Part shown: positions 1 to 64,000 of the stretch, piece after piece | Position numbering within the stretch: position 1 is the stretch's first letter | Layout: each line of letters opens with the position of its first letter | DNA from: an uncultured Gammaproteobacteria bacterium | Lineage (GTDB): Bacteria; Pseudomonadota; Gammaproteobacteria; PS1; Pseudothioglobaceae | Length of the DNA stretch: 64,000 nt | Assembly: GCA_902513495.1 (NCBI GenBank) | Contig: CABXNH010000002.1 | Coordinates: forward strand, 1-64,000 | Reading direction: 5' to 3' | Notes under the pieces: model-generated | The model's input: the letters and a program-made list of their open reading frames with translations, nothing else | What the model was told of the DNA's origin: nothing | Databases searched by the model: none | Position numbers and translations under genes: made by a program

Positions 1-470
1 TTGAATTTGCAATCAATCGAGGCTTAGATTTAAGATTTATTGAAACAATGCCTATTGGACTGGCCGGTATAGAGGCTGTAGATAGACATTACAGCGAAGA
101 AGATATACTCTCGAGAGTGAGTGCTAGTTATGGTGACAAATTATTGTCCATCAAATCAAAGCAAACTGATGGCCCTGCAAAAGCATTTAAGATTCAGGGA
201 ACGGATACGAGCATTGGAACCATTTCAGCTGTTTCTAATAATTTTTGTAGAAGTTGTAACCGTGTCAGACTAACTGCTCAAGGGGAGTTAATTTTATGTC
301 TTGGCCAAAAAGACTCGGTATCTTTAAGAGACGCACTAAGGTCTGGAATGAGTGACTCTAAAATGAAGCAGTTAATTCTTGATGCAATCACTAAAAAACC
401 TGAAAAGCATTTTTTTGATTCGGTGATTGACAATATTAGTAGTCGACAGATGGTGGAGTTAGGCGGATGA
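1..470 (+). CDS. moaA: GTP 3',8-cyclase MoaA, C-terminal part (5' end outside window)
   Basis: Frame is open from the window start (EFAINRGLDLRFIETMPIG); C-terminal Fe-S motif NFCRSCNRVRLTAQGELILCLGQ is typical of MoaA. Confidence 0.93.
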   Translation, partial: EFAINRGLDLRFIETMPIGLAGIEAVDRHYSEEDILSRVSASYGDKLLSIKSKQTDGPAKAFKIQGTDTSIGTISAVSNNFCRSCNRVRLTAQGELILCLGQKDSVSLRDALRSGMSDSKMKQLILDAITKKPEKHFFDSVIDNISSRQMVELGG

Positions 471-703
471 AAATTCTTTACTTTGCCTCTCTCAAAGAGA
501 ATTTAAAAACATCACAAGATGATATTAACTTTGATTGCCCAGTCACAATCCTATCAATCAAAAAAGAATTAATAGATAGATATGGAGATCAGTATTTTCC
601 TAAAAATATTTTATGTTCAGTGAATCATGAAATGGCCTCTGAAAACACAGTTGTTAAAGAGCAAGATGAAGTCGCTTTCTTTCCACCTGTTACTGGGGGG
701 TAA
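467..703 (+). CDS. moaD: Molybdopterin synthase small subunit MoaD (ThiS-like, C-terminal GG)
   Basis: 78 aa, C-terminus FFPPVTGG; overlaps the moaA end by 4 nt. Confidence 0.9.
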   Translation: MKILYFASLKENLKTSQDDINFDCPVTILSIKKELIDRYGDQYFPKNILCSVNHEMASENTVVKEQDEVAFFPPVTGG

Positions 704-711
704 AATTAATT

Positions 712-1242
712 ATGTCTACACCAAAAATAAAAATTGGCTTTCTAACGATTTCAGATAGAGCTGCGCGAGGCATTTATGAGGATATTAGCGGTCCTGCAAT
801 GCAAAAATGGATTTCAAAAGCAGTTCAAAGCCCCTATGAAGTTGTTTCTAGAGTGATTGAAGATGAACAACCTCAGATTGAGGAAACACTTATTGAAATG
901 AGTGACAAACTAAGCTGTAATTTAATTCTTACCACTGGTGGAACTGGGCCAACAACGCGAGATGTTACTCCAGAAGCTACGGAAGCTGTATGTGAGAGAA
1001 TTTTTGATGGCTTTGCAGAACAAATGAGAGCAGTATCACTTCGAACGGTCCCTACTGCAATTCTTTCACGCCAAATAGCTGGAACTAGAGGAAACAGTTT
1101 AATCATTAATCTTCCAGGAAAGCCGGTAGCCATTGCGGTATGTCTTGGGGCTGTTTTTTTGGCTGTCCCTAAATGCTTGGAGCTTCTGGATGACTCAATA
1201 ATTAAGATCGACAAGTCTTTTGTTTCTCAAGTATTTGAGTAG
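712..1242 (+). CDS. mog: Molybdopterin adenylyltransferase Mog/MoaB family
   Basis: IGFLTISDRAARGIYEDISGP, LILTTGGTGPTTRDVTPEAT, NLPGKPVAI motifs. Confidence 0.9.
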   Translation: MSTPKIKIGFLTISDRAARGIYEDISGPAMQKWISKAVQSPYEVVSRVIEDEQPQIEETLIEMSDKLSCNLILTTGGTGPTTRDVTPEATEAVCERIFDGFAEQMRAVSLRTVPTAILSRQIAGTRGNSLIINLPGKPVAIAVCLGAVFLAVPKCLELLDDSIIKIDKSFVSQVFE

Positions 1243-1257
1243 TCTTACTAATATCTC

Positions 1258-1944
1258 ATGTCTAATGTAAGAGATTCATCACTTGACTTAATGAGAGGTG
1301 TAGCCATCATTATGATGGTTGCTTTTCATTTTATTTATGATCTCAACTCTTTTGGCTTTACCCAGATTCCCTTATTTACGCATTGGTTTGGAATCGCTTG
1401 GCGCTGCCTGATTGTTTTTCTTTTTTTAAGCGCTGTTGGAATAAGCTTAGTCTTTGCTCATAGCAAAGGCATTCAATACAAAAAATTCCTCAAACGACTC
1501 CTATACCTTGGAATAGCTGCCCTACTTGTCTCAATTGGGACCTACATTATGTTTCCTGATGGATGGGTTTATTTTGGTATCCTTCATTTGATTTGGGCTT
1601 CAACTTTAATTGCTTTAGCATTTATAAACCATCCCAAAACCTCACTTTTGATTGCCTTATTAATCCTTATAGGCTTTATATTCGATCAACCTAATCTAGG
1701 ATTTATTTCAAATATTTTCGAATCATATTTGCCGATTGGAAGTGTCGATTACTACCCTTTATTCCCATGGCTGTCCTTTATTTTTATTGGAATATTTCTA
1801 GGCCATAATCCTTATTATCAAAAAGTATTTACTTTTCGGTCAAGCTGGATTGAAATGATGGGACGACATGCACTAATAATTTATCTTACTCACCAGATAG
1901 TCTTATTTGGTCTAGTTGCTGCAGCTTACTACTTGTTAAACTAA
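1258..1944 (+). CDS. DUF1624 / heparan-alpha-glucosaminide N-acetyltransferase-like membrane protein
   Basis: N-terminus SSLDLMRGVAIIMMVAFHFIYDL with multiple hydrophobic segments, characteristic of the DUF1624 acyltransferase-like family. Confidence 0.75.
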   Translation: MSNVRDSSLDLMRGVAIIMMVAFHFIYDLNSFGFTQIPLFTHWFGIAWRCLIVFLFLSAVGISLVFAHSKGIQYKKFLKRLLYLGIAALLVSIGTYIMFPDGWVYFGILHLIWASTLIALAFINHPKTSLLIALLILIGFIFDQPNLGFISNIFESYLPIGSVDYYPLFPWLSFIFIGIFLGHNPYYQKVFTFRSSWIEMMGRHALIIYLTHQIVLFGLVAAAYYLLN

Positions 1945-3247
1945 CAAGCTTAGGTTTTTTCTTTTTAATTTGAATAGATTTGGTCAGCTTTGATGAAGCT
2001 GATACTGGCTTTTGATTTGCATAGTCTTCATGATTTTTTGCTACCAAATCTAAATCATACAAGTAATTCACCATTACACCCCAAGAGTCATCCAAAGCTG
2101 ACTGATTATCGTTAGCCTTAGTATGTATATCGAAAAGATATGCACCATTACCAAGATGAAAATGTGCAACAGAGTTTAATGCATCCCCTTTACTATTCTT
2201 TGCTTGACTTAAGTAATAATAAGTTAACCTGCGTAAAGACGCTATTCCTGGAGAAGAATTTCCAACGCAAGTTTGAACATCTTTGATAATCTGTTCTGGG
2301 ATTCCATTAGTGCCTGATAAGTTTATTTTTTCAGCCCATTTTCTTAGACCTGGAACAGGTGATAGGGTCACAAACTGAGTAATTTGATTATATTCAAGTT
2401 GGATTTCAGACACCACTTGCTTAATTAAGAAACTCCCAAATGAAACCCCCTTTAAAGCCATTTGGCAGTTTGAGATGGAATAAAAAACAGCAGTATTTGC
2501 GCTATGTGGCTCTATAGGATTGACAGATGTATCCAATATTGGCATTATTGAATCAGGCACTTCATTCATTAATGCGACTTCAATAAAGATTAGTGGTTCA
2601 TCTGGAAGTGCGGGATGGAAAAAAGCATACAATCTCCTGTCAGGAGCAGCCACCCTATTTTGAAGGTCCTCCCAATCAGAAATATCATGAACAGCTTCAT
2701 ACTCCATTACCTTTTCAAGGACTTTTGCACTTGTAGACCAATCAATCTTCTCTAATCTCAAAAAGCCTCGATTAAACCATGACTTAAATAAATGCAAAAA
2801 ATCAAAGTCAAGAGACCTTAATTCAGGCAAGTCCTTGATAAAGTTTAATAGTGACTCTCTCATCTTTAATAATGCTGGAGTACCATCTGGTATCTGGTTA
2901 AGCCGCCTAAGAAGCTCTTGACTCTTAGGCTCAATTATCTTGTATAAGTCTCTAAGTTGTGCCTCATCATCAAAATTTAGATCACTAATTGCAGTGTTAA
3001 GTGCAGAACGATCGACACTGAATTGTTCAAGCAATTGAAGGAAAAAAGATTTTTTTTGCTCAGTAGAAAGTCTTTCAAAATCCATGAGAACTATTTTTGC
3101 TAAAGAGAACAGTGTTGATTCACCATTCCTGCTTATCAGTTGGTGACAAAGATTAATAATATTCTCTGGAGTAGGTTTTTTTTTGTTTGATTGACTTCTG
3201 CCAATACGTTGAATAATTGAATTTAAAAAGTTCTTATGTTGCCTCAT
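1886..3247 (-). CDS. Malonyl-CoA decarboxylase
   Basis: HPALPDEPLIFIEVALM, NTAVFYSISNCQMALKGVSFGSFLIKQVV, FVTLSPVPGLRKW motifs of the MCD family. Confidence 0.9.
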   Translation of the reverse strand: MRQHKNFLNSIIQRIGRSQSNKKKPTPENIINLCHQLISRNGESTLFSLAKIVLMDFERLSTEQKKSFFLQLLEQFSVDRSALNTAISDLNFDDEAQLRDLYKIIEPKSQELLRRLNQIPDGTPALLKMRESLLNFIKDLPELRSLDFDFLHLFKSWFNRGFLRLEKIDWSTSAKVLEKVMEYEAVHDISDWEDLQNRVAAPDRRLYAFFHPALPDEPLIFIEVALMNEVPDSIMPILDTSVNPIEPHSANTAVFYSISNCQMALKGVSFGSFLIKQVVSEIQLEYNQITQFVTLSPVPGLRKWAEKINLSGTNGIPEQIIKDVQTCVGNSSPGIASLRRLTYYYLSQAKNSKGDALNSVAHFHLGNGAYLFDIHTKANDNQSALDDSWGVMVNYLYDLDLVAKNHEDYANQKPVSASSKLTKSIQIKKKKPKLVSLTSSKLQQLDQIRLSGE

Positions 3248-3408
3248 CTACAATCCCATTAATTTTGAAAAGATTGTACAGTAGTACTTTGAATTATTCA
3301 ATTGTAAACTGGAGCTAAAAAAGATGAATTACAATACAATTACTATAGGCAGCTCTAGACTGGACCAATTCTTAGCTTTAATTACTTAAATTTGAAGGGC
3401 TAATTTAT

Positions 3409-5661
3409 TTATTTTGTAAGAGATAAGAACAATTGTGGCAATTCTTTTGGTAAAGATTCAATTCTATCAATTACCGAGTAATTAGAACCGAATACATCAG
3501 AAATATAGTCATCAGCTTTATTATCCAAACTAATGCAATAGGGGTACATACCTTTTTTTCGACATTCTTGAATTGCTTTATGTGTATCTTTGATTAACAT
3601 ATTTGGGTCCTTTATATCAATATCAAATGGTTCACCATCTGTCAAAATTAACATTAATTTTTTATCGCTTTTTTGTAAATCAAGGTAATGTGCTCCATGA
3701 CGAATTGCTGCACCCATTCGTGTGGAATATTCAGCCTTTAAATTCGCCAGCCTCGCCTTAACAGAATCATCCCAATGTTCTGAATAGCTCTTTATGTGGT
3801 AATACATAACTTGGTCACGAGTATTTGAATTAAAACCAGCAATTGCAAAATTATCGCCCAATTGCTCGACTGACCATGCCAGCAAAGACACAGCCTCTTG
3901 TGAAAGTTCAAGAATTGTCTGATTTGTAGCCTCCACAATATCATTCAGAGATTCTGATAAGTCCAACAAAAGAAGCACTGAAACACTTCGAGAATCATGC
4001 TCAAAGTCATTATTAATTCTACTATCAGGTTGAGACCGATTCTTAAGTTCAATAACACTTCGAAGGGCAATGTCTAAATCAAGCTCAGAGCCATCTTCCT
4101 GAAACCGAAGTCGTTTTTTATTTTGTGGTTTCAATAGATCCAAAACTCGCTTTAATTGCTTCACTATGTCGCCATTTTTCTCTAGCAGTTGATCAATAAA
4201 AATAGAATCAGAGTTTGAATACAGTCTCTCATAGACAGATGTCCAATCAGGCTTGTAGGATTCGTACTTATAATCCCATTCGTCATAATAATGAGGTGGA
4301 ATAACTGCTTCACGTTTTTGCTCTTCCTTGTCTTCTTTATTTTTAAATTTATTTGGAAAAATATCATCTCCTTCATCATCTTTCTCAATAAAAATCCACA
4401 TAATTCTATTATCATCTCGATAACTAATTTCAGTATCTGTAAAAAATACATCTGGAAGTGAATCAGATACATTTCGAGTGTTAGCTAAAAAATCTAACCC
4501 CAAAGATAAACTATCTTCAGTAGTTGATTTTCCAGCACTCATCAGAGCATTAAATTTATCTACAAATTTTATTATTTCCAAGTTTTTATATTTATGATTT
4601 TCATCTATCAGCGCACGACTCAACATTGCAGCGCGATGTCGAATACAAGACTGAGTTTCCTGAACACAATCATCTTCTCCAATCTCTGGAATTAATTCTT
4701 TCCATATCGATTTAAAGCCGGGATACTTTTGAGAGCATAAATACTCAACTCGTGCATCCTCAAAAACTTCGACAAATAATCTTTGATGAGGACTCAGATT
4801 ATCTGCAAAAATTGCAGTTGTAAATTGATTATGTGCCATCAAGTGAGCTACTAAAGCAAAATACCGATTTGTACCGTCAATTTTTTTTGTTTCGGGATAA
4901 ATATCAGGCAACCTAATGATTTCATCTTCCAAATATGGATGAAAATGCTCGAGTTTTTCAAAGTCAGGAGAATATGGTGCATACATGAACTCAGTCCCCC
5001 ACAATTCGAGCTGGAATAAATTAATTTGTCTCTCAATATCTACGAACAAAACTCCCTTTCTCTGTCTTTGGAATACTGCACGTGAGTCCGATGTTAATAG
5101 TGAAAAAAAAGCTTCTTGCTGCTCAGGATGGCTTTTATAATATCTTAATCCATAATTAATCCACTCATATATTCCTTCATAATCAAGATGTGAAAGTATT
5201 AACCCAAGTTTAGATAAAAAAGCTCTAAATGATGGAGAACTATGAGTTACATGAATTCCGTGAACGGAATAGGTAGTTTTTTTTAGTTGGTATTCAATCA
5301 GCTTTAAAAACTCTTCAAGCTCATCTTCTTTTACATAATTAATAACTTCTATCAAACTAAATAGAAAATCAACCAATAACTCTTTATTTGGACTCCTAGT
5401 AATAGTTTTATAGGAAAAGTCAGTGATTTTCTGAATTGAATTCTTTCCAAAATATGAGCCTATCCAATGCATAACATTGGAAAAGGCAATTGAAATACTA
5501 TCACCTTGTCCAATCTTAGAAAAAAATTCAATTCCATCATAATATTCATCTAAAGACTCTTCAGACAGTATTGAACGTGCAGAGCTTATATGTTTGGAAA
5601 ATTCTTCATGAACTGAGTCAAATGCACATCTTAATTCACGCTCATAAATGGGCTCATTCAT
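3409..5661 (-). CDS. cbbO: CbbO/NorD-like VWA-domain RuBisCO activase subunit
   Basis: C-terminal VWA domain with MIDAS-like DLSES; adjacent to cbbQ and cbbM on the same strand. Confidence 0.88.
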   Translation of the reverse strand: MNEPIYERELRCAFDSVHEEFSKHISSARSILSEESLDEYYDGIEFFSKIGQGDSISIAFSNVMHWIGSYFGKNSIQKITDFSYKTITRSPNKELLVDFLFSLIEVINYVKEDELEEFLKLIEYQLKKTTYSVHGIHVTHSSPSFRAFLSKLGLILSHLDYEGIYEWINYGLRYYKSHPEQQEAFFSLLTSDSRAVFQRQRKGVLFVDIERQINLFQLELWGTEFMYAPYSPDFEKLEHFHPYLEDEIIRLPDIYPETKKIDGTNRYFALVAHLMAHNQFTTAIFADNLSPHQRLFVEVFEDARVEYLCSQKYPGFKSIWKELIPEIGEDDCVQETQSCIRHRAAMLSRALIDENHKYKNLEIIKFVDKFNALMSAGKSTTEDSLSLGLDFLANTRNVSDSLPDVFFTDTEISYRDDNRIMWIFIEKDDEGDDIFPNKFKNKEDKEEQKREAVIPPHYYDEWDYKYESYKPDWTSVYERLYSNSDSIFIDQLLEKNGDIVKQLKRVLDLLKPQNKKRLRFQEDGSELDLDIALRSVIELKNRSQPDSRINNDFEHDSRSVSVLLLLDLSESLNDIVEATNQTILELSQEAVSLLAWSVEQLGDNFAIAGFNSNTRDQVMYYHIKSYSEHWDDSVKARLANLKAEYSTRMGAAIRHGAHYLDLQKSDKKLMLILTDGEPFDIDIKDPNMLIKDTHKAIQECRKKGMYPYCISLDNKADDYISDVFGSNYSVIDRIESLPKELPQLFLSLTK

Positions 5662-5678
5662 AACAGTTTATGCTGTAC

Positions 5679-6500
5679 TTATCCAAAAATCGCTTCAATT
5701 GAAGCGTTCATAGCATCTCTTACTTCGCTATCATCTGTTATTGGCTTTATTAAAGCTATTTGACAAGCGTCTTTAATATCAACTCCACTATTTATAAGAA
5801 TACCAGCATAATTGAGAAGTCTAGTCGAAGCACCTTCATCAAGGCCATGCCCTACAAGTTTACGTGTAGTGTTTGCAAATTGAACTAGCTTTTCAGCTAT
5901 TTTAGAATCTACCCCAGATTCTTTACTTACAATGATTGTCTCAATCTCAGGATTTGCAAAATCAAAATCAAAGGCAATAAAGCGCTGCTTGGTTGATTGT
6001 TTAAGGTCTTTCATTAGTGATTGATAGCCAGGATTATAAGAAATAACTAGCTGGAAGTCTTTATGAGCTTTTAATAGCTCACCTTTTTTATCAATCATTA
6101 ATTCGCGACGATGGTCAGTCAATGAATGAATTACAACCATCGTATCTTGTCGAGCCTCCACAATTTCATCAAGGTAACAAATTGCCCCATAACGAGCAGC
6201 AATAGTTAATGGTCCATCAACCCATCTTGTTCCATCAGAATCAAGCAAGAATCGACCAATTAAATCTGAAGCAGTTATATCTTCATTGCAAGATACCGTA
6301 ATTATGGGCTTATTTAGATTAAAAGCCATATGCTCAATAAACCTTGATTTACCGCACCCAGTTGGTCCTTTTATCATGACTGGTAAGCGTGAACTATATG
6401 CAGCCTTATAAAGCTCAACTTCATTAAACTGCTCTGCATAATAAGGATTCTTGGCAACCTTAAACTGATCTATTTCAGACTTAGCCATAATATTCTCCAA
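5679..6500 (-). CDS. cbbQ: CbbQ, MoxR-type AAA+ ATPase (RuBisCO activase)
   Basis: Walker A IKGPTGCGKSRF, Walker B CYLDEIVEA; between cbbO and cbbM. An internal ATG (MAKSEIDQF) is an alternative start. Confidence 0.92.
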   Translation of the reverse strand: MENIMAKSEIDQFKVAKNPYYAEQFNEVELYKAAYSSRLPVMIKGPTGCGKSRFIEHMAFNLNKPIITVSCNEDITASDLIGRFLLDSDGTRWVDGPLTIAARYGAICYLDEIVEARQDTMVVIHSLTDHRRELMIDKKGELLKAHKDFQLVISYNPGYQSLMKDLKQSTKQRFIAFDFDFANPEIETIIVSKESGVDSKIAEKLVQFANTTRKLVGHGLDEGASTRLLNYAGILINSGVDIKDACQIALIKPITDDSEVRDAMNASIEAIFG

Positions 6501-6719
6501 AAAATCTATTATATAAATACTTACGTTATTTTAATATTAATGAATACATATTAGTAATCACATTAATCTTGCAATAATAAAAAATAATAAATGCAATATA
6601 AGCAAACTAAAATTAATTGAGAGCAAGCATTATTATCATAATGATAGTCAATTAATAATCTTAACAAGCTAGTTATACAAGTATTACTGTATCGTAATTA
6701 TTGATAGCTAAGAAGTTAT

Positions 6720-8099
6720 TTACTTATGAACACCTAGCTTATCTCTCCATCCAGGATATAGATTATCTGCATCGCCGGGGAACGACTCAAATGCTCTTGC
6801 AAATTCTTTGTGATCTTTTGCAAACTCAATTGGATCCGAACCAGACTTCCAGCATTCATAAGCTTGACGAAGTGAAGTTGCACCTGCTGCAGGAGAATCA
6901 ATATGGCCATATGAGCCACCGCCAGATGTATTAATTACATTTCCATGACCTAAATTTTCAAAAAAACCTGGAAGACGAAGAGCGTTCATACCTCCAGAAA
7001 TTATTGGAGTGGTTGGTTTCATACCAAACCATTCTTGATGATAGAAAGGACCATCAGCGCTATCACGCTCAATCATATATGCAATGTTTCTATCATCCGC
7101 ACCACCTTCCATTTTTCCATATCCCATAGTACCAACATGAATTCCAGAAGCGCCCATCAAACGGGACAGTTTTGCAAGCACAAATGCTGTATAACCCCTA
7201 ACAGAAGATGGTGAAGTGACTGCACCATGACCTGCTCTGTGGTAATGAAGATACTGATCTGGATAGTTACGTCTTGCTGAGGTAACCATACCAGGCCCTC
7301 CAACATAGCCATCCACTAGAAAAGCAACATGATGAGCATTTTCAGCAAATGTTTCAAGAATATAGTCCGCTCTAGCACACATTTCATGGTGATCATCTGC
7401 AGTGATATTAGCTGAGAATATTTTTGCCTCTCCCGTCTCATCTTGTGCACGTCTCATTGCATCAGCAACTAAAGGTGTAACATCTTTAATTCTTGCATAC
7501 ACTTGATTTCCTTGTGGCTCATCATTTTTAATGAAATCTCCTCCCAACCAAAACTGGTATGCTGCTTTTGCAAATGGTTCAGGTCGAAGTCCTAATTTAG
7601 GTTTAATGATGGTTCCTGCAATGTAGCCTCCTTCTGTTCTAGAACGGCCCAACAGATTCCATAAATCCGTAATATCTTTTGAAGGTCCATCAAAAATATC
7701 AAGCATTGATTTTGGAACCCAAAAATCTTGCATCTGAGCACATTTAACATCGCCCATACCCTGGTTATTTCCAATAGCAAGAGTCAGAAATGAAACAACC
7801 ATTGCACGACCGTCAATTATGTTTCGATCAAAAAGATCGATTGGGTAAGCAAGTTTCATGATGCCTTTAGTTTCATCAATTTCGTAAACCATCGCATCTA
7901 AATCTTTAGTAAAGTCATCGGTTGTGGAAACTTCCACATTTGTTCCAGTAGATGATTCGGCAGCAAAATGAGCCGCAGTAGACAAATAACCATAGCCTTC
8001 AGCTGGTGTCATAGTATAGGTAACCAATATATGTTTGCCCTCTGCCATTAATGTGTCTTCGTCTAATGATAAATCAGCATATCTATTTGATTGATCCAT
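6720..8099 (-). CDS. cbbM: Ribulose-1,5-bisphosphate carboxylase/oxygenase, form II
   Basis: [13 protein letters not shown]-terminus, active-site region [20 protein letters not shown] and [22 protein letters not shown]; about 459 aa. Confidence 0.98.
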
Positions 8100-8193
8100 T
8101 CTTTACTCCTAATTAATAAAAATGAAGTTGATTATAATGAAGTATTAAAATAATGTAAAATAATATTTATTTATAAAATCATTAGTTTTTCTT

Positions 8194-9090
8194 ATGATTA
8201 ATTATACTCTTAAACAGCTCTATAGCTTTGAGTCAGTCATCAGACTTGGAGGCTTTACTAGCGCTAGTAAAGAACTCCATATCACTCAGCCCGCTGTTTA
8301 TATGCAAGTTCAGCAACTCCAAGAAAGTATTGGTGCAAAATTATTTGATATTAATGGCAAAAAAATTAGCTCTACTTTTGTGGGCAAAAAGATATATAAA
8401 ACAGCAATTGAGACAATAAATACTCTTGAAAATTCAAAACTTGAAATTGATGAAATTTTAAATCCTGACTCTGGACATCTACAAATAGCTGTTGCAACAA
8501 CTGCTAACTCTTTTATTAGTGCCCTACTTGCAAAATTCAAAAATGATTTTCCGAAGATGACTTTTTACATCGATGTAACCAATAGGCAATCACTCCTTGA
8601 TAATCTTAAAAATAATAATGCTGATCTTGTCATTATGGGTGAACCTCCAAAAGATATACCCTTAACCTCACAAGCATTTATGCAGAATCCATTGATTGCA
8701 ATCGCACACCCTGGTAACGAGTTACTTAATAAAAAAAATATAACAATTAAAGATTTATCACAAGAAATTCTGCTTACCAGAGAGGTCGGCTCAGGAACAA
8801 GAATTACAATTGAAAGGTTTACAGGACTTAATTTTAATTCTGATATTCAGATTAATTCGAATGAAGCAATCGTTGAAGCTGTTCAAGCAGGCTTAGGAAT
8901 TGGATTTGTATCAATGCATTCTGTCAACCTTCAGCTTAAAAATGAAATCATTAGACAACTTGATGTAGAGCCATTTCCTATCCTGAGACAGTGGCATATT
9001 GTTCACAATGCTGAAGTTGATTTATCTCCAATTGCTAGAAGGTTTAAACAGTATGTTATTGACAATACAAAGAACGAAAAATATCTTTAA
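8194..9090 (+). CDS. cbbR: LysR-family regulator, CbbR-like, divergent from cbbM
   Basis: N-terminal HTH YTLKQLYSFESVIRLGGFTSASKELHITQPAVYMQVQQLQE; divergent from cbbM with a 94-nt intergenic region. Confidence 0.88.
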   Translation: MINYTLKQLYSFESVIRLGGFTSASKELHITQPAVYMQVQQLQESIGAKLFDINGKKISSTFVGKKIYKTAIETINTLENSKLEIDEILNPDSGHLQIAVATTANSFISALLAKFKNDFPKMTFYIDVTNRQSLLDNLKNNNADLVIMGEPPKDIPLTSQAFMQNPLIAIAHPGNELLNKKNITIKDLSQEILLTREVGSGTRITIERFTGLNFNSDIQINSNEAIVEAVQAGLGIGFVSMHSVNLQLKNEIIRQLDVEPFPILRQWHIVHNAEVDLSPIARRFKQYVIDNTKNEKYL

Positions 9091-9093
9091 TAT

Positions 9094-10278
9094 TTAACTT
9101 CGGTATTCTGCATTAATCTTAACATAGTCATATGATAGATCAGTTGTCCAAACACTCTCACTCGTATCTGAAGCCCCTAAAATAACTCTTATAACAATTT
9201 CATATTTTTCCATTTCAGCACTGCCTAAAGCCTCAGTGTAATCATTACTCTTTTCTCCAGAACTAATAATCTGAACATCATTAATAAAAATGTCAATATT
9301 ATTAATGGAAATACCATTAACTTTGGCTCGACCTACTGCAGCTAAAATCCTTCCCCAATTAGCATCGCTGGCAAAAAGTGCTGTTTTAACTAGTGGCGAA
9401 TGTGCAACTGTATAGGCAACCTCTAAACAATCTTCAGATGATTCAAGTCCCTCAATTTTAATCTCGACAAACTTTGTTGCTCCCTCTCCATCTTTAACAA
9501 TCATCTGCGCTAACTCTTTTGAAACTAGGTTAAGAGCTTTTTGAAACTCATCCTTGCATTGACTTAGCTGAACGCCAGATTGATTGGTTGCACTCAAAGA
9601 GCAAGCATCATTTGTCGAAGTATCACCATCCACTGTGATTCGATTAAAAGACTGATTAACTGCTACAGTTAAGCATTCTTGAAGTTCCTCTTTTGACGCA
9701 CCAATATCACTAACAATAAAACTGAGCATTGTAGCCATATCAGGCCTTATCATTCCAGAACCTTTTGCAATACCTGAAAGATTAACAGTTTTTCCGCCAA
9801 TATTAATAGAAGTGGAATATGACTTTTCAACTAAGTCAGTAGTTAAAATTCCTCTTGCAACTTTACTCATACCTTCCTTGGAAAGCGAACTAACAAGTAC
9901 ATTGACGTTAGATTTAAAAGCCTCTAAAGGAAGAAATTCACCTATGACGCCTGTTGAAAATGGCAAAACTTGTTCAGGCAAAACTTGAAGTTCACTAGCT
10001 AGATATTCACAAGTTTTATAAGTATCCTCTATACCCTTATGTCCAGTTCCCGCATTCGCATTGCCGCTGTTAATTAATAGCGCTTCAACATTAGAATTTA
10101 AGTGATTTTTTGCAACTATTACTGGAGCAGCACTAAAAATATTTTGCGTAAATACTGCAGCTGTATTAGAGCCTTTAATGAGTGAAATCAATGACAAATC
10201 AAGATTACCATTCATTTTAATTCCTGAAGCAATAGAGGAACATTTAACACCTTTCACTTCAAGTAAACTCAAGCTCAT
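9094..10278 (-). CDS. argJ: Glutamate N-acetyltransferase / amino-acid acetyltransferase ArgJ
   Basis: GIAKGSGMIRPDMATMLSFI self-cleavage region, SGNANAGTG motif, DGDTSTNDA. Confidence 0.96.
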   Translation of the reverse strand: MSLSLLEVKGVKCSSIASGIKMNGNLDLSLISLIKGSNTAAVFTQNIFSAAPVIVAKNHLNSNVEALLINSGNANAGTGHKGIEDTYKTCEYLASELQVLPEQVLPFSTGVIGEFLPLEAFKSNVNVLVSSLSKEGMSKVARGILTTDLVEKSYSTSINIGGKTVNLSGIAKGSGMIRPDMATMLSFIVSDIGASKEELQECLTVAVNQSFNRITVDGDTSTNDACSLSATNQSGVQLSQCKDEFQKALNLVSKELAQMIVKDGEGATKFVEIKIEGLESSEDCLEVAYTVAHSPLVKTALFASDANWGRILAAVGRAKVNGISINNIDIFINDVQIISSGEKSNDYTEALGSAEMEKYEIVIRVILGASDTSESVWTTDLSYDYVKINAEYRS

Positions 10279-10363
10279 AATAGTAATAATAGGAATATAT
10301 TACGAAATATTTTACCTAACTCAACAAATAACTCATCTTATTTAAAGTATTAGGCATCAGATC

Positions 10364-11962
10364 TTAATATTTGTCACTATCAAGCTTAATAAAAAGAAGC
10401 ATAATAATAGCTCCTAAAAATACCATCATTAGCGCGGGAATGGCCGCTCTGTCATAAAGCCCCTCAGAACTTAATTCAAAAACTCTTATTGCTAAAGTAT
10501 CCCAACCGAAGGGTCTAAGTAAGTAGGTTGCTGGCAACTCCTTCATAACGTCTACTGCAACAAGTAGACCTCCAGCTAAAATTCCTGGTGTCATCATTGG
10601 AAGGTAAATCTCTCTTATTAGTCGAATTCTTGAAGAACCAAGAAGTCTAGCACTTTGCTCAAATACTGGTTTAATTTGCTCACTTGAAGCACTTGTGGAA
10701 TTATAGGCAATAGCCATAAACCTTGAAACATAAGCAAAAAGAAGTAAAGCAACAGAGCCAAAAAGAATATGGTTGATGGATTCACCACCTAAATATATAC
10801 TAATTAATGAGATGTTCTGAACACCATATAGAAGCCCTACAGCCATTACTGATCCAGGTAAAGCATATCCTAAAGTTGAAAATCTAATCAGCATTTGTAG
10901 CCCTTTACTTTCAGCTTTTCGACGGCTTGGCAGAGCTAGTAAAGTTGCTATTGTTACCGTCAAGATAGTTGCACTTATTGTTAAGATTCCAGTTGCTGAA
11001 AAATAACCTGAATACATCTTATTTATCTCTACAGAGTACTTTTCAAGACTCCAAATTATGAGTTGTAACATCGGCATAGCAAAGGAAAGCATAAACACAA
11101 CAAAAACAAACAAAAATAATAACCAACCAATGACACTATTTGCCTTATAGGGCCTATTATGAGAAACATCTGAAGAGTAGTATTTAGCTCTTCCTCGAGC
11201 TTTTTTTTCAAAATAAATTAGAAAAAAAGCAATTAAGACGAGTATTGATGCAAGTTGAGCGGCAACTTCAATAGATCTAAAATCTCCCCATGCTGAATAT
11301 ATTGCAGTAGTAAAAGTTGAGTAATTAAATAAAGAAACCACTCCAAAATCTGCCAATGTTTCCATCAAAGTAACTAATAATCCAGCAGCAATAGCTGGCC
11401 TTGCAAGTGGAACAGAAATCTTCCAAAAAACTCTTAAAGGCTGAGCACCCAACATCTTTCCAGCTTCAATCATTTGTATTTTTTGACGCTTAAAGGATGC
11501 TCTAGCCATCATGTAAACGTAAGGGTAAAAAACTAAGATAAATGTTAATATAATTGCCCAGCTTCCCGCCCTGATATCAAAACCAGGCACTCCAGTATAT
11601 TCCCTTAACCAAACTTGAGCGTAACCGGAGTAATCAAAAACACCTAAGTATACGAATGCTAAAACATATGCTGGAATTGCAAAAGGTAGAAAAAGTGCCC
11701 ATTCAAGCCAAGCTCTGCCTGGAAAATCAACCATCACAACTAAATACGCTAGAACTGTGCCTAGCACACTAACACCAATACCCACACCTAAAAGCAATAC
11801 TAGTGTTGAACTGATGAGTTCAGGTAGTAAATTTTCAGCAAAGTGCCCCCAGAGCTCAGTTCCTGGAAACAGCCAGGCTGAACAAACAACTATTATTGGG
11901 AATGAGACTGAAAGCGCTAGTAAGCCCATTAAGAAATTTGAGTTATTTTTCTTGCTTATCAT
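10364..11962 (-). CDS. fbpB: Fe(III) ABC transporter permease (two fused modules, FbpB-type)
   Basis: 532 aa, two binding-protein-dependent permease modules, EAGKMLGAQPLRVFWKISVPLARPA EAA loop; next to fbpA. Confidence 0.9.
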   Translation of the reverse strand: MISKKNNSNFLMGLLALSVSFPIIVVCSAWLFPGTELWGHFAENLLPELISSTLVLLLGVGIGVSVLGTVLAYLVVMVDFPGRAWLEWALFLPFAIPAYVLAFVYLGVFDYSGYAQVWLREYTGVPGFDIRAGSWAIILTFILVFYPYVYMMARASFKRQKIQMIEAGKMLGAQPLRVFWKISVPLARPAIAAGLLVTLMETLADFGVVSLFNYSTFTTAIYSAWGDFRSIEVAAQLASILVLIAFFLIYFEKKARGRAKYYSSDVSHNRPYKANSVIGWLLFLFVFVVFMLSFAMPMLQLIIWSLEKYSVEINKMYSGYFSATGILTISATILTVTIATLLALPSRRKAESKGLQMLIRFSTLGYALPGSVMAVGLLYGVQNISLISIYLGGESINHILFGSVALLLFAYVSRFMAIAYNSTSASSEQIKPVFEQSARLLGSSRIRLIREIYLPMMTPGILAGGLLVAVDVMKELPATYLLRPFGWDTLAIRVFELSSEGLYDRAAIPALMMVFLGAIIMLLFIKLDSDKY

Positions 11963-11990
11963 TGGGCTTATAATTTAATTACCTACACCG

Positions 11991-13007
11991 TTATCTATAG
12001 CCTTCTCTCTGCATAAGTGAAACTGAATCAGCTTGATTTTTTCCCGCAACAGATAAGTTCATTTTATCCTGATTAAAATCTCCCCATAAGGTAATCAAAT
12101 TGGCTGCTTTAATTTTTTGACTAGCTGGATATTCTTTGTTAAGACTAACATATATCTTTTGGGCTTCTATTGAAGTCAAAAACTCTAGCAATTTAATTGC
12201 ATTCTCAGAATTTTTAGAGTGTTTTGTAACTCCCGCACCTGAAACATTAACATGTGTTCCGGTAGATTTTTGGTTAGCCCAAAACAATTTAAGTGCCACA
12301 TTAGGGTCTTTCGCTTGAAGTCGACCAAAATAGTAACTATTTACAATTCCGACATCGCACTGCCCTGCCAGAATCGAAGTCATTATGTGGACATCTTCGG
12401 CATGAGGTGTAGCAGCTAGATTATCAATCCATCCCCTCACTACTTTCGTTGTTTTATCTAAACCATCATGATAAATTAAAGACGACACTAGAGACTTGGT
12501 ATAAACTTTTTTGCTGGTTCTTAAACAAAGCCTACCTTTCCATTTCTTATTAGCTAAGTCTTGGTAGCTAGATAATTCATCTGGATTAACTCTTTCAGCA
12601 CTGTAAATAATTGTTCGGGCTCTGACTGATAGGCCTGTCCATAATCCATTTAGGTCTCGTAGATGAGACGGTATGTTATTTTCAATAATTTGACTTTCAA
12701 CTGGTTGAAATAAATTTTGTGTAGATGCATACCAAAGGTTTCCAGCATCTACAGTCATAAAAAGATCGGCCTTGGTTTTCTTTCCCTCTAATTTTATTCT
12801 CTCAATTAATGCACCACCTTTTCCAGTAAGGTAGCTAACTTTAATTCCAGTTTTCTCAGTAAATGCATCAAATAGTGGTTTAATTAAATGCTCTTTTCTA
12901 GTGCTATATACAGTCAAATCATTATCACTTGCAGCAAATACTGAGGTTAAGAAAGATGATGAAAAAAATGTAATTATGAAAAATAGAATTGAAACTTGTC
13001 TAGTCAA
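11991..13007 (-). CDS. fbpA: Fe(III) ABC transporter substrate-binding protein (FbpA/FutA-type)
   Basis: Signal peptide, LTVYSTRKEHLIKPLFDAFTEKTGIKVSYLTGKGGALIERI, GIVNSYYFGRL. Confidence 0.93.
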   Translation of the reverse strand: MTRQVSILFFIITFFSSSFLTSVFAASDNDLTVYSTRKEHLIKPLFDAFTEKTGIKVSYLTGKGGALIERIKLEGKKTKADLFMTVDAGNLWYASTQNLFQPVESQIIENNIPSHLRDLNGLWTGLSVRARTIIYSAERVNPDELSSYQDLANKKWKGRLCLRTSKKVYTKSLVSSLIYHDGLDKTTKVVRGWIDNLAATPHAEDVHIMTSILAGQCDVGIVNSYYFGRLQAKDPNVALKLFWANQKSTGTHVNVSGAGVTKHSKNSENAIKLLEFLTSIEAQKIYVSLNKEYPASQKIKAANLITLWGDFNQDKMNLSVAGKNQADSVSLMQREGYR

Positions 13008-13065
13008 TTTTTTCTCCTAATAAGGTTTAATGGATTATGGTTAATTTATTATCAAAAGTAAAAAT

Positions 13066-13971
13066 CTAAGAGCCAACTAATAAATTTTTGAGAGAGTGGT
13101 TGTCTTCTGATTGCTCTTTCAGTCCAAAATCTATTTGTTGATTTTTTTTAGAAACAATACAACTTTTTCCGAGATTATCCCATATTGCAAAGATTGCACC
13201 GAAGTTACAATCAAAATGTTTGGGGTTAGTTGAATGATGAAGCTGATGCTGTGCTGGTGAGATAAAAATCTTTTCCAGCCAATCCCAATATCCAAAGCTG
13301 ATATGGGAATGTCTGAGGTTAGAACCAAGTAAATGAAACATAACAACAAAAGCACTTGAACCAAAAATTTCAATTAAAGAAACTTTATTTGAAAAGAAGA
13401 AGAAGCACACTCCCAGGCAGAGTGAATGAACAACAATAGCTCGCAAACTGAAGAGAACTGCCTCAATTGGGTGTGTTCTGAGAACTGTTAATGGTGTCAA
13501 ATTGGTTGCCGAATGATGAGCCTTGTGAAACCTCCACAATATAGGCACACGATGCATTATTTTATGCAAATAATATCTTGAATAATCGTCAATAACTAGA
13601 AGAACTGTCGTAAAAATAAGCATTACCATCCAGACAGGAGTTGACTCAGAGGGCCTTGTAAATAATAAATGCATATTTTCAAAAACAAATAAAGTAAGTG
13701 CTAACTGCCCAATAATTATTGGTGCTATAAGTTTTATAAAAAATTGATTTATCAGTATTAATTTGTAGTCTGCCATAGCAGACTTAGAAAACCAGATTTT
13801 GGAATTAAAAAAACCACTAACGATATTCATTAGTGGTTTTTTTTGAACTATCCTAATCCAAATTAATGCTATAAAAGCAGCGCTTATTAAGTAGCCTACA
13901 AATAAGCGCTTTTCTGGATTAAGAAAGTTAGTAAAAAAATCAGTCATTCTCTGCGCTAGATTTTGCTCCAA
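13066..13971 (-). CDS. Sterol desaturase / fatty-acid hydroxylase superfamily membrane di-iron protein
   Basis: His-box motifs HKIMH, HKAHH, HQLHH with several TM segments; internal Met (MTDFFTN, about 13947) is the likely start. Confidence 0.88.
   Translation of the reverse strand: MEQNLAQRMTDFFTNFLNPEKRLFVGYLISAAFIALIWIRIVQKKPLMNIVSGFFNSKIWFSKSAMADYKLILINQFFIKLIAPIIIGQLALTLFVFENMHLLFTRPSESTPVWMVMLIFTTVLLVIDDYSRYYLHKIMHRVPILWRFHKAHHSATNLTPLTVLRTHPIEAVLFSLRAIVVHSLCLGVCFFFFSNKVSLIEIFGSSAFVVMFHLLGSNLRHSHISFGYWDWLEKIFISPAQHQLHHSTNPKHFDCNFGAIFAIWDNLGKSCIVSKKNQQIDFGLKEQSEDNHSLKNLLVGS
13807..13843 (-). terminator. Terminator-like hairpin inside the membrane hydroxylase coding sequence
   Basis: AAAAAAACCACTAA-cgatattca-TTAGTGGTTTTTTT, 14-bp perfect inverted repeat flanked by A/T tracts. 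Confidence 0.65.
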
Positions 13972-15337
13972 GAGATTTAACTAATTCTGACAAACCTGCT
14001 GTTTGGTCATGAGATTTTGCAACTACGCTAAATTCATCAACCATTAGGTTTTGAACTTTTAACATATGAACCATGTAACCACCCCAAGTTTCTGCATCAC
14101 TTTGGACATATTCTCCATTTGAATCAATTCCAGTCACTTGCGTATTGCCTAAAAGAAGAGGACTATAGCCAATTAAACGATTCAGCTTAACAGAGGTTGC
14201 GCCCATATCTTTTCCGCCGACTTGAAGAGCTAAGGCAAAACCTTTAAGCTCTCCCCAGTGTTTAGCATATTTGCGCCATGCCTTGGCAACGTCACCACCT
14301 GATTCAAGAATCGCTTCAATTTTGACCATATCTTCATAGGTTTCGCCGGCGTATTTGAAAACTGCCTCAGCAATTACTTTTTCCCAATTTGTTTTGATTG
14401 TTTGGGCATAGCCTTTTAACTGATCTCGTTCAGAGTCGCTCAATGCACGTGCATTTACTGCAACTAACAGGTCTCTTCCATCCATGTATGCCCCAACAAT
14501 GTCATGAAGGTAAGTTGTTTTACCACCTTTATCAAATGAAGATGCATAGTAAGCATGACCATAGGCCATCTCCTTATACAAGTCAACTTTTCCGTCATAA
14601 TTATAATCAGCAACGCTGGCGTCTTTTTGCTTAGCAATATCGTAAACATTTTGTGCTGTTAAGGTTAATGTATGAGAGGGAGCACCAAAATAACCAAATG
14701 CCTCATCCCAAACATGCTCTTTTCCAGTGTAAGCTGCACCATCCTTATATGGCTTATTGTTAGGCTTAGTATCAGCCTCAAGCTTTTCATCAAGATAGTT
14801 ATCTACGGCTTGGTTATATGTCACAGCACCCATCAAAAATTTCGAAACTAGCTGCGTATAGTCAAATGCATGAGCAGGGTCATAACCATCCTCAGACTCA
14901 GCTGCTTTTTCAAACATAAAAGCAACAACTTCTGGGCCAGTCATGCTTCCAACCCACCCTGGAATTAATCCTTTGTATGTTTTACCACTAAGATTTTTAT
15001 TAGAAAGCTCACCAATAGTTGATTGCTTAATAACAAAATCACCTTTAGTAGCTGGTGCAATAATAGGTCTGTTTGCATCGTCACCTGAATAGTAACTTTG
15101 CATTGCACTAATATCACCTTTTGAGATTAGTTTTTTAAGTGAGCTCTCAAGTGCATGTCTGGCCATCTGACCTTTATAAGAGACAGACGTTGTTGCACTT
15201 CCAGAGTAATCTTTGAGTGTAACTGGAAAGTCAGCATAAACATTTGACCTTGCAAATGAAGATGATGAAATTAAAACTGCCGATACTAAAACGACAGTTA
15301 ATGGAACTGCTTTGGCAGTTAATCTTTTATTTAACAT
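13940..15337 (-). CDS. DUF4856-type secreted/periplasmic protein (putative iron-related)
   Basis: Signal peptide; GKEHVWDEAFGYFGAPSH motif and overall layout resemble DUF4856; Fur-like site upstream. Confidence 0.75.
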   Translation of the reverse strand: MLNKRLTAKAVPLTVVLVSAVLISSSSFARSNVYADFPVTLKDYSGSATTSVSYKGQMARHALESSLKKLISKGDISAMQSYYSGDDANRPIIAPATKGDFVIKQSTIGELSNKNLSGKTYKGLIPGWVGSMTGPEVVAFMFEKAAESEDGYDPAHAFDYTQLVSKFLMGAVTYNQAVDNYLDEKLEADTKPNNKPYKDGAAYTGKEHVWDEAFGYFGAPSHTLTLTAQNVYDIAKQKDASVADYNYDGKVDLYKEMAYGHAYYASSFDKGGKTTYLHDIVGAYMDGRDLLVAVNARALSDSERDQLKGYAQTIKTNWEKVIAEAVFKYAGETYEDMVKIEAILESGGDVAKAWRKYAKHWGELKGFALALQVGGKDMGATSVKLNRLIGYSPLLLGNTQVTGIDSNGEYVQSDAETWGGYMVHMLKVQNLMVDEFSVVAKSHDQTAGLSELVKSLGAKSSAEND

Positions 15338-15381
15338 TGCTTATTCCTTAAAAAAGTTAAAGTTGGTCTTACTTCTATCTA

Positions 15382-15400
15382 AATGATAATGAATATCATT
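15382..15400 (-). promoter_or_regulatory. Fur-box-like dyad upstream of the DUF4856 gene
   Basis: AATGATA-ATGAA-TATCATT, 7-bp arms, 45 nt upstream of the start codon. Confidence 0.7.
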
Positions 15401-15424
15401 CGCGTCCGCTAATGATACCCATTT

Positions 15425-16075
15425 TTATTTAATAAGCAACTTCTTTTTATTGATTATTCCAACTTTATCTGCAAAAGCTTCTGCTTCAGCCTCATCATGT
15501 GTTACAAGAATTGACGTTACACCAGCATTTTTAAGTATTTCCCGCACTTCTTTAACAAGTTGATCCCTATGAGATTTGTCCAAACTGGAGAATGGTTCAT
15601 CAAGTAAAAGAAGCTTAGGTGAAGTCGCAAGAGAACGAGCAAGAGAAACTCTTTGTTGCTCTCCACCCGAAAGCTGATGTGGATACTTATCCTCTATTCC
15701 TTCAAGACTAATCAACCCAAGAAGACTCTTAACCTTTTTATTTTTTTCATTTGTTGTAAGATGACTGATTCCAAAACTAATATTTTGAAAAACTGTCATG
15801 TGAGGGAAAAGCGCATAATCTTGGAAAACCATACCTACCTCTCTTGACTCGGGTTTTACTAAATGATTACCATCGTTACTCAATGAATTTCCGTCCAGGG
15901 CAACAGAACCCAACTTAGCATTCTCTAGCCCAGCAATAAATCGAAGAGCCGAACTTTTTCCACTTCCACTATCACCTAATAAAGCAAAAATATCACCACT
16001 TTCTAGATCAAGATTAAATCCATCTAGAACATGATTTTCATCAAAAGAGATTGATAAATGACTAACACTAAGCAT
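15425..16075 (-). CDS. fbpC: Fe(III) ABC transporter ATPase, short form (ATP-binding domain only)
   Basis: Walker A LLGDSGSGKSS, signature LSGGEQQRVSLARSLA, Walker B LLLLDEPFSSLD. ATG at 16075 preferred over the tracked TTG at 16087. Confidence 0.88.
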   Translation of the reverse strand: MLSVSHLSISFDENHVLDGFNLDLESGDIFALLGDSGSGKSSALRFIAGLENAKLGSVALDGNSLSNDGNHLVKPESREVGMVFQDYALFPHMTVFQNISFGISHLTTNEKNKKVKSLLGLISLEGIEDKYPHQLSGGEQQRVSLARSLATSPKLLLLDEPFSSLDKSHRDQLVKEVREILKNAGVTSILVTHDEAEAEAFADKVGIINKKKLLIK

Positions 16076-16089
16076 TTTTAAATACAAAT

Positions 16090-16108
16090 AATAATGATTC
16101 TCATTATT
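16090..16108 (-). promoter_or_regulatory. Fur-box-like site upstream of fbpC
   Basis: AATAATGATTCTCATTATT, 15/19 by eye to GATAATGATAATCATTATC. Confidence 0.75.
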
Positions 16109-16157
16109 ATATAAGATTAAGGCTTTAAATGTTTATATTTAATGAAAAAAATTTACG

Positions 16158-17351
16158 TTATTGGATTATTGGTAATTCATCTGCTGCTCTTATACTAAGC
16201 CACTCAGGCCCGTCTTCGGTGATGACAATATTCTCCTCATGAACCATCTCCTTTCCTGGAAGAAATGCCATACCTGGCTCTAGAGTTAAAACAACTCCTG
16301 GCTCAAGGATAGTATTATCAGTTGCAGTATTGGAGGGCCATTCTGTGAGCTGCATGCCTAGTCCATGACCAAGTCTACCAACAGTATTTCCAAGTGCGCC
16401 TCCTTTTTGAAGAACATCATTCATTGCATTAAATATATCTGAAGTGGTGTTGCCTACTTGAGCGGCATTGAAGCCAGCCTCGGTTGCCTCATAAGTTACT
16501 CTATACGCTTTTTTAGCTGCTTCACTAATTGATCCAAAGGCATAGTTCCTATCAAAATCACAATAGTAACTATCAAAAACTGAACCGGTATCAATAATAA
16601 ACAGATCGCCCTCTTCTATCATTTTATCTGTTGGCCCCATAATAATAGAACCATAGCCTTCTTGTCCTGAGCCAGAGACTATATAGGGCGAATCATCTAC
16701 ACCCAATGTCAGTAGATGCTGTTTAAAGCGCCTGCAATTTTCTTGTTCACTATCACCTACTCGAAGAAAATCTTCTAAATCAATAAAGCCTTGGGAGGTA
16801 ATCTGGCAAATATGCCTAATTTTGGCAATCTCTGCCTCTGATTTAACAAAACGAACTTTTCGCATTATTGTGTTAGCATCTTTGATTTCAATACCTTTAA
16901 GATTGCTAATTAAAAACTCGTAATCCTCAAGAGGCATTCTCAAAGTACTTTCAAGGGTTTTTGGTACACCAAGCGATTTATGATTCACCATTAATGATTT
17001 AATCGATGCCAAGAGAAGACTAATTCCATCATCCTTTGGATTTGGAGACATCCATGTCTGAATATCATCAATCCAGGTTCCCTTCATGCCAGACTCACCA
17101 ATTGTTGGAATAATGGCTTTTGGCTTTCCATCACTTGGAATTAAAACATACCAAGGGCGAGTAGGACTCTGAAAAAATTGTGATTTAAATCCGGTATAGT
17201 ATTCAATATCAACTTGGGTAGTCAGCAATATAGCATCCATTTTTGATTCAAACATAAGCTCTTGAATCTTGGAAAGTCGGTTTTCGTATTCCGTAACTTC
17301 AAAGCCTCTTTTAGGAATATTCATTTTCTCTCCATTGATATTAAAGAGCAC
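16158..17351 (-). CDS. M24-family metallopeptidase (Xaa-Pro peptidase / creatinase / DoeA-like fold)
   Basis: IDTGSVFDSYYCDFDRNYAFG, GRLGHGLGMQLTEWPS, LEPGMAF, HEENIVIT metal-binding motifs. Confidence 0.88.
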   Translation of the reverse strand: MLFNINGEKMNIPKRGFEVTEYENRLSKIQELMFESKMDAILLTTQVDIEYYTGFKSQFFQSPTRPWYVLIPSDGKPKAIIPTIGESGMKGTWIDDIQTWMSPNPKDDGISLLLASIKSLMVNHKSLGVPKTLESTLRMPLEDYEFLISNLKGIEIKDANTIMRKVRFVKSEAEIAKIRHICQITSQGFIDLEDFLRVGDSEQENCRRFKQHLLTLGVDDSPYIVSGSGQEGYGSIIMGPTDKMIEEGDLFIIDTGSVFDSYYCDFDRNYAFGSISEAAKKAYRVTYEATEAGFNAAQVGNTTSDIFNAMNDVLQKGGALGNTVGRLGHGLGMQLTEWPSNTATDNTILEPGVVLTLEPGMAFLPGKEMVHEENIVITEDGPEWLSIRAADELPIIQ

Positions 17352-18546
17352 TCAATACTTGTTCCGACGACCTACCAACTAATTGCTCATACATTTTCTC
17401 ATCAGTGTCACCCTCAGTCCCAAAAAATAGTATTTTTGAATTTTCATTAATCATTAGCTTAGATTTGAGGTCACTGTCATTGAAAGCAATTAGAAAACCG
17501 GCCAAACCAGTTACAGCAGATTCGCCCGCAACGATAGGGATTTGTCTATTGGCTAACAGCTGCATTGTTTTTGGAATTGATTCATCTGTAATAGTCATAA
17601 AATGTGAAGTATAGCTTTCCAGTATAGACCAAGCCAAAACTGAAACCTCTCCACAAGCAAGACCAGCCATAATGGTATCTAAATCACCATGAATCGCAGT
17701 TGGCTCTGCATTTACAGCACTTTTAAATAAACAGTCTGCATTGACTGGCTCAACGACTATGAATATGGGTGGATATTCAAGACTTTCCACCAAAAAAGAG
17801 ACCACCGCTGCTGGAAACCCTCCAACACCTCCCTGAAGAAATACATGGGTTGGAATATCATCCATTTGTTTTAGAGTCTCATCGACCATCACAGTGTAGC
17901 CTTGCATCACGTCTTTTGGTATATTTGTGTAACCTTCATAAGAAGTATCAGAAACGACCGTATAGTTATTAGATTCAGCAACTTCAGCTGCGACTCGCAC
18001 TGAGTCATCATAGTTCCCTTTGATACGGTTAACCACAGCACCATATTTAGCTATCGCTTTTTCTCTTCCCTCGCTCACATTTCTGTGAATATAAATCTCA
18101 CAATTACATCCAAACTGCTGCGCACCCCAAGCTACTGATCTTCCGTGATTGCCATCCGTTGCACAGCACACTGTAAACTTTGATGTTTCATCTTTATAGA
18201 TTCCAGAAATTAGGTCTGATGAATTTGCATCAATGCCGAGCTCTTTAAGTTTTTTGATCAAAAGGTTAGCAATGGCATATGCGCCACCAAGAGCCTTAAA
18301 ACTTTTAAGAGAAAAGCGTGGATTCTCATCTTTATATAAAATCGAAGTAACACCAGTATCCTTTGCCATGTCAGAAAAAGAATGTAATGGGGTTGGCTTG
18401 TAATTATCCCAAGATGTGATTTCTTTGTTTGCCTTCCTGAAACCCTCTAAGCTTAAGATATGTTGATGCTTATATTCAAAACTCTTTGCACCTGGGTTTT
18501 TAAAATGCGAGAATGATAATAAAAAGTCACTGTAACTATTGACCAT
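17341..18546 (-). CDS. Diaminopropionate ammonia-lyase-like PLP enzyme
   Basis: PLP-lysine region RFSLKSFKALGGAYAIA, TDGNHGRSVAWGAQQFG, DTSYEGYTNIPKDVMQGYTVM, MAGLACGEVS. Confidence 0.88.
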   Translation of the reverse strand: MVNSYSDFLLSFSHFKNPGAKSFEYKHQHILSLEGFRKANKEITSWDNYKPTPLHSFSDMAKDTGVTSILYKDENPRFSLKSFKALGGAYAIANLLIKKLKELGIDANSSDLISGIYKDETSKFTVCCATDGNHGRSVAWGAQQFGCNCEIYIHRNVSEGREKAIAKYGAVVNRIKGNYDDSVRVAAEVAESNNYTVVSDTSYEGYTNIPKDVMQGYTVMVDETLKQMDDIPTHVFLQGGVGGFPAAVVSFLVESLEYPPIFIVVEPVNADCLFKSAVNAEPTAIHGDLDTIMAGLACGEVSVLAWSILESYTSHFMTITDESIPKTMQLLANRQIPIVAGESAVTGLAGFLIAFNDSDLKSKLMINENSKILFFGTEGDTDEKMYEQLVGRSSEQVLSAL

Positions 18547-18582
18547 AATGTTTTCTAATCTTATAAAAGCTCGGATTGTACC

Positions 18583-19473
18583 TTATACCTTAGAAATGTT
18601 GTTTTGTTTTAATTGTCTTTTTTCGATTGTTATTGAGGCTGCTGCAACTAATATTACACCGACACCTTGAATGAAAGTTATTGCATCCAGATAGGCAATA
18701 AAGCCAAAGATTAAAACAAGCAAAGGCTCAGTGTATCCAATGTTTGCTGTTCGCACTGGACCATACTTTCTTACAGAGATATGATAGAAGAACATACCTG
18801 TTGCAAAAAAAGCTCCTGATATAAGTGAAAGTATTAATGCTTTGTTATCTGGCCAATAAAAACCAGTTTCATTTAAAAATAAATACAGAAAACCTAACGC
18901 AGGAATGAGCGTTGTATATTTGACAATCTCCCAATTCCTTAAGTTGCTCATTCTGGGGGTAATAATCAAAATTAAAGAGTATGAAATCGCTGAAAGCAGA
19001 GCTAAAACTATCCCAATAGCCATTGTATAAAAGCCCTCTTCACTCTGGGATATGGCAGCAATTCCAATGATCGCCACTAAAAACATAACTATTGTTGAGA
19101 CATCGAGTCTTCTTCGGTTTGTCAGTGATACAATCAGATAGGTAATCAAAGGATAAGTAAATAGAACAACACTTGCTAAGCCCACTGACATGTATTTAAC
19201 TGCTTCAACATATAACCAGGATTGAACACCAAATAGCAAAGAAAGTATGAATACCCAGAGACCTAACCTTTGTTGTTTAATTTTATTGATGGAAAATAAA
19301 CTTTTAGTTATAAATAATGACGTAAAAAAAGTTGTCCCAAAACGAATAAATAAAAATAAAAATGCACTAACTTCGAAAGTATAAATTAGAGGAATCATGC
19401 TTACGTTTAGCGCATAAAACAAGGAAGATAAAAGTGCAAAGCGAATTACAAACATTTGGCCTTTAAACAACAA
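18583..19473 (-). CDS. EamA/DMT-superfamily transporter
   Basis: About 10 hydrophobic segments in two repeats; GPVRTANIGYTEPLLVLIFGF. Confidence 0.85.
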   Translation of the reverse strand: MLFKGQMFVIRFALLSSLFYALNVSMIPLIYTFEVSAFLFLFIRFGTTFFTSLFITKSLFSINKIKQQRLGLWVFILSLLFGVQSWLYVEAVKYMSVGLASVVLFTYPLITYLIVSLTNRRRLDVSTIVMFLVAIIGIAAISQSEEGFYTMAIGIVLALLSAISYSLILIITPRMSNLRNWEIVKYTTLIPALGFLYLFLNETGFYWPDNKALILSLISGAFFATGMFFYHISVRKYGPVRTANIGYTEPLLVLIFGFIAYLDAITFIQGVGVILVAAASITIEKRQLKQNNISKV

Positions 19474-19607
19474 TAATTTAGAAATTTAATTTTATAAGAT
19501 ATATTTAAAGCAAATTTAGTTCATTTCACTTCAAATTAAGGTTTTTTTTCCACTTTTTAAGCACTTTAGGATATCATTGCCGCTTCATTTTATTTAAAGG
19601 AGAAAAA

Positions 19608-21611
19608 ATGAATTTTGATCAAAATTTAATAGCGCCTGGACTTGGTGTTTTAGGCTTGTTTATCGTAGTAGTTATTTATCAGTGGATAACAAAACAAGAC
19701 GGTGGCAGCGGCGCCGTTAAAAAAATTGGTGAGCAAATTCATATTGGTGCGATTGTTTTTATGAAGCGTGAATATAAAATGCTTAGTATCTTTGCATTAG
19801 TTCTTTTAGTTCTTCTTTATGTTTTTCTTGGTGCAGCCAGCGCCTTGTGCTTCCTTGTTGGAGCTGTAACCTCTGCAACTGCAGGATATATAGGCATGAA
19901 TACAGCGACTATTGCTAACGTTAGGACTGCACAGGCAGCTCATGATAATGGAAGTGCCTCTGCTTTAACTGTGGCATTCTTTGGTGGTTCGGTTATGGGT
20001 TTATCTGTTGCTGCTCTAGGGCTTTTAGGGCTGGGTGGTTTGTATTACTTTTTTGGAGCGGAGCACTCTGAAGCGCTTCATGGTTTTGCGATGGGCGGCT
20101 CAGTTGTAGCATTATTCTCTCGTGTTGGTGGTGGAATTTTTACTAAGAGTGCTGATGTTGGCGCTGATCTTGTTGGAAAACTAGAAGCTGGCATCCCTGA
20201 GGATGACCCTCGTAACCCTGCAGTTATTGCTGACAATGTGGGTGACAATGTTGGCGATATAGCGGGTATGGGTTCAGATATCTTTGAGTCATACTGTGGC
20301 TCAATGATTGCTACTATTGCAATTGCATCAACTCTTTCAGCTATGGCACTAGACATGTTGGGTGGAAATAGGAGTGAGTTAATGTTCTTGCCTCTTGCGT
20401 TAGCATCGCTTGGCCTCGTTTGCTCAGTGATTGGAATCATATTTGTTAAACTTTCTTCCAATAAATCTCCTGAATCAGCCCTGAGAATGGGAACTATCGG
20501 CTCAGCTTTATTATTCATCGTTACTTCATTCTTTCTAATCAACTCTTTAGAAGTTTCAAATAATATTTGGGCAGCTGTCTTGATGGGAAGTATTGGTGGA
20601 ATTATCATTGGACTTGTAACTGAGTACTACACTGCTGGAAAACCAATCAGAGATATTGCAGAATCAGGAAAGACTGGAGCTGCTACAGTTATGATTAAAG
20701 GTTTAGCTGTTGGTATGCAGTCAGTGGTCATTCCAATCCTAATGATTTGTGTCATTATTTACGTTTCTAATCTTTTTGTTGGACTATATGGAGTAGGTAT
20801 TGCGGCTATTGGAATGCTTGCAACTGTTGGCATGACTATGGCAATTGATGCTTATGGACCAATCGCAGACAATGCTGGTGGTATTGCTGAGATGGCTGGT
20901 CTTGGTGAAGATACTCGAAAAATTACTGACTCTCTTGATGAGCTTGGTAATACGACTGCGGCAATTGGAAAAGGTTTTGCAATTGGTGCAGCCGCCCTTG
21001 CAGCCCTTGCAATTATCACAGCGTACACTGAAACTGTTAGTTCAAACAAAGCTGACTTTTTGCTTCAACTGAATAGTGCCGAAGTGTTAATTGGTTTATT
21101 TATTGGTGGAACCATTCCATTTTTAATTGCTTCTCTTACAATGACTGCAGTTGGTGATGCTGCTTTTGAGATGATTAAAGAGGTGAGAAGGCAGTTTAAA
21201 GAGATTAAAGGTCTGCTTGAAGGTAAAGCTGAGCCTGATACTGCTAAATGTGTCGATATTGCTACGACTGCTGCACTTAAAAAAATGATTCTTCCAGGTG
21301 TGATAGCTGTTGCAGCTCCAGTTTTAGTTGGCTTCTTAATTAGCCCAGAGGCACTTGGTGGCATGCTTGGTGGCGCCCTTCTTGGCTGTGTACTAATGGC
21401 TCTTATGATGGCTAATGCTGGTGGCGCTTGGGATAATGCTAAAAAGCACGTTGAAAAAGGTAACTTTGGCGGCAAAGGTACTGAAGTTCACACAGCAACA
21501 GTTGTGGGTGATACGGTTGGTGACCCGTTCAAGGACACTTCTGGCCCATCAATGAATATCCTTATCAATGTGATGGCAATTGTTAGTTTAGTTATTGCAC
21601 CGTTACTATAA
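19608..21611 (+). CDS. hppA: Membrane-bound ion-translocating pyrophosphatase, K+-dependent type
   Basis: [88 protein letters not shown]. Confidence 0.97.
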
Positions 21612-21621
21612 GAAATAATTT

Positions 21622-21644
21622 CAGCCTCACTCAATGTGGGGCTG
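21622..21644. terminator. Hairpin between convergent hppA and trkH, probable bidirectional terminator
   Basis: CAGCCTCAC-tcaat-GTGGGGCTG, 9-bp stem with one wobble, in a 44-nt convergent gap. Confidence 0.6.
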
Positions 21645-21655
21645 ATAATCCTTCT

Positions 21656-23107
21656 TTATTGTCTCCAGAATGCTTTGTGGAAAATGGCAATAATTGTTAA
21701 AACTTCAAGTCTTCCAACAAGCATTGAAAAACTTAAAATCCACTTAGCAGTCTCGCCGAGGGAACCATAGTTTTGTGCAACTTCACCTAATCCTGGACCA
21801 AGGTTATTCATTGTCGCAGCTGTTGCTGAATAGGCTGTAACCTGATCTAAACCAGCGAACATCAGTAACATCAAAATAAGGAAAAAAGTAATCGCATAAA
21901 GTGAAAAGAAGCCAAGCACAGAAACTAGAGCCTTTTCATTAATACTTGCACCATTTAATTTGACACTTACCTGAGCATTCGGGCGAATAAACTTATGTAT
22001 CTCTTTCATTCCTAGTCTGAACATTACCAGGATTCGAATAACTTTAATCCCTCCACCAGTTGAGCCAACACAGGCGCCAATAAAGCTCATCATGATAAGA
22101 AAAACAGGAATGGCTGCTGGCCAACTACTATAGTTTTGGGAGGTAAATCCAGTCGTAGTAGCTATAGAAATTGTATGAAATAAACTATGTCTTATAGTTT
22201 CAATTGAAGAGCTATACTCAGAGTTTATACCGAGAGCAATAATAACAATAACTGATGAAACAACAAGCACCATTGCATATGTCTTGAATTCAGAGTCTTT
22301 AATATAATCTATCAATGACTTATTGTTCCAAGCGAGAAAGTGCAACGAGAAGTTTATGCCTGCTAAAAACATAAAAAATATGGCAACCATTTCTATTGAA
22401 ATCGAATTAAAGTAACCAATAGAGGTATCATGAGTTGAAAATCCACCAATAGCGACAGTGGAAAAACTATGACTAACAGCATCAAAAATACTCATGCCTG
22501 ACACAAAGTATCCGAGTGCACACAAAACTGTCAATGAAACATAAATTTTCCAAAGTGCAATTGCTGTATTTTTAAGTTTGGGTGTGAGCCTATCTTTTGC
22601 GATACCACTTGATTCTGCATGATAGAGTTCCATTCCACCAACGCCTAGTAAAGGCAATACTGCAATTGCTAAAACAATAATTCCCATTCCGCCAAGCCAC
22701 TGAAGTTGTTGTCTATAAAACAAAATACTTTTAGGTAAATCATCCAGTTGACTCAATACAGTTGCTCCTGTTGTTGTTAGTCCAGACATGGATTCAAAAA
22801 ATGCCTCAGAAAAGGAAAGATTACTAATAGAGTCAGTAATTAATAATGGAAGAGTTCCAAAGAGAGATAACACAATCCAAAAGCACACTACGATTAAAAC
22901 ACCCTCTCTAAGCCTAAAATCTTTTTTGGTGTCTTTGAAAGGCCACCAAAGAATCAAACCACCCAAAACGGTTAAAACGAATGACAACAGGAAAGAAAAA
23001 TACTCACCTTCAGCATAAATTAAATCGACAATGATTGGGGGTACTTGCGCAAAGCTAAAGACCATTAAAAGAAGACCAATAGTTTTAGCAACAATACTTA
23101 ACTGCAT
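21656..23107 (-). CDS. trkH: Trk potassium uptake membrane subunit TrkH
   Basis: SGLTTTGATVL, TVAIGGFSTHD, ATTTGFTSQNY, GACVGSTGGGIKVIR selectivity-filter repeats. Confidence 0.95.
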   Translation of the reverse strand: MQLSIVAKTIGLLLMVFSFAQVPPIIVDLIYAEGEYFSFLLSFVLTVLGGLILWWPFKDTKKDFRLREGVLIVVCFWIVLSLFGTLPLLITDSISNLSFSEAFFESMSGLTTTGATVLSQLDDLPKSILFYRQQLQWLGGMGIIVLAIAVLPLLGVGGMELYHAESSGIAKDRLTPKLKNTAIALWKIYVSLTVLCALGYFVSGMSIFDAVSHSFSTVAIGGFSTHDTSIGYFNSISIEMVAIFFMFLAGINFSLHFLAWNNKSLIDYIKDSEFKTYAMVLVVSSVIVIIALGINSEYSSSIETIRHSLFHTISIATTTGFTSQNYSSWPAAIPVFLIMMSFIGACVGSTGGGIKVIRILVMFRLGMKEIHKFIRPNAQVSVKLNGASINEKALVSVLGFFSLYAITFFLILMLLMFAGLDQVTAYSATAATMNNLGPGLGEVAQNYGSLGETAKWILSFSMLVGRLEVLTIIAIFHKAFWRQ

Positions 23108-23142
23108 TTAGTTTTCACCTATAAAGTATACACACTGAAAAA

Positions 23143-24516
23143 TTACTGCTCATTCTCTAAGAAGAGAGTCTCAACCTCATGAATCTTTCGAACATCCATT
23201 AACACCATTAATATATGGTCTCCTGATTCAATAACTAATTTTTTAGAGCCCATTAAGAGTTCATTATCTCTGACCACAGCACCGACAACAACACCTTCTG
23301 GCAGTGGTAAATCTTTAATTTTTACTCCTATAACTTCTGAAGTTTTTTCGTCACCATGAACTACAATTTCAATTGCCTCTGACTTGCCATGCTGCAGTGA
23401 ATGAACCTTCATGCAGTCACCCTTTCTTAGGTGAGATAAGATACCACTAACTGTAATTTGGTCTGGCGATACAATAATATCTACATCTCCACTTTGTTCT
23501 GCAAGAGCAGCATAAACATCTCTTTTAACTAGAGCAATCGTTTTGTGAGCGCCAAGACGCTTTGCAAGAATCGAGACTATTACATTAACCTCATCTGAGT
23601 CAGTCAATGCTAAAAATAAATCAGTATTTTCAATACCCTCTTCTTTAAGCAAATCTTCATCTGAGGCATTTCCTTGCAGGACAAGAGTGTTATTTAGTTT
23701 TTCGCTTAAATATTTAGCTCTCTCTTCTCCAAGCTCAATGATTCTTATATTGTGGGTATCTTCAAGAAGTTTAGCTACATTGAGCCCAATACTTCCACCA
23801 CCTGCAATAAATATTTTTTGATAGGTATTTTCTGCCCTTCTGAACTCTTTGAGAGCTCTCGAAATATGATTTTTTTTCGCAAGAAAGTAAACTTGGTCGC
23901 CTTCTCTAATGACAGTATCACTTTGAGCAAGGATTGCTCTTTCATTTCTAAAAAGACTAACGATACGTATTTTGACATCAGGCATATGCTCATGGAGCTC
24001 CTTAATGGGTCTATTGACAATCGGCGTACCAATAAAGGCGCGCGTTTCTACCAATTGAACTAAGCCATTCTCAAAGTCAAAAACCTGCGAAGCTCCAGGC
24101 TCTTCAACAATACCTTGAATGTAATCTGTAATTAGATTCTCAGGTGTAATTAAGAAATCAATTGGCAGAGCATCATTAGTAAATATTTCAGGCCTTAGAA
24201 GATACTCAGTGGTTCTGATCCTTGCAATTTTTTTCTTAACGTTATAGAGGGTGTGCGCCATTCTACAAGCAACCATGTTTCTCTCATCAGAATTCATTAC
24301 AGCAATGACTACATCCATTGATTTAATACCCGCCTTTTCAAGAATGCTCGGGTATGCGCCATAACCATTAACAGTTTTAATATCCAAGTGTCTCTGCAAA
24401 GGAGTCAACATTTCTTCCTTTTGATCAACGATAGTAATATCATTATCATCGTCTAAACAAAGATATTTAGCTAACGTTGAACCAACTTGGCCAGCACCAA
24501 GGATTAATATCTTCAT
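23143..24516 (-). CDS. trkA: Trk potassium uptake regulatory subunit TrkA
   Basis: MKILILGAGQVGSTLAKYL; second Rossmann unit IFIAGGGSIGLNVAKLLE; two TrkA-C-type regions. Confidence 0.96.
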   Translation of the reverse strand: MKILILGAGQVGSTLAKYLCLDDDNDITIVDQKEEMLTPLQRHLDIKTVNGYGAYPSILEKAGIKSMDVVIAVMNSDERNMVACRMAHTLYNVKKKIARIRTTEYLLRPEIFTNDALPIDFLITPENLITDYIQGIVEEPGASQVFDFENGLVQLVETRAFIGTPIVNRPIKELHEHMPDVKIRIVSLFRNERAILAQSDTVIREGDQVYFLAKKNHISRALKEFRRAENTYQKIFIAGGGSIGLNVAKLLEDTHNIRIIELGEERAKYLSEKLNNTLVLQGNASDEDLLKEEGIENTDLFLALTDSDEVNVIVSILAKRLGAHKTIALVKRDVYAALAEQSGDVDIIVSPDQITVSGILSHLRKGDCMKVHSLQHGKSEAIEIVVHGDEKTSEVIGVKIKDLPLPEGVVVGAVVRDNELLMGSKKLVIESGDHILMVLMDVRKIHEVETLFLENEQ

Positions 24517-25088
24517 TTTTTATCAATTCCTAAATCTTTAAGCTTTCTGTAGAGCGTTGTTCGCTCTAAGCCAGCAATTTCAGCAACCACAGCAATATTA
24601 TTATCATTAGAAGATAAATGATGAAGTAGGTACTGACTTTCAAAAATATTCCTTGCCTCTTTTAGTTTCAAAGAGAAGTCGATACCGCTAACATGCTGAA
24701 CAGCTTGCGCTGGCTCTTCACGCGTCATGATATTTCTTAATATTGGTAAAAAGTCATGAAGCGGCTTTTTTAGAAAATCAACAGCACCTAACTTCATTGC
24801 TCTCACTATATCACTGGGCTCTGCATGACCTGACATCATAACTATAGGGGTATCAAAACCCTCAGAATGCCATTCAGACAGTAAGGAAATTCCATCTTGT
24901 CCTGGCATCCAAACATCCATTAGAATTAAGTCAAAATCATTCGCTGCAATGACTGCTTTGGCTTCAGCAGCACTTCTCGCTAGCATTGTTGAATAACTAA
25001 CATCTTCAAGGATGTCCTTTAAGATTTCAGTATTGTCCCTCTCATCATCGATGATCAAAATTTTTCCGAATGTAGAATCTTCTTTCAT
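24513..25088 (-). CDS. NtrX-like response regulator consisting of REC plus Fis-type HTH only
   Basis: ILIIDDERDNTEILKDIL, LILMDVWMPGQDGISLL, C-terminal HTH AVVAEIAGLERTTLYRKLKDLGI; 191 aa with no AAA+ motifs. Confidence 0.9.
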   Translation of the reverse strand: MKEDSTFGKILIIDDERDNTEILKDILEDVSYSTMLARSAAEAKAVIAANDFDLILMDVWMPGQDGISLLSEWHSEGFDTPIVMMSGHAEPSDIVRAMKLGAVDFLKKPLHDFLPILRNIMTREEPAQAVQHVSGIDFSLKLKEARNIFESQYLLHHLSSNDNNIAVVAEIAGLERTTLYRKLKDLGIDKK

Positions 25089-27163
25089 TTCGTCCCCTTA
25101 GAATTCTCAATTATACTTAATTCAATAGTTACTCTTGCACCATGAGGTTTTACATTACTTGCATATATTTGGCCATCATGCTGCTCTATAATATTTTGTA
25201 CTATCGCAAGACCTAATCCACCACTCTTTTCCTTTGTGGTTATATAAGGTTCAAAAACTTGGTCAATGATATCTTTTGGAAAGCCTTTGCCATCATCTGT
25301 AATTGTTAATTGAACTAAACCTTCTTTTTCCTTAAAAGCTGATTTAATATTAATATTTAATTTTGTTTTTTCTTGCTTGGCTTCTGTGGCATTTTTAATG
25401 AGGTTAATTAGAACTCTTGAGAAAGCATCTTGATCTAACTTAAGCTTTGGCAAGTCTCCACTTAAATCAAGATTTACTCTAACTCCATCATGGTTATCAT
25501 AAAGAGAGACTGATTTATTGATAAGGGTATTTAATGATGTTAAAGTCTTTTGAATTTCAGGCGTATTAGCGTAATTTGCAAAAGCGCTAACCATTGAGTC
25601 CATTGATGCAACTTGGTCAATAATAGTTTGCGTCGTTTTATCAATAATAGCGGAATCTTTTTTTTCAAGTTTTTCTAAAAAAAGATTTCTAAGTCTTTGT
25701 GCTGACAGTAGAATAGGAGTCAATGGGTTTTTAATTTCATGGGCCATTCGAACTGCAACCTCTCCCCAAGCAGCCTTCTTTTGAGCCCTACTAAGTTTTG
25801 AAATATCATTAATGATAATGACATAACCGAGTGATCTATTTTCAATATCAAGAACGGAACCCTGACAGTACAGAAGTCGAACTCTATCATTCAGTGCCAA
25901 CTCAATCTCATGACTCCACTCCATGGAGTCAATCTTTATCTGATCTTCTATGTAGGAAAAAAGTGGATTCAGATTAGGGTATGCATCGACAATAACATCG
26001 TAAGATTGTCCATTAAATATTGACTCATCATCAATCTGAAGCATCTTCCCCACAACTGGATTAATGAGCTGTATTTTCTTATCCTTATTAAGCGCAATAA
26101 CACCGAAAGAATATTTAAGAATCGTTTCAAGATAAAGGTTATGAGTATCAAGCCCTTCCCTAGAGAGTTTTATTCGCTTACTCATTTCATTAAAATGACC
26201 TATTAAATCATGCATATCCCTGTGCTTAGGGTCTTGCTCAATTTCAACATCATAGTTACCTGATGAAATCTCTCTTGTAGCTATCGACAAATTATGCATT
26301 GGTTTCATAAGCTGATCAATCATCCTAAGAACAACCAATAGAGCACTTAAAACTGATAATAAGATCGTTGAGGTAAAGTCAATCATAAACCGGGTTTTGA
26401 TAATAGACGAGTTCAATGATAACTCTGCATCTTTTGCAGCATCTCGAAAACGTGTCATTCTTGAAGTTAAGCTGTCAATACTGATGTCTGGAGAAAAATG
26501 AGCAGTTAAAGTAAACTCATCCGTTGAGGCTGTATAGCCATCCCTCATACAGTTTATCTCAGCGAGCTTACTAGAAGCTACAAGATTCATTACATTATCA
26601 TATAATTCTAAATCACATGCCCATAAGTCACTGGTAAGAAGATTTAAGACAGTTTGCATTTTTTCAGCTGAAGCCCTTGGAGCATCAAAATAGTTAATTA
26701 ATTTCCCAATATTACGCGTTCGATCTTCATAATATTTAATCGCAACATTATTGGTATTTCTATAAAGCTCATCTACTTCTCCACCAACTTTCAAATTAAA
26801 CTCATCAAACTGACTCTCTGCAATTTGAAGATTATCTCTAATTGATCCAAATGAAAAAAGATAAAAAGAGAGAACTGGGAGCAAAACGAGAACTGGAACA
26901 ATCTTAATAAAAGACCAGGTAAACCTAGAGCCTATGACGCCCTTTTGCGTATTTTGTTTTAGTTTTTTCATTGAGAGCGCAATGTAATAGATTGCCACCA
27001 AACTCATCAATACGTTAAATCCAACCAGAAGTAAATACCATTTATCAATCAGCTCAGCATTTAAGCCAAGATAAAACATCCCAAAAAATGAAATTAAGAA
27101 AACGCCTATCCAAAATAAAGCGCGAGGAGCCTCTCTTATAGAAAAAGCCTGATTAAGCAACAT
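25085..27163 (-). CDS. NtrY-like membrane sensor histidine kinase (TM-HAMP-PAS-HisKA-HATPase)
   Basis: VAVRMAHEIKNPLTPILLSAQRLR H-box, N-box LINLIKNATEAKQ, G-box GGLGLAIVQNIIEQHDG. Confidence 0.93.
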   Translation of the reverse strand: MLLNQAFSIREAPRALFWIGVFLISFFGMFYLGLNAELIDKWYLLLVGFNVLMSLVAIYYIALSMKKLKQNTQKGVIGSRFTWSFIKIVPVLVLLPVLSFYLFSFGSIRDNLQIAESQFDEFNLKVGGEVDELYRNTNNVAIKYYEDRTRNIGKLINYFDAPRASAEKMQTVLNLLTSDLWACDLELYDNVMNLVASSKLAEINCMRDGYTASTDEFTLTAHFSPDISIDSLTSRMTRFRDAAKDAELSLNSSIIKTRFMIDFTSTILLSVLSALLVVLRMIDQLMKPMHNLSIATREISSGNYDVEIEQDPKHRDMHDLIGHFNEMSKRIKLSREGLDTHNLYLETILKYSFGVIALNKDKKIQLINPVVGKMLQIDDESIFNGQSYDVIVDAYPNLNPLFSYIEDQIKIDSMEWSHEIELALNDRVRLLYCQGSVLDIENRSLGYVIIINDISKLSRAQKKAAWGEVAVRMAHEIKNPLTPILLSAQRLRNLFLEKLEKKDSAIIDKTTQTIIDQVASMDSMVSAFANYANTPEIQKTLTSLNTLINKSVSLYDNHDGVRVNLDLSGDLPKLKLDQDAFSRVLINLIKNATEAKQEKTKLNINIKSAFKEKEGLVQLTITDDGKGFPKDIIDQVFEPYITTKEKSGGLGLAIVQNIIEQHDGQIYASNVKPHGARVTIELSIIENSKGTK

Positions 27164-27207
27164 AAATTTTGTTAACCAATTAATAAAGTCATTTGATTAT
27201 CTCATAA

Positions 27208-28287
27208 ATGAAATATTACTATCACAACTTGTTGATAAAATACAACAACACATTAAACACAACTGTTTTGATAAAAAACGACAAACAACTAGAAAAATAT
27301 GTAGAAGTCATTAAGAATGATATTGTCCTTGGAATAGACACTGAATTTAGGCGGGTTAACTCTTATTTTCCTGAGTTGTGTTTAATTCAGATTGCATCGA
27401 AATATCAATTAGAATGCGTAGATGTTCTTTCAATAAGTAATCTGAAGCCACTATTTGATAAGCTCTATGATGGCAAAACATTATGGGTTATTCATTCTTC
27501 AAGGCAAGATATTGAAGCGCTATACTATTTATCAGATAGAATTCCAAACCTACTCTTCGACACACAAATTGGGGCATCGTTCCTAAATTATCCGCTACAA
27601 GTTTCTTATCAGAGCCTTACAGAGAAACTTCAAAATGTATTTTTAGATAAAAAATATACTCGCTTTGATTGGAGAATACGCCCTCTTCCTAATGCCGTTT
27701 TGCAATATGCATTGGACGATGTAAAGTACTTATTGCCAAATTATAACACTCTAACTAAAGAACTAAAAAACAAAGGAAAACTTGATTGGGCTGAAGAAGA
27801 AGTTGAGTTATTATTAAATAAGGATACTTATAAGCCAAACTTTAGAAAGATTTTAAAAAAAACAAAAGGTATCTCAAAGATTTCGCATCAAAACCAAGAA
27901 AATGCATTTCGATTAATTCTTTGGCGCGAATCCGCAGCGCAACAGAAAAATAAACCTCGAAGATGGATTATGTCTGACGAAGCATTGATAGCTTATGCTG
28001 ATGGCACAAGGAAACTTTCAAACAATCAAAATATACTTTTTGAGAAGTTTATAAGAAAAACCAAATTAAAAGTTAGGCCTAAAGAGGCACTAGTCGTTCA
28101 AAAACCTCTTTCAGAGACTGAAAAACTATTAATAAACCAGCTAAAAGAAAAAATTAATCACCTGTCTCTCAAATATGCTATTCCTTCTGAACTTATATGC
28201 TCTTCAAAAAACCTTGTGAAGTTTATGAGGGGAGATAATACTTTATCGATCAATAGGGGCTGGCGCTCAAAAATATTTAAAATATAG
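27208..28287 (+). CDS. rnd: Ribonuclease D
   Basis: LGIDTEFRRVNSYFPELCLIQIA DEDD motif, HRDC-like C-terminal part; true start may be downstream of the tracked one. Confidence 0.88.
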   Translation: MKYYYHNLLIKYNNTLNTTVLIKNDKQLEKYVEVIKNDIVLGIDTEFRRVNSYFPELCLIQIASKYQLECVDVLSISNLKPLFDKLYDGKTLWVIHSSRQDIEALYYLSDRIPNLLFDTQIGASFLNYPLQVSYQSLTEKLQNVFLDKKYTRFDWRIRPLPNAVLQYALDDVKYLLPNYNTLTKELKNKGKLDWAEEEVELLLNKDTYKPNFRKILKKTKGISKISHQNQENAFRLILWRESAAQQKNKPRRWIMSDEALIAYADGTRKLSNNQNILFEKFIRKTKLKVRPKEALVVQKPLSETEKLLINQLKEKINHLSLKYAIPSELICSSKNLVKFMRGDNTLSINRGWRSKIFKI

Positions 28288-28312
28288 TTTATGTTATATT
28301 GAACTCAATAAT

Positions 28313-28891
28313 ATTATTAAAACAAATACCTTTAAAATTATTTCAGGAGACCTTAAGGGAAGAAAATTCTTTTTTCCAGACTCAGATGGGTTGCGCCCTA
28401 CTTCAGGAAAAACAAGAGAAACGCTCTTTAATTGGCTTCAGTTTGATATTGCTGGAAAAACTGTCCTTGATCCTTTTTCCGGGAGTGGCGCCTTAAGTCT
28501 TGAGGCAATTTCAAGAGGTGCAAAAAAAACAATCTTAATAGAAAAAAATAATAAAGTATTCAAGAGCCTTAAATCAAATCTTAAAATCATAGACTCAACT
28601 AAATTTGAACTCATCAACAAGGATTCGCTTGAATACCTTAATAAACTTGAACACAATGCTTTTGATTATGTCTTTCTAGATCCGCCATTCAAACAGCAAA
28701 TACTACCTTTGACACTTGCTTTGCTCTCTGAAAGAAAGCTTATTAATTCAAATAGTAAAATTTTTATTGAATCAGAATTTATGTTAACAGAAGAATTCTT
28801 AAATAATATTTGTGGATTTGAATGTAAAATTGAAAAAGAGAAAAAGTCAGGCAATGTTTATTTTTGTTTGATAAGTTTAGGAGTCTTATGA
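28313..28891 (+). CDS. rsmD: 16S rRNA (guanine(966)-N(2))-methyltransferase RsmD; start uncertain, no canonical start codon
   Basis: KIISGDLKGRKFFFPDSDGLRPTSGKTRETLFNWL, DPFSGSGALSLEAISRGA, FDYVFLDPPF; frame is open upstream of the tracked TTG at 28391. Confidence 0.85.
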   Translation: MIKTNTFKIISGDLKGRKFFFPDSDGLRPTSGKTRETLFNWLQFDIAGKTVLDPFSGSGALSLEAISRGAKKTILIEKNNKVFKSLKSNLKIIDSTKFELINKDSLEYLNKLEHNAFDYVFLDPPFKQQILPLTLALLSERKLINSNSKIFIESEFMLTEEFLNNICGFECKIEKEKKSGNVYFCLISLGVL

Positions 28892-29370
28892 AAAACATTG
28901 CTATTTATCCTGGATCCTTTGATCCCATTACTAATGGCCATATTGATCTAATAAAAAGAGCCTCTAAACTATTTGATGAAGTTATTATCGCAATAACTCA
29001 AAATGCTAATAAATTAAGTTTTTTATCAATCGAACAAAGAATAAGCGCCGCTGAAACCTCTATTAGTTCTCTCAAAAATACTAAAGTACTTAGTTTTAAC
29101 TCACTTCTTGTTGACTTCGCAAGTGAGCACAATGCTCAAATAATTATAAGAGGTTTGAGGGCTGTTTCTGATTTCGAATATGAGTTTCAGTTAAGCGGAA
29201 TGAATAAGCGTCTTAATCCTGAAATTGAAACTCTCTTTATGACTCCCTCTGAAGAATTCGCTAATATTTCCTCATCTTTAGTTCGTGAAATTCTCTCTTT
29301 AGGTGGTGATGTAAGCCTATTTGTTCCAAGTCAGGTTAAAAAAATACTTTTAGATACAGTTCAAAAATAA
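28888..29370 (+). CDS. coaD: Phosphopantetheine adenylyltransferase
   Basis: MKNIAIYPGSFDPITNGHIDLIKRA, IIRGLRAVSDFEYEFQLSGMN; ATGA overlap with rsmD. Confidence 0.96.
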   Translation: MKNIAIYPGSFDPITNGHIDLIKRASKLFDEVIIAITQNANKLSFLSIEQRISAAETSISSLKNTKVLSFNSLLVDFASEHNAQIIIRGLRAVSDFEYEFQLSGMNKRLNPEIETLFMTPSEEFANISSSLVREILSLGGDVSLFVPSQVKKILLDTVQK

Positions 29371-29382
29371 TTTCAAATACAC

Positions 29383-29411
29383 CTTGAAATAAGATTTTGT
29401 ATCCCTAAATA
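29383..29411 (+). promoter_or_regulatory. Sigma-32 (heat-shock)-type promoter upstream of dnaK
   Basis: CTTGAAA - 13 nt - CCCTAAATA, close to CTTGAAA-N13-CCCCATNTA, 34 nt upstream of the dnaK ATG. Confidence 0.75.
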
Positions 29412-29444
29412 GGGTTTATACAAAAAATACAAGGAGTAAAAGAA

Positions 29445-31352
29445 ATGTCAAAAATGATAGGTATTGATTTAGGAACAACAAATTCATGCGTTTCAGTTAT
29501 GGATAGTGGTGTTGCTAAAATCATAGAAAACTCTGAAGGAAACAGAACTACACCTTCAATTATTGCATACCCAAAAGACTCTGAAGAGATCTTGGTGGGA
29601 CAACCTGCAAAGAGACAGGCTGTAACTAATCCTGAAAATACACTTTATGCTATTAAGCGTTTAATTGGCCGTCGATTTGATGAAGAAGCCGTTCAAAAAG
29701 ATATTGATCTAGTCCCATATAAGATTATTAAAGCTAAGAATGGCGATGCATGGGTTGAAGTAAAGGGTAAAAAAATGGCAGCACCCGAAATATCTGCTCG
29801 AGTCATTCAAAAAATGAAGCAAACTGCAGAAGATTATCTAGGTAATGAAGTGACTGAGGCTGTTATTACCGTACCCGCTTATTTCAATGATTCTCAGCGC
29901 CAAGCTACGAAAGATGCAGGAAAAATTGCAGGCTTAACAGTTAAAAGAATTATCAATGAGCCAACTGCTGCTGCACTGGCCTATGGTGTTGATAAAACAA
30001 CGGGTGATAAGAAGGTTGCAGTCTATGATTTAGGTGGTGGAACATTCGACGTTTCAATCATCGAAATGGAAGACATTGATGGTGAAAAACACTTTGAAGT
30101 TCTATCTACAAATGGAGACACATTCCTTGGTGGTGAAGACTTTGATCAAAGAATTATTAATTTTCTTGTTGATGAGTTCAAAAAAGAACAGGGCCTTGAT
30201 TTAGCAAAAGATGCTATGGCTCTTCAAAGATTAAAAGAGGCTGCTGAAAAAGCAAAAATAGAACTTTCTTCTTCTGAGCAAACAGAGGTTAGTCTGCCTT
30301 ATATTACTGCAGATGCTTCTGGCCCTAAACACCTCAACATCAAAATAACAAGATCGAAACTTGAGTCGTTAGTTGCAGATCTACTTAAGCGCTCGATTGA
30401 TCCATGCAAAACAGCCCTTAAAGATGCAGGCTTATCAAGTGGTGATGTTGATGAAATCATTCTTGTAGGCGGACAAACACGAATGCCTAAAGTTCAGCAA
30501 ATGGTTAAAGATTTCTTTGGTAAAGAGCCTAAGAAAGACTTAAACCCAGATGAAGCTGTCGCCATGGGCGCAGCAATTCAAGCTGGTGTATTAGGTGGTG
30601 ACGTTAAAGATGTCCTTCTTCTTGATGTAACTCCTCTATCTCTTGGAATCGAGACAATGGGTGGCGTTATGACAAAATTGATTGAAAAAAATACAACAAT
30701 TCCTACTAACCAGTCTCAAGTATTTTCCACGGCTGCAGACAATCAATCCGCTGTAACTGTTCATGTTCTTCAAGGAGAGCGCGAAGTAGCGAGTGCAAAT
30801 AAGTCTCTAGGACAGTTTAACTTGGAAGGTATAGCTCCAGCGCCTAAAGGTCAACCTCAAATTGAAGTAACCCTTGATCTGGACTCGGACGGTATTTTGA
30901 ATGTATCTGCCAAGGATAAAAATACTGGCAAAGAACAATCCATCACAATCAAATCCTCAAGTGGTCTCTCCGATGAGGAAGTTGATAAAATGATTAAAGA
31001 TGCTGAGGCTCATGCTGATGAAGATAAAAAGTTCCAAGAACTGGTTTCAGCTAGAAATATGGCTGACTCACTTGTTCATTCTACAAAACAGTCTCTCGAG
31101 GAGCTCAAAGATGAGATTTCTGATGATGAAAAAACTGCAATTGATGGCGCTCTAAGTGAACTAGAGGAAAGTATCAAAGGTGATGACAAAGACGCCATCG
31201 ATGCTAAAGTACAAAATCTTAGTGAAAAAGCGCAAGTTCTAGCTCAAAAAGCGCAAGAAAAGGCTGGAGCAGATGATAGTGCTGAAGCCAACTCAGATGC
31301 TGGTGAAGATGTTGTTGATGCTGACTTCGAAGAAGTTAAAGAAGAAAAGTAA
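29445..31352 (+). CDS. dnaK: Chaperone DnaK
   Basis: [33 protein letters not shown]-terminal [14 protein letters not shown]. Confidence 0.99.
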
Positions 31353-31379
31353 TTAGCTTTATTTGTTGATCTAAAATAA

Positions 31380-31404
31380 CCTCTCGTGTCTAGTACATGA
31401 GGGG
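31380..31404 (+). terminator. dnaK-dnaJ intergenic hairpin (attenuator/terminator-like)
   Basis: CCTCTCGTGT-ctagt-ACATGAGGGG, 10-bp stem with two G-U wobbles, followed by TTTAATATTTT. Confidence 0.6.
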
Positions 31405-31424
31405 TTTAATATTTTAAGGGAAAT

Positions 31425-32528
31425 ATGTCAGAAAGAGATTATTACGAAGTTCTAGGTGTCGATAAAGGCGCAGATGAGGCCAAGATTAAAAAGGCTTACA
31501 AGCGCCTTGCTATGAAATATCATCCTGATAGAAATGCAGATGATAAAGTAGGTGCTGAGAAGAAATTTAAAGAAGTTCGTAAAGCCTATGACGTTATCTC
31601 AAATCCTCAAAAGAGATCTGCCTACGATCAATTTGGTCATGCGGGGGTCGATCAAGGAGGACAGGGCTTTGGTGGTGGAAATCCTTTCGGCGGGGCTGGA
31701 GGCTTTAGTGATATTTTTGGTGATATTTTTGGTGGTGGCAATTCAAAGCCAGATAACAGAGGCTCAGACCTACGCTATGATCTAGAAATTGATTTAAAAC
31801 AAGCTGCTGATGGCGATACTGTAAAAATAAGAGTCCCTAAAAATGATACCTGTGACACCTGCTCAGGAAGTGGCGCAAAGCCAGGCACTTCAGTTAAAAC
31901 ATGTGGAAATTGTCGAGGAACTGGTCAAATGACTATGCAACAAGGTTTTTTTGCTGTTCAGCGCCCTTGTAATCAGTGTAATGGCTCTGGTGAAAAAATC
32001 GAATCTCCATGCGGAACCTGTCGAGGACAAGGTGTTGTTAGAAATCAAAAAACTCTATCTGTAAAAATACCTGCAGGTGTAGATACTGGAAATCGAATAA
32101 GGCTCAGTGGTGAGGGTGAGGCAGGCTTGCGAAGTGGCCCTCATGGTGATCTATATGTTCAAATTCATATTAAAGACCATCCTATATTTCAGCGTGAAGG
32201 TAATGATTTATACTGTGAAGTACCAATTGATTTTGCAACCTCAACGCTTGGTGGATCGATTGAAGTTCCTACGCTCAAAGGTAAACTCAAGATCAACGTT
32301 CCAGCAGGAACACAAACCTCTAAACTTTTTAGACTAAGAGGTAAAGGGATGCCAGCAATGAGGCATAGCGGTTCTGGTGATTTATTATGCCAAGTCAAAG
32401 TTGAAACTCCTGTAAATTTGAACTCTAAACAAAAGAAACTATTAAAAGATTTTTCAAACTCTTGTGAGGCTAAGCATCACCCAGAATCTGACTCATTTTT
32501 TGGTAAAATGAAATCTTTTTTTGAGTAG
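31425..32528 (+). CDS. dnaJ: Chaperone DnaJ
   Basis: J-domain with HPDRN, Gly/Phe region, four CxxCxGxG zinc motifs. Confidence 0.98.
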
Positions 32529-32588
32529 TTCTGAAACAATTTGTAACAAAGAATCAATTGCTCATCTATAAAATTTCTTTTTTTATAA

Positions 32589-33884
<1,296 letters not shown>

Positions 33885-33964
33885 TTGACACGCACCCTTG
33901 TTTTAGTCCTTTATGTTAATTTAAGGTTAAAATAAAACTTCATTAACTATTTTTGGATGACTGA

Positions 33965-35212
33965 TTGGAATCGCTGTCAACTTTTTGGCTAAGTTTTATA
34001 CTGTTTATTCTTATTATTGCTTCGGCATTTTTTTCTGCCTCAGAAACTTCGATGATGGCACTCAATCGCTATCGACTTAAGGCTCTTAGTGCAAAGAATA
34101 ATGTTCAAGCCAAAAGAGTAGAAAAACTCCTAAACAAAATTGACTATCTGATTGGAGGTATATTACTTGGTAATAACTTCGTTAATATACTTGCAGCAAG
34201 TATTGCAACCCTTCTGTCAATAAAATTATGGGGAGAAGGTTCAGTAATCATTGCCTCATTAGTTCTAACTTTAGTCATTTTAATATTTGCAGAAAACACT
34301 CCAAAGACTTTTGCAGCAAAAAATCCTGAAAAGATTGCATTACCTGCCTCTTGGTTACTAGAAATACTAATAAAAATTTTCAAACCTCTTATTTATCTTA
34401 TATCAGTCATCTCTAAATTTATTCTAAGGCTACTTGGTCTGAAAAATGTTAGCAAAGACATCTTAAATTCTGAAGAACTCAGAATGGCCGTCAAAGACTC
34501 AAAATCACAAATGTCCAAGAATTATCAGAATATGCTTCTCAATATTATTGATCTTGAAAAAGTAAAAGTTGAGGATATTATGATTCCACATCACGAGCTA
34601 GTAAGTGCTGATGCCAATAATAAAGATGAATTATTTGAACAATTTAAACGAATTCAACACAACCGTCTACTTCTCTTTGAAGGCTCAGAAAACAACATTA
34701 TTGGAACAATACATATGAGGGATATTCTCAATATTTATGCCAAAGAAGAAATTAATGTCAGGAAAATTAAAGAATTAATTAGAGAGCCTTATTTTATTCC
34801 AGAGGGCACTCCTTTATCGCAACAACTTGAACACTTTAAAAAACAAAAAAGAAGGCTTGGGATTGTTGTTGATGAATATGGCGAAGTCAAAGGAATGGTT
34901 GTATTGGATGACATTTTAGAAGAAATAGTTGGACAATTTACATCGTCACAAGGTGAAACTATCGAAGAAATTAAAATACAGGATGATGGAAGCTACTTGG
35001 TTGATCCAAGAGTAAGCATTAGAGAGCTAAACTCAGAACTCAATGTTAAACTACCTTTTGACAGTGCAAAGACACTTAATGGATTAATCTTAGAACAGCT
35101 CCAAAGCTTTCCTCAGCACAACGTATCCCTGAAAATTGATCCTCTCATTATTGAAATTATTCAGGTTAATAAACAGGGTATTAAACTAGTTAAAATCACT
35201 AAAATAAATTAG
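33965..35212 (+). CDS. CNNM/DUF21-CBS-CorC_HlyC domain membrane protein
   Basis: ASAFFSASETSMMALNRYRLK, CBS pair, LGIVVDEYGEVKGMVVLDDILEEIVGQ. Confidence 0.93.
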   Translation: MESLSTFWLSFILFILIIASAFFSASETSMMALNRYRLKALSAKNNVQAKRVEKLLNKIDYLIGGILLGNNFVNILAASIATLLSIKLWGEGSVIIASLVLTLVILIFAENTPKTFAAKNPEKIALPASWLLEILIKIFKPLIYLISVISKFILRLLGLKNVSKDILNSEELRMAVKDSKSQMSKNYQNMLLNIIDLEKVKVEDIMIPHHELVSADANNKDELFEQFKRIQHNRLLLFEGSENNIIGTIHMRDILNIYAKEEINVRKIKELIREPYFIPEGTPLSQQLEHFKKQKRRLGIVVDEYGEVKGMVVLDDILEEIVGQFTSSQGETIEEIKIQDDGSYLVDPRVSIRELNSELNVKLPFDSAKTLNGLILEQLQSFPQHNVSLKIDPLIIEIIQVNKQGIKLVKITKIN

Positions 35213-35259
35213 GTATTATCTAAATTTATAATCAGTAATTTCAAATAAAAGGACAATTA

Positions 35260-36249
35260 ATGTTTAAATTTTTCACTCAAAAAAAATGGTTTCTTTGGGC
35301 CTATCTAGGTTCAACAGTTATCCTTACCTCGTTATGGCTTTCAGTTCAAATTGATGTTCAAATCAATGAGTGGTTTGGTGGCTTCTACGATATGATTCAA
35401 AAAGCTCTAGGAACGCCAAATGCAGTAACAATGGAAGAGTATATTGGAGGACTTTGGAGCTTTGCAAAACTTGCTGCAATGTGGATTGTGTTAGGCCTTG
35501 CAACTTCATTTTTGACTTCTCATTTCTTGTTTAGATGGAGAGCATCAATGGTTGAGTTCTATCATAGCGTATATGATAAAGCTCGCATGATTGAGGGCGC
35601 ATCACAACGCGTTCAGGAAGACACCATTAGGTTTTCCAGAATCATGGAAGGATTGGGCACTAGCCTCATTGAATCTGTCATGGTACTTATTGAATATTTT
35701 CCATTATTAATGGGACTATCAGTCGGCATTCCGATTATGTGGTTTGGTGATTGGGAGTATGGTTTAGTAACTGGAGCTTTAATTTGGGCAGTTGGTGGAA
35801 CACTATTAATGATTGGATTAGCATGGGTATTAAGATTAGTTGGCATAGAGTATGACCTTCAAAAAAGAGAGGCTGCGTATAGAAAAGTTCTTGTAATTGC
35901 AGAAGATGACGGAACCGTGAGACCAAAAACTCTCAATGAGCTCTTTGAGGGTGTAAGGCTAATTCATTACAAAAGCTATTTATTTTATTTGTACTTTAAT
36001 ATTGGTAGACTGGCTTACCTTCAAATAAACGTATTAGTTGCATACATTGTTCTTGCTCCTGCCATAGTTGCAGGGGTCATGACTTTAGGTGTGATGCAGC
36101 AAATCATTAGAGCATTTGGACGAGTTGAAGGTTCACTTCAATATTTATTTAATGCATGGCCTACTATTATTGAACTCGCAAGTGTTTATAAACGTCTAAA
36201 AGAGTTTGAAAGTCAGATTGAATCAATGACTGAGGTAGAAACAGAATAG
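35260..36249 (+). CDS. SbmA/BacA-type peptide/microcin transporter
   Basis: FRWRASMVEFYHSVYDKARMIEGASQRVQEDTIRFSRIMEGLG, AAYRKVLVIAEDD, GRVEGSLQYLFNAWPTIIELASVYKRLKEFE. Confidence 0.92.
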   Translation: MFKFFTQKKWFLWAYLGSTVILTSLWLSVQIDVQINEWFGGFYDMIQKALGTPNAVTMEEYIGGLWSFAKLAAMWIVLGLATSFLTSHFLFRWRASMVEFYHSVYDKARMIEGASQRVQEDTIRFSRIMEGLGTSLIESVMVLIEYFPLLMGLSVGIPIMWFGDWEYGLVTGALIWAVGGTLLMIGLAWVLRLVGIEYDLQKREAAYRKVLVIAEDDGTVRPKTLNELFEGVRLIHYKSYLFYLYFNIGRLAYLQINVLVAYIVLAPAIVAGVMTLGVMQQIIRAFGRVEGSLQYLFNAWPTIIELASVYKRLKEFESQIESMTEVETE

Positions 36250-37062
36250 TTATTGAGTAATTGATTGTCCCATATTAAGCACTTGAGCCTCCTCAAGACT
36301 TAATTTAGGAAAGTCATTTGGCATAAGAATGATTATGGTCGATCCCATATTAAAGCGACCAAGCTCATCCCCTTTTTTAAGTCTAATTTGTCGGCCCTTG
36401 TAATCATAATTTTTAACAAATTTAGAGTATGGAGGCGTAATCTGTCCTTCCCAAGAAGTCTGCATTGATCCAACAAAAATCGCACCAACCAATACAAAGA
36501 CCATTTCACCAAACTCAGTGTTAAAGAAACATACAAGCCTTTCATTACGCGCAAAAACTTCATCGATACCATCAACCGTTCTCTGGTTTACTGAAAACAG
36601 GTCTCCTGGAATGTATTTCATCGAAACCAAATCACCGTCACAGGGCATATGAACACGATGGTAATCCTTTGGTGATAAATAAATTGTCGCAAAACTCCTA
36701 AGATAATCTTTATCGATAGATTTATCATCGAGCAAAGCTGAAACTGAATATTTTCTACCTTTAGCTTGAACAATCTCCGACTCTTTAATGTTTCCAGCCT
36801 GTGAAACAAATCCGTCTACTGGCGAAATCACTGGCGAGCTAGATATTGGTCTTGAACTTTTCTTGAGAGATCTTGTAAAAAAATCATTAAAGTGATCATA
36901 ATCTTTAACGTTTTCTCTTTCAGCTTCACTCAGATTAACTTCATATGCAGCAATAAACCAATTAGTAAAACTATTTTTTAGCCATGGAGTCTTAATTCTT
37001 GCAAATCGAAACATTAACCTCGATAAGAGATGCTGAGGCAAGAGGTATTGAAGGAAAATCAT
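36250..37062 (-). CDS. psd: Phosphatidylserine decarboxylase proenzyme
   Basis: SPVDGFVSQAG, DYHRVHMPCDG, C-terminal RFNMGSTIIIL (G-S-T pyruvoyl cleavage site). Confidence 0.96.
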   Translation of the reverse strand: MIFLQYLLPQHLLSRLMFRFARIKTPWLKNSFTNWFIAAYEVNLSEAERENVKDYDHFNDFFTRSLKKSSRPISSSPVISPVDGFVSQAGNIKESEIVQAKGRKYSVSALLDDKSIDKDYLRSFATIYLSPKDYHRVHMPCDGDLVSMKYIPGDLFSVNQRTVDGIDEVFARNERLVCFFNTEFGEMVFVLVGAIFVGSMQTSWEGQITPPYSKFVKNYDYKGRQIRLKKGDELGRFNMGSTIIILMPNDFPKLSLEEAQVLNMGQSITQ

Positions 37063-38765
37063 TAATCAAGCTTATCAACAATAAAACTAACTGCCTCCTT
37101 AAAGTCAATTTCAACTTTATCTGGATGCATCCTAGATTTATATTCTATTTTCCCGTTGTCAGCATGAGTATCACTGATCACGAGGCGATGGGGAATACCA
37201 AGAAGTTCAGAGTCAGCAAACATAATTCCAGGTCTTTCCTTACGATCATCAATTAAAACATCAATATTCTGTTCTATGCAGTCCATATAAAGCTGATCTG
37301 CAAGTGCTTTAACGCGAGATGATTTATTGTAATTTATAGGGACTATAACAAGCTCAAATGGAGCAATAGCTTGAGGAAAAATAATACCCCTATCATCATT
37401 ATTTTGTTCAATACTCGCTGCGATAATTCGTGTTACACCAATACCATAGCAACCCATATTCATATAGACTGCCCTTCCATCTTCACCGATTACGTTAGCA
37501 TTCATAGAGTCTGAGTACTTAGTGCCGAGCTGAAAAATATGTCCAACCTCGATGCCTCTTTTAATTTCTATCTTGCCCTTTCCATCAGGTGATGGGTCTC
37601 CAGCAACAACATTACGTATATCTGAAGCAACAATCTTTTTTGAGTCTCTTTGCCAGTTGACTCCAATATAATGCTCATCGTCCTTATTAGAACCACAAAC
37701 AAAGTCTGATAAATGAGCCGCTGCATAATCAACAAAGATTGGAATATCGAGATTTACAACTCCAATAGACCCAAAAGAACAGCCTAATTGCTTAAGAACT
37801 TTGGTCTCTTCGGCCATTTGCAGAGGGTTTTTAACACCGTCCAATTTGGCTGCTTTCACTTCATTGAGTTCATGATCGCCTCGCAAAACAAGAGCAATAA
37901 GATTATCATCAGTTCCTTCAACAATCAGCGTTTTTATTGATTTTTTTGGGCTAATTTTTAATAAATTACAGACATCATCAATTGTTTTGACACCGGGTGT
38001 ATGAGCAATCTCTAATTCTTGTTTGGGGGCATTAGGTTCACCTTGAGGAAGCGTTTCAGCCCTTTCAATATTGGCAGCATAACTAGAGTCATCAGAAAAA
38101 CAAATAGCATCCTCACCTGACTCAGCAAGAACATGGAATTCATGAGAACTATCACCACCAATAGCACCAGAATCAGCTAAAACGGGTCTGTAGTCCAAAC
38201 CTAATCTATCAAAAATATTACAATAAGTCTGGTGCATCACTTGGTATGTCTCACCAAGTGATTTTTTATCTATATGAAAGGAGTAAGCATCTTTCATAAT
38301 AAATTCTCTTGAACGCATGACTCCAAAACGAGGCCTTATTTCATCCCTAAATTTTGTTTGAATTTGATAAAAGTTGATAGGTAACTGCTTATAGCTTCTT
38401 ATATACTGCTTAGCTATGGTTGTAATCACTTCCTCATGTGTTGGGCCCATGCAAAAATCTCTTTCATGCCTATCCTTAAAACGAAGCAACTCAGGGCCAT
38501 ATTCCTCCCACCTCTTTGATTCTTGCCATAGCTCAGCTGGCTGCGCAACTGGCATCAATAATTCTAATGCCTTTGATTTGTTCATCTCCTGTCTTATTAT
38601 TTTTTCAACTTTCTGAATAATTTTCAAACCAATGGGTAAGTATGAATAAAGTCCAGATGCTAATTTAGATATTAGACCGGCTCTTATCATTAATTGGTGA
38701 GATATGATTTGGGCATCGTTAGGCGCCTCCTTCACTGTAGAGATTAAAAAATCACTGCTTTTCAT
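37062..38765 (-). CDS. proS: Prolyl-tRNA synthetase, bacterial type
   Basis: [55 protein letters not shown]. Confidence 0.98.
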
Positions 38766-38806
38766 ATAAAATGAGTTTATATCAATAAATAATTCGATTT
38801 TACCTA

Positions 38807-39442
38807 ATGCCTGATTTTCAAACTTTATTAATTTATATTATTCCATTGGTTTTTGCAATCACACTTCATGAGGCAGCACATGGCTGGGTTGCCAGTAAAT
38901 TGGGTGATCATACTGCAAGAATGATGGGGCGAGTTACCCTAGATCCGACGAAACACATCGATCCTATAGGTACCATTGCTATTCCACTCGTTCTTCTGCT
39001 TTCGTCCTCTGGTTTTATCTTTGGATGGGCTAAACCTGTCCCTATTAATTTTAATGCGCTAAGGTCTGGAAAATCTGGAATGATTTGGGTTGCATTGGCT
39101 GGGCCAGGTGCTAATTTAGTGATGGCTATTGGCTGGCTACTATTAATGATCATTGCAATCAATCTGAGCATACCAGTTTTAATTGAGATGGGTCGTATTG
39201 GAATACTTGTGAATTGTGTTCTTGCTGTATTCAATCTCTTGCCTATTCCTCCATTGGATGGCTCTAGAGTGATTAGCGCCTTATTGCCTAATCGACTCTC
39301 ATATCAATACAACCAATTAGAGCAGTACGGTCTTTATATACTCCTCGGCCTAATGTTTTTAGGTGGTTTTAACTATCTCGTAAGGCCTATGGTTGAATTT
39401 CTTTTAAGCTGGTTTCAGTATGCCCTAGTTATTTTAGGATGA
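38807..39442 (+). CDS. Site-2 protease (M50) family membrane protein
   Basis: [17 protein letters not shown] (HExxH-like) and [12 protein letters not shown]. Confidence 0.92.
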
Positions 39443-40819
39443 GCAACTTAACTCAAGATTTTGAGCCCATTCTGGTGTTTCACTATCGTAAGACTCATGC
39501 CTTTCATGCTCTTCAAATGGATCTCTAAGGAGCTTAAAGAGGGTCTCAATCTCAGCATATTCATTGTGATCTTCTGCCCTCCTTATCGCAACTTCAGCTA
39601 AATAATTTCTTAAAATATATTTTGGATTAACCCTATTCATTAAAGTGCGCCTTTGATTTAGATCTCCTGTTTCCTTCTTTAGACGCTTTCGGTAGTCTTT
39701 GAACCAAGGATCAAATGCTTTACCTAACGAGTTTTCATCATCATTTGAGAGCAGTCTTATTGACTGATGGTAATCTTTTTTATGCGTGTAGAGAAGTTCT
39801 AAAAAATTAGTAATTATTGCATTATCACTTTCATCTTGGACAGTAAAACCAAATTTATTTCTCATTAGCAAGGAATATTCTTTGACCAAAGTTTTCTCAT
39901 ACATCGATAGTGCTTCTTTTAACTGGTCTTTTTTTATCAAAGTTTTCAGAGAATCTGCAAGTCGGTGTAAGTTCCATAATGCAACAGATGGCTGCTTCTC
40001 AAAGGAATATCGACCCTGCGTATCTGAATGATTACAAATAAAGCCTGGATCATAGGCCTCCATAAAACTAAAGGGGCCATAGTCAATCGTCAGACCCAAA
40101 ATAGACATATTATCTGTATTCATAACGCCGTGAGAAAATCCCTGAGCTTGCCATCTTGCAATCATTATTGCGGTTGATTGAATAACTTTACTAAATAGAC
40201 CCAAGTAATCACCTTGCTTAACTTCTGGCATGTAATGCTGTATTACAAAATTAGCTAATTTATTAACATTTTCATTTTGCCCCAGAGACGAAAAATATTC
40301 AAAGTGTCCAAATCGAATATGACTCTCAGCCACTCGCGTTACAACGGCAGCATTTTCAACGTGTTCTCTATATACTTCTGAGCTACTAGTAACAATAGCT
40401 AGGGCTTTTGTAGTAGGAATATTTAGACCCTGCATCGCAATAGAACATAAATATTCACGGATACTTGACCTTAGAACTGCACGACCATCTGCACCACGAG
40501 AAAATGGCGAAGTTCCAGCACCTTTTAATGATAATTCATTATCCTCTAATTCCCCAATCAGGCATGAGCGTCCATCTCCAAGCTGAGGTACAAAGTAGCC
40601 AAACTGGTGGCCAGCATAAACAGTTGATACTGGACGCTCTTGAGCTAACTGCTTGTCTCCAGAGCAAATCTCTAATAACTCCTTATCGGTTATATCAAAG
40701 TTTAAATCTTGCTTTAATCTTTGATTTACATGGATTAAAGAGGGATTTTCGAGTCTTTGGGTTTGGATATGTGCAAAGAAATCAGTACCTAAATCCTTGA
40801 ATTTAAGAGAGTTTTTCAT
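39434..40819 (-). CDS. selO: SelO/YdiU-type protein adenylyltransferase
   Basis: [72 protein letters not shown]-terminal LSCSS. Confidence 0.93.
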
Positions 40820-42251
40820 TTAATATCTGGTTAACCTGCTTAGGGTTTGCTTTTCCTTGTGTAGCCTTCATAACCTGGCCAACAAAAAAACCTAATAGCT
40901 TCGAATTACCATCTTTATACTGCTTAACTTGATCGAGATTGTTAGAAATTATATCGTCAATGATTGACTCTAAAGCACTGGAGTCAGTCATTTGCTTAAG
41001 ACCTTGCTTCTCAATAATTTCATCAACACTTCCATTACCTTCCCACATCAGCTTAAAAACATCTTTAGCAATTTTTCCAGAGATTGTGTTGTCAGTAATT
41101 CTTGAGATTAACACAAATAATTCATTTGAAGGTATCGGTGAATCATTAATTTCGACTTGGTTTTTGTTCAGAGCCGCAGAGAGTTCACCCATGACCCAGT
41201 TAGCGGAAAGCTTAGCATCTGCACCTTTATTTATCACTGCTTCAAAATAGTCTGCGACCTCTTTTTGAGAGGTTAAGATTTCGGCATCATATGAGCTCAA
41301 ACCTAATTGTTCAACAAACCTTAATTTCTTTTCAGTAGGCAATTCAGGGAGTGATTTTTTAATCTCCAAGAGGAGTTCTTCACTAACAGCAACTGGAAGT
41401 AAATCAGGATCTGGGAAATATCTGTAATCATTCGCTTCTTCTTTAGAGCGCATGGATCTAGTTTCATTTTTAATTGAATCATAGAGCCTTGTTTCTTGAA
41501 CTACTGAACCTCCTTCTTCCAAGATGTCAATCTGTCTTTCTACTTCAAGATTAATAGCTTTTTCTAAAAATTTAAAAGAATTTATATTTTTAAGTTCTGC
41601 TCGGGTCCCAAGCTTATCGCCGTGTTTGCGGACTGAGACATTCGCATCACATCGAAAAGAGCCTTCCTGCATATTACCATCACAAATATCGATGTATTGA
41701 ACCAAAGCGTGTATTTTCTTAGCATAAGCAACCGCTTCCTTTGCGCTACTCATATCAGGCTCTGATACAATCTCTAGTAAGGGAGTGCCAGCACGATTTA
41801 GGTCGATTGCTGTAAACTCATCATACATATCATGAATTGATTTTCCGGCATCCTCCTCAAGGTGAGCGCGAGTAATTCCGACCAGTTTGTTTTCACCATT
41901 TTCTAAAGATATATCTATGACTCCATTTCCAACGATTGGAATTTCAAATTGTGAAATTTGATACCCCTTCGGAAGATCTGGATAAAAATAATTCTTACGT
42001 GCAAAAATAGAGTTTTTGTTTATCGTTGCATTGACAGATAAACCAAAGCTGAGCGCCATTTTAACGGCCTCCTGATTAAGAACCGGAAGAACACCAGGGT
42101 AACCAAGATCAACGGCACATGCTTGCGTGTTAGCTGTTGCACCAAAGGCTGTAGATGCACCAGAAAAAATTTTTGATTTAGTTTTTAACTGTGAGTGTAT
42201 TTCAAGCCCAATTACCGTTTCCCAGGTCATAAATAGCTCCTCATTAATCAA
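40803..42251 (-). CDS. gatB: Aspartyl/glutamyl-tRNA amidotransferase subunit B
   Basis: [59 protein letters not shown] at MTWETVIG is an alternative start. Confidence 0.97.
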
Positions 42252-43686
42252 CTGGTGATAAATGATGCCAATCAGTTTTCAATTGAAACTGATGTGCAGT
42301 ATTAAGTAATAATTCTTCAGACCAATGGTCACCAATTAATTGAAGACCAACAGGTAAATTATCTGAAAATCCGGCAGGAATACTCATCCCTGGAAGTCCT
42401 GCTAAATTAACTGAAAGTGTATATATGTCTGCCAAATACATAGATACGGGGTCTTTAACAGAGCCTAAGTCAAAGGCAGCAGTAGGAGAAACTGGACCCA
42501 TAACAACATCCACCTCTTTGAATACTTTTTTAAAGTCTTCACTGATGAGCTGTCGGACTTTTTGAGCTTTGAGATAATAAGCATCATAATATCCAGCAGA
42601 AAGTGCATAAGCACCAATCATAATTCTTCTTTTGACCTCGTCTCCAAAGCCTTCAGAGCGCGATCTCAAGTACAAATCATTTAAATCTTTCGGGTCATCA
42701 CATCGGTATCCATACCTGACGCCATCAAACCTTGAAAGATTTGAAGAGCACTCACATGGAGCAACAATATAGTAGGCAGGAATTGCATGAATTGAATTCG
42801 GCAATGACACTTCAATAATCTCAGCACCCATGGACTCATAATCATTAATAGCCTTCATCACAACCTTTTCAACACCCTTATCTAAACCTTCTGAAAAATA
42901 TTCTTTTGGCAGACCAATCTTGAGCCCTTTTAATGACTTTGATAAATTTTTGGTATAATCAGGCACTAATTTATTAGCACTTGTCGAATCTTTTGTGTCA
43001 AAACCAGCCATTGCGTTTAGAATGATTGCAGAATCCTCAGCCGTTCGCGTCATTGGGCCTGCTTGATCCAGGCTTGAAGCATAAGCTATCATTCCGTAAC
43101 GAGAAATCCTACCGTAGGTTGGCTTGAGTCCTGTAATACCGCATAAACTCGCCGGTTGACGAATGCTGCCACCCGTATCTGTTCCAGTAGCAAAGGGGGA
43201 AATATGAGATGCAACAGCGGCAGCAGAGCCTCCTGAAGAGCCACCAGGCACTTTTTTTGTATCCCATGGGTTTTTTACAGGTCCATAATATGAATTTTCA
43301 TTGGACGAACCCATTGCAAACTCGTCCATATTAGTTTTACCAAGCATCACCATATTTTGAGAGTTTAGCTTTTCACTTAGGGTTGCATCATAAGGCGAAA
43401 TAAATGAATCCAGCATTTTTGATCCTGCACTGGTTTTTACACCTTTTGTACAAAAAATATCTTTGTGTGCATAGGGGATTCCAGTAAGGCTTGTAGCATT
43501 TCCTTTGGCCAATATTGAATCTGCCAGTTTTGCTTGAGTGATGGCCTGTTCACTGGTGACTGATATAAAAGCGTTTAACTTTGAATCATCAATCCGATTT
43601 AGATAGTGCTGAGTGAGCTCTAAAGAAGAGAAATCTCTATTTTTTAGCCCTTTAATTTGCTCAGCAATAGTGAGATTATGCATCAT
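42244..43686 (-). CDS. gatA: Aspartyl/glutamyl-tRNA amidotransferase subunit A
   Basis: [29 protein letters not shown] amidase signature. Confidence 0.98.
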
Positions 43687-43973
43687 TATTCAATTACAGT
43701 TGGAACCAAAAAATGATTACTTCCTGTCTTAGGAGCAATCTCTTGAAATTCTTCAGATAAATCTTTTTCTGTAACCTGATCATCTCTCAGGCGTTGAGAC
43801 ATCTCTAAAGGATGTGCCATTGGCTCTGCGCCTCCAGTATCTATCTCGCCAAGTTGATCCATTAGGCCAAGAATATTATTAAGCTCTTTAGTGCTTTGTT
43901 CTAACTCTGAATCTTCAATACTCAATCTTGCTAAAAAAGCGATTTCTTTAACTTTGTTATTATCTAGTGACAT
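43686..43973 (-). CDS. gatC: Aspartyl/glutamyl-tRNA amidotransferase subunit C
   Basis: 95 aa, [17 protein letters not shown], upstream of gatA. Confidence 0.95.
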
Positions 43974-43985
43974 ATTTAAATTACT

Positions 43986-45077
43986 TTAGTGACAAAAATT
44001 TGAAACAACTGTATTAAAATTTTCTTTGGAATAAGAACCCGTAATTAACGAATCTCCAATACTCTTTAGAAGAACAAATCGTATATTGCCATCAATGGAT
44101 TTCTTATCTAAAGACATTGCCTTAATTAAGGATTCACTATCCATAGATTTTTTAATTGTTGTAGGCAGATTTGCTTTTTCAAGGATGTTTTGGATTCGAT
44201 TTGTATCTTCTTTAGATAAATCTCCTTCAAGCATTGATAGTATTGAAGCCATATACATGCCAATAGAGACCGCTTCACCATGTAAATATGTTCCATACCC
44301 AAAAGTATTTTCAATACCATGTCCAAAGGTGTGGCCTAGATTCAATAGCGCCCTCTTTCCATTCTCGAATTCATCTAAAGCTACAATTCGAGCTTTATCC
44401 TCACATGATTGAAAGATTACATCTGTTATTAAATCTTTGTCTCTATTCATAATCGATTCAATATTCTCTTCAATTATTGAGAAAAAATCAGCATTACCAA
44501 GTAGTCCATATTTAATGACTTCTGCCATCCCAGCAGAAAATTCTCGATCATTCAAGGTGTCTAGGGTATTCACATCAATAATGACTGCTTTTGGCTGAAA
44601 AAAAGCACCAATCATATTTTTACCTAAATCATGATTAACACCAGTCTTTCCTCCAACGCTGGAGTCTACCTGAGACAATAATGTTGTAGGGATTTGAATA
44701 AAGTTAACCCCTCTTTGATAAGAGGCTGCTGCAAAACCGGTAATATCACCAACCACTCCTCCGCCAAGAGCAATAAGGGTTGAAGTTCTATCAAACTTTG
44801 ACTTTAAAAGGGCATCAAAAATAGTATTAACGGTTTCCAGTGTTTTGTATTGCTCTCCATCAGGCAAAATTATAAACTCAACATTGTATCCATCTAATTG
44901 CTTAGCAACTTGATCTAAATATATAGGTGCCACTGTAGTATTTGACACAATCATGACCTGTTGACCATGAATATGGTCAGTAATAAAAGGTTTTTGTGAC
45001 AGCAGTCCGCTTCCAATAAATATAGGGTATGACTTCGAGCCAAGCTCAACATTTAGAATTTTTGGATAATCTGTCAT
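43986..45077 (-). CDS. aroB: 3-dehydroquinate synthase
   Basis: LIALGGGVVGDITGFAAASYQRGVNFIQIPTTLLSQVDSSVGGKTGVN. Confidence 0.98.
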   Translation of the reverse strand: MTDYPKILNVELGSKSYPIFIGSGLLSQKPFITDHIHGQQVMIVSNTTVAPIYLDQVAKQLDGYNVEFIILPDGEQYKTLETVNTIFDALLKSKFDRTSTLIALGGGVVGDITGFAAASYQRGVNFIQIPTTLLSQVDSSVGGKTGVNHDLGKNMIGAFFQPKAVIIDVNTLDTLNDREFSAGMAEVIKYGLLGNADFFSIIEENIESIMNRDKDLITDVIFQSCEDKARIVALDEFENGKRALLNLGHTFGHGIENTFGYGTYLHGEAVSIGMYMASILSMLEGDLSKEDTNRIQNILEKANLPTTIKKSMDSESLIKAMSLDKKSIDGNIRFVLLKSIGDSLITGSYSKENFNTVVSNFCH

Positions 45078-47845
45078 TAAGCAAACACCCTATTTTCACC
45101 TTTACCGGAGACATTTTCAATACATCTATCACATAGATCATCATGCGCCTTATTTTGACCAATTTCTGGGCGATGATGCCAACAACGAACACACTTTTGA
45201 TGGTTACTTTTGTGAACTTTAATTGCGATTGAGCTATTAATCTCTTTTGCGTCTGATGGTTTGTCCGATAATTCATTGACCCTTGCTTCAGAGGTTATAA
45301 AGACAAATCTTAATTCACTCTTAAGGCCTAACAAGTTTTGATAATTCTCATCTTTACAGTAAATATCAACTTCGGCATCAAGTGACGATCCTATGACCTT
45401 ATTTTGCCTCATCTCTTCAAGCTCTTTTCTTAAATGCGTATTAATATCTCTGGAGGTCTCGATCACTGGATTATCAAAATTACCCTCTAGACCCTCATAC
45501 CAGGTCTGAAGGAAAACACTTTCATTGCTAGCTCCTGGCAAAAATTGCCATATTTCCTCTGAGGTAAATGTAAGGACGGGCGATAACCATCGTACCATTG
45601 CATGAGAGATATGAAATAATGCACTTTGAGCAGAGCGTCTCGCCAATGATTCAGCCTGAGTCGTATATTGTCTATCCTTAATGACATCCAAATAAAAACC
45701 ACCTAAATCGTTAGTACAAAAATTAAGGATAGCCTTCATAACAAAATGAAAATTATAATTTTCGTACTCGTTAATAACTTGTTGCTGTAAATCATGCGTT
45801 TTTGACACAATCCATCGATCTAGAACGAGCATATTATTCATATCAACTAAATCATTCTTTGGATTAAAGCCCTGCATATTTGCAAGCATAAAGCGCATAG
45901 TATTCCTAATTCTTCTATAGCTGTCTGCACTTCGGTTTAGAATTTCATCAGAAACGGTCATCTCTCCAGAGTAATCAGTACTTCCAATCCATAGCCTCAA
46001 AATATCAGCGCCTAAAGAGTTTACAACCTTTTGCGGGGGAATGACATTGCCAAGAGACTTACTCATCTTGTATCCATTTTGATCCACCGTAAAGCCATGA
46101 GTTAAAACCTGTTTGTATGGTGCTCTTTCATTAATAGCGCAAGATGTTAAAAGAGATGATTGAAACCATCCTCGGTGCTGGTCTGAACCCTCAAGGTACA
46201 TATCTGCCACATCACTTAAATAATTGCTTGCTTTTAAAACGGCATAATGACTTACGCCAGAATCAAACCAAACATCTAGCGTATCAGTCGTTTTCTCGTA
46301 ATCTTTGGCTTCAGAGCCTAAAACATCCTCTACTTGAAGTTTGAACCAAGCCTCAATTCCATCAAGCTCAATTTTTTTGGCAACCACTTCAAACAAATTT
46401 TCAGTGTCAGGATGCAACTCTCCAGTATTTTTATTAATGAATAAAGTGATTGGAGAGCCCCAATATCTTTGACGCGAAATACACCAGTCTGGCCTATTGC
46501 CAACCATTAGTTCAATACGCTTTTGCCCCCAATCTGGAATCCACTTAACGTTCAGTATTTCATCGTTAACCTTATCTCTTAGGTTCTTTTGCGTCATTGA
46601 GACAAACCATTGCGGTGTTGCACGAAAAATAACTGGTGTTTTGTGTCTCCAGCAATGCGGATACGAGTGGGTGATAGGCTCATGTTTGACCAGCGTACCT
46701 TGAGTTTCTAGCAACTCCATAATCGTTGCATTAGCCTTAAAAATAAATTCTCCTGCTACGCCCTCGGTAGAATCTATAAATACACCTCTTCCATCTACAG
46801 GACAGTCTACAGGGAGGTTGTACTGCAAGCCAACTACATAATCATCCTGGCCATGTGCTGGTGCGGTGTGAACGGCTCCAGTTCCAGTTTCAGTGGTCAC
46901 ATGATCTCCAAGAATGACTGGGACTTGTTTGTCATAAAAGGGATGCTGAAGCATGATCCCCTCAAGTTCAGAGCCTTTATATGTTCTGCTTAGTTTTTTG
47001 AAGTCTTTGATTCCATATCTTTCGAGAGAAGATTCAATCAAATCTTCAGACAAAATATAGAAAGTCTTGCCGACATCGACCAAAGCATAATTAAGATCAG
47101 GATGAAGTGAAACAGCTTCATTAGCTGGCAATGTCCAAGGCGTTGTGGTCCAGATAATAAGGGCTACAGGTTTATCATTTCCAAAAAAATCACCAACAAC
47201 GTTGAACGCAACATCAACTGTATCAGAGCCTTTATCTTTGTACTCTACTTCAGCTTCAGCGAGTGCAGATGAGCATTCTGTACACCAATGAACAGGTTTA
47301 AATCCTTTAGCAAGATGGCCATTTTTAACAATTTTTCCAAGTGCACGAACAATATCAGCTTCATATTTAAAGTTTTTAGTTAAGTAAGGATTATCCCAAT
47401 CACCAAAAATTCCTAAACGCTTAAAATCAACTTTTTGTTTTTCGATTTGCTTGTCTGCGTATTCTCTGCAGGCAGCTCGAAACTCGTCAGCAGAAATTTT
47501 ATGTCCAACTTTTCCTTTCTTTTTTTCAACCATGTGCTCAATTGGAAGCCCATGACAATCCCACCCAGGGACATAAGGCGCGTCATAGCCCGACAAGGTT
47601 TTGCTTTTAACTATGACATCTTTAAGGACTTTGTTAACAGCATGTCCGATATGAATATCACCATTTGCATACGGGGGTCCATCATGCAAAACAAATAATG
47701 GCTTACCTTTAAATTTTTGACGAATTTGTTGATTAATATCTTTGTCTTGCCATTCTTTAAGGAAAGACCCTTCTCGATTTGCCAAGTTAGCCTTCATTGG
47801 AAAATCAGTAGCAGGTAAATTTAAGGTGTTTTTGTAGTCAGACAT
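45077..47845 (-). CDS. ileS: Isoleucyl-tRNA synthetase
   Basis: [19 protein letters not shown] (HIGH), KMSKSLGN (KMSKS), C-terminal Zn motif [19 protein letters not shown]. Confidence 0.99.
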
Positions 47846-47957
47846 TCTGGCGTATATTATTTCTATCTAAAAACGCCATTATACTTGACACATAAGGTAT
47901 ATCAAGATTGATAATCTCTTGAAAATGTAAATTAAAACTTCTAAAAAAGGTACTGAT

Positions 47958-48692
47958 TTAACTTTGTAAATTAACTGACTTTAGGAGTGCTTGTACCTGT
48001 TTCGGTTTGAGATATTCTGATTGATTTGCACGCAATTTTTCAGGCAAACGAATATCGCTAAATCTTGTTCTAATAAGTCGAGAAACTTTAAAATCTAATG
48101 CCTCCCATAGCCTTCTTACCTCTCTTTTTCTGCCCTCTCTAACGACTACATGGTACCATCGGTTAGCACCCTCCCCACCTCCAAGAGTGACTCTATGAAA
48201 TTTTGCAAAGCCATCATCTAACTCTATGCCGGATTTGAGCTGTTTGATGTGATCGTCTTCTACCTTGCCCAAAACGCGAACTGCATACTCCCTATCTATT
48301 TCTGAACTGGGATGCATTAATTTATTAGCTAAGTCTCCATTATTGGTGAACAGAAGTAGCCCTGAAGTATTCAGATCCAAACGACCTACCATAACCCATC
48401 GCGTATTCTCAGGTAGGAAGTCAAAAACACTCTTTCGACCCTCTTCATCCTTGTTTGAGCATATAACGCCGGCTTGTTTATTTAGTATCAGTACTTTTGT
48501 TTCTTCCTCTGCATAGCGCTGAAGATCTATTAATCTTCCATCAATAGTTACTCTATCTGTTATAAGAGCTTTATCGCCGAGCTTTGCTTCTTGATTATTT
48601 GTTGAAATTCTACCTTGCTCAATTAATCTTTCTGCCCAGCGCCTTGAGCCGTACCCAGCATTTGCAATGAGTTTTTGTAATCTTTCAGACAT
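47958..48692 (-). CDS. rluB: 23S rRNA pseudouridine synthase RluB-like (S4 domain plus RsuA family)
   Basis: RLQKLIANAGYGSRRWAERLI, VGRLDLNTSGLLLFTNNGDLANKLMHP, EGRKREVRRLWE. Confidence 0.93.
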   Translation of the reverse strand: MSERLQKLIANAGYGSRRWAERLIEQGRISTNNQEAKLGDKALITDRVTIDGRLIDLQRYAEEETKVLILNKQAGVICSNKDEEGRKSVFDFLPENTRWVMVGRLDLNTSGLLLFTNNGDLANKLMHPSSEIDREYAVRVLGKVEDDHIKQLKSGIELDDGFAKFHRVTLGGGEGANRWYHVVVREGRKREVRRLWEALDFKVSRLIRTRFSDIRLPEKLRANQSEYLKPKQVQALLKSVNLQS

Positions 48693-48708
48693 AAATTTAT
48701 AGCTTTAT

Positions 48709-49908
48709 TTAGTAGGTTATACCCATGGCGTCTCGAACTTCGTCCATAGTAGTTTTTGCCACTATTCGTGCTCGTTCAGAGCCGTCAAAGATTATTTCCT
48801 GAATTAGATTAGGGTTTGACTCATACTTCATTATTTCTTCTTGAATAGGCTCTAATTCAGAATTGATAGAGTCTACAATCGTCTTTTTACACTCTATACA
48901 CCCTATTTTGGCTTTAGTACAGCCTTCCTTTACCCAACTCAAAGTTTCATCGGTGGAATATATTTGATGCATTTGCCAAACAGGGCATTTATTTGGATCT
49001 CCAACATCTGTTAGTTTAATACGTGCTGGATCTGTTGGCATTCTATTCACCTTTTGCTTAACTGATTCAGGCTCTTCCCTTAATGAGATCGTATTATTGT
49101 AAGACTTAGACATTTTTTGTCCATCCAAACCAGGCATTTTTGATGCTTTCGTGAGCAGCGCTTCGGGCTCAGTGAGTATGATTTTTCCCAAACCTTCTAT
49201 AAATCCAAGTAGTCTTTCTCTATCGCCTAGAGTGATGTTTTGTTGTTCTCCAAGCAGAGCTTTTGCCTTTACCAGTGATTCATCATCACCCGTCTCTTGA
49301 TAAGCTTTTCGAAGCTCTCTATAAAGTTTGGACTGCTTCTTTCCCATCTTACCAATCGCTAATTCAGCTTTCTCTTCAAAATCAGATTCTCTGCCATAAA
49401 CATAATTAAAGCGCCTTGCAACCTCTCTAGTAAACTCAACATGCGCAACTTGATCTTCACCGACAGGAACAAGGCCAGCCTTATAAATTAATATGTCGGC
49501 ACTTTGAAGAAGTGGGTAACCTAAAAAACCATAGGTTGATAAGTCCTTAGATTTCAACTTTTCTTGCTGATCCTTGAATGACGGGACTCTCTCTAGCCAG
49601 CTAAGAGGGGTTGTCATGGATAAAAGCAAATGAAGCTCTGCGTGCTCAGGCACTTTTGATTGAACGAATAGGGTTGCAGTGTTTGGATTAAGGCCAGTCG
49701 CCAGCCAGTCAATAACCATATCTGAGACGTTTTTTTCTAGATCAATCCTGTCAGAATAGTGAGTTGTGAATGCATGCCAATCAGCTACAAAATAATAAGA
49801 ATCATACTCATTTTGAAGTCTTGCCCAGTTTTTAAGAACACCATGGTAATGCCCAAGATGAAGTTGGCCTGTTGGACGCATTCCAGATAGTACGCGATGA
49901 TCTTTCAT
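48709..49908 (-). CDS. trpS: Tryptophanyl-tRNA synthetase (long form)
   Basis: SGMRPTGQLHLGHYHGVL, MPGLDGQKMSKSYNNTI. Confidence 0.97.
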   Translation of the reverse strand: MKDHRVLSGMRPTGQLHLGHYHGVLKNWARLQNEYDSYYFVADWHAFTTHYSDRIDLEKNVSDMVIDWLATGLNPNTATLFVQSKVPEHAELHLLLSMTTPLSWLERVPSFKDQQEKLKSKDLSTYGFLGYPLLQSADILIYKAGLVPVGEDQVAHVEFTREVARRFNYVYGRESDFEEKAELAIGKMGKKQSKLYRELRKAYQETGDDESLVKAKALLGEQQNITLGDRERLLGFIEGLGKIILTEPEALLTKASKMPGLDGQKMSKSYNNTISLREEPESVKQKVNRMPTDPARIKLTDVGDPNKCPVWQMHQIYSTDETLSWVKEGCTKAKIGCIECKKTIVDSINSELEPIQEEIMKYESNPNLIQEIIFDGSERARIVAKTTMDEVRDAMGITY

Positions 49909-49941
49909 TTTATTTAATTAAGGATTAAATGTTTAATTGCA

Positions 49942-50634
49942 TTATCCCATAGATTGGCTATAGCTTTCTAAGCCATCTAAAACCAAATTATCAAAGAATT
50001 CAATAGAGTCAGGCAGCTCTTGTTTAATTTCTTTTATCATACCTCCACAAATAGCAATAATCCCATCAGAGAAGTTGGATTGAAAACTTTCAATTTGATA
50101 ATTGATAGCACTAATCATCATTGCATAGGTTCCATGCTCCCATGCATCATCAGTATTATTAGCTAAATCTTTTGAACCAGAGGTTAAATTACTCGTTTTA
50201 AACTTTTCAAAACTCCATCTTAGAGAACTCAGACCTGGCATTATTAGGCCGCCTTGATGCATTCCATTCTTATCAATCACATCACAGGTAATCGCGCTTC
50301 CAATATCAATTACCAAAAGTGGCTTATTGGGGAAATGGTTTATTGCGCCTAACATAGCAGCAAATCGATCTGCGCCTAACTTGGAAGGATCTTCATATGA
50401 AAGCGTAAGATTTCCAAATTTCTTTTGAGGTTTTATAATGTTTATTGTCTCAAAATGAGTCGATATTTCCTGAACAATATCTGAATGAGCCACAGCACTA
50501 AGCCAAGCAATATTTGTTTGGTTAAGTGCTTTTATTGAAAAATTTTCTATACCCTCTGAAAAAACTTTTGAATCACCCGTTCGCCATTTAACAGCAGAGT
50601 TTCCAATGTCTATAAAAAGGTTAGATTGGGACAT
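49942..50634 (-). CDS. coaX: Type III pantothenate kinase
   Basis: LFIDIGNSAVKWR, LGADRFAAMLGAI, LVIDIGSAITCDVID; ATG at 50634 preferred over the tracked start at 50682. Confidence 0.92.
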   Translation of the reverse strand: MSQSNLFIDIGNSAVKWRTGDSKVFSEGIENFSIKALNQTNIAWLSAVAHSDIVQEISTHFETINIIKPQKKFGNLTLSYEDPSKLGADRFAAMLGAINHFPNKPLLVIDIGSAITCDVIDKNGMHQGGLIMPGLSSLRWSFEKFKTSNLTSGSKDLANNTDDAWEHGTYAMMISAINYQIESFQSNFSDGIIAICGGMIKEIKQELPDSIEFFDNLVLDGLESYSQSMG

Positions 50635-52000
50635 CAAAAAGTGCTGAATTAATCCAAAGATGGACCAAAATACTTGCAGCATATCCTAAGGCAATCGCCC
50701 AAATCCATTTTAGATGTGACACAAAAGTATAGTAGCCTTTTGATTGTCCCATTAACGCAACACCAGCCGCAGAGCCAATTGATAGTAGACTTCCACCAAC
50801 TCCTGCTGTCAATGTAACCAATAACCATTGTCCTAGTGACATATCTGGAGTCATTGTTAACACTGCAAACATGACTGGTATGTTATCCACAATCGCAGAT
50901 AAAATTCCAACTAATACGTTAGCATAAGTAGCACCTAGCTGAACATACATGGCTTCCGATACAAGCGCTAGATAACCCATAAAGCCTAAGCCGCCAACAC
51001 TCACTATGACGCCAAAGAAGAATAGCAACGTGTCCCACTCTGCTCTAGAGACATTTTTAAAGATATCAAATTTTTCTGAGATTGGATCATTAGGGTTGTA
51101 ACCACGTTTTACAAAATAACTAATAACCATTAAGTAACCCAGACCGGTCATCATGCCCATTGCAGGAGGAAGATGTAAGAAATTATGGAAGCTTACTGCA
51201 GTCGCAATCGTTAATAGAAACATAAATGTAATTAAAACGCCGCCCATTTTAATGTCAACTTGCTCATCAATTATCTTAGGCTTTTCATTTTTAATCGCAA
51301 AATGCATAATTCCAGCAGGTATAAGGAAATTAACCAAAGATGGAAGGAATAAGCTAAAGAACTGCTGAAAATCAACGAGGCCTTTCTGCCAGACCATTAG
51401 AGTTGTAATGTCCCCAAATGGGCTGAATGCACCGCCAGCATTTGCAGCAACAACAATATTAACAAAAGCAATTGAAATAAAACGCGCATTTCCAGCCCCA
51501 ACTGCCAATACCACAGCGCCCATTACTAAGGCAGTAGTAAGATTATCTGCAATTGGTGACATAAAGAATGCTATAAAACCTGTAAGCCAGAAGAGCTGCC
51601 TGTAACTAAATCCTTTTGATATAAGCCATACCTTTAATTTTTCAAAAACAAGACGTTCACGCATCGCCTCAATATAAGTCATTGCCACTAAAAGGAACAA
51701 GAATAACTCTGCGTACTCTAAAAAATTATGCCTGACAGCAGCTTCAGCTGCATGTGGTATACCTTCGGATGCATAAACCCAGCCAATAATTCCCCATATA
51801 ATTCCAGCAACTAAAATCACTGGCTTAGATTTTCGGAAATGGGTGAATTCTTCGAGCATAACAAATGCATATGCTATGACAAACAAAATAACGGCTAAGT
51901 AACCCGCCCAATGACTTGTTAAATCAAGAGTGGTGACATCAGAAACAGCAAAACTAAGGCTTGGAATTAATCCGATTAATATAAGTAAAATTTTATTCAT
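50621..52000 (-). CDS. nhaD: Na+/H+ antiporter NhaD family
   Basis: IADNLTTALVMGAVVLAVG, AANAGGAFSPFGDITTLMVWQKG, GVGGSLLSIGSAAGVALMG. Confidence 0.93.
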   Translation of the reverse strand: MNKILLILIGLIPSLSFAVSDVTTLDLTSHWAGYLAVILFVIAYAFVMLEEFTHFRKSKPVILVAGIIWGIIGWVYASEGIPHAAEAAVRHNFLEYAELFLFLLVAMTYIEAMRERLVFEKLKVWLISKGFSYRQLFWLTGFIAFFMSPIADNLTTALVMGAVVLAVGAGNARFISIAFVNIVVAANAGGAFSPFGDITTLMVWQKGLVDFQQFFSLFLPSLVNFLIPAGIMHFAIKNEKPKIIDEQVDIKMGGVLITFMFLLTIATAVSFHNFLHLPPAMGMMTGLGYLMVISYFVKRGYNPNDPISEKFDIFKNVSRAEWDTLLFFFGVIVSVGGLGFMGYLALVSEAMYVQLGATYANVLVGILSAIVDNIPVMFAVLTMTPDMSLGQWLLVTLTAGVGGSLLSIGSAAGVALMGQSKGYYTFVSHLKWIWAIALGYAASILVHLWINSALFDVPI

Positions 52001-52820
52001 TGTTTATTTTTTCTAGTTTAGGTCCATTTTTATTATTAAGCGTTATCTCTTCATCTATTAGGTCTACATCGAGTGTAGCTAAGCAATAAAATAACGAATT
52101 ATATTTTACCTTAGATACAACAATTCCACTACCTTTATACCGATCACCTCTTGCCAAAGCATTCTTTGAGGTTGCACAAAATAGTGAGTCACCAACAGAC
52201 ATCTCTTGATCAGCTCTAAAAGAAAATAATCGACGTTTTGCTGAACCTAAATAATGAAGTCGAGCAACGACTTCTTGCCCTGGATAGCAGCCTTTTGAAA
52301 AACTCACACCCAATTCATCGATATCTAAATTAAGCATTTGAGGAACCAGTTTTTCACTAGTATTTAAATATATTTCTGGAATTTGAGAATCAATACAAGC
52401 CTTTTTCCATTCATCATCATTATGATTAATTTCTTTATTCATCTCACCAGAAGAAACAATTAAGAGTGACATACCTTCATTCATTGAATATGCATTAGAA
52501 TGACTTTCATTAATTAAACCAATCTGATTATATTGTTCTGAGATATCTTCTATTACTACATCTGACATAATGACAAACATTTGAAGTCTTGAAGTAACTT
52601 TTTCACTAAGTTCAGCTGGAAAAGATAGAATAAAATAATCATTTAAACGCATGACCCAGAAGAGGACTAATATTTTTCCTTGGTGTTGGCAATAAACATT
52701 AAATTGTATTTTTGAATTATCTAGCTTATTAATATTATTGCTCAGCTGATTTTGAAGAAATAACTCTGAATCAGATCCTGATATCTTTATTAATGTTCTG
52801 TCATTTAGAAGAAGTTTCAT
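51993..52820 (-). CDS. ygfZ: YgfZ/GcvT-like folate-binding protein
   Basis: KGCYPGQEVVARLHYLGSAKRRLF motif typical of YgfZ. Confidence 0.92.
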   Translation of the reverse strand: MKLLLNDRTLIKISGSDSELFLQNQLSNNINKLDNSKIQFNVYCQHQGKILVLFWVMRLNDYFILSFPAELSEKVTSRLQMFVIMSDVVIEDISEQYNQIGLINESHSNAYSMNEGMSLLIVSSGEMNKEINHNDDEWKKACIDSQIPEIYLNTSEKLVPQMLNLDIDELGVSFSKGCYPGQEVVARLHYLGSAKRRLFSFRADQEMSVGDSLFCATSKNALARGDRYKGSGIVVSKVKYNSLFYCLATLDVDLIDEEITLNNKNGPKLEKINNE

Positions 52821-52890
52821 TAGATTTTTATTAATTGCGTGGCAATATTTTAAACATTTTTAATCAGAATTATTTTCCATTGGACAAAAA

Positions 52891-52914
52891 AAACCCAGGG
52901 CTCGCCCTGGGTTT
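52891..52914 (-). terminator. Rho-independent terminator downstream of the Ala/Thr/Ser-rich protein
   Basis: AAACCCAGGG-CTCG-CCCTGGGTTT perfect 10-bp stem; minus-strand transcript continues with a U-run (TTTTTTTTGTCC). Confidence 0.9.
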
Positions 52915-52956
52915 CAATACTAACTTAGATAAGTTAACTGTTCAAACTAAACGAAT

Positions 52957-53808
52957 TTAGAATGCAACAGAAGCCTTAAGAGTTAGTGAACTATCAAACG
53001 TGTTATACGTTGCAGATAATGCAGCACCTGAAGTCAGGTCACGCGCAACAGCGATTGTAGTGTAAGCATCTTTCTGTGCAGTTGAGTACTTAGTAGCAGT
53101 AGTAGAAGCTGCCGCAGCACGCTCTGCAGTGTGAGTTACAACTACAGTGTTACCAGTAACACCAAATGTAGCAGATACAGACTTATCACTTCCAACAGTT
53201 ACTGCAGTTCCAGCAACAGTTGTACCAATAGTCCACTCAGTAGCACCAGCATCATTAGTCAAGCTAACGTCCATACCAGCAATGCTTGCAGAACCTACAG
53301 TCTTGTCAGCACCATCTTGGATAGTGTGTGCTAATGTAACACCTGACCATGTACCTGAAACAGTTACATCACCAGAGTCATCTAGGCCGATAGTAGCGTC
53401 ACCAACTGGAGCATCTAAGCTTACAGTTACACTTCTGTTGTCACCACTGTCTGCTATAAGACCACCAGCAGTTACTGTAGTAGCTGCATCATTTTCATCA
53501 TACATATCAGCAGAAATAGTTACTGGACCAATAGTAGTAGCCAATACTGCAGAAGTAACACTTACATCGTTATTGTTCACAGTAGTTGAAGCTGAACCAT
53601 CAGTACCGCCATCAATGTCCATAGACGTTGTATAAGTAGTTGCGCCTGCCGTACCAGTAATGGTTAGGTCAGCATCGTACGAAGTAGCAGATGCAGCAGA
53701 ACCGTTATCATCATATGATACAGAAGCCGCTCCACTTAGTGCGATAGCACCCATAGCAGAAGTAGAAGCTACAGCTGTTGTCGCGAATAGTGCGATTAGT
53801 TTTTTCAT
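52957..53808 (-). CDS. Candidate small outer-membrane beta-barrel (porin-like), Ala/Thr/Ser/Asp-rich
   Basis: Signal peptide MKKLIALFATTAVASTSAMGA; alternating beta-strand-like pattern; C-terminus SLTLKASVAF ends in Phe; GGAG SD before ATG at 53808; no Cys. Confidence 0.7.
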   Translation of the reverse strand: MKKLIALFATTAVASTSAMGAIALSGAASVSYDDNGSAASATSYDADLTITGTAGATTYTTSMDIDGGTDGSASTTVNNNDVSVTSAVLATTIGPVTISADMYDENDAATTVTAGGLIADSGDNRSVTVSLDAPVGDATIGLDDSGDVTVSGTWSGVTLAHTIQDGADKTVGSASIAGMDVSLTNDAGATEWTIGTTVAGTAVTVGSDKSVSATFGVTGNTVVVTHTAERAAAASTTATKYSTAQKDAYTTIAVARDLTSGAALSATYNTFDSSLTLKASVAF

Positions 53809-54120
53809 TTTATTCTCCATTTAGAATATTTAATTGTTGGTTATCCCAACACCCTTTTGCTATTCTTACAAATAACAATGCGTACATAATAATGATATTA
53901 CACAGCTTTGTCAATGAAAATTTGAAAAATAAATACAAATAGTTGTATTTTTTCAACAATTTATCCAATTTAAACTATAAATCCTTTATATATAAGGTTT
54001 ATTAATAGTATTTTTTTTCAATAAATAAGGTTTTTTTGCTTATATAAGACGAATAAACAGGCAAACATTGATAGCTTAATTAAGAATAGTTGATTAATTG
54101 CAACTTTACTAAATACTTAA

Positions 54121-54147
54121 AAAAAACCGGGATAAGCCCGGTTTTTT
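54121..54147 (-). terminator. Rho-independent terminator downstream of the PuuD-like gene (bidirectional shape)
   Basis: AAAAAACCGGG-ATAAG-CCCGGTTTTTT, 11-bp stem. Confidence 0.88.
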
Positions 54148-54169
54148 CAATAATTATCATAAAGTACAA

Positions 54170-54802
54170 TTAAAACAAGTAGCCACCATGTCCTGCGCCA
54201 ATCATGCAAAGAAGCATTGGTACTGACAAAACGACATTAGTTCTAGAAGCCATTGCTGCTGTGAACTTAGCGCTAGCTATTTCTTCAGCACTTGCCTCAA
54301 CTATTCCGAGCACCTTTTTTTGGTTTGGCCAAATAAGGATCCATACATTAAATAGCATAATTGTCCCCATCCAGGCACCCAAACTCATCATGGGGCCTGC
54401 TGGTGCTTGAAAAATAAAAGTTTTAAAAAATCCATACTGAGGCGAGATAGATAGGGCCCATGCGCCTGTAAGCCATGTGGCAGCAGCAGCCATACGAAAC
54501 CAGAGAAGAGCTCTAGGTGCAACATACTTTCCAATTGCAGCTGGACCAGGGCCTCCTTCGTCTGCTAATGCATCAGCTAGCGCTGGCACCTGTACAAAGT
54601 TAAAATAATATAATAAGCCAATCCAGGTAACTCCAAAAATTGCATGGAGCCAAACGCTTAGATTTCTTCCAATCAAAGACGAGTTTTCAGGTGAAACATA
54701 AATAGCAACAAGGATGGCTAATACAAAGCCGCTAATAATAGTGCCTTTTACAGATGTTAATGGATTCATAGTTTTACTCATTGTTTGTTCAAAAGTTAAC
54801 AT
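54170..54802 (-). CDS. PuuD-type (DUF989) urate hydroxylase membrane-domain-like protein
   Basis: LHAIFGVTWIGLLYYFNFVQVPAL, APRALLWFRMAAAATWLTG, GTIMLFNVWILIWPNQKKVLGIV; no CxxCH. Confidence 0.75.
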   Translation of the reverse strand: MLTFEQTMSKTMNPLTSVKGTIISGFVLAILVAIYVSPENSSLIGRNLSVWLHAIFGVTWIGLLYYFNFVQVPALADALADEGGPGPAAIGKYVAPRALLWFRMAAAATWLTGAWALSISPQYGFFKTFIFQAPAGPMMSLGAWMGTIMLFNVWILIWPNQKKVLGIVEASAEEIASAKFTAAMASRTNVVLSVPMLLCMIGAGHGGYLF

Positions 54803-54895
54803 TATAAATAGTTCATGATTTAGTGAGTTGCTTTTTACTCATTTATCTTACTGAATAAGATATACTCAAACTTTTTATATAGAAGGAAATAATTA

Positions 54896-55459
54896 ATGAC
54901 TTTTAAAGTAAATAGGCCTTTATCAATATTATTAATGATTTTAGCTTCTTTTTCAATAACCCCGACAAATGCTCTTGATATTCCTAACACCATGGAGTAC
55001 CAAGGCACAAAACTCACACTTAATGGGCACGGCCCTCGAGTAAAAATGTTTATGAAGGTCTATGAAAATAGTCTTTATCTTCAGTCTTCCAATTCCAATG
55101 CCGAAGAAATAATGAGCGATGACGCCCCAATGGCTATTCGTATCGATGTTACATCTTCATTAGTTACGGTTGACGCTATGAAAAATGCGTTGAATGAAGG
55201 CCTAGAAAAATCAACTGGTAACAATATTGTGCCTATTCAGAAAGAGGTCGACCAGCTAACTTCAACGTTTAATAGTGATGTTAGTAATGGTGATTATTAT
55301 GAATTTATATACCTACCTGACGCGGGTACAAATGTCCTTAAGAATTCTGAATATATTGACACAATCCCAGGAATTGAATTCAAAAAAGCTTTTTTTGGAA
55401 TCTGGATTTCAGAAAACCCTATCCAAAAAAATCTTAAGAAAGCCATGCTTGGAGGCTAA
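54896..55459 (+). CDS. Chalcone isomerase-like domain protein, secreted
   Basis: Signal-like N-terminus; LNGHGPRVKMFMKVYENSLYL and SDAPMAIRIDV-type features. Confidence 0.75.
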   Translation: MTFKVNRPLSILLMILASFSITPTNALDIPNTMEYQGTKLTLNGHGPRVKMFMKVYENSLYLQSSNSNAEEIMSDDAPMAIRIDVTSSLVTVDAMKNALNEGLEKSTGNNIVPIQKEVDQLTSTFNSDVSNGDYYEFIYLPDAGTNVLKNSEYIDTIPGIEFKKAFFGIWISENPIQKNLKKAMLGG

Positions 55460-55465
55460 TTCATT

Positions 55466-57109
55466 ATGTCAAATCACCCAACTTCTTTTGCTGACTGGCA
55501 AAACTACCCTCTAACACTAGACCCTATTCATGTCTCTTGGCTGAAGAATGCAAAAAAATCCAAAACTGCTTTTGCTGTTGCAGATATTGAAGGTGTAGAG
55601 ATATCTCATAAAAAGTTCTTAACTGGCGTTCTTTTATTCTCAAAAAAAATTGCAAAATATAGCCCTGAGCAAAATGTTGGTCTACTTTTACCTAGCAGTG
55701 GTGGTGGAGCAATTGCATCAATGGCGATTCTCTCGCTTGGAAAGACCATTGTGAATTTAAATTTTACTGCAGGAAAGAAGGCACTTGAATCGGCTGCAAA
55801 CCAAGCTGAAGTCAAACACATATATACATCACGTAAATTTTTAGATAAGATGCTAGAGAGAGGCGTGAATTTAGAGTCATTTTTTCTTAACTCTAAGCTT
55901 CTAATGTTGGAAGATATTCGTGAAGAAATTTCAACCATATCAAGGTTAGGAACGCTTCTAAAGGCTATTTTATTTCCTGCCAGTGTCATTCAGAAGGCCT
56001 ACTTCAAAGAAGTTGCAATGAATGATACTGCGGCCATTTTGTTTTCAAGTGGTAGTGAAGGGTCTCCAAAAGGGGTTGAATTAACTCACAGCAATATAGC
56101 AGCTAATGCTAAACAAGCTGCAATCGAGTTAGGAGCTGTAAATAGTGATGTAATTATGTCAACACTACCTACTTTTCATGCTTTCGGCTTTGCCATTACA
56201 ACTTTTATGCCTCTATCGGAAGGCATTCCAATTGTATGTCACGCAGACCCTAAAGATGTCACAACCATTGCATCTGGAATTCAAAAATACTCTGGCACGA
56301 TTTTAGTTGGAACTCCAACTTTTCTTAGAATGTACACTATAAGTAAAAAAGTTAGCTCAGAATCAATGCAGTCTTTGAGGCTTGTTGTCGCTGGAGCTGA
56401 AAAGTTAAGATCAGAAGTTAGAGATGGTTTTGAATCAAAATTCAATATACCTGTTTATGAGGGTTATGGAACAACGGAAACATCGCCTGGAGCATCTGTA
56501 AATTTACCAGATATCGAATCACCCTATAAATTAAGGAATCGACCAGGTACTGTAGGTAAAGCCTTTAGTGGAACTGAATTCAGGATCGTTGATCCCGATT
56601 CACTAGATCCTATACCAGTAGGAGAGGATGGATTGATTTTAATTGGTGGGCCACAAATTATGAAAGGCTATCTCAAGATGCCAGAAAAAACTGCTGAGGT
56701 AATCGAGTTAATTGATGGCTATAGATGGTACCGAACTGGAGATAAAGGTCATTTAGATGAGGATGGATTTTTAACAATTGTTGATCGCTACTCTAGGTTT
56801 GCAAAGATAGGTGGCGAGATGATTAGTTTAACGACAGTTGAAGAAGAAATTTTAGATGCCTGTAGCATTAAAGATTTAGAAGTTGCGGCAACCTGTTTGC
56901 CAGATCAGCGCAAAGGTGAAAAAATTGTCCTTCTTTCTACGAAAAATCTTGACAAAAGTGAACTCATAAAGATTCTTTCAGACGCAAAAATTAGCCCACT
57001 TTATCACCCATCCTCTGTTTTGGTTGTTGATGAGATACCAAAACTTGGAAGTGGAAAAACTGACTTTGGAGCAACTAAAAAGATTGCATTGGTTAATGAT
57101 CAGAACTAA
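55466..57109 (+). CDS. AMP-binding acyl-CoA/acyl-ACP synthetase (Aas C-terminal-domain-like)
   Basis: AAILFSSGSEGSPKGVELTHSNI, YEGYGTTETSPGASVN, WYRTGDKGHLDEDGFLTIVDR. Confidence 0.9.
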   Translation: MSNHPTSFADWQNYPLTLDPIHVSWLKNAKKSKTAFAVADIEGVEISHKKFLTGVLLFSKKIAKYSPEQNVGLLLPSSGGGAIASMAILSLGKTIVNLNFTAGKKALESAANQAEVKHIYTSRKFLDKMLERGVNLESFFLNSKLLMLEDIREEISTISRLGTLLKAILFPASVIQKAYFKEVAMNDTAAILFSSGSEGSPKGVELTHSNIAANAKQAAIELGAVNSDVIMSTLPTFHAFGFAITTFMPLSEGIPIVCHADPKDVTTIASGIQKYSGTILVGTPTFLRMYTISKKVSSESMQSLRLVVAGAEKLRSEVRDGFESKFNIPVYEGYGTTETSPGASVNLPDIESPYKLRNRPGTVGKAFSGTEFRIVDPDSLDPIPVGEDGLILIGGPQIMKGYLKMPEKTAEVIELIDGYRWYRTGDKGHLDEDGFLTIVDRYSRFAKIGGEMISLTTVEEEILDACSIKDLEVAATCLPDQRKGEKIVLLSTKNLDKSELIKILSDAKISPLYHPSSVLVVDEIPKLGSGKTDFGATKKIALVNDQN

Positions 57110-57114
57110 GATTT

Positions 57115-57927
57115 ATGCCTGAACTGCCTGAAGTTGAAACTACTCGCCGTGGATTAGAACCTCTTATTACTGATAAAAAAATAGTATCGATACATATTTA
57201 TAAAAAAAAACTGCGATGGGAAATACCTTCACATCTTACGAGTACTTTAAAAAATCAAACTATTAAAGCAATCTCAAGGCGCGCCAAATACTTATTGGTA
57301 CAATTTGAAAAAGGTCAGCTTGTGATGCATCTCGGCATGTCGGGCTCTATTAGAGTTACACCTTCCTCAGTACCATTAAGAAAACATGAGCACTTTGAAA
57401 TTAAACTTGATAACTTAACAAGCATAAGATTGCATGATCCCCGCAGATTTGGCTCAGTTCTATGGCAAAACCTCAATGAAACAATATGTCTGCTCAAAAA
57501 CCTAGGTCCAGAGCCGTTAAGTTATGAATTTGATAACAACTCTCTTCATAAGGCATCTATAGGTAAATCAAAAAATATTAAAACTTTCATTATGGATAGC
57601 AGTGTTGTCGTTGGAGTTGGCAATATTTATGCTTCTGAAAGCCTTTTTTTAGCAGGAATATCTCCCAATAGAAAAGCAGGGAAAACTTCAAAAAAACGCT
57701 TCATAGTCTTGACTAAATGCATAAAGAATGTCTTATCAGATGCGATCAATAATGGTGGAACAACTCTAAATGATTTTTATAGCGTTGACAGTAATCCTGG
57801 TTATTTTTCACAATTACTGTGTGTTTATGGCCGTGATGGCATGCCTTGCGTTAGATGTAGTGTTAAAATTAAAAGAATTATTCAGAATCAGCGTGCTACT
57901 TATTTTTGCCCCAAATGTCAACATTAG
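57115..57927 (+). CDS. mutM: Formamidopyrimidine-DNA glycosylase
   Basis: N-terminal PELPEVETTRRGLEP, GVGNIYASESLFLAGISP, C-terminal zinc finger CVRCSVKIKRIIQNQRATYFCPKCQ. Confidence 0.98.
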   Translation: MPELPEVETTRRGLEPLITDKKIVSIHIYKKKLRWEIPSHLTSTLKNQTIKAISRRAKYLLVQFEKGQLVMHLGMSGSIRVTPSSVPLRKHEHFEIKLDNLTSIRLHDPRRFGSVLWQNLNETICLLKNLGPEPLSYEFDNNSLHKASIGKSKNIKTFIMDSSVVVGVGNIYASESLFLAGISPNRKAGKTSKKRFIVLTKCIKNVLSDAINNGGTTLNDFYSVDSNPGYFSQLLCVYGRDGMPCVRCSVKIKRIIQNQRATYFCPKCQH

Positions 57928-58310
57928 ACGATCCTAAAGCTCTATTTCAGAATACCTGTTCTACAAACTCAGAGCCATACGCACTTCAAAATATTGGTGA
58001 TATGATGTCACCTGAATTCATTGAGAATTGTATTATCATTGTTGACCCTTCAATGCCAATTCATCATAGGGCTTATGTGATTATTGACTTTAATGATGAG
58101 CTATATTTCCGCCAATATTTTGAAGTTAATGGAAGCAAAATTTTAAAGTGTCTCAATCCTTCTTATGATGATATTGAATTAGATAATGATTTTGATGTTC
58201 GTGGCTGCATTATTCAGCAAAAGCAAAGGAAGCAAAAATCACTGCATTATTATCTTCATAATAAAATCACTGGTGAAATAGAATTTAATACCCAAGGCAA
58301 AGAGAAGTAA
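57915..58310 (+). CDS. LexA/S24-fold-like orphan protein with degenerate catalytic motif
   Basis: NIGDMMSPEFIENCIIIVDPSMPIHHRAYVIID...YFRQYFEVNGSKILKCLNPSYDDIEL...VRGCIIQ follows the S24 peptidase layout without an N-terminal HTH; ATG at 57915 preferred over TTG at 57906. Confidence 0.6.
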   Translation: MSTLDDPKALFQNTCSTNSEPYALQNIGDMMSPEFIENCIIIVDPSMPIHHRAYVIIDFNDELYFRQYFEVNGSKILKCLNPSYDDIELDNDFDVRGCIIQQKQRKQKSLHYYLHNKITGEIEFNTQGKEK

Positions 58311-58324
58311 GAAGACAGGTAATT

Positions 58325-59041
58325 TTATTTTATCCAGATGAGATGCGCCATCCTGCCTGAATCATCCCCATCCCTTCGATAAGAAAAAAAATGATTCTCC
58401 TCTTTGTAAGTGCACCTATCACCTCCAGAAATTGAAAATATTTTAAATCCTTCTAGTATTATTTTAGCTGCATCATATAAATCAAGATAGTGTTTATTGT
58501 CATGGAAAGAAAAAGAACGCTCAAAATTCTCATTTTTAGATAGATATTGACTTTTAACCTCTTCGCCAACCTCAAAAGAATTCATTGAAATTGCAGGGCC
58601 AAGGTGAACTACTAAATTATCTCCATCGGATTCGAAGGATTTAATTAGGTTTTCAATAACTCCAGAGATTAACCCTCTCCAGCCAACATGAGCAACTCCA
58701 ACCATTGAGCCGTCTTTTTTACTTACAAAGACTGGCAAACAATCAGCAGTTAAAACTCCGCAAACAATCCCTGAATCACAAGTAAAACTTGCATCAGCAT
58801 CAACGATTGTTTTAATTGTGGAGGCATTAACACAAATAGATGAGTGTGTTTGATTTATCCATACTGGTTCAGATGGCAAATCATAATAACTTTCAAGTAT
58901 CAATCTATTTTTGATTACACTCTCTCGCTTATCGTTGACATGAAGCGCTAGATTAAAGTTTTCAAAATTACCTATACTTTTTCCACCATCAAGAAACCTT
59001 TGTGTAGACAAAAATTTAACGTTTTTTGGAAAAAATTTCAT
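58325..59041 (-). CDS. pgeF: PgeF/YfiH family purine nucleoside phosphorylase (polyphenol oxidase/laccase-domain protein)
   Basis: VWINQTHSSICVN, ADCLPVFV, VGVAHVGWRGLISGVIENLI, LGPAISMNSFEVG. Confidence 0.94.
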   Translation of the reverse strand: MKFFPKNVKFLSTQRFLDGGKSIGNFENFNLALHVNDKRESVIKNRLILESYYDLPSEPVWINQTHSSICVNASTIKTIVDADASFTCDSGIVCGVLTADCLPVFVSKKDGSMVGVAHVGWRGLISGVIENLIKSFESDGDNLVVHLGPAISMNSFEVGEEVKSQYLSKNENFERSFSFHDNKHYLDLYDAAKIILEGFKIFSISGGDRCTYKEENHFFSYRRDGDDSGRMAHLIWIK

Positions 59042-59071
59042 AAATTTCAGAATTTACTTAAAATGTTTTAG

Positions 59072-60010
59072 CTAATTATTATTGGAATATTTTAAAAGGT
59101 CAATAGTTTCCTTAATACCTCTTCTAATATCGCCAGAAAAAATAAATCCCTTAGACTTAAAACGATCACACATTACTTCGTAAGAAAGTTGATTCATAAT
59201 TCGATTATTGACAAATTCTATTTCTAAATTTGGAACAAACTCCTTAATTGTTTCAACAACTTGTCGAACAGTAGCATTAATAGTTAAAACATTATATATT
59301 TGACCGTCAAAAATATTATTTTTTATGATAAATGCTATCGCTCTAGATGCATCTAATAAATCTAGATATGGTCTTTTTTGATCGTATGCAGAACTCCAAA
59401 CACTTATAGGTTGATTCATTACAGCCTGCCAACAAAACTTATTGACTGCCGTATGAAAACGCATTCCTGGAGAAGCGCCAAAAATTGTTCCAAACCTGCA
59501 ATGTATTGCTTTTAGACTTTTATCTTTAACAAATTCAGCAATAAGTTCTTCTTCTTTAAGCTTTGTAGTTGCATAAGGGCTCTGTGGCTGAAGCTCTGAC
59601 TCAGAACAGTTTTCATCAACTTGGTTATTTTGTGTCCCGTAAACGCTTGTAGATGAAAGTGCAATTAAAGGAGCATCAGCTTTTATACATGCTTCTGCCA
59701 CTTTTAGTGTTGACTGAAAATTATTTGCCTCTAGCTCTTCAGCCATATCAATACTTCCAGCAGCATCGGTTATTGCGGCCAAATGAATTACTACATTAGC
59801 TCCAATAAAAATTGGCTTTAAATTCATTTGACTAACATCTCCCTCAATAAATTGATAATTAGCACTCGATGGGAGGTTGAATAAAGAAGGAAAACGCTGA
59901 GTCATCATATTGTCAATCATTACTATTGTAGATTCAGGAAAAGAAATTCCTAAATCACGAATAATATAGGATCCAATATGCCCTATTGCGCCTGTAACTA
60001 TAATCTTCAT
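59072..60010 (-). CDS. NAD-dependent epimerase/dehydratase (extended SDR)
   Basis: IVTGAIGHIGSYIIRDLG, SSTSVYG, SPYATTKLKEE. Confidence 0.9.
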   Translation of the reverse strand: MKIIVTGAIGHIGSYIIRDLGISFPESTIVMIDNMMTQRFPSLFNLPSSANYQFIEGDVSQMNLKPIFIGANVVIHLAAITDAAGSIDMAEELEANNFQSTLKVAEACIKADAPLIALSSTSVYGTQNNQVDENCSESELQPQSPYATTKLKEEELIAEFVKDKSLKAIHCRFGTIFGASPGMRFHTAVNKFCWQAVMNQPISVWSSAYDQKRPYLDLLDASRAIAFIIKNNIFDGQIYNVLTINATVRQVVETIKEFVPNLEIEFVNNRIMNQLSYEVMCDRFKSKGFIFSGDIRRGIKETIDLLKYSNNN

Positions 60011-60429
60011 TTTTTTCCCTTATTTTCTAGTTGGGAAACAAAATCTTTAAAGTATTGATAATCACTTATATAATCTTCTGCTTCATAAAGACGATCACAG
60101 ATTACAGTCATAGTTGAATTATGTTCAATATATTTTTCCTCTGCCCAAATACCTGGAGGAACTAATAGACCAAAATTAGGCTTATCAAGTATGAAAACTT
60201 TTTTACTTACTGAATCATCACACGAGACCTCTACAGACCCATTAGAACATATAAGAAGCTGTGAACATAGACGATGAGCATGCTTACCTCTAATGCTTCC
60301 CTTTTCAGACATTACATTAAAAATCCTTTTTATCGAAAATGGAATTAACTCATTTCCATGCTCAAAAACTGAAAGCTCACCATTATCTTCTTTAAAGACA
60401 GGAAATTCTATTAATTTAACAGACTTCAT
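60007..60429 (-). CDS. FdtA/WxcM-like sugar 3,4-ketoisomerase (cupin)
   Basis: IKRIFNVMSEKGSIRGKHAHRLCSQLLICSNGSVEV, PPGIWAEEKYIEHNSTMTVICDRLYEAEDYI. Confidence 0.88.
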   Translation of the reverse strand: MKSVKLIEFPVFKEDNGELSVFEHGNELIPFSIKRIFNVMSEKGSIRGKHAHRLCSQLLICSNGSVEVSCDDSVSKKVFILDKPNFGLLVPPGIWAEEKYIEHNSTMTVICDRLYEAEDYISDYQYFKDFVSQLENKGKK

Positions 60430-61421
60430 TTAGAATATTCCTTACTTAAATGATTCACCAACAAATATATACCCTCCTCAATTGATGTTTTAGCCGACCA
60501 GCTTGTGAGCGATTTTAATCGTTCAGCTGAGCCTATAAAATTTCTTTTCTCAATTTCAGATATCCCACTGGGCCATGATACATTTTCAATCTTTAAATTG
60601 AAACCAGTTATTTTTTCTATTTCATTCACAATCAATCCAAATGCACTTTTAATTGGTGTGCCTACACCACTTGAAACATTAAATAGTATTTCATCATTTT
60701 TTTTAATTTTTTCGTAATTAAGAGTACTTGCAAATAAAAATGCCTGAACAACATCGTCTATATAAATATAATCCCTTATATAATTTCCCGTACCATAAAT
60801 CTTTATAGATTTATTTTCAAAACCTAATCTTGTAATTTTACTGAGAATACCTCTGTCAAGAGCTGAGCTATCATTAATGCTAGGACCATAAACATTTGCT
60901 AGTCTTAATGACACTGACTCAATTAAGTTTTCACGAGTGGCCATTTTTAGTATTTTTTCAACACTTAACTTATTTGAGTCATAGGAGGTTATTGGAATAG
61001 AGGGTTGATCTTCTGATACAGGGAATTCGTGAGTTAAGCCATAAATTGTTGCTGTTGATGCATAAATAACTTTTGGCTTAATAGATAATTCTTTAGCAGC
61101 ATTTACTAAATTTGTAATCGGAATAATCTCTACATTTAGACTATTTTCAGGATTTTTTTCAGCAGCTGCAATACTTGTATTTCCTGATAAATGGAAAATA
61201 ATATCTGAATGATTGACAATTGTTAACCAAGAATCTAAATCATTTAAATCAATATTCCAGTCTTCAATATTCTCTTCAGCCTTAAGTTTTGTTCTACTAA
61301 TACGAACAAGTTTTTTGACAGAATAGCCTTGTAACTCATTTACCAATGCAGAACCAATGTATCCACTTGCACCAGTTATAGCAATAACTTTATTCTTTAA
61401 CTTGCTTTGAAGTTCATTCAT
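60426..61421 (-). CDS. NAD-dependent epimerase/dehydratase (extended SDR)
   Basis: IAITGASGYIGSALVNEL, STATIYG, YDSNKLSVEKI. Confidence 0.9.
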   Translation of the reverse strand: MNELQSKLKNKVIAITGASGYIGSALVNELQGYSVKKLVRISRTKLKAEENIEDWNIDLNDLDSWLTIVNHSDIIFHLSGNTSIAAAEKNPENSLNVEIIPITNLVNAAKELSIKPKVIYASTATIYGLTHEFPVSEDQPSIPITSYDSNKLSVEKILKMATRENLIESVSLRLANVYGPSINDSSALDRGILSKITRLGFENKSIKIYGTGNYIRDYIYIDDVVQAFLFASTLNYEKIKKNDEILFNVSSGVGTPIKSAFGLIVNEIEKITGFNLKIENVSWPSGISEIEKRNFIGSAERLKSLTSWSAKTSIEEGIYLLVNHLSKEYSK

Positions 61422-61462
61422 TTATTTACAATAATTCTCTAGATTCATTGGATTTTCTAAAT

Positions 61463-62560
61463 TCAGAGATTAAAAAATCGTTTTATTCTATTTACTATTT
61501 TGTTTAAATCACTTTTTGATAATTCAGGATAGATTGGTAGCGAAATAATTTTTTGAACAATGTTTTCAGTAACTGTCATATCTTCTGATTTTATTACTCT
61601 ATCATTGTAAGCAGGTTGCATATGAACTGGCAAAGAGTAATGAATCCCAGCAATAATTCCATCCTCTTTGAGAAAGCTTAGTAAAGAATCACGAGTTTCG
61701 ACCTGAATCACAAAAAGATGAAAAACAGATTCAGCATTGCTACGAATAGATGGCAATAAAATTGGAAGTTCTAAGAGTTTTTCATAATAAAATTCTGCTA
61801 TATCTCTTCTCTTTTGATTATCTTTATCTAAATGTCTCAGCTTGATTCGTAATATAGCTGCTTGAAGCTCATCTAACCTAGAATTTCTTCCTGGCTGCAT
61901 ACTGACTCTATCTTGCCATCCATATTCTCTAATCATCCGAATTTTTGAAGCTAATTCATGATTATTTGAAGTAACTAATCCAGCATCTCCAATTGCACCT
62001 AAATTTTTTGTTGGATAACAACTAAAGCAACCAATATCGCCTATACTGCCAACCCTTTTATTATTGTATTTTGCGCCATGGGCTTGTGAAGCGTCTTCAA
62101 TTAAATAGATTTTATTTGAATTACAAAAAGTTATTATTGGATCAAGGTCAGCAGCCTGTCCATAAAGATGAACAGCAATAATAGCCTTTGTTTTTTTTGT
62201 TAATAACTCTTGAAGGTGGGCTGGATTGAGTGTATAGAATTTTGAATCTACGTCAACTAAAACAGCACTAGCGCCTGTAGCTTCAATAGCTGCAATAGTA
62301 GCTACAGCAGTATGTGAAACAGTAATAACTTCATCGCCAAAACCTATATTTAAGGCTCTCAATGCTATCTCAATAGCATCAGTTCCATTAGCAACACCAA
62401 TTGCAGATGAAGTACCTATATATTCAGCAAACTCTCTCTCTAAGTATCTAACCTGCTCTCCTAAAACATAGGAATTACCTCGCATCACTGAAATAACAGC
62501 ATCCTCAATTTCAGACTGATAACTCTTGAATTGTTCTGATGGATTTGAACAAAGTACCAT
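61463..62560 (-). CDS. DegT/DnrJ/EryC1/StrS sugar aminotransferase
   Basis: GVANGTDAIEIALRALNIG, AVHLYGQAADLDPI, EDASQAHGAKYNNKRVGSIGDIGCFSCYPTKNLGAIGDAG. Confidence 0.94.
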   Translation of the reverse strand: MVLCSNPSEQFKSYQSEIEDAVISVMRGNSYVLGEQVRYLEREFAEYIGTSSAIGVANGTDAIEIALRALNIGFGDEVITVSHTAVATIAAIEATGASAVLVDVDSKFYTLNPAHLQELLTKKTKAIIAVHLYGQAADLDPIITFCNSNKIYLIEDASQAHGAKYNNKRVGSIGDIGCFSCYPTKNLGAIGDAGLVTSNNHELASKIRMIREYGWQDRVSMQPGRNSRLDELQAAILRIKLRHLDKDNQKRRDIAEFYYEKLLELPILLPSIRSNAESVFHLFVIQVETRDSLLSFLKEDGIIAGIHYSLPVHMQPAYNDRVIKSEDMTVTENIVQKIISLPIYPELSKSDLNKIVNRIKRFFNL

Positions 62561-62561
62561 A

Positions 62562-63779
62562 TTAACTAACCTTTACATTAGGTATATAAGTTATCCAATG
62601 CCTTTGGTCTCCCATAAAGTCAATTTCTTTTTTCATAATTTCTTCAGAATGATTCCAAGCAAAAAGTAATACATAATCCGGATTGCTATCTCTAAATTGA
62701 TCATATGGCAAAACCGGTATATGTGCACCGGGAGAATACTTATTTTGCTTAATTGGAGTTGTATCATAGATACATTCGACAAGATTAGGTGTTATTCCAA
62801 AATAGTTTGTTACAGTTGTACTTTTAGAAGTTGCACCATATGCTACAACTTTCTTTCCAGCATTTTTAAGATTATTAAGAAGCTCAATTAAGTCATTTTT
62901 TATCTTATTAACACTAGCAGTAAAATCTAGGTATGCATCGTTTCTATCCAACCCTATTTCCTTTTCTTTCTTTATTAAACTAATCACATTTTGAGAGACT
63001 TGCTTAACCCCTTTGTGAGCTATTGTATATCGCATTGATCCTCCATGAGTGATTTGAGGTTCAACATTTACTAGTTCAAGATCATGCATATTAGCAATAT
63101 GACTTATAGATAAAGCTGAAAAAAGAAAAACATGCTCATCATAAATTTGATCAAAAGATGTTTTTTCAATAATTTCACCAAGATAAGGATCTTCAAATAT
63201 AAAAACACCTTCTTCATTTAATAATGTTTTAACGCCTTCATAAATAGAATGCATATAAGGAATATGGCACATAACATTTGCACTCAAAATTGCATCTGCT
63301 TTTTGATAATTTTTTGAAATTTTATCGGCCAATAACTTATCAAAAAACTCAGTTATTACCTCTATCCCCTTGCTTTTAGAAACTTCCGCAACATTTTTAG
63401 AGGGCTCAATGCCAAGACATGGAATTTTATCTGATACAAAATTCTGCAGCATAATTCCATCATTACTTCCTATTTCTACAACAAAAGACTTTTGATCTAG
63501 ATTCTGAAGCGAAGTCACTGAATTAGAAAATTTGCGAAAATGACTAATCATATAGTTTGATGTTGATGAGAAAAAAGCATAATTATCATGAAACATTTTT
63601 TCTCTATCAGGCTGTTCAAGCAATTGAACCATATTACAGTTTTCACAAAAACCAACCTTCATAGAAAATAAATATTCATTCTCTAACTCTTTTTTCGTAG
63701 AAAATGCATTTGCTATTGGCATATTTCCAAAATCAACGAAAGGATTAAAACTATTGTCGCATATTAGACATTTATTCAC
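62562..63779 (-). CDS. Sugar C-methyltransferase-like class I SAM methyltransferase with N-terminal zinc-binding domain
   Basis: N-terminal CLIC..CENC zinc motif with GNMPIANAF; VVEIGSNDGIMLQNF SAM site; C-terminal VVAYGATSKSTTVTNYFG. Confidence 0.9.
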   Translation of the reverse strand: MNKCLICDNSFNPFVDFGNMPIANAFSTKKELENEYLFSMKVGFCENCNMVQLLEQPDREKMFHDNYAFFSSTSNYMISHFRKFSNSVTSLQNLDQKSFVVEIGSNDGIMLQNFVSDKIPCLGIEPSKNVAEVSKSKGIEVITEFFDKLLADKISKNYQKADAILSANVMCHIPYMHSIYEGVKTLLNEEGVFIFEDPYLGEIIEKTSFDQIYDEHVFLFSALSISHIANMHDLELVNVEPQITHGGSMRYTIAHKGVKQVSQNVISLIKKEKEIGLDRNDAYLDFTASVNKIKNDLIELLNNLKNAGKKVVAYGATSKSTTVTNYFGITPNLVECIYDTTPIKQNKYSPGAHIPVLPYDQFRDSNPDYVLLFAWNHSEEIMKKEIDFMGDQRHWITYIPNVKVS

Positions 63780-64000
63780 TGTTTCTCCTAATTAAATTAT
63801 AATCTTTATTTAAAAATTTAATTCCTGACCACTCTCATAAACAAGTAATATTTATTTATTAATAAAAAGCTACTATTATGGCTCAAAATTCTATATTTGA
63901 TAATTATAAAGCCTTTACTTTAAGTTACTCAAATATCTAACGGCTAAAATTATTTTTCAAATTTAAGAAGCTTCTCTTGAGACTCAATTAGTTCTTGTCA

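Follow-up and report, generated by a model that had tools for sequence, protein, structure and literature searches.

A conserved, terminator-like hairpin inside the hydroxylase gene of a DUF4856-hydroxylase-fbpA-fbpB operon in Ca. Thioglobus/SUP05

A stem-loop embedded in the 5' part of a hydroxylase gene, hereafter SL2, likely acts as a functional but partial Rho-independent terminator on the DUF4856-hydroxylase-fbpA-fbpB transcript. SL2 would thereby probably allow an iron-regulated, secreted DUF4856 protein to be made in excess of hydroxylase, FbpA and FbpB, and ribosomes translating the beginning of the hydroxylase ORF probably influence termination at this site. The hairpin was found in the window, that is, the whole 64-kb stretch of DNA analyzed here, and was compared with its counterparts in the Ca. 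Thioglobus/SUP05 genus and in more distant genomes.

Structure and position of SL2

The minus-strand sequence from 13843 to 13807, AAAAAAACCACTAATGAATATCGTTAGTGGTTTTTTT, gives the RNA A7-CCACUAAUGA-AUA-UCGUUAGUGG-U7, which is predicted to fold into 17 pairs, one of them G.U, around a 3-nt loop (-18.3 kcal/mol, z = -7.4). None of 200 shuffles matched this energy, and SL2 is the longest near-perfect close-arm inverted repeat of the window. As in intrinsic terminators, a stable hairpin is followed directly 3' by seven U residues. The first-pass annotation of this DNA had given the coordinates and sequence of the hairpin correctly, had placed it about 100 nt from the DUF4856 stop codon (we found 97 nt from TGA, 13942-13940, to the start of SL2) and had located it within the next ORF, where it indeed encodes QKKPLMNIVSGFF. 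The dyad that it described as a 14-bp perfect repeat is real, but its length was underestimated.

Table 1. Coordinates of the features in the window.
Feature	Position	Strand	Remarks
SL2, putative intrinsic-terminator hairpin	13807..13843	minus	A7 - 10-bp core - 3-nt loop - U7; hydroxylase codons 35-47
SL1 (AGCGCUUAUU / AAUAAGCGCU, 12-nt loop)	13879..13910	minus	35 nt upstream of SL2, same ORF
FA_hydroxylase gene (PF04116)	13066..13947	minus	SL1 and SL2 in 5' part
ATGACTGA, hydroxylase start overlapping DUF4856 stop	13940..13947	minus	identical in 10/10 genomes
DUF4856 protein gene (PF16148)	13940..15337	minus	signal-peptide-like N-terminus; upstream of SL2
fbpA-like periplasmic binding protein gene	11991..13007	minus	downstream of SL2; without own Fur box
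fbpB-like ABC permease gene	10364..11962	minus	downstream of SL2
fbpC-like ABC ATPase gene	15425..16087	minus	upstream of DUF4856
Fur-box-like site upstream of DUF4856	15385..15403	minus	16/19 to consensus; conserved in 10 genomes
Fur-box-like site upstream of fbpC	16090..16108	minus	16/19 to consensus; conserved in 10 genomes

The ORF that contains SL2 is a real gene, as its product matches FA_hydroxylase in Pfam (E = 1.7e-22) over residues 122-268. Its N-terminus is also real protein, since distant orthologs align across this region and share the motif NPxKR...Y...SA, of which the conserved NPxKR lies upstream of the SL2 codons. In all ten genomes of the genus that carry the gene, SL2 occupies the same codons of the 293-codon frame, upstream of its stop codon. 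Translation more likely starts at the ATG at 13947 than at the TTG at 13971; the overlap ATGACTGA, through which the ATG shares 8 nt with the end of the DUF4856 gene, is present in all ten. This overlap probably reflects translational coupling of DUF4856 and the hydroxylase. A start codon within the SL2 loop, which reads ATG in the window, was rejected, as other genomes have GTA, ACA, GCA or ATA there.

We considered whether the stem might instead serve as a ribosomal frameshift or translational-pause hairpin. The slippery run A AAA AAA has the phase that frameshifting would require, with the stem immediately 3' of it, but the -1 and +1 frames stop after 1-25 codons, neither their lengths nor their sequences are conserved, and the A and U tracts belong to the stem itself, leaving this reading highly improbable.

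Mirrored A and U tracts give SL2 a bidirectional look, and bidirectional terminators exist. SL2 could thus be read as a terminator of antisense transcription, with U8 on the plus strand; the A8 tract that yields this antisense U8 is found in 9/10 genomes. No plus-strand gene ends at SL2, however, and the antisense form is weaker, with a conserved helix of 13 bp compared to 16 bp in the sense RNA and a fold energy of -14.3 compared to -18.3 kcal/mol. Furthermore, where the core departs from Watson-Crick pairing, the sense RNA has G.U pairs, in place of which the antisense RNA would have A.C. Because both the wobbles and the longer helix fit the sense RNA, this is more likely the selected form, and we regard an antisense terminator as very unlikely.

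Selection on the stem within the genus

Among 29 genomes of the Ca. Thioglobus/SUP05 genus, DUF4856 and the hydroxylase were found in ten, always together. The distribution of the locus is patchy, as only 1 of the 11 most complete genomes has it. SL2 is kept in all nine same-genus orthologs of the window gene, its spacing from the start codon being identical, and six or seven U residues follow the core in every case. Each of the ten genomes that have the gene contains a single copy of the pattern A6CCACT...AGTGGT6, which is absent from the other 19. A repeat or mobile element was rejected on these grounds, SL1 being likewise found once per genome where exactly matched. A search of a viral collection returned no relatives.

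The first-pass annotation had named conservation of the dyad in relatives that keep the protein as one test of its terminator reading; this test did not refute it, as the dyad is retained in 10/10 genomes, with compensatory changes. Double changes occurred at three SL2 pairs, as expected under selection for RNA pairing. At offsets 116/128, the window genome has A-U and G004 has U-A, while seven genomes have G-C and one has G.U. Since G000 and G004 fall on separate branches of the operon-protein tree, at least two double changes at this pair provide the simplest account. In G004, the compensating change also turns a Val codon into an Ala codon.

Three controls bear on this pairing. Sliding the 3' partners by 1-3 columns reduced the proportion of paired cells from 98% to 39-62%. 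The covariation score was reached by 1/500 column shuffles, a control that ignores relatedness. When the protein was held fixed and codons were redrawn according to operon codon usage, equal pairing was obtained with P = 0.0004 in the window genome and P = 0.0004-0.010 across the ten. Across the hydroxylase and DUF4856 genes, synonymous variation reaches its minimum at hydroxylase codons 20-45 (0.26-0.32 of expected) and is already reduced at the end of the DUF4856 gene. The aligned coding sequence of the operon (6.8 kb) yielded just three conserved helices measuring 8 bp or longer; SL2 is by far the best of them (16 bp, 3 covarying pairs), the others being SL1 (10 bp) and one within DUF4856.

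The stem is in phase, with third codon positions facing third codon positions, and one may ask whether, given the AT-richness of the genome, codons for K, K and F, F yield such a dyad by chance, without selection on the RNA. The conserved peptide KKPL..I.SGFF alone gives 12-13.5 of the 17 pairs on average. Against this stand the covariation, the synonymous constraint and the hairpins found at the matching place in distant genomes (see below), so that chance is already disfavored and hardly credible as an explanation.

Two further observations were made along the operon. The third conserved helix, of 10 bp, lies at 14230-14258 (minus strand) inside a highly conserved stretch of the DUF4856 protein. 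At the 3' end of fbpA (about 11991-12100, minus strand), before fbpB, synonymous variation falls to 0.48-0.6 of expected, and a further overlapping signal is possible there.

The second hairpin, SL1, is nearly invariant, synonymous sites included: all ten pairs are kept in the ten genomes, with one C to U wobble variant. Each arm contains the palindrome AGCGCT. SL1 might serve as a pause hairpin, belong to an attenuator or contribute to RNA stability; alternatively, its sequence might function as a DNA site. Its near-invariance at synonymous sites just upstream of SL2 invites the reading that the two hairpins act together with the overlapping start as a regulated attenuator, in which the position of the ribosome or an iron-linked factor acting on the first hydroxylase codons would set termination. 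In the consensus fold without the 3' arm of SL2, an early U-tract pairs with the SL2 A-tract, which also speaks for such a switch. However, we found no conserved antiterminator or other alternative pairing with the G-C core of SL2, hence no mutually exclusive structure of the classical attenuator type; no run of regulatory codons was seen, and no Rfam family scored above its gathering threshold (best, trpB motif, 32 bits vs 59). We consider regulated attenuation rather unlikely, and it is a refinement of the partial terminator proposed here, not its opposite.

Operon context and hairpins in distant genomes

The Fur-box-like palindromes preceding fbpC and DUF4856 score 15-17 of 19 across all ten genomes, compared with 12-15 for the ten best among 500 random windows. 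No such site was found before fbpA or fbpB in these genomes. Because Fur-box-like sites are present only before fbpC and DUF4856, hydroxylase, fbpA and fbpB appear to depend on read-through from upstream promoters, although constitutive promoters before fbpA are possible. Of the operon proteins, DUF4856 is the most conserved and evolves most slowly (90% mean pairwise identity), which fits, without proving, high expression. No paper on DUF4856 was found in the collection searched. In ABC importers, FbpA is usually made in excess; its position downstream of a predicted stop at SL2 counts against the terminator reading.

In two distant gammaproteobacterial loci, L136 (1625-8361) and L137 (minus strand), DUF4856 is followed by a lipoprotein-like ORF, an ORF of ~750 aa that by eye resembles a TonB-dependent receptor, and the hydroxylase, a gene set that suggests an iron- or metal-uptake cluster.

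We used 800 kb of the complete relative G028 as a background sample for terminators. No other terminator-like site within a gene of this sample is as stable as the G028 copy of SL2, whose architecture resembles that of the intergenic terminators of this genome and clade, several of which likewise carry A-tracts; twelve terminator-like sites, SL2 included, have four or more upstream A residues. Elsewhere in the window, strong terminator-like hairpins lie antisense to predicted ORFs at 50495-50537 and 38236-38270 (plus strand; -17.5 and -12.2 kcal/mol, respectively).

In five distant genomes (G375, G656, G567, G589 and G710), DUF4856 (50-58% identity) is directly followed by the hydroxylase across a spacer of roughly 60-160 nt, and each spacer contains a strong hairpin (z = -3.0 to -5.3). 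Those of G375 (GGGCGAC...GTCGCCC-U8) and G656 (GGGGCGGC...GCCGCCCC-U5) look like textbook terminators. The G567 spacer has tandem hairpins with a U-rich tail that makes a weak U-tract, G589 has an A/U-mirrored hairpin, and G710, which keeps the order DUF4856-hydroxylase-fbpA-fbpB, has a hairpin without U-tract. Since each of these five spacers holds a hairpin, and SUP05, in which the two genes overlap, has one in the ORF, the order DUF4856, hairpin, hydroxylase is kept. This matching position is the strongest independent support for SL2 as a predicted terminator, and together with the compensatory changes and the placement of the Fur-box-like sites it supports the first-pass reading. Termination may not be the shared function of all these hairpins, because that of G710 is without U-tract and that of G567 has a weak one. 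The simplest history would be that the spacer was lost and the terminator re-evolved within the hydroxylase linker. Hydroxylases from other genera of the family are 37-42% identical, and the two inspected (L014 and L015) are without the dyad and about five linker residues.

REP elements are a known case of hairpins that stabilize mRNA. By analogy, SL2, together with SL1, could block 3'-to-5' exonucleases after intercistronic cleavage, so that the DUF4856 segment outlives the rest of the transcript without any termination. The hairpin without U-tract at the matching place in G710, one of the five distant relatives, agrees with such a role, and paired U-tracts can stabilize upstream transcripts in ABC operons (PMC9045158). 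On the other hand, six or seven U residues are kept in 10/10 SUP05 genomes, U8 or U5 follows the hairpin in two of the distant relatives, and the architecture of SL2 equals that of the terminators of the genome, so we judge a purely stabilizing or processing hairpin unlikely.

Proposed mechanism and relation to known systems

From the arrangement described above, we infer termination at SL2 and its efficiency, as well as the influence of coupling and the production of non-stop mRNA. RNA polymerase would initiate at the Fur-controlled promoter in front of DUF4856 (or fbpC) and transcribe DUF4856, and the hairpin plus U7 would be complete about 140 nt into the hydroxylase ORF. Part of the polymerases would release there, giving a DUF4856-only mRNA, and the remainder would read through into hydroxylase, fbpA and fbpB. 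With only 4-5 G-C pairs in its core, SL2 may terminate with no more than moderate efficiency, particularly while the ORF is being actively translated. We propose control by the ribosome because the hydroxylase ATG overlaps the DUF4856 stop codon: a promptly re-initiating ribosome close behind the polymerase would cover SL2 and favor read-through, and a lagging one would allow termination. As SL2 is inside the ORF, terminated mRNAs are expected to end after about 46 codons of the hydroxylase, with no stop codon, and to be substrates for ribosome rescue by tmRNA, which is present in G028.

A broader scenario, which we advance tentatively and would not count as probable, is that the intergenic terminator of distant relatives was replaced in this compact-genome lineage by one internal to an ORF, and that SL1, SL2 and the overlapping start constitute a translation-sensitive switch. 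Re-initiation would then decide whether the Fur-regulated transcript passes on to fbpA-fbpB, with non-stop mRNAs as a by-product of the 'off' state.

If SL2 is a partial terminator, the same nucleotides serve both to control the operon and to encode protein, and the covariation indicates selection on both functions. SL2 would offer a natural test of whether re-initiating ribosomes at an overlapping gene can set terminator read-through, and of how cells handle non-stop mRNAs that are made routinely. It also suggests that terminators of compact genomes can be overlooked inside annotated genes.

In Ruminiclostridium cellulolyticum, internal intrinsic terminators set the stoichiometry of ABC transporters, and those of a build similar to SL2 terminate 21-96% of transcription in ABC operons (PMC9045158). 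As in that system, SL2 would be a partial hairpin terminator behind the gene for a secreted component of an ABC-importer operon, with a U-tract that pairs with an upstream A-tract. In contrast, the R. cellulolyticum terminators are intergenic and located behind the gene for the substrate-binding protein, whereas SL2 is inside the next ORF and FbpA is encoded downstream of it.

Terminators embedded in an ORF that give rise to non-stop mRNA are known from arfA of E. coli and brfA of B. subtilis (PMC8012679). SL2 resembles them as a predicted Rho-independent terminator inside coding sequence from which non-stop mRNA is expected. However, the arfA and brfA terminators are close to the 3' end of the gene that they truncate, giving an active short protein, whereas with SL2, located in the first 16% of a downstream gene, only an enzyme fragment of 46 aa is expected, as truncation there removes the whole PF04116 domain. 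SL2 would therefore work like an ArfA/BrfA-type ORF terminator without being a member of that class.

Ribosomes that closely follow RNA polymerase can prevent such hairpins from acting, as in the E. coli pyr leader (PMC5021804), and by analogy a closely trailing ribosome is expected to block SL2. Unlike the pyr leader, the SUP05 operon has no leader peptide at this position but a full enzyme gene that starts at the overlapping stop codon. ORF-internal RNA 3' ends have also been described in E. coli, some perhaps arising by intrinsic termination; in the parts of that work available to us, the characterized cases are sRNA-type products, and a conserved terminator replacing an intergenic one is not described (PMC7815308). 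Intra-operonic terminators, ORF-embedded terminators and coupling are thus each already known. As far as the literature found goes, what is new is their combination in a conserved, covarying putative terminator that lies in the 5' part of the next gene and replaces the intergenic one of distant relatives.
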